Below, in pieces: positions 1 through 13,924 of a DNA stretch of 13,924 nt. Every line of letters begins with the position of its first letter. Position 1 is the stretch's first letter. The translations under genes and the position numbers were made by a program. The DNA lies in assembly GCA_002690445.1 (NCBI GenBank), contig NZER01000389.1, positions 1 through 13,924 on the forward strand, given 5' to 3'. The DNA is from Candidatus Pacearchaeota archaeon (GTDB lineage Archaea > Nanoarchaeota > Nanoarchaeia > Pacearchaeales > GW2011-AR1). Under the pieces are notes generated by a model, which was given only the letters and a program-made list of their open reading frames with translations, was not told where the DNA came from and searched no databases.

Positions 1-68
1 AATGAGGGGGCGGTGGTGAGGGTTGGTGACGGGGCGGCGGGGGGGTGGTTGGTGGGGCGGTTTGGTTA

Positions 69-89
69 GGGGGAAGGCGGGGGGGTGGG
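69..89 (+). other. Candidate G-quadruplex motif
   Basis: The run reads as G5, a 5-nt spacer (AAGGC), G7 and, after a single T, G3. This fits the canonical four-tract G3+ with 1-7 nt loops if G7 is split as GGG-G-GGG. More G-tracts lie just upstream (31-34, 39-45, 54-57). Whether it folds in the cell cannot be told from sequence. Confidence 0.5.
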
Positions 90-282
90 TTTTTTTTGTG
101 TTTGTGGGGTTGTTTATTAATGGAAATCCTTCCTTGCAAAATTTATGATCAGTTGCAAATTCTTTATGTGACACACACAGCATTTTACGATGTGAATTTG
201 AATTGTGGCATTAATAAAAATGTGCGCGAGAGCGAAAACCGACAAGGTGGAGCTCGAGGCGGGAGGTGGTTTTAGAGCTAAA

Positions 283-314
283 TAGAGGCTGTAGAAGGTA
301 GAGGCTGTAGAAGG
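283..314. repeat. Tandem duplication of a 16-bp unit
   Basis: The unit TAGAGGCTGTAGAAGG occurs twice in perfect head-to-tail order (283-298 and 299-314). It lies ten bases beyond the stop codon of the leftmost - strand gene. No function is evident; replication slippage is a sufficient explanation. Confidence 0.85.
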
Positions 315-323
315 CTTTTTTAA

Positions 324-1703
324 TTAATGCCTTTCCAAACCACCAGAAATTCTTTTTTGGTAGGGGTTTGGTTTTTGTGCTAATTTGTTTTCTGGGGTGG
401 GGGGTTGGGTTTTTTTGAATTTACGATAAGCAAAAAAACCTACTATTGCGAGGAAGAGCAGGATAAGGAGACCGATTAACCAGCCATAACTGCCTTCTTC
501 ATCTGGATCGTTGTTAGGGTCGGTTGAAGTTGTGCAGCTGCCGAGACAGCAGAAAACTCCAGTGTAGGTTTCATTTCCTTGGCATTTTTGCCCGAGAGAG
601 CAAATAACTCCGCCTGTATCAGTGCACTGATTTTGAAGAGTTGCGAAATCTCCGATATTTGCTAAATCTTGTTCTGATGAATTGGATGGGAGGATGTAGG
701 CGAAAATTGGGATGGTTAAGTTGCGCTGTTCTTGGTCTGCTGTGTATGTAATTAAGATTTCGCCTTTTGCAAAGCCGGTTTTTTCTGATGTAAAAGTCAG
801 GGATATGTTTTTAGTTTCTCTGGCTTGAAAAGTTTCAAGTTCTTCTATATTAGTTATTTGCATTATGGATATGTTTGAGGTGATAGAGATGCCTGTGATG
901 TTTTCCTCAATAAAATTGAAAAGTTCTATTGATGCTGATTTTTCCTGTTCAGCAATTAGGTTGATATGGAGGTAGACTGGTTCTGCTTTTATTTCTAAGA
1001 CTGGGGGTGGGGTTTGGTTTATTTCTCCTTGGGAAAGGTAGATTATTGGGATTGAGAAATTTTTGTCTGTTAAAAATTCGAAAAACGATATAGTTTGGTT
1101 GGGTTGGAATGAGGGGGTGATTTTTACTTTTTGCTCTGGAGAAAGAGGCAGTTTGTCTTCATTGTTATTATATGAAACTGTGATGTTGGATGTGCCTTTG
1201 TTTTCTAATGTGAATTCAAGCGAGCTTGTTCCAAAGAAAAAACCTGGTTTGACTGAGAGGATTTCTGTAACTGTTTTGTTTGTATAGTAAGTTGTGTTTG
1301 ATGTTTCGTTGAATTGTTCTTCTTTGATTACATTCCATTTATTTTCTATAAAAATATTTTTTTCAAGGACTGCTTCGTTTAGTTCATTAGATGCGTCTTT
1401 GTATAGTATGTTATTTATTTTGAATGTGAAGTTGCCTTCTCTATTTAGGTAGGTGTAAAAATAGTGTGTGTTGTTGTAGAATATTATGTTGTGCTCCATG
1501 AAAACTTTTTTTCTGCCTTGGAGAAATTCGATATTATCTGAAGAAATTGCTTGGGCAAATTGTTCTGCTGTACTTGATAATGTGATTTTACCGACGAGGG
1601 TTTCGCCTGGCTGTAAATCTTGGGTAGGGAGTTCTAGCTGGGGGGCTGCTGAGACTAAGCTTATTAATGTGAGAGACAGAAGTATTATCACCTGTTTTTT
1701 CAT
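324..1703 (-). CDS. Secreted, sequon-rich, C-terminally membrane-anchored surface protein with Cys module
   Basis: Not a family I can name. The 459-aa product starts with a Sec-type signal peptide (residues 1-20, K-K, hydrophobic core, small residues at SAA). Residues 21-345 look like beta-rich extracellular repeats with about 15 N-x-S/T sequons, suggesting heavy N-glycosylation. A Cys module at 360-390 has the pattern C-x7-C-x5-C-x10-CC-x3-C with GG after the first Cys. An acidic linker, one transmembrane helix (about 406-426) and a short basic, Pro-containing cytoplasmic tail follow, giving N-out/C-in topology. It is the second gene of an operon, 31 nt after the stop of the 618-aa gene, whose product has the same module and the same tail layout. 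The two probably sit together in the cell envelope. Start choice rests on the signal peptide. Confidence 0.85.
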   Translation of the reverse strand: MKKQVIILLSLTLISLVSAAPQLELPTQDLQPGETLVGKITLSSTAEQFAQAISSDNIEFLQGRKKVFMEHNIIFYNNTHYFYTYLNREGNFTFKINNILYKDASNELNEAVLEKNIFIENKWNVIKEEQFNETSNTTYYTNKTVTEILSVKPGFFFGTSSLEFTLENKGTSNITVSYNNNEDKLPLSPEQKVKITPSFQPNQTISFFEFLTDKNFSIPIIYLSQGEINQTPPPVLEIKAEPVYLHINLIAEQEKSASIELFNFIEENITGISITSNISIMQITNIEELETFQARETKNISLTFTSEKTGFAKGEILITYTADQEQRNLTIPIFAYILPSNSSEQDLANIGDFATLQNQCTDTGGVICSLGQKCQGNETYTGVFCCLGSCTTSTDPNNDPDEEGSYGWLIGLLILLFLAIVGFFAYRKFKKTQPPTPENKLAQKPNPYQKRISGGLERH

Positions 1704-1734
1704 GGTTATAAGGGGGAAGGGGAGTTAATAAAAG

Positions 1735-3591
1735 TTACTTAGACATGTCTTTTAGTTTTTTAAAAATAGGGTCTAATACGTCTTTTTTTGGGGGGCCTCG
1801 GCGGGGTACTGGTCTTCTTGCTGGGGCTGGCTGCCGTCTTATTGGGGGGAAGCCGGGGCGGGGCGGGAATCCTGGCGGGCCTCGGGGGGCGGCAGGAGAG
1901 CCACCTTTTGGTGATTTTTGTTTTTGGAACTTGGATTTAAATTTAAATAAAAATAATTTTAATCTTGCTCTGAACACCCAGATTATTGCTGCAAGCACTA
2001 CTACGATTAAAATTATTAAGAGCCATATCCACCATGCTCCTTCTTCATCGCCAGGTGTTGTTCTGCAGCAGAACCCGCCGAGAGCACCGCAATCGTAGCC
2101 AACTTCTTCTTGGTTGTCTGAGCAAGAATCTTTGCAAATATATCCGAATTCTTCGCACTCGACAGTTACTGGGCGGTCTGTGCATTCTCCGACACAGCAT
2201 TCATCTGTGTCTATTGCTTTTTTCTCGTTTGTGCAAATTTTGTCTGAAGCGCATGTTGTTCCTCCGTATTCTGAACATGATTTTAAATTTTCAGTTTTAC
2301 AGCAGGTGTCAGAAAGTGAGGAGCAGAAGTAGTTGTTTCCTACGTCGTCTTCTGAAGGGCAGTCTGTTTTTGGGATGCAGAAAAAGTTTGCTTGGGAGCA
2401 TCTTGTTACTCCGCCGCTGCCCCCGCCGCCGCGCCCTGACCTGCCTTCTAGTGCCCAGAGGACAATTGCTGTGTCTCTGATTGAATTTGCCCAGCAGCCG
2501 TTAGATGCTTGAGAAAATAATAACCAGTCTTTTGATTTGACAACTTGCTCTGCGCTTGAGCTTGAGAGTGAGATTAATGCTAGTGCTGTGTCGTAATATT
2601 TATTATATGCGGAGGCAGGTGCTTCCCAGTAGTTTCCGAGGTTTTGGTCCTGGATTAGATTTGTGGCGTAGTCGTCGTAATTTGTGAGCATGTAGATAAA
2701 TGCGTTTGGGAGGTATCTTTTATTTGAGTCTGACATTGCGACAATGTATGGTATGAATTCTTCTATGTTATAGTCTTTTTCTGAGAGTGCTAGTGCTGCC
2801 CATGCTGTTGATTCGTAGTCGCAGGTGTTTCCTCCAGCTGAGGATGGGAAGCATTTTGACCTTACTTTTAGCGGGATTGTTCCGAAGGCGGGCTCTGATG
2901 CTGTTCCACTTAGCGGGTAGATTGTTGGAGAGTTTTGATTTTTGTAGAGTAGGGTGGCTATGAAGTTTTTGTTGCATGAGACTTGGAATTCTTCATCAAA
3001 ACAGGACTGGGCTATTTTGAGCCAGAAGTTTGACTGGGCTCTTGTCAGGCATGAGCCGGCGTTTGAATCTATTTTTTTATTGTCGTTTACATTGATTGTG
3101 TAGTCGTTGCTGTTGTATGAAATTTTGCACTGGGTTGCCTGGTTTGAGTCCTGCTCTAAGTACCAGATTAAATCGTCAGGTGTTGTGTTTTGGCTGATTA
3201 GCCATTTTTCTGCTTCTTCTGTGTCTTCTCCTGCGTGGTTTAGGGCAAGGACGGCGAGGGCAGTGTCTTTTATGGTTCCGAAGTTGTCTCCTGATTCTTT
3301 GTTTTTTAATTCATCTACACACTCGTCAAAAACATTGTCTGGTGTGGCGAGAATTGTCAAGGCAATTTCTGATACTGTGCCTGCTCCGGAACAGTCTGAT
3401 TCTACTTTTTCTTCTAAACATTCAAATCCTTTTTCTATTTTTGACGGGTCTTGCTGGCTTGTAGTTGTATCTGGATCGTTGTCAGAATTGTTTATTGCTG
3501 AGTTGTTGTCTGAGGCGTTGTCATCGGCAATAGCTAGTGGAAAGAGGGAAAATACTAATAATAGAATTACAAATACACCTATTTTTTTCAT
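1735..3591 (-). CDS. Secreted alpha/alpha-toroid-like repeat protein with Cys-rich stalk, TM helix and Pro/Arg tail
   Basis: The 618-aa product has a signal peptide (1-22), then an Asn/Asp/Ser-rich stretch. Residues about 55-385 hold helical repeats of the prenyltransferase/squalene-cyclase or complement-TED toroid type, judged from DTALAVLAL (~109), STAWAALAL (~261), DTALALISL (~334) and DTAIVLWAL (~373). I see no QxxDGSW-type or thioester motif, so a structural or binding role is likelier than an enzyme. A Gly linker (~385-394) leads to a Cys-rich stalk (398-509) containing C-x7-C-x5-C-x11-CC-x3-C, the module also found in the downstream neighbour. One TM helix (~519-540) is followed by a basic, Pro-rich cytoplasmic tail (541-618). 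It is first in a two-gene operon with a TATA box about 27 bp upstream. The toroid assignment is inferred from repeat pattern only. Confidence 0.82.
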   Translation of the reverse strand: MKKIGVFVILLLVFSLFPLAIADDNASDNNSAINNSDNDPDTTTSQQDPSKIEKGFECLEEKVESDCSGAGTVSEIALTILATPDNVFDECVDELKNKESGDNFGTIKDTALAVLALNHAGEDTEEAEKWLISQNTTPDDLIWYLEQDSNQATQCKISYNSNDYTINVNDNKKIDSNAGSCLTRAQSNFWLKIAQSCFDEEFQVSCNKNFIATLLYKNQNSPTIYPLSGTASEPAFGTIPLKVRSKCFPSSAGGNTCDYESTAWAALALSEKDYNIEEFIPYIVAMSDSNKRYLPNAFIYMLTNYDDYATNLIQDQNLGNYWEAPASAYNKYYDTALALISLSSSSAEQVVKSKDWLLFSQASNGCWANSIRDTAIVLWALEGRSGRGGGGSGGVTRCSQANFFCIPKTDCPSEDDVGNNYFCSSLSDTCCKTENLKSCSEYGGTTCASDKICTNEKKAIDTDECCVGECTDRPVTVECEEFGYICKDSCSDNQEEVGYDCGALGGFCCRTTPGDEEGAWWIWLLIILIVVVLAAIIWVFRARLKLFLFKFKSKFQKQKSPKGGSPAAPRGPPGFPPRPGFPPIRRQPAPARRPVPRRGPPKKDVLDPIFKKLKDMSK

Positions 3592-3612
3592 ATTTTTTAA
3601 TAGACGGAGAGG

Positions 3613-3624
3613 TATTTAAATATT
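3613..3624 (-). promoter_or_regulatory. TATA box for the 618-aa/459-aa surface operon
   Basis: On the - strand the sequence AATATTTAAATA is centred about 27 bp upstream of the ATG at 3591. Archaeal TATA boxes sit about 26-27 bp before the start of transcription, so the transcript would be leaderless or nearly so. Confidence 0.6.
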
Positions 3625-3656
3625 TAGGGTTTGATTCGTTGCTGTGGAGTATATGA

Positions 3657-3666
3657 ATATTTAAAA
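3657..3666 (+). promoter_or_regulatory. TATA box for the 140-aa gene
   Basis: ATATTTAAAA is centred about 27 bp before the ATG at 3689, again predicting a leaderless mRNA. It is divergent from the surface-operon promoter about 40 bp away. Confidence 0.6.
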
Positions 3667-3688
3667 AGTTCTTGGGATTTTATGCGCT

Positions 3689-4111
3689 ATGGCTCACGGG
3701 TATTTTTTTGTGGATCCGCGATCGTGTGAAGAGGTTTTGTATGTGCCGGGTGTTATGGAGGTGAGATGTTTTAGACCAAGGGGGGATGCAGAATATACAA
3801 TAAATTTTAATGTGGACATATTAGAGAGTTATGCTATTGCAAATTCGAGAAGTTTAGAGGAAATGTCATGTTTTGGGGCAAAAGTTTCTATTGAAGATGA
3901 AGCTATAGGGAGAATATCATCTAAGATGGAATGGGGGCCTGAGTATGGAGTTCCTGTTGAAAATCTAACTATAGAAGAGATCTATAAATTATGCCGGGAA
4001 AGGAAAAAAGAAGCTATGATTGGAGCAATGAAAGTTTTTAATGCTACGATTGAAGCACTTGAAGAGGCTAGTGAAGATTCAGATAATGATGCAGAAGCAG
4101 ATGAAGACTAA
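3689..4111 (+). CDS. Unknown 140-aa soluble protein with acidic C-terminus
   Basis: I do not recognise this protein. It has no signal peptide or membrane segment. The first 75 residues look like a small alpha/beta or beta-rich fold (for example EEVLYVPGVMEVRCF and YTINFNVDILESY). Residues about 93-128 are likely helical (IEEIYKLCRERKKEAMIGAMK), and the last 15 residues are almost all Asp/Glu/Ala/Ser. Three cysteines (13, 27, 61) show no metal-site spacing. Its own TATA box lies 27 bp upstream, and it ends in a convergent 4-bp overlap with the Cas4-like gene. The acidic tail could mediate contact with a basic or nucleic-acid-binding partner, but nothing here shows the function. Good start context and clean codon use support a real gene. 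Confidence 0.7.
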   Translation: MAHGYFFVDPRSCEEVLYVPGVMEVRCFRPRGDAEYTINFNVDILESYAIANSRSLEEMSCFGAKVSIEDEAIGRISSKMEWGPEYGVPVENLTIEEIYKLCRERKKEAMIGAMKVFNATIEALEEASEDSDNDAEADED

Positions 4112-4935
4112 TCAGCTGCGATTTTTTGGCATTGTTCTTCCCAGCTGCATTTTTGACATTTGGAAAAACTGGAGGGGAATTTGGGTTCTATTTTGTTTTC
4201 TGATTTTGAAGAGGTGATGAGGTTGTTTATTTCGATGATGAGGTCGCGGACTTTTTGTTTGCTTTCTTCTGTTATTTGGATTTCGTGGATTTGGTCGCCT
4301 GCTTCGAGGATTCCGATTGGGATTGGTTTGTTGTATTTTTCTTGGAGGAGCATTGCGTATGCAGTTAGCTGGATTTCGTCAGATGGGTAGACTTTTTCTG
4401 CGGTTCTTGTTTTGAGTTCAAATGGGATTATTGTTTCTTTTTCGAGCATGATTCTGTCTGCTCTTCCTTTTAGTCCGAGTGATTCTGAAATTAGAGGAAG
4501 TTCTGAAATGTATTTTGGTGTCAGGTTTTCCCAGAGTTGTTTTCCGGTGAATCCTAATTTTATTGTGTTTTCTACTGATTTGGCGCGGAGCGAGATTTCG
4601 TTTTCCATAGATTTTATTATTTTTTCTCTGAGTTCAGCTGGATTGATTTGGAATCCTAATATCAATTTTTGGTTTTGGTCAAATGTTGTTTTGATGATAC
4701 TATTGAGGAAGTTTTGGTAAAATGATATTATTTTTTGTTTTGTAAGGTCGTGGTTTATTAATTCGAGATTTTCGAAAAGTTTTTCTTCGTTTTTGGCGAA
4801 CATTTCCCTGACTTTATGGCGGATTAAACCTTCTGTCATGGGCTGGGTGGGGGGCTGTCTTAATCCTATTATTTTTGTGAGGTAGAACTGGCGCGGGCAG
4901 TAGAGGTATGCTGAGAGGTCTGTTACGTTTAGCAT
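4108..4935 (-). CDS. Cas4-like PD-(D/E)XK nuclease with [4Fe-4S] cysteines (solo, no CRISPR)
   Basis: The 275-aa protein carries the full RecB/Cas4 signature. C13 lies in YLYCPRQFYL, followed by H40 (GLIRH), D160 (GRAD), E173-x-K175 (FELKT) and the Q189-x3-Y193 motif (QLTAY). A C-terminal C260-x2-C263-x5-C269 completes a four-Cys Fe-S site with C13. In this family the Asp/Glu/Lys set binds metal and cuts DNA, usually as a 5'-3' or end-trimming exonuclease. No cas1, cas2 or repeat array is in the window, so this is a solo Cas4 or AddB/RecB-like repair nuclease rather than an adaptation gene. It starts 21 nt after the stop of the RelE-type toxin on the same strand, so it may be co-transcribed with that pair. 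A TTAATTAA box overlapping the toxin stop, about 25 bp before its ATG, could give it a private leaderless promoter. Confidence 0.88.
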   Translation of the reverse strand: MLNVTDLSAYLYCPRQFYLTKIIGLRQPPTQPMTEGLIRHKVREMFAKNEEKLFENLELINHDLTKQKIISFYQNFLNSIIKTTFDQNQKLILGFQINPAELREKIIKSMENEISLRAKSVENTIKLGFTGKQLWENLTPKYISELPLISESLGLKGRADRIMLEKETIIPFELKTRTAEKVYPSDEIQLTAYAMLLQEKYNKPIPIGILEAGDQIHEIQITEESKQKVRDLIIEINNLITSSKSENKIEPKFPSSFSKCQKCSWEEQCQKIAAD

Positions 4936-4956
4936 TTTATTTCCTAATAAGGGGGG

Positions 4957-4964
4957 TTAATTAA
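4957..4964 (-). promoter_or_regulatory. Possible internal TATA box for the Cas4-like gene
   Basis: The palindrome TTAATTAA, whose first bases are the toxin stop codon, is centred about 25 bp upstream of the nuclease ATG (4935). AGGA lies 8 nt before the same ATG, so translation from a longer toxin-antitoxin transcript is equally possible. Confidence 0.35.
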
Positions 4965-5250
4965 TGTTTGCAAGATATTTTTCTAAATCTTTATAATCTT
5001 TTTTTCTATCTAAAAGGCAGACTAGAATTATGTTTGGTTCAAGAACAATATAAATTAATCGGGTTTCTTTTTTTCTTAGATTTAATCTTATCCTGAAAAT
5101 TTTTGAGTATTTTTCTGAATGGATTTTTTTATACTGATAAGGGTTTTGTTTTAAAATTTGAATTTTGTTGTAGATAATTTTTTTAGATTTGGGATCAAGA
5201 TTTTTTAGTTGTTTTATAAATTGTTTTGATGGAATTATTTTAAAACTCAT
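4957..5250 (-). CDS. RelE/ParE-superfamily toxin
   Basis: The 97-aa basic protein has the RelE/ParE layout. A short beta-strand (FKIIPSKQF) is followed by two helices (residues 9-36) and then a beta-sheet with the typical RLIYIVLEPNIILVCLLDRKKDY stretch (64-86). R53, R55, R64, R82 and Y86 are candidates for RNA-contacting residues by family analogy. RelE members cut mRNA in the ribosome, ParE members poison gyrase; archaeal members are mostly RelE-like. The ATG overlaps the antitoxin stop by 4 bp, the usual translationally coupled antitoxin-toxin arrangement. Lys and Ile/Asn content is high, and the DNA is A/T-richer and less G-skewed than neighbouring genes, consistent with horizontal acquisition. 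Confidence 0.88.
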   Translation of the reverse strand: MSFKIIPSKQFIKQLKNLDPKSKKIIYNKIQILKQNPYQYKKIHSEKYSKIFRIRLNLRKKETRLIYIVLEPNIILVCLLDRKKDYKDLEKYLANIN

Positions 5251-5504
5251 CCTAGTAATACTTTATTCATTTCTTTTTCAGTTGAGAAATCTTTTTTTTC
5301 TATAATTTTTGAAACAAGTGTGTCTATTAATTTAATTTGATCTTCTGTAAATGTTTCATCAAATTCATTTTCCTGAAAAACTTTTTCTCTTAAACATTCT
5401 GCTGTTAAATCCTGTACATTTCTATACCCGAAATTCTTGCTGTATCTTTGCGCTGCTGCAAGGAGATTTTTAGATAATTTTAGATTTATTTGACTTGTTT
5501 CCAT
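5247..5504 (-). CDS. Ribbon-helix-helix antitoxin
   Basis: The 85-aa protein has an N-terminal RHH-like pattern: a strand (QINLKLS), helix 1 (KNLLAAAQRYSKNFG), a turn, and helix 2 starting at NVQDLTAECLREK. An acidic C-terminal part (about 42-85) would wrap the toxin. By family knowledge the RHH dimer binds DNA and represses its own operon, and the tail neutralises the toxin. It is the first gene of the pair, and its stop codon overlaps the toxin start. Palindromic GATAT/ATATC sites lie between the TATA box and the start codon, which is where an autorepressor would bind. RHH antitoxins diverge quickly, so the partner assignment rests on gene order as much as on sequence. Confidence 0.82.
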   Translation of the reverse strand: METSQINLKLSKNLLAAAQRYSKNFGYRNVQDLTAECLREKVFQENEFDETFTEDQIKLIDTLVSKIIEKKDFSTEKEMNKVLLG

Positions 5505-5536
5505 GATATTGATAGATATCTTTAGATATTTTTAAA
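5505..5536 (-). promoter_or_regulatory. Toxin-antitoxin promoter with palindromic operator
   Basis: On the - strand a TATA-like TTTAAAAATATC (5525-5536) lies about 27 bp before the antitoxin ATG. Between them is the perfect palindrome ATATCT-TT-AGATAT (5516-5529). A third half-site GATAT at 5505-5509 forms another inverted pair with ATATC at 5516-5520. Overlap of these sites with the TATA box and transcription start fits autorepression by the RHH antitoxin. Confidence 0.6.
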
Positions 5537-5569
5537 GGTTTGGGTTTTTGATTCTTAGGTTTAGTAAGA

Positions 5570-5646
5570 TTTATATATAGCCAATATTATTTATTATTAA
5601 TATCTTCCCGGGTATGGTCTTCGGGCAATACCGGGCAGTTTATTTT
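5570..5646 (+). ncRNA. Candidate small RNA: TATA box plus cUUCGg hairpin
   Basis: TTTATATATA (5570-5579) is a good + strand TATA box and would start transcription near 5601-5603. At 5607-5635 follows a strong hairpin: CCCGGGTAT (5607-5615) pairs with ATACCGGG (5628-5635) with one bulged G. After a G-A mismatch, three more pairs (one G-U) close a cUUCGg tetraloop (5619-5624). A T-rich stretch (5638-5649) follows, as at archaeal terminators. The 152-nt gap has no ORF. Alternatively the hairpin belongs to the primase mRNA, since it begins 22 nt after that gene's stop on the other strand and is self-complementary either way. Confidence 0.35.
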
Positions 5647-5656
5647 ATTCAATATA

Positions 5657-7210
5657 TTATTTATTTTTCCTTTTCCCAGATTTACCTTTTGATTTCATAG
5701 CTTGTTTAATTGTGGAGTTTAGCGGGTTTTTTGTGCTGCTTCCTTCGCCTGGGGTGAGGAGGGCGAGTTCGCGGTAAATTGGCTTGTCGTAGTTGGGGGG
5801 GAGGCGGGGGGTTTTCATATACCATGCGATTTGAGCTTTGATGTATCCTGTTTTGAGAGGTTTGTAATTTTTCTTATTCCATTTTTCTGCTGCTGTTTCT
5901 ATATAATCTTGGGGGAGTTCTAAGGAGGAGAAAAATGAGAGAAGGATTGAGAGGGCTCGCTTTCTGCCGTCTTGTTTTATTCCCTTCATAATATTTTTTA
6001 TTACACCTGGATACATGTCTTCTGTTATTGTGAGATTTTTAACATCGATTGATTTTCCCTTGAATTCTTTTTTTGGTATTTTGTCTTGGGTTTTTTCTGC
6101 GTGGTCTATTGCTTGGATGAGCAATTCGCGGGCTTCGCCTTCTTTGCAGTCTGGGGAAAAGTTTTTTATTTTCACTTTTAGGGGGTCGGCGTCGCGGGGC
6201 TGGAAAGAATCTATTTCGTCTTTATTAATTACAATTGAGGCGAGGGATGTTTTTTCGTGGAGGGAGTAGGGGGCGCGGAAGAGGTGGCGGGGGGAGACAA
6301 GGACGATGTCTACTGCATCTTTTTGGGATTTGGTTGTTTCTTCTTTTTTAAAGTCTTCTTGAATATTTACTTCCTTTCCTCCGTAATGACTTCCGCTTGC
6401 TTTTAGCTGGGCAGTATTAATATTGCAACTATTGCAAAAATTAATTTCTTGTTCTGATGTTTTTTGCATATCATGTTTGCATGACGGACATTGTAATGAT
6501 TTTTTTGTTGTGCCGGTCATGCTTAGCATTTCAGTTTTACAATTTAAACAGATGAATTTTTTTATTTTTTTTCTTACTGAGGGATTTCCGCATTTTGGGC
6601 AAAGGTGTTCTGAAATTAATTCGCCTTTTTTTTCTAGTTCTTCTTTTGAAGTTAATTGAAAAATTTCGTCATTTATTTGAGTTTTTGTATTTTCGTGTAT
6701 ATATGAGGCGATTAGTCTTGCCCAGTCTGGGAAATGGTTTTTTGTTTCTTCTTCTCCGATTATTTTTGGAAATGCTTTAAATGGGATTAAAATATGGAAA
6801 CCCTTGCCTCCTGAGAACTTGACTCCGATATTATTTACATTGTGGTGTTCTAAAAATTGAATTATTATTCTGGCTGCTATTTTGCCGTAGTCTAAGAAAG
6901 GGGAGTCGATGTCTATTAGGAAGTCCCAGCCGATTTTGATTTCGTTGAGCTGTTCGGGGGTCATATCTGTGTTTATCTCTAGCGGGTTTTGCCATAGTTC
7001 TTCTGAGCAGTGGAAAGAAGTTGCTCCGGATTTTGCTGAGTTGAAAATGTCGGCGGGGTAGTCTAAGGCGTCGGGGCGTTTTGCAAAGAATTCATTGTTG
7101 AAATTTGCAATTGTTTCTCTGTTTTTGCAGAAATCGTAGATTGCCTGCTGGATGTCTTTGCGGGCGTAGTAAGACTGGGCTATTGTGAGGGCTTTTTTTG
7201 GCTGCGGCAT
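5657..7210 (-). CDS. priS: Fused archaeal DNA primase (PriS catalytic part plus PriL-CTD-like domain without Fe-S cysteines)
   Basis: The 517-aa protein makes RNA/DNA primers for replication. The archaeo-eukaryotic primase core is clear. FLIDIDSP carries D100 and D102, the metal-binding pair, and SGGKGFHI (133-140) is the nucleotide-binding SGxxGxH motif. D301 plus SPRHLFRAPYSLH (306-318) match the third acid and the R-x-P-x-SLH motif. Two zinc-ribbon-like pairs are inserted between: C204/C207 with C221/C224 and C241/C244 with C259/C262. After a linker, residues about 392-500 are helical and follow the PriL C-terminal or PriCT pattern (GRKRALSILLSF, then PLKTGYIKAQIAWY, PPNYD and KNP). The cysteines that hold the Fe-S cluster in PriL appear replaced (G402, Y474). 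No separate PriL is in the window. A Lys-rich tail ends the protein. A TATA box 25 bp upstream predicts a leaderless mRNA. Confidence 0.9.
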   Translation of the reverse strand: MPQPKKALTIAQSYYARKDIQQAIYDFCKNRETIANFNNEFFAKRPDALDYPADIFNSAKSGATSFHCSEELWQNPLEINTDMTPEQLNEIKIGWDFLIDIDSPFLDYGKIAARIIIQFLEHHNVNNIGVKFSGGKGFHILIPFKAFPKIIGEEETKNHFPDWARLIASYIHENTKTQINDEIFQLTSKEELEKKGELISEHLCPKCGNPSVRKKIKKFICLNCKTEMLSMTGTTKKSLQCPSCKHDMQKTSEQEINFCNSCNINTAQLKASGSHYGGKEVNIQEDFKKEETTKSQKDAVDIVLVSPRHLFRAPYSLHEKTSLASIVINKDEIDSFQPRDADPLKVKIKNFSPDCKEGEARELLIQAIDHAEKTQDKIPKKEFKGKSIDVKNLTITEDMYPGVIKNIMKGIKQDGRKRALSILLSFFSSLELPQDYIETAAEKWNKKNYKPLKTGYIKAQIAWYMKTPRLPPNYDKPIYRELALLTPGEGSSTKNPLNSTIKQAMKSKGKSGKRKNK

Positions 7211-7229
7211 GTTAATTTGTGATTTTTTA

Positions 7230-7239
7230 GATTAATAAA
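7230..7239 (-). promoter_or_regulatory. TATA box for the primase gene
   Basis: On the - strand TTTATTAATC is centred about 25 bp before the primase ATG at 7210, so the transcript is probably leaderless. It is divergent from the receiver-like gene. Confidence 0.5.
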
Positions 7240-7264
7240 TTATATTATAGTTGAGTGCAATAAT

Positions 7265-7272
7265 GTTTAAAA
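7265..7272 (+). promoter_or_regulatory. TATA box for the receiver-like gene
   Basis: GTTTAAAA is centred about 27 bp before the ATG at 7295. AAGG at 7286-7289 could add a weak Shine-Dalgarno site if transcription starts further upstream. Confidence 0.5.
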
Positions 7273-7294
7273 GGATGAATGACATAAGGAAATT

Positions 7295-7687
7295 ATGGCA
7301 GGAAGAGGTTTAGTAATGGATAAAGAAAATGGGCAAAGAGATGGGCAAAATATAAGGGTTACTTTAGGGTGTGAAGTTGATGTTTTTGATAATGCTGAGG
7401 CTGCTATGGATGCTTTAGATGAAAGAAATTATGGGGTAGTGATTGTAGAACCAATGAGGCGGATTTCTCCTTTAGTATCTAGTGCTGCATATGGTTTTAT
7501 TATGCGTGCGAAAAGAGATAAAGGAATACCTGTGATTATGTCTTCTGTAGCAGGACCAGAAGAGTTATTTCAATTAGGTTTGTTAAGGGAGGGTGTGGAT
7601 TATGATGGGGCGTTTACTAAACCTTACTGGCCTGGTGAGGAATTGTGTCCTGTTTTAAAGGAGATGTTTGGGGAAGGATCAGAATAA
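7295..7687 (+). CDS. Degenerate response-regulator receiver (CheY-like) protein, phospho-Asp replaced by Glu
   Basis: The 130-aa protein aligns by eye over its whole length with a CheY-like receiver. Strand 1 with a partial acidic patch (LVMDKE; D9, E11) is followed by helix 1 and GCEVDVFDNAEAAMDAL (25-41). YGVVIVEP follows, where the phospho-acceptor Asp is E52. GIPVIMSS (77-84) has S83/S84 at the Thr/Ser switch, and AFTKPYWPGEEL (106-117) contains the conserved Lys-Pro (K109-P110). It lacks an output domain, and no histidine kinase is nearby. In this family Asp-to-Glu can mimic the phosphorylated state, so it may be a constitutively on or phosphorylation-independent interaction module. It abuts the convergent winged-helix gene with no spacer (7687/7688). 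A shared pathway with the primase or that regulator is not shown. Confidence 0.65.
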   Translation: MAGRGLVMDKENGQRDGQNIRVTLGCEVDVFDNAEAAMDALDERNYGVVIVEPMRRISPLVSSAAYGFIMRAKRDKGIPVIMSSVAGPEELFQLGLLREGVDYDGAFTKPYWPGEELCPVLKEMFGEGSE

Positions 7688-8008
7688 TTATTCAGCAGGA
7701 ACTTTTGATTCTGGAAATGTAACTTTTTGAGTGAGGATCCAGTCAAGTTTAATAAGATTTTTTACAAAGGGGTGTTCAATATTAAACTGGTAATAATCTG
7801 ATTTTCCGACTTTTCTTGTTTTGATTAAAATCTCTGATTTAATCAGTTGGGGGGAAAAGGTAACCAGAGAATTATAACTAACATTTGCTCCTCGTGCGAT
7901 TTCAGTTATAGGATAATCAAAAAAATGATTGTCTATCAAAAAGTCCATTACTCGCAACTGGGGAGTATCTCCAAAATACTTTAAAAAAATTGTTTTGTTT
8001 TGTTTCAT
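7688..8008 (-). CDS. Winged helix-turn-helix transcriptional regulator
   Basis: The 106-aa protein begins KYFGDTPQLRVMDFLIDN, a typical opening of archaeal MarR/ArsR-like winged-helix proteins. The helix-turn-helix PITEIARGANVSYNSLVTFSPQLIKSEIL spans about residues 33-61. The wing KTRKVGKSDYYQFN spans 63-76, and a helix to about residue 95 probably serves for dimerisation. It has no ligand or metal motif. It is transcribed divergently from PCNA, and a perfect 10-bp inverted repeat lies in the shared promoter region, so it probably binds there and controls itself, PCNA, or both (inference). Its DNA is less G/C-skewed than the adjacent surface and primase genes. Confidence 0.75.
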   Translation of the reverse strand: MKQNKTIFLKYFGDTPQLRVMDFLIDNHFFDYPITEIARGANVSYNSLVTFSPQLIKSEILIKTRKVGKSDYYQFNIEHPFVKNLIKLDWILTQKVTFPESKVPAE

Positions 8009-8031
8009 GTTTGGTTTTATTAGTATTTAAT

Positions 8032-8072
8032 TTGTATTGCATCTTGACTATTTAAATAATACTGCAATACAA
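8032..8072. promoter_or_regulatory. Inverted-repeat operator bracketing the PCNA TATA box
   Basis: TTGTATTGCA (8032-8041) and TGCAATACAA (8063-8072) are perfect reverse complements. They are 21 bp apart and 31 bp centre to centre, about three helical turns, so both face the same side of the DNA. The PCNA TATA box lies between the arms, and the - strand regulator's promoter lies beside the left arm. This is the expected geometry for a dimeric repressor that blocks TBP, or for two cooperating dimers. Confidence 0.65.
8049..8058 (+). promoter_or_regulatory. TATA box for PCNA
   Basis: TATTTAAATA is centred at about 8054 and predicts transcription from about 8081, leaving a 5' leader near 26 nt before the ATG at 8107. 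PCNA is thus an exception to the leaderless pattern of its neighbours. Confidence 0.6.
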
Positions 8073-8106
8073 TAATCCTTATAAAGTGCTCCTGGATTTG
8101 ATTGTT

Positions 8107-8829
8107 ATGATACTAAAAATCGACAGGCCGAAGCTTTTGAGTGATGCGATTGCGATTATTTCTGAGATTGTGACTGAGGTGCGGATTAAGCTTCTTGAGG
8201 ATGGGATGTCGATTGTGGCTGTGGATCCGGCGAATGTTGCGCTGGTGATTTTCAAACTGCCGAAGGAAAGTTTTTCGCAGTACGAGATTGGCGGGGAGGT
8301 GTGGGGTGTTAATCTTGATGATTTGAAAAGGATTTTGAAACGAACTTCTACAGGTTCGAGTGTTGTTTTTGAGCAGGAAGAAAACCGATTGAAGATTACG
8401 ATTTTTGACAAGATTAAGAGGGTTTTTACTTTGGCGTTGATTGAAGTTGATGCTGAGGATAAGGATGAGCCAGAATTGAGTTTTAACTGCACTGTAGAAT
8501 TGAAGTCAGATGATTTTGCTCAGGCAGTTGAAGACTGCCATGTTGTTGCTGATTCGTGCGCTTTGATTGCGGGGGATGGTTTTTTTATGGTTGAAGGAAG
8601 TGGTAGTTTGAATTCGGCGCGGGCAGAGTTTTCTGGCGACGAGGCGGTGATTGGGGGGGTGGGGAAGTCAAGGTATTCACTTGAATATTTAATGAAGTTT
8701 ATTAAAGCGGGTAAGATATCTGAAAAAGTTTCTGTTAAATTTTCAGATGATTATCCTCTGAGGATTGACTTTCCTGGGGAAAAGATGGGGATTGGTTTTA
8801 TTTTAGCTCCGAGGGTTGAGAATGACTAG
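8107..8829 (+). CDS. pcn: PCNA, DNA polymerase sliding clamp
   Basis: This is the 240-aa archaeal sliding clamp, a homotrimeric ring that tethers polymerase, ligase, FEN1 and other replication enzymes to DNA. Family landmarks are plain. LEDGMSIVAVDPANVALVIFKLP (30-52) is the first-domain signature and is followed by FSQYE. RVFTLALIEV (105-114) leads into the inter-domain connector, which is acidic here (DAEDKDEPEL). The C-terminus FILAPRVEND (231-240) is the typical LAPR end that contributes to partner binding. A GTG at 8086 could extend it by seven residues, but alignment of ILKIDRPK with strand 1 of other clamps favours the ATG at 8107. It is divergent from a winged-helix regulator with an inverted repeat between them. 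A two-hairpin element begins six bases after its stop codon. Confidence 0.96.
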   Translation: MILKIDRPKLLSDAIAIISEIVTEVRIKLLEDGMSIVAVDPANVALVIFKLPKESFSQYEIGGEVWGVNLDDLKRILKRTSTGSSVVFEQEENRLKITIFDKIKRVFTLALIEVDAEDKDEPELSFNCTVELKSDDFAQAVEDCHVVADSCALIAGDGFFMVEGSGSLNSARAEFSGDEAVIGGVGKSRYSLEYLMKFIKAGKISEKVSVKFSDDYPLRIDFPGEKMGIGFILAPRVEND

Positions 8830-8834
8830 CAGGA

Positions 8835-8890
8835 CTCTCTTTTCTTAGAAAGAAAAGATTCCCCCGAAGCAAAAGAACTACAATAGTTCC
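8835..8890 (+). repeat. Two-hairpin element, copy A (3' of PCNA)
   Basis: It begins CTC, then hairpin 1 at 8838-8858: TCTTTTCTT pairs perfectly with AAGAAAAGA around an AGA loop. The linker TTCCCCCGAAG (8859-8869) leads through CAAAA to hairpin 2 at 8875-8889 (GAACTA, loop CAA, TAGTTC). A second copy with the same loop and linker and compensated stem changes is at 11376-11450. It follows the PCNA stop directly, so it could be a 3' UTR or termination structure, or a small mobile repeat. I do not recognise a named family. Confidence 0.75.
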
Positions 8891-8923
8891 TAGCTGTACC
8901 TTCCTTTGAGATGGTTTCTAAAC

Positions 8924-8933
8924 ATTTTTAAAC
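8924..8933 (+). promoter_or_regulatory. TATA box for the membrane protease
   Basis: ATTTTTAAAC is centred about 25 bp before the ATG at 8954, giving a leaderless transcript. It lies 34 bp beyond the two-hairpin element. Confidence 0.5.
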
Positions 8934-8953
8934 ATTAATCGTGTGGGTAATTT

Positions 8954-9988
8954 ATGAAAAAAAAGGAGAAGACAATTATTGCTGGAGCTGCTGTTATCAT
9001 AGGCATTTTGGTTTTGGCTCTTTTTTTGGTCCTTTTTTCGCGGAGCAATATAAATATAATTTCTTCTTCGCCTGATGAAATTTATACAGATTCTAAGGAG
9101 TCTGTATTTTTAATAGAATCAAATTGTTTGATAGAGGCTAGTTATCCTACTCCATATGTTCATTATTATTATGAAAGCAGATTAGGAATAGCTATGCCTG
9201 CTGTTGATCCGAATTCTAATTATGAGATGATGAATTATAGTATAGTTCTCCCTTCTCAGGGCTCTGGATTTAAAGCAGAAGATAGATTATTTACTAATTC
9301 TCATGTAGTTGATTGTTCAAATGAATCTGTATCTGATTTTTTATCTGGGTATTACCGGGATGTTAATTCTACAGAATTTAAGGGGATGACTGGAATTGAT
9401 ATAGAAGAAATCTCTGACGAGCTTTGGGAAAAATTGAAAGTGCATAAGAAAAAGGTGGTAAGGGATAAACAAGAAATTGTAGATGGCTTTGCAAATGAAG
9501 TAATTACTTTTTTTAATAATCACCTTCAAATTAATGAAGTTTATTTAGATAATATTTCTATTTCCAATAGTTTAGTTTCTTCAGGGGAGCCTATTTTGGT
9601 AAATATTGAAAAAGAAGGAGAGGCTTGGCCTGGGAAAGATTTTGCTATTCTACAAACTGATGATCTTAAATTTATGTCTGTTTCTAATTTAGATTTTGGA
9701 AGTTCAAAAAATATTAGAGTTGGGGAGAAGATTTTTGTTATGGGTTATCCTGCACGTGCAGAAATAAGTTCTGAAAGTAGGCTTGAATCTTCGATAACTA
9801 GTGGGATTGTGAGTGCAGTAAAAAATTCCCCAGATGAAGAATTATATTTTCAGATTGATGCTGCAGCTTCTAGAGGGAATTCTGGAGGCCCTGTATTTGA
9901 TAGTGACGGGGATGTCGTAGGATTGCTTACAGCAGGTTCTGGAGAGTCTTTTAATTTTGTTTTTCCTTCGGACAGTATTCCAGAATAA
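8954..9988 (+). CDS. Membrane-anchored trypsin-like (S1C/HtrA-type) serine protease without PDZ domain
   Basis: The 344-aa protein has an N-terminal signal anchor (K-rich residues 1-6, hydrophobic 8-28), so the enzyme faces outside. The catalytic triad is H117 in FTNSHVVD, D229 in GKDFAILQ, and S310 in SRGNSGGPVFD, the classic GNSGGP motif of HtrA-like S1 proteases. IGIVSAV- and GYPA-type strands (261-290) and VVGLLTAG (321-328) support the fold. Between His and Asp about 110 residues are present, far more than usual, including a charged, probably helical stretch (150-195) that could be an extra regulatory lid. The chain ends at FVFPSDSIPE, where HtrA proteins pass into a PDZ domain, so it is a bare protease domain. 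Role in surface protein quality control or processing is inference. Confidence 0.88.
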   Translation: MKKKEKTIIAGAAVIIGILVLALFLVLFSRSNINIISSSPDEIYTDSKESVFLIESNCLIEASYPTPYVHYYYESRLGIAMPAVDPNSNYEMMNYSIVLPSQGSGFKAEDRLFTNSHVVDCSNESVSDFLSGYYRDVNSTEFKGMTGIDIEEISDELWEKLKVHKKKVVRDKQEIVDGFANEVITFFNNHLQINEVYLDNISISNSLVSSGEPILVNIEKEGEAWPGKDFAILQTDDLKFMSVSNLDFGSSKNIRVGEKIFVMGYPARAEISSESRLESSITSGIVSAVKNSPDEELYFQIDAAASRGNSGGPVFDSDGDVVGLLTAGSGESFNFVFPSDSIPE

Positions 9989-10010
9989 CATTTAGTGATG
10001 ATAACACAAA

Positions 10011-10021
10011 TTTTATAAATA
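10011..10021 (+). promoter_or_regulatory. TATA box for the small-ORF unit
   Basis: TTTTATAAATA is centred 25 bp upstream of the ATG at 10041. This predicts that transcription starts at or next to that ATG. Confidence 0.55.
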
Positions 10022-10040
10022 GGACATGCATTGCTATTTT

Positions 10041-10163
10041 ATGAAAAAAGAGGGTGTGCTTTCTCTATGTATTAGTAGTATCCTTGACAGGATAGGTTTA
10101 AAAACAAATCCAACTTTTTTGGATTTAATATCAAATAAATTTAAAAACTTAAAATTTTGTTAA
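10041..10163 (+). CDS. Small 40-aa ORF, first of a two-gene leaderless unit
   Basis: The frame encodes a 40-aa peptide starting MKKEGVLSLC and ending FKNLKFC. Support comes from position: a TATA box lies exactly 25 bp before the ATG, and the TAA is one base before the ATG of the next gene. It is basic with a moderately hydrophobic centre (VLSLCISSIL), too weak for a clear TM helix. The DNA also contains two hairpins: TATCCT/AGGATA at 10079-10094 and AAATCCA/TGGATTT at 10106-10126. This segment could therefore instead be a structured leader or small RNA. I do not recognise the peptide. Confidence 0.4.
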   Translation: MKKEGVLSLCISSILDRIGLKTNPTFLDLISNKFKNLKFC

Positions 10164-10164
10164 G

Positions 10165-10452
10165 ATGAAAATGGAAATGCCACAATCAACTCCTGCTTCT
10201 AATTTGAATAATTTTTTAGAGAATAAACAACAAGAGATTTTAGCTCTTGCTCAGGAATGTGCTAAGGATGTGGTTGAGAAGGAAAATGCTCTTATGGATT
10301 TTGAGATTATGGCGAGTATTAATAGCCCGATTAGTGAAAGGCAAAAATTAACAGAACATTCACGAAAGTTGAGAACAGATTGTTGGAGACAAATTCAGGA
10401 ACAAACAGGAGGGGATTTTAATAAATCAATGGACTTTTTAAATGATCTTTAA
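10165..10452 (+). CDS. Unknown 95-aa helical protein
   Basis: I do not recognise this protein. It is soluble, with a polar N-terminus (MPQSTPASN) followed by mostly helical sequence (NNFLENKQQEILALAQECAK, then KLTEHSRKLRTDCWRQIQEQ), and may form a small helical bundle or coiled coil. It has no TM segment or catalytic motif. It begins one base after the stop of the 40-aa ORF, so they are probably co-transcribed. Its stop overlaps the convergent PIN gene by 4 bp. The convergent position beside a PIN nuclease does not fit a usual VapB-VapC operon, so I do not call it an antitoxin. Confidence 0.65.
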   Translation: MKMEMPQSTPASNLNNFLENKQQEILALAQECAKDVVEKENALMDFEIMASINSPISERQKLTEHSRKLRTDCWRQIQEQTGGDFNKSMDFLNDL

Positions 10453-11021
10453 TGTCTTTTTTTCTTATAATATTTAGTATTCCCTTTTAATGCTCTAGTG
10501 ATTGCTTTATCAAAAGAGGGAAGAGCTGCTCCATCCATTCCTAAAAACTGAGCACAGATTCTTACTATCTCATCAGTGGAATGAACTTTATTTATCCCCC
10601 ATTTTTTGAAAGCAAGTAATATCAGTGAATCTGGCATATGGCATTTTAAGTAATCTTTGCCCCCCTCCCTAAGTTTTTTGTTTGACTCTTTTTCAAATAA
10701 TTTTATATCATCTTTAGGTATGAAGCATTCTTTTGGGTAGATTACTTTAACATTTCTCTTTCTTAAGAATAATTTTGCTTTTTTCTTTGCTTCTCTATCA
10801 TCTATTTTTTCTTTTATTTTTATGTACTTACTAAATTCATGGAGACAGATAGCATGGGTGAACAGCAAATTCTTATAGTTAAACATTCTTGAAGCTTCTA
10901 AGCCTAAAAGATAAGGTTGGTCATAAAATTTTATAAAAATGTTAGTATCCATACCTATTTTTCTTTTCCCGCTGAAATGTGTTTTTCTTTGAATCCCAAC
11001 TGATGTAATCTTATTTTTCAT
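10449..11021 (-). CDS. PIN-domain ribonuclease-like protein
   Basis: The 190-aa basic protein shows the PIN pattern: D25 in GMDTNIFI, E62 in LHEFSKY, D131 in MPDSLILLAFKKWG and D150 in HSTDE. These four acids would bind Mg/Mn for single-strand RNA cleavage. It is longer than a typical VapC (about 130 aa), with a 22-residue basic N-terminal extension and a basic tail (KYYKKKRH) that could help bind RNA. No antitoxin gene precedes it on the same strand, only a 30-codon frame at 11063-11155, so it may be an orphan toxin or a housekeeping RNase. Translation could alternatively begin at M24 (MDTNIF). Its + strand has C at least equal to G, unlike most - strand genes here, a possible sign of later acquisition. 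Confidence 0.72.
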   Translation of the reverse strand: MKNKITSVGIQRKTHFSGKRKIGMDTNIFIKFYDQPYLLGLEASRMFNYKNLLFTHAICLHEFSKYIKIKEKIDDREAKKKAKLFLRKRNVKVIYPKECFIPKDDIKLFEKESNKKLREGGKDYLKCHMPDSLILLAFKKWGINKVHSTDEIVRICAQFLGMDGAALPSFDKAITRALKGNTKYYKKKRH

Positions 11022-11158
11022 TTTAAATTTTATTCTATATTCAAAACTTACAGAGAAAAAATTTAATCAGCCTCTCTGCCTTGTTTGTCTCTTTTATTGT
11101 ATCTTGGTAAATTATTTTCAGCTTTTAAAGATTCTGATAAACTTTGTTTTTTCACAAC

Positions 11159-11203
11159 ATTTATATAATGAATATTCATAGGTATATTATTATGAATGTT
11201 CAT
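11159..11203 (+). promoter_or_regulatory. TATA box with two palindromic operator-like sites
   Basis: The TATA box ATTTATATAA (11159-11168) is about 27 bp before the ATG at 11192. The perfect palindrome ATGAATATTCAT (11168-11179) abuts it, and the near-identical ATGAATGTTCAT (11192-11203) includes the start codon itself, 24 bp further on. Two such sites over the promoter and start suggest autorepression by the HTH protein encoded immediately downstream. Confidence 0.55.
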
Positions 11204-11374
11204 AGTAAGATAATTGCGATTATAAAAAAAGAGAAGATTGTGACGAGTTCTGAGATTGCGCGGAAGTTAGGAGTGAGTTGGAATACTGCTGAAAAATATC
11301 TTCTGGAATTGGTTATTGAGGGAAAAATTGAGAAAATTAAAAAGCTCGGGGTGAATTTATGGTTGGTGAAATGA
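11192..11374 (+). CDS. Small winged helix-turn-helix regulator
   Basis: The 60-aa protein is essentially one winged-HTH domain: helix 1 SKIIAIIKKEK, then VTSSEIARKLGVSWNTAEKY (the HTH, about 17-36), LLELVIEGKIEKI and the strand NLWLVK. The pattern resembles archaeal MarR/Lrp-like DNA-binding domains with no sensor part. I chose the ATG at 11192 over one at 11144 because a TATA box lies 27 bp upstream of it and the earlier ATG would precede that box. It is first in an operon with the pilin-like and Cys-rich proteins, whose expression it may control. The next gene begins inside its 3' end (16-bp overlap). Confidence 0.72.
   Translation: MNVHSKIIAIIKKEKIVTSSEIARKLGVSWNTAEKYLLELVIEGKIEKIKKLGVNLWLVK
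11348..11354 (+). promoter_or_regulatory. Shine-Dalgarno site that fixes the pilin-like gene start
   Basis: GGGGTGA, close to the archaeal GGAGGTGA consensus, lies 4 nt before the ATG at 11359. It favours this start over the ATG at 11371, which would have almost no spacing from any such site. It is within the HTH coding sequence, as expected for an internal operon gene. Confidence 0.55.
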
Positions 11375-12195
11375 ACTCTTTCTTTTTAGAAAAAAGAAAT
11401 TCCTCCGAAGTAGAAAAACTTAGATTGGGAAAACAACTCCATTGTTTTCCAAATAGGAAAGCGCAAGTTGCTATCTTCATTATAGTTGGGATTGTCTTGG
11501 TGGTGGGAATTATCATGGCAATTTTGTTTTTTGGCGGGGTTGATGTTCAGTTGAAGGAAGATCTGAATCCGGAGCAGTTTATTAGCAAGTGTGTTCGGGA
11601 TGCAGTAGAGCCTTCGGTAGGGGCGGTGCTTGGCGGCGGGGGGCGGGTTGGTCCGAGTTTTTTCAAAATGTATCAGGATGAGGAGTACAATTATCTTTGC
11701 TATAATAGGAATTATTATTTACCTTGTGTTAATCAGTATCCGCAGTTAAAAGAAATTGTGGAAGATGAAATTAAGCAGGACTCAAAAGGCAGGGTAGATG
11801 AATGTTTTGCTGCGCTGAAAAGAGAATCTGAAGATAAGGGTTTTAGTTTTGATGCTGGTGCTTTAGATTATGACATAGAGTTAGTTCCTAAGGCAGTGCT
11901 TATTAAAGTTGAGAAAAGGATTGACATTGTTAGGGAAGGTAATGCAGAGACATTTTCTGAATTTGATACGCGGATTTTGTCGCCGTTGTATGAACTGGCA
12001 GGAGCTGCGAGAGAGATTGTGAATCAGGAAAGCCAGTATTGTAATTTTGAATATAATGGCTTTATGCTGTTTTATCCGGAATTTGAGATTCAGAGAATTG
12101 ATGACGAGGACAAAATTTATTTGTTGACTGACAAGCGGAGTGGGAAGTTATTTAAATTTGCTGTGAGGAGCTGTGTGCTGCCGCCAGGAATATGA
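11359..12195 (+). CDS. Pilin-like (class III signal) single-span surface protein
   Basis: Residues 33-58 (RKAQ, then VAIFIIVGIVLVV and more) form a class-III or type-IV-pilin-like signal: basic residues, a small residue and Gln just before an N-terminal hydrophobic helix. This R/K-G/A-Q-V-x-x-F motif is frequent in DPANN surface proteins as far as I recall. If processed, cleavage would follow A35. The rest (60-278) is extracellular, with cysteines at 78, 114, 123 and 149 and more near the C-terminus. It includes SKCVRDAVEPSVGAVLGGGG (77-95), resembling the C-x-x-x-A/V region seen in that group. The first 32 residues are encoded by the second two-hairpin element, an odd N-terminal extension. 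A TTG at 11425 is an alternative start. It overlaps the HTH gene and lies 4 nt before the Cys-rich gene. Confidence 0.75.
   Translation: MVGEMNSFFLEKRNSSEVEKLRLGKQLHCFPNRKAQVAIFIIVGIVLVVGIIMAILFFGGVDVQLKEDLNPEQFISKCVRDAVEPSVGAVLGGGGRVGPSFFKMYQDEEYNYLCYNRNYYLPCVNQYPQLKEIVEDEIKQDSKGRVDECFAALKRESEDKGFSFDAGALDYDIELVPKAVLIKVEKRIDIVREGNAETFSEFDTRILSPLYELAGAAREIVNQESQYCNFEYNGFMLFYPEFEIQRIDDEDKIYLLTDKRSGKLFKFAVRSCVLPPGI
11376..11450 (+). repeat. Two-hairpin element, copy B (in the 5' end of the pilin-like gene)
   Basis: It starts CTC right after the HTH stop codon. Hairpin 1 (11379-11399) pairs TTTCTTTTT with AAAAAGAAA around AGA. The linker TTCCTCCGAAG (11400-11410) is followed by an A-rich stretch and hairpin 2 (11428-11450), GGAAAACAA with TTGTTTTCC around CTCCA. 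Relative to copy A, stem 1 differs at positions 2, 4 and 7, each time with the matching change on the other arm. It lies inside the open reading frame, so it is translated unless a downstream start is used. Confidence 0.75.
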
Positions 12196-12199
12196 GAAG

Positions 12200-13924
12200 A
12201 TGAAAAAAATAATTAGTTTAAGTGAGATTGGAATCTTAGTTTTGGCTGTGTTTGCGTTTGCATTTATTATTGCTGAAGGTAGTGTAGTTTTGGCTCAGCA
12301 GGATACTCAGGTTCAGTGTTGTGAGCTGACGCAGGAGGGTGGGATTTGCCAATCTATTATTGATTCTGGGGATTGTTCTGACGGAGCTCGACTGGCGCCA
12401 TCTGATTGTTCGGAAACATCTTATTGTGAAAAAGGATGTTGTATTGATAATGTTGAAGGAACTTATGACAAGAATGTGCCGCAGGGGCAGTGTGTTGGTT
12501 CTAATTCTGGATGGGTTGATGATGAAAATTGCAATGTTCCGGGAGCTGAGAAGGGGTGCTGTGTTTTGGGGGGCGGGAGTGCTTATGTAACTGATACGCG
12601 GTGCGGGCGGCTGGCTGAGTTGAGGGGGCTGGAAAAAGATTACAGGCAAAATTATGATGAGGCGCTGTGTTTTGCTTTGTCGCGGGCGCATGTTGGTGGG
12701 GCGTGTGTTTTGGAAACTAGCTCTGGAAGAGGTTGCAGGTTTGCTACATTGCAGGAATGCAACGGACTGAACGGGCAGTTTGCAGAAGGTTATTTATGCA
12801 CTGCTCCTGATCTAAATACAAGCTGCGAGAGGACTGATGAGACAACTTGTGTTGAGGGCAAGGATGAGGTTTATTTTTTAGATTCGTGCGGAAATCAGGC
12901 AAATATTTATGATTCAACTAAGGTGAATGACGATTCTTACTGGAATGAGGTTATTTTGCGGGCTGATTCTTGCAATGCAGATTCAGGTAATGCTGATTCT
13001 AAAAAGTGCGGGAACTGCAACAGGTTTTTAGGGGGAATTTGTGCAAGTGCTTCTGAAGATGGGTTTAATCCTTCTCAAGGGAACTTTTATTGTCAGGATA
13101 CGAGCTGTGAATTTCGAGGAGTAGATTATCAGAACGGGGAGTCGTGGTGTGTTTATGATGGGAAGATTGGCGGGGGGGATGATGTGGTTGGGAGCAGGCA
13201 CTGGAGATATGTTTGCACTAATGGGGATGTGCAGATTGAGCCGTGTGCTGATTATCGGCAGCAGATTTGTGTTCAGTCAGAAACTGAGTTAGGCGGGGGG
13301 GAATTTAAAAATGCAGCTTGCAGAATGAACAATTGGAGAAAATGTCTTGATTTTAATGATGGGGAAAACTTGAACAAGTGCGGGAATTTGGCTGATTGTT
13401 ATTTGAAAAAGATAAATTTTGCTGATAGTTTTAATTTTAATTATTGTGCTCCGAAATATCCTCCAGGTTTTAGTTTGACTGATTCGTGGGGTAAGCGGGA
13501 TATTTGCGGGCAGGCGACGCGGACTTGTGTTATTGAGTATAAGAAGACAAAGGGTGGGTGCAAGGTTGTTGATAATGGGGCGTGTGATGATGCTATTTTT
13601 ACTCAGGAGATGAATGACCTTTGCACGTCGCTGGGGGATTGCGGGGGTTATGTGAATGTGCTGGGAGCTTATAGTGGGGCAGGTTATAAAGTTTCTAAGG
13701 CGCCGGGATTAAGCCAGGTGTATATTAAGCAATTGGCAGCAAGAATTAAACCTGTGGCTGGGCTTTTTGCTAAACCAGAATTAGAAGAAATTCAAAAGCA
13801 GACACAGCAAGATGCTTATGTTGGAAATGATTTAGGAGGGCAGGGAGTTGCTTATGCTAATGCTGTGGCAGAGGCTGCTGCAGGGAGTGGGGGCGGCGGA
13901 AGTGGGGGTGGGGGGGGTGGTGGG
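12200..13924 (+). CDS. Very Cys-rich secreted protein, 3' end missing
   Basis: An uninterrupted frame of 575 codons starts at the ATG 4 nt after the pilin-like stop codon and is still open at the window edge. A signal peptide (about 1-34, LAVFAFAFIIAEGSVVLAQQ) is followed by at least 42 cysteines in the visible part, roughly one in fourteen residues. Many are in CC or C-x2-C contexts (VQCCEL, GCCID, GCCVLGGG, KCGNC). The first unit, C-x8-C with GG before the second Cys, recalls the module in the two left-hand surface proteins. The final visible residues become a Gly/Ser linker (about 562-575), possibly leading to a further domain or TM segment. I do not know the family. It is probably disulfide-bonded at the cell surface, with the pilin-like protein as partner or anchor (inference). 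Confidence 0.85.
   Translation, partial: MKKIISLSEIGILVLAVFAFAFIIAEGSVVLAQQDTQVQCCELTQEGGICQSIIDSGDCSDGARLAPSDCSETSYCEKGCCIDNVEGTYDKNVPQGQCVGSNSGWVDDENCNVPGAEKGCCVLGGGSAYVTDTRCGRLAELRGLEKDYRQNYDEALCFALSRAHVGGACVLETSSGRGCRFATLQECNGLNGQFAEGYLCTAPDLNTSCERTDETTCVEGKDEVYFLDSCGNQANIYDSTKVNDDSYWNEVILRADSCNADSGNADSKKCGNCNRFLGGICASASEDGFNPSQGNFYCQDTSCEFRGVDYQNGESWCVYDGKIGGGDDVVGSRHWRYVCTNGDVQIEPCADYRQQICVQSETELGGGEFKNAACRMNNWRKCLDFNDGENLNKCGNLADCYLKKINFADSFNFNYCAPKYPPGFSLTDSWGKRDICGQATRTCVIEYKKTKGGCKVVDNGACDDAIFTQEMNDLCTSLGDCGGYVNVLGAYSGAGYKVSKAPGLSQVYIKQLAARIKPVAGLFAKPELEEIQKQTQQDAYVGNDLGGQGVAYANAVAEAAAGSGGGGSGGGGGGG
13904..13924 (+). other. Candidate G-quadruplex motif at the right edge
   Basis: G5, T, G8, TGGT, G3 fits four G3+ tracts with loops of 1-4 nt. 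It codes the Gly linker of the Cys-rich protein. The window ends within it, mirroring the G-tract cluster at the left edge. Confidence 0.55.

What the first reader, a model, noticed from the sequence alone, without database searches (positions are those of the whole stretch)
8835..11450. Two-copy hairpin element with compensatory stem changes
The sequence at 8835-8890 and 11376-11450 shares CTC, a 9-bp perfect hairpin with an AGA loop, the linker TTCC(C/T)CCGAAG and a second hairpin. Stem 1 differs between copies at three positions and all three remain paired (C-G/T-A, T-A/C-G, C-G/T-A). Both copies start within a few bases of an upstream stop codon. Sequence divergence with retained pairing and loop argues for a selected RNA (3' UTR, terminator or regulatory RNA) or a hairpin-based mobile repeat. 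I know of no named family with this linker.
Basis: partly seen in the sequence, partly recalled or inferred. Interest (0 to 1): 0.85.

Follow-up and report, generated by a model that had tools for sequence, protein, structure and literature searches.

The report
Mobile three-strand hairpin repeats in DPANN archaea
The two hairpins belong to a scattered family of short inserted DNA elements in tiny archaea; besides its hairpin, each element carries a third strand that changes in step with it, as a triple helix would need, and copies turn up as introns in tRNA and rRNA genes, beside stop codons and exactly in front of start codons.

Summary
In detail: both copies have the perfect 9-bp AGA hairpin, three compensated pair changes and the shared linker. 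They belong to a dispersed family in Nanoarchaeota-type genomes (42 of 371 in one sample). In 138 of 147 copies read, a purine run behind the linker mirrors the hairpin's purine arm over 6 or more bases and changes with it, the signature of an intrastrand triplex. A scan for that symmetry finds only these two sites in the window and none in 60 shuffles. By my tests 18 copies interrupt tRNA genes (same strand), one a 16S gene, 13 follow stop codons, and 35 lie reversed before start codons. Empty orthologous sites show gain or loss as units. W1 lies behind the PCNA stop codon; W2 overlaps a stop codon but is an apparent in-frame 27-codon insertion. Best reading: mobile repeats with a triplex-type core, nearest to E. 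coli BoxC triplex repeats and Rickettsia palindromic elements (the latter recalled). The mobilising enzyme is unknown and no triplex was measured. In leaders an RNA triplex with a coupled small ORF may regulate translation.

The parts
8832..8886 (+). copy 1 (W1), whole core element, 2 nt after the PCNA stop codon TAG (8827-8829)
   Evidence: ends judged by eye from flanking variation among the G022 copies
8838..8846 (+). W1 pyrimidine arm TCTTTTCTT
8850..8858 (+). W1 purine arm AAGAAAAGA (loop AGA 8847-8849)
8859..8870 (+). W1 linker TTCCCCCGAAGC
8871..8877 (+). W1 third strand AAAAGAA, mirror image of the purine arm
8878..8886 (+). W1 3' tail CTACAATAG (similar tails in other copies)
   Evidence: by eye
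8086..8829 (+). PCNA gene directly upstream of W1; of 16 orthologous loci only G016 has a family member behind the stop codon
   Evidence: Pfam PF00705/PF02747
11373..11427 (+). copy 2 (W2), whole core element
11379..11387 (+). W2 pyrimidine arm TTTCTTTTT
11391..11399 (+). W2 purine arm AAAAAGAAA (loop AGA 11388-11390)
11400..11411 (+). W2 linker TTCCTCCGAAGT
11412..11418 (+). W2 third strand AGAAAAA, mirror image of the purine arm
11428..11450 (+). W2 second hairpin GGAAAACAA-CTCCA-TTGTTTTCC
   Evidence: by eye
11374..11454 (+). 81 nt (27 codons) without counterpart in the orthologues of G001 and G013: apparent in-frame insertion in the N-terminal part of ORF 11359-12195 (if the start is at 11359, as in those orthologues)
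   Evidence: compared by eye
11192..11374 (+). winged-HTH gene whose TGA overlaps the start of W2

Best explanation
W1 and W2 are two copies of a dispersed family of short (core about 55 nt, in many copies 80-90 nt with a second hairpin) mobile elements of DPANN (Nanoarchaeota-type) archaea. The core is an A/T-rich intrastrand triplex motif: a pyrimidine arm, a purine arm pairing with it, and a third purine strand that is the mirror image of the purine arm. SHOWN by sequence: the family, the three-way covariation, presence or absence of whole units at orthologous sites, and several kinds of site (inside tRNA and 16S genes, next to stop codons, in frame inside a gene, and reversed just before start codons). 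INFERRED: that the three strands really form a triplex; that gain rather than loss explains most presence/absence; that the fold is kept because it matters in DNA (single-stranded during replication or transposition, as substrate of an unidentified enzyme). DNA is favoured for the + strand because a purine-motif triplex is reported not to form in RNA (PMC4666352, passage), yet the + strand is the gene strand in the tRNA and 16S copies. INFERRED for leaders only: the opposite strand is transcribed, its pyrimidine-type triplex can form in RNA, and a small upstream ORF that ends near the gene start could couple leader folding to translation.
For: Family in relatives: 80 of 126 genomes at E<=0.1, weak hits included; strong hits in ten; 42 of 371 at E<=0.001. 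Hairpin covariation: 99.6% of cells paired and 52 double-change cells, against 16.1 in shuffles and 0-6 in slid versions. Third strand, first set: 85 of 87 copies scored, 21 distinct arms, mirror match from the loop end 149 against shuffled 77.2 sd 9.0, 0 of 5000 reach it; G positions coincide (14 against -35.2 sd 6.9). Second set of 60 copies, 28 distinct arms: 231 of 246 against 176.1 sd 5.2, 0 of 3000. Mirror run of 6 or more in 138 of 147 copies. Motif scan blind to the family: window 2, shuffles 0 of 60; 180 in 407 kb of family loci (chosen for hits, some places held twice) against 0 in 265 kb (L002-L037) and 0 in 629 kb of viral loci; 5 in 387 kb taken without regard to hits, 0 in its shuffles. 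tRNA restored on removing the element: 18 copies, all same strand; shifted controls 0 of 34 under a looser rule. 16S: L301. Leaders: 35 of 147. Empty sites: Spt5 and L11, tRNA-Thr, PCNA, the W2 gene.
Against: No structure was measured, and mirror symmetry in A/G runs of low complexity is indirect evidence. Seven copies lack a mirror run of 6 (L125, L158, L180, L191, L254, L260, L303; some because my stem caller found only a short arm) and two were not scored (L165, L166). Direct-repeat similarity also exceeds shuffles, by less: 137 against 128.5 sd 3.1 (29 of 5000 reach it), 202 against 173.5 sd 4.4 (0 of 3000). No mobilising enzyme was identified: no Y1 transposase match in 4 of 8 genomes searched, several of them rich in copies, and only 1 weak element match in 8 Y1 loci. 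I saw no consistent target-site duplication. The strand bias in tRNA genes (18 to 0) hints at RNA-level or splicing constraints that a pure DNA model does not predict. 76 of 147 copies remain unclassified.
Confidence: 0.62

Rival explanations
1. A cis-regulatory RNA. The element is primarily an mRNA leader (in the minus orientation) of information-processing genes: transcription starts at a small upstream ORF whose end meets the gene start, and an RNA U.A-U/C.G-C triplex plus a second hairpin control re-initiation. Other copies are decayed or wandering.
For: 35 of 147 copies are followed on the minus strand by an ATG, 6-7 nt from the hairpin arm in 33. 28 of 35 have an ATG small ORF ending within -22..+12 of the gene start, against 403 of 3500 shuffled leaders. 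A TATA-like box lies at -27..-30 of the small ORF in 15 of the 32 leaders with a coupled ORF (counted from its printout). Of 20 leader genes scanned, I judge 13-15 to be translation or transcription genes: L11, L44, S3Ae, S8e, Spt5, FttA, aIF2alpha, ABCE1, Nop10, RpoP, TruD, a tRNA synthetase and others. The second hairpin keeps pairing with changed stems and a free triloop in several leaders.
Against: Most copies are not leaders. Orthologous genes in close relatives lack it, so it is not needed. The small ORF's peptide is not conserved: the triloop codons vary and more than one reading frame is used. 3 of 35 leaders (G083) have no coupled ORF. Leader copies are related to each other, so the counts are not independent, and the background share of such genes was not measured. 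In one search the best-pairing hairpin found in about a third of the leaders is not the CAAAAC type.
Confidence: 0.2
2. A mobile archaeal intron. The element is a bulge-helix-bulge tRNA/rRNA intron core that spreads between RNA genes, and the intergenic copies are by-products.
For: 18 tRNA genes and a 16S gene are interrupted, on the same strand. A G010 tRNA-Thr is split by 80 nt where G004 and G009 are continuous, and the predicted fold of its precursor shows a helix with a 3-nt bulge at the junction.
Against: Leaders, post-stop copies and in-frame coding insertions are not introns. The copies are too short to hold a homing endonuclease gene. The second precursor folded did not show the bulge-helix form. 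Splicing was not shown. L177 passes the tRNA test only just (21 forms).
Confidence: 0.1
3. A transcription terminator or 3' processing hairpin placed after genes.
For: 13 copies lie within 9 nt after a stop codon of an open frame of 50 or more codons on the same strand, including W1 and W2; 4 lie just after tRNA 3' ends; the pyrimidine arm is T-rich.
Against: The same sequence lies inside tRNA and 16S genes, before start codons and inside coding frames. Most PCNA orthologues lack it.
Confidence: 0.04
4. A REP/IS200-IS605-type palindromic element mobilised by a Y1 (HUH) transposase, with the mirror strand serving as part of its recognition site.
For: Short, hairpin-cored, no clear target-site duplication; Y1 transposases occur in 4 of 8 genomes searched.
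Against: No match in 4 other genomes, several rich in copies, though completeness of the assemblies is not told; in 8 Y1 loci only one weak element match.
Confidence: 0.1

Closest known systems
E. coli BoxC / TM_ECO intrastrand triplex repeats (PMC4666352; abstract, passages, sections 16 and 18 and part 1 of the Discussion seen)
   Same: Dispersed short repeats with the order pyrimidine arm, purine arm, mirror-image purine strand (class II in that paper); multicopy and variable between close relatives.
   Different: By that paper's text BoxC is G/C-rich with a 3-nt second loop, intergenic, without strand bias, fixed distance or gene class, and not tied to mobile elements.
Rickettsia palindromic elements (recalled; only a search listing seen)
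   Same: Short mobile palindromic repeats that can insert in frame inside genes, as W2 appears to do.
   Different: As I recall that family, no third strand and no tRNA introns; different organisms and sequence. Not compared by any search.
Archaeal tRNA introns proposed to come from mobile elements (PMC3293823, abstract seen)
   Same: Gain of a tRNA intron linked to integration of a mobile element.
   Different: There a 1.8-kb element with a predicted recombinase; here about 80 nt without a gene, with the same core also outside tRNA genes.

Membership tests
intrastrand triplex motif, class II (PMC4666352) | pyrimidine arm, purine arm and third purine strand in mirror order on one strand | tested here: met
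   (138 of 147 copies at 6 or more bases)
   gaps mostly 7-14 nt; a few of 4-5 nt; 12 nt in W1 and W2
intrastrand triplex motif, class II (PMC4666352) | forms a triplex as DNA in vitro | not testable with these tools
   needs CD/NMR
E. coli BoxC / TM_ECO | G/C-rich consensus CCCTCNCCC...GGGNGAGGG...GGGNGAGGG | tested here: not met
   stems are A/T-rich; consensus
archaeal bulge-helix-bulge intron | interrupts an RNA gene whose removal restores the gene | tested here: met
   for 18 of 147 copies (tRNA; L177 marginal); a 16S gene is interrupted in L301; not for W1 or W2
archaeal bulge-helix-bulge intron | bulge-helix-bulge at the junctions, cut by the splicing endonuclease | tested here: inconclusive
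   one search shows a helix and 3-nt bulge in the G010 tRNA-Thr precursor; one search did not show it for L288; splicing not tested
IS200/IS605-derived or REP element | Y1 transposase present and linked | tested here: not met
   completeness of the genomes not told
MITE | terminal inverted repeats and target-site duplication | tested here: inconclusive
   judged by eye only: ends CACTC / CTAARATAG are not inverted repeats; flanking repeats seen in L163/L164 and L001
known RNA families (Rfam 15) | match at gathering score in the window | tested here: not met
   0 matches

The most novel reading that the evidence does not exclude
A mobile nucleic-acid element selected for a three-stranded fold that builds new gene parts in DPANN archaea: it creates tRNA and rRNA introns in one orientation and, in the other, lands exactly between promoter and start codon of translation and transcription genes, giving leaderless genes a leader with an RNA triple helix and a coupled small ORF, and so wires a shared regulon.
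Probability: 0.25. Interest if true: 0.93.

Novelty: new variant of a known kind. Interest (0 to 1): 0.8.

Why it matters
Triple-strand motifs in genomes are usually argued from composition. Here natural covariation in all three strands over dozens of stem types gives evolutionary evidence that a triplex-type fold is kept by selection. The family also offers matched filled and empty sites for the birth of archaeal tRNA/rRNA introns and of leaders on apparently leaderless genes, so both questions become testable with ordinary oligonucleotide and reporter assays.

Tried and rejected
Protein-coding reading: W1, W2 and L001 read DSLFLERKDSPEAKEL, NSFFLEKRNSSEVEKL and DSFFLEKRNSPEVEKL in one frame. 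Rejected as the general cause because 10 of the 12 base differences that I counted by eye between W1 and W2 change an amino acid while every stem change is compensated. W2 itself does lie in a reading frame, apparently by insertion.

Viral origin: none of the 69 viral hits of the linker pattern had the 9-bp hairpin next to it and no triplex motif was found in those loci. Of the 37 genome hits only L001 is a member; the loci of the 36 others (35 bacterial, L030 a methanogen) gave no triplex motif. That scan was for exact matches, so diverged copies were missed.

Direct-repeat (switch) reading of the third strand: weaker than the mirror reading in both tests but above shuffles.

Conserved leader peptide: rejected because the triloop codons vary and more than one frame is used.

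Y1 transposase partner: not supported.

Literature: searches listed no title or abstract start describing this family; one search had no hit at all. Only open-licence PubMed Central papers are held, so absence there is weak.

Selections and dropped rows: one search used 87 copies, made of 47 of the 50 listed (left out: second L152 copy, L172, reverse L147 hit) and 40; 2 of the 87 were skipped (L165, L166). For the shuffles one run per distinct arm was kept, arms of 7 nt or more and 6 or more. One search used 60 of the roughly 120 hits printed, chosen by me, leaving out those read before. Pfam was run on 20 of 35 leader genes, chosen partly to avoid repeats of one gene. In one search the start was not found in 4 of 16 L11 loci and 7 of 16 Spt5 loci, so those are not counted as filled or empty. 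In one search the absence of a TATA box before the gene start means little, since that stretch is the element itself. The 387 kb come mostly from genomes known to hold the family, and one of the 5 motifs there (L380) is a plain T/A run unlike the family.
Full report
The finding and its check. The window carries two similar hairpin elements, W1 at 8832-8886 and W2 at 11373-11427. Each has CTC, a perfect 9-bp stem with an AGA loop, the linker TTCCyCCGAAGy, a purine run and a short tail. The three stem differences are all compensated. The linker pattern, written from these copies, is far rarer by chance. Plain folding energy alone is unremarkable, and no Rfam family matches the window at its gathering score.

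More copies. No whole genome is held for the window. The linker pattern in the species-genome collection gave 37 hits, of which one, in a Nanoarchaeota assembly (L001), has the whole element. A covariance model from four copies then found matches in 80 of 126 relatives of that genome at E<=0.1, weak ones included, with strong hits in ten genomes and up to 12 matches in one of them. A broader model matched 42 of 371 genomes of the phylum at E<=0.001. Both searches scored only the best candidates of each genome, so copy numbers are lower bounds. I read 147 copies with their flanks.

The hairpin is real. On 29 distinct sequences 99.6% of stem cells pair; 52 cells have both sides changed, against 16.1 in shuffles and 0-6 when the partner column is slid. 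The alignment was fitted to the model, which leans the same way.

The third strand. The purine run after the linker is the mirror image of the purine arm, in nearly fixed register. Examples are AAGAAAAGA with AAAAGAA (W1), AAAAAGAAA with AGAAAAA (W2), AAAGAGAAA with AGAGAAA, AAAAGAAGAAA with AAAGAAGAAAA, and GAAAAGAGAA with AGAGAAAAG. In 21 distinct arms the match counted from the loop end is 149 against 77.2 sd 9.0 when runs are dealt out among arms, reached by 0 of 5000 shuffles. By longest common stretch the mirror reading gives 163 against 131.5 sd 3.8 and direct repetition 137 against 128.5 sd 3.1. Sixty further copies give 231 of 246 against 176.1 sd 5.2 for the mirror and 202 against 173.5 sd 4.4 for the direct reading. 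In all, 138 of 147 copies have a mirror run of 6 or more; 7 do not and 2 were not scored. A scan that knows nothing of the family, asking only for this three-part symmetry, finds W1 and W2 alone in the window and nothing in 60 shuffles. It finds 180 in 407 kb of family loci, which were chosen for hits and hold some places twice, and 0 in 265 kb of L002-L037 and 629 kb of viral loci. In 387 kb taken without regard to hits it finds 5, four of them family-like, with 0 in the shuffles. Mirror symmetry of purine tracts is what a triplex needs. This order is class II of Holder et al. 2015 (PMC4666352), whose text also says that purine-motif triplexes cannot form in RNA while pyrimidine-type ones can (passage seen).

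Where copies sit. My classes for 147 copies: 35 reversed before a start codon, 18 inside tRNA genes, 1 inside 16S rRNA, 13 just after a stop codon on the same strand, 4 just after a tRNA, 76 unclassified. The tRNA calls rest on removing the element and finding a tRNA across the junction: 18 copies, all on the same strand, one of them (L177) marginal; shifted controls gave 0 of 34 under a looser rule. Rfam independently sees long-insert tRNAs at eight of these loci (L174, L180, L183, L190, L287, L288, L294, L303) and the 16S gene at L301.

Gain and loss. Among resolved starts, Spt5 carries the leader in G001, G012 and G014 and not in six relatives (7 of 16 loci unresolved). L11 carries it in G010 and G007, a different insert is present in G012, and it is absent from nine (4 of 16 unresolved). 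Read by eye, the promoter-like stretch of L11 lies right before the gene in empty sites and right before the insert in filled ones. A G010 tRNA-Thr is split by 80 nt where G004 (96% identical) and G009 (90%) are continuous (G009 and G010 read). Among 16 PCNA loci only G016 has a family member behind the stop codon (by eye, by the model; the one other match, L402, is weak and elsewhere). G005 and perhaps G013 have other hairpins there. So W1 looks like a local gain. Orthologues of the W2 gene in G001 and G013 lack its 27 codons, and G006 and G015 seem to carry other inserts at that place.

Leaders. In these copies the minus strand is the gene strand. 28 of 35 contain an ATG small ORF ending within -22..+12 of the gene start, against 403 of 3500 shuffled leaders. 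Where the hairpin lacks a stop the ORF mostly ends in TAATG or ATGA overlaps. TATA-like boxes lie at -27..-30 of the small ORF in 15 of 32. The peptide is not conserved, but the second hairpin keeps pairing with changed stems in several leaders. Pfam names for 20 of the 35 genes are mostly translation and transcription proteins; I did not measure the background, and the leaders are related to each other.

Mechanism. Most likely these are small mobile DNA repeats for which a three-stranded fold of one strand matters, perhaps as substrate of an enzyme I could not identify. The Y1 transposase is not a convincing partner. The strand bias in tRNA genes suggests that context at RNA level matters too: there the gene strand is the one that should not form an RNA triplex, in leaders it is the one that could. 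Which of these is cause and which is by-product is open.

Comparison. E. coli BoxC/TM_ECO is the nearest described repeat in architecture but differs in base composition, loop length, strand bias, distances and gene classes. Rickettsia palindromic elements resemble W2's apparent in-frame insertion (recalled; listing only). Mobile-element origin of an archaeal tRNA intron has been proposed with a larger element (PMC3293823, abstract). I saw no paper describing this family in the listings of nine searches of an open-licence library.

Noticed in passing
L165 1063-1097 (-), L166 1501-1539 (+), L151, L152; window about 8885-8905: A second hairpin module (about GCACC..GGTGTACC..C..GGCAAAG; GCTGTACCTTCC behind W1 looks related) interrupts the linker of some copies; in L165 and L166 it adds 30 nt and the small ORF stays open. 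Similar stretches lie in the W2 orthologues of G006 and G015.
   Followed up: partly
L209, L212 (G022): Copies lie inside another small repeat that by eye seems to have terminal inverted repeats (GGTAATGT...ACATTACC); nested mobile elements.
   Followed up: no
L274-L282, L299 (G108 and another genome): Copies seem to interrupt tRNA genes in the T-loop rather than at the anticodon, and the G108 elements have extra GCAC/GTGC pairing; the splice test supported only L282 and L299.
   Followed up: partly
L307 (G012), upstream of L11: A different insert with its own small ORF ending just before the L11 start codon sits where G010 and G007 have the triplex leader.
   Followed up: no
L124, L177, L283, L298: Linkers of distant members look like mini-hairpins (C-TTCG-G, C-TTAG-G, CCC-TC-GGG), which could turn the strand at the triplex base.
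   Followed up: partly
L169 (G010) tRNA-Thr: The new intron ends in TTAACGAG, nearly the inverse of the exon CTCGTAAT beside it, as if the target had been copied in inverted form on insertion.
   Followed up: partly
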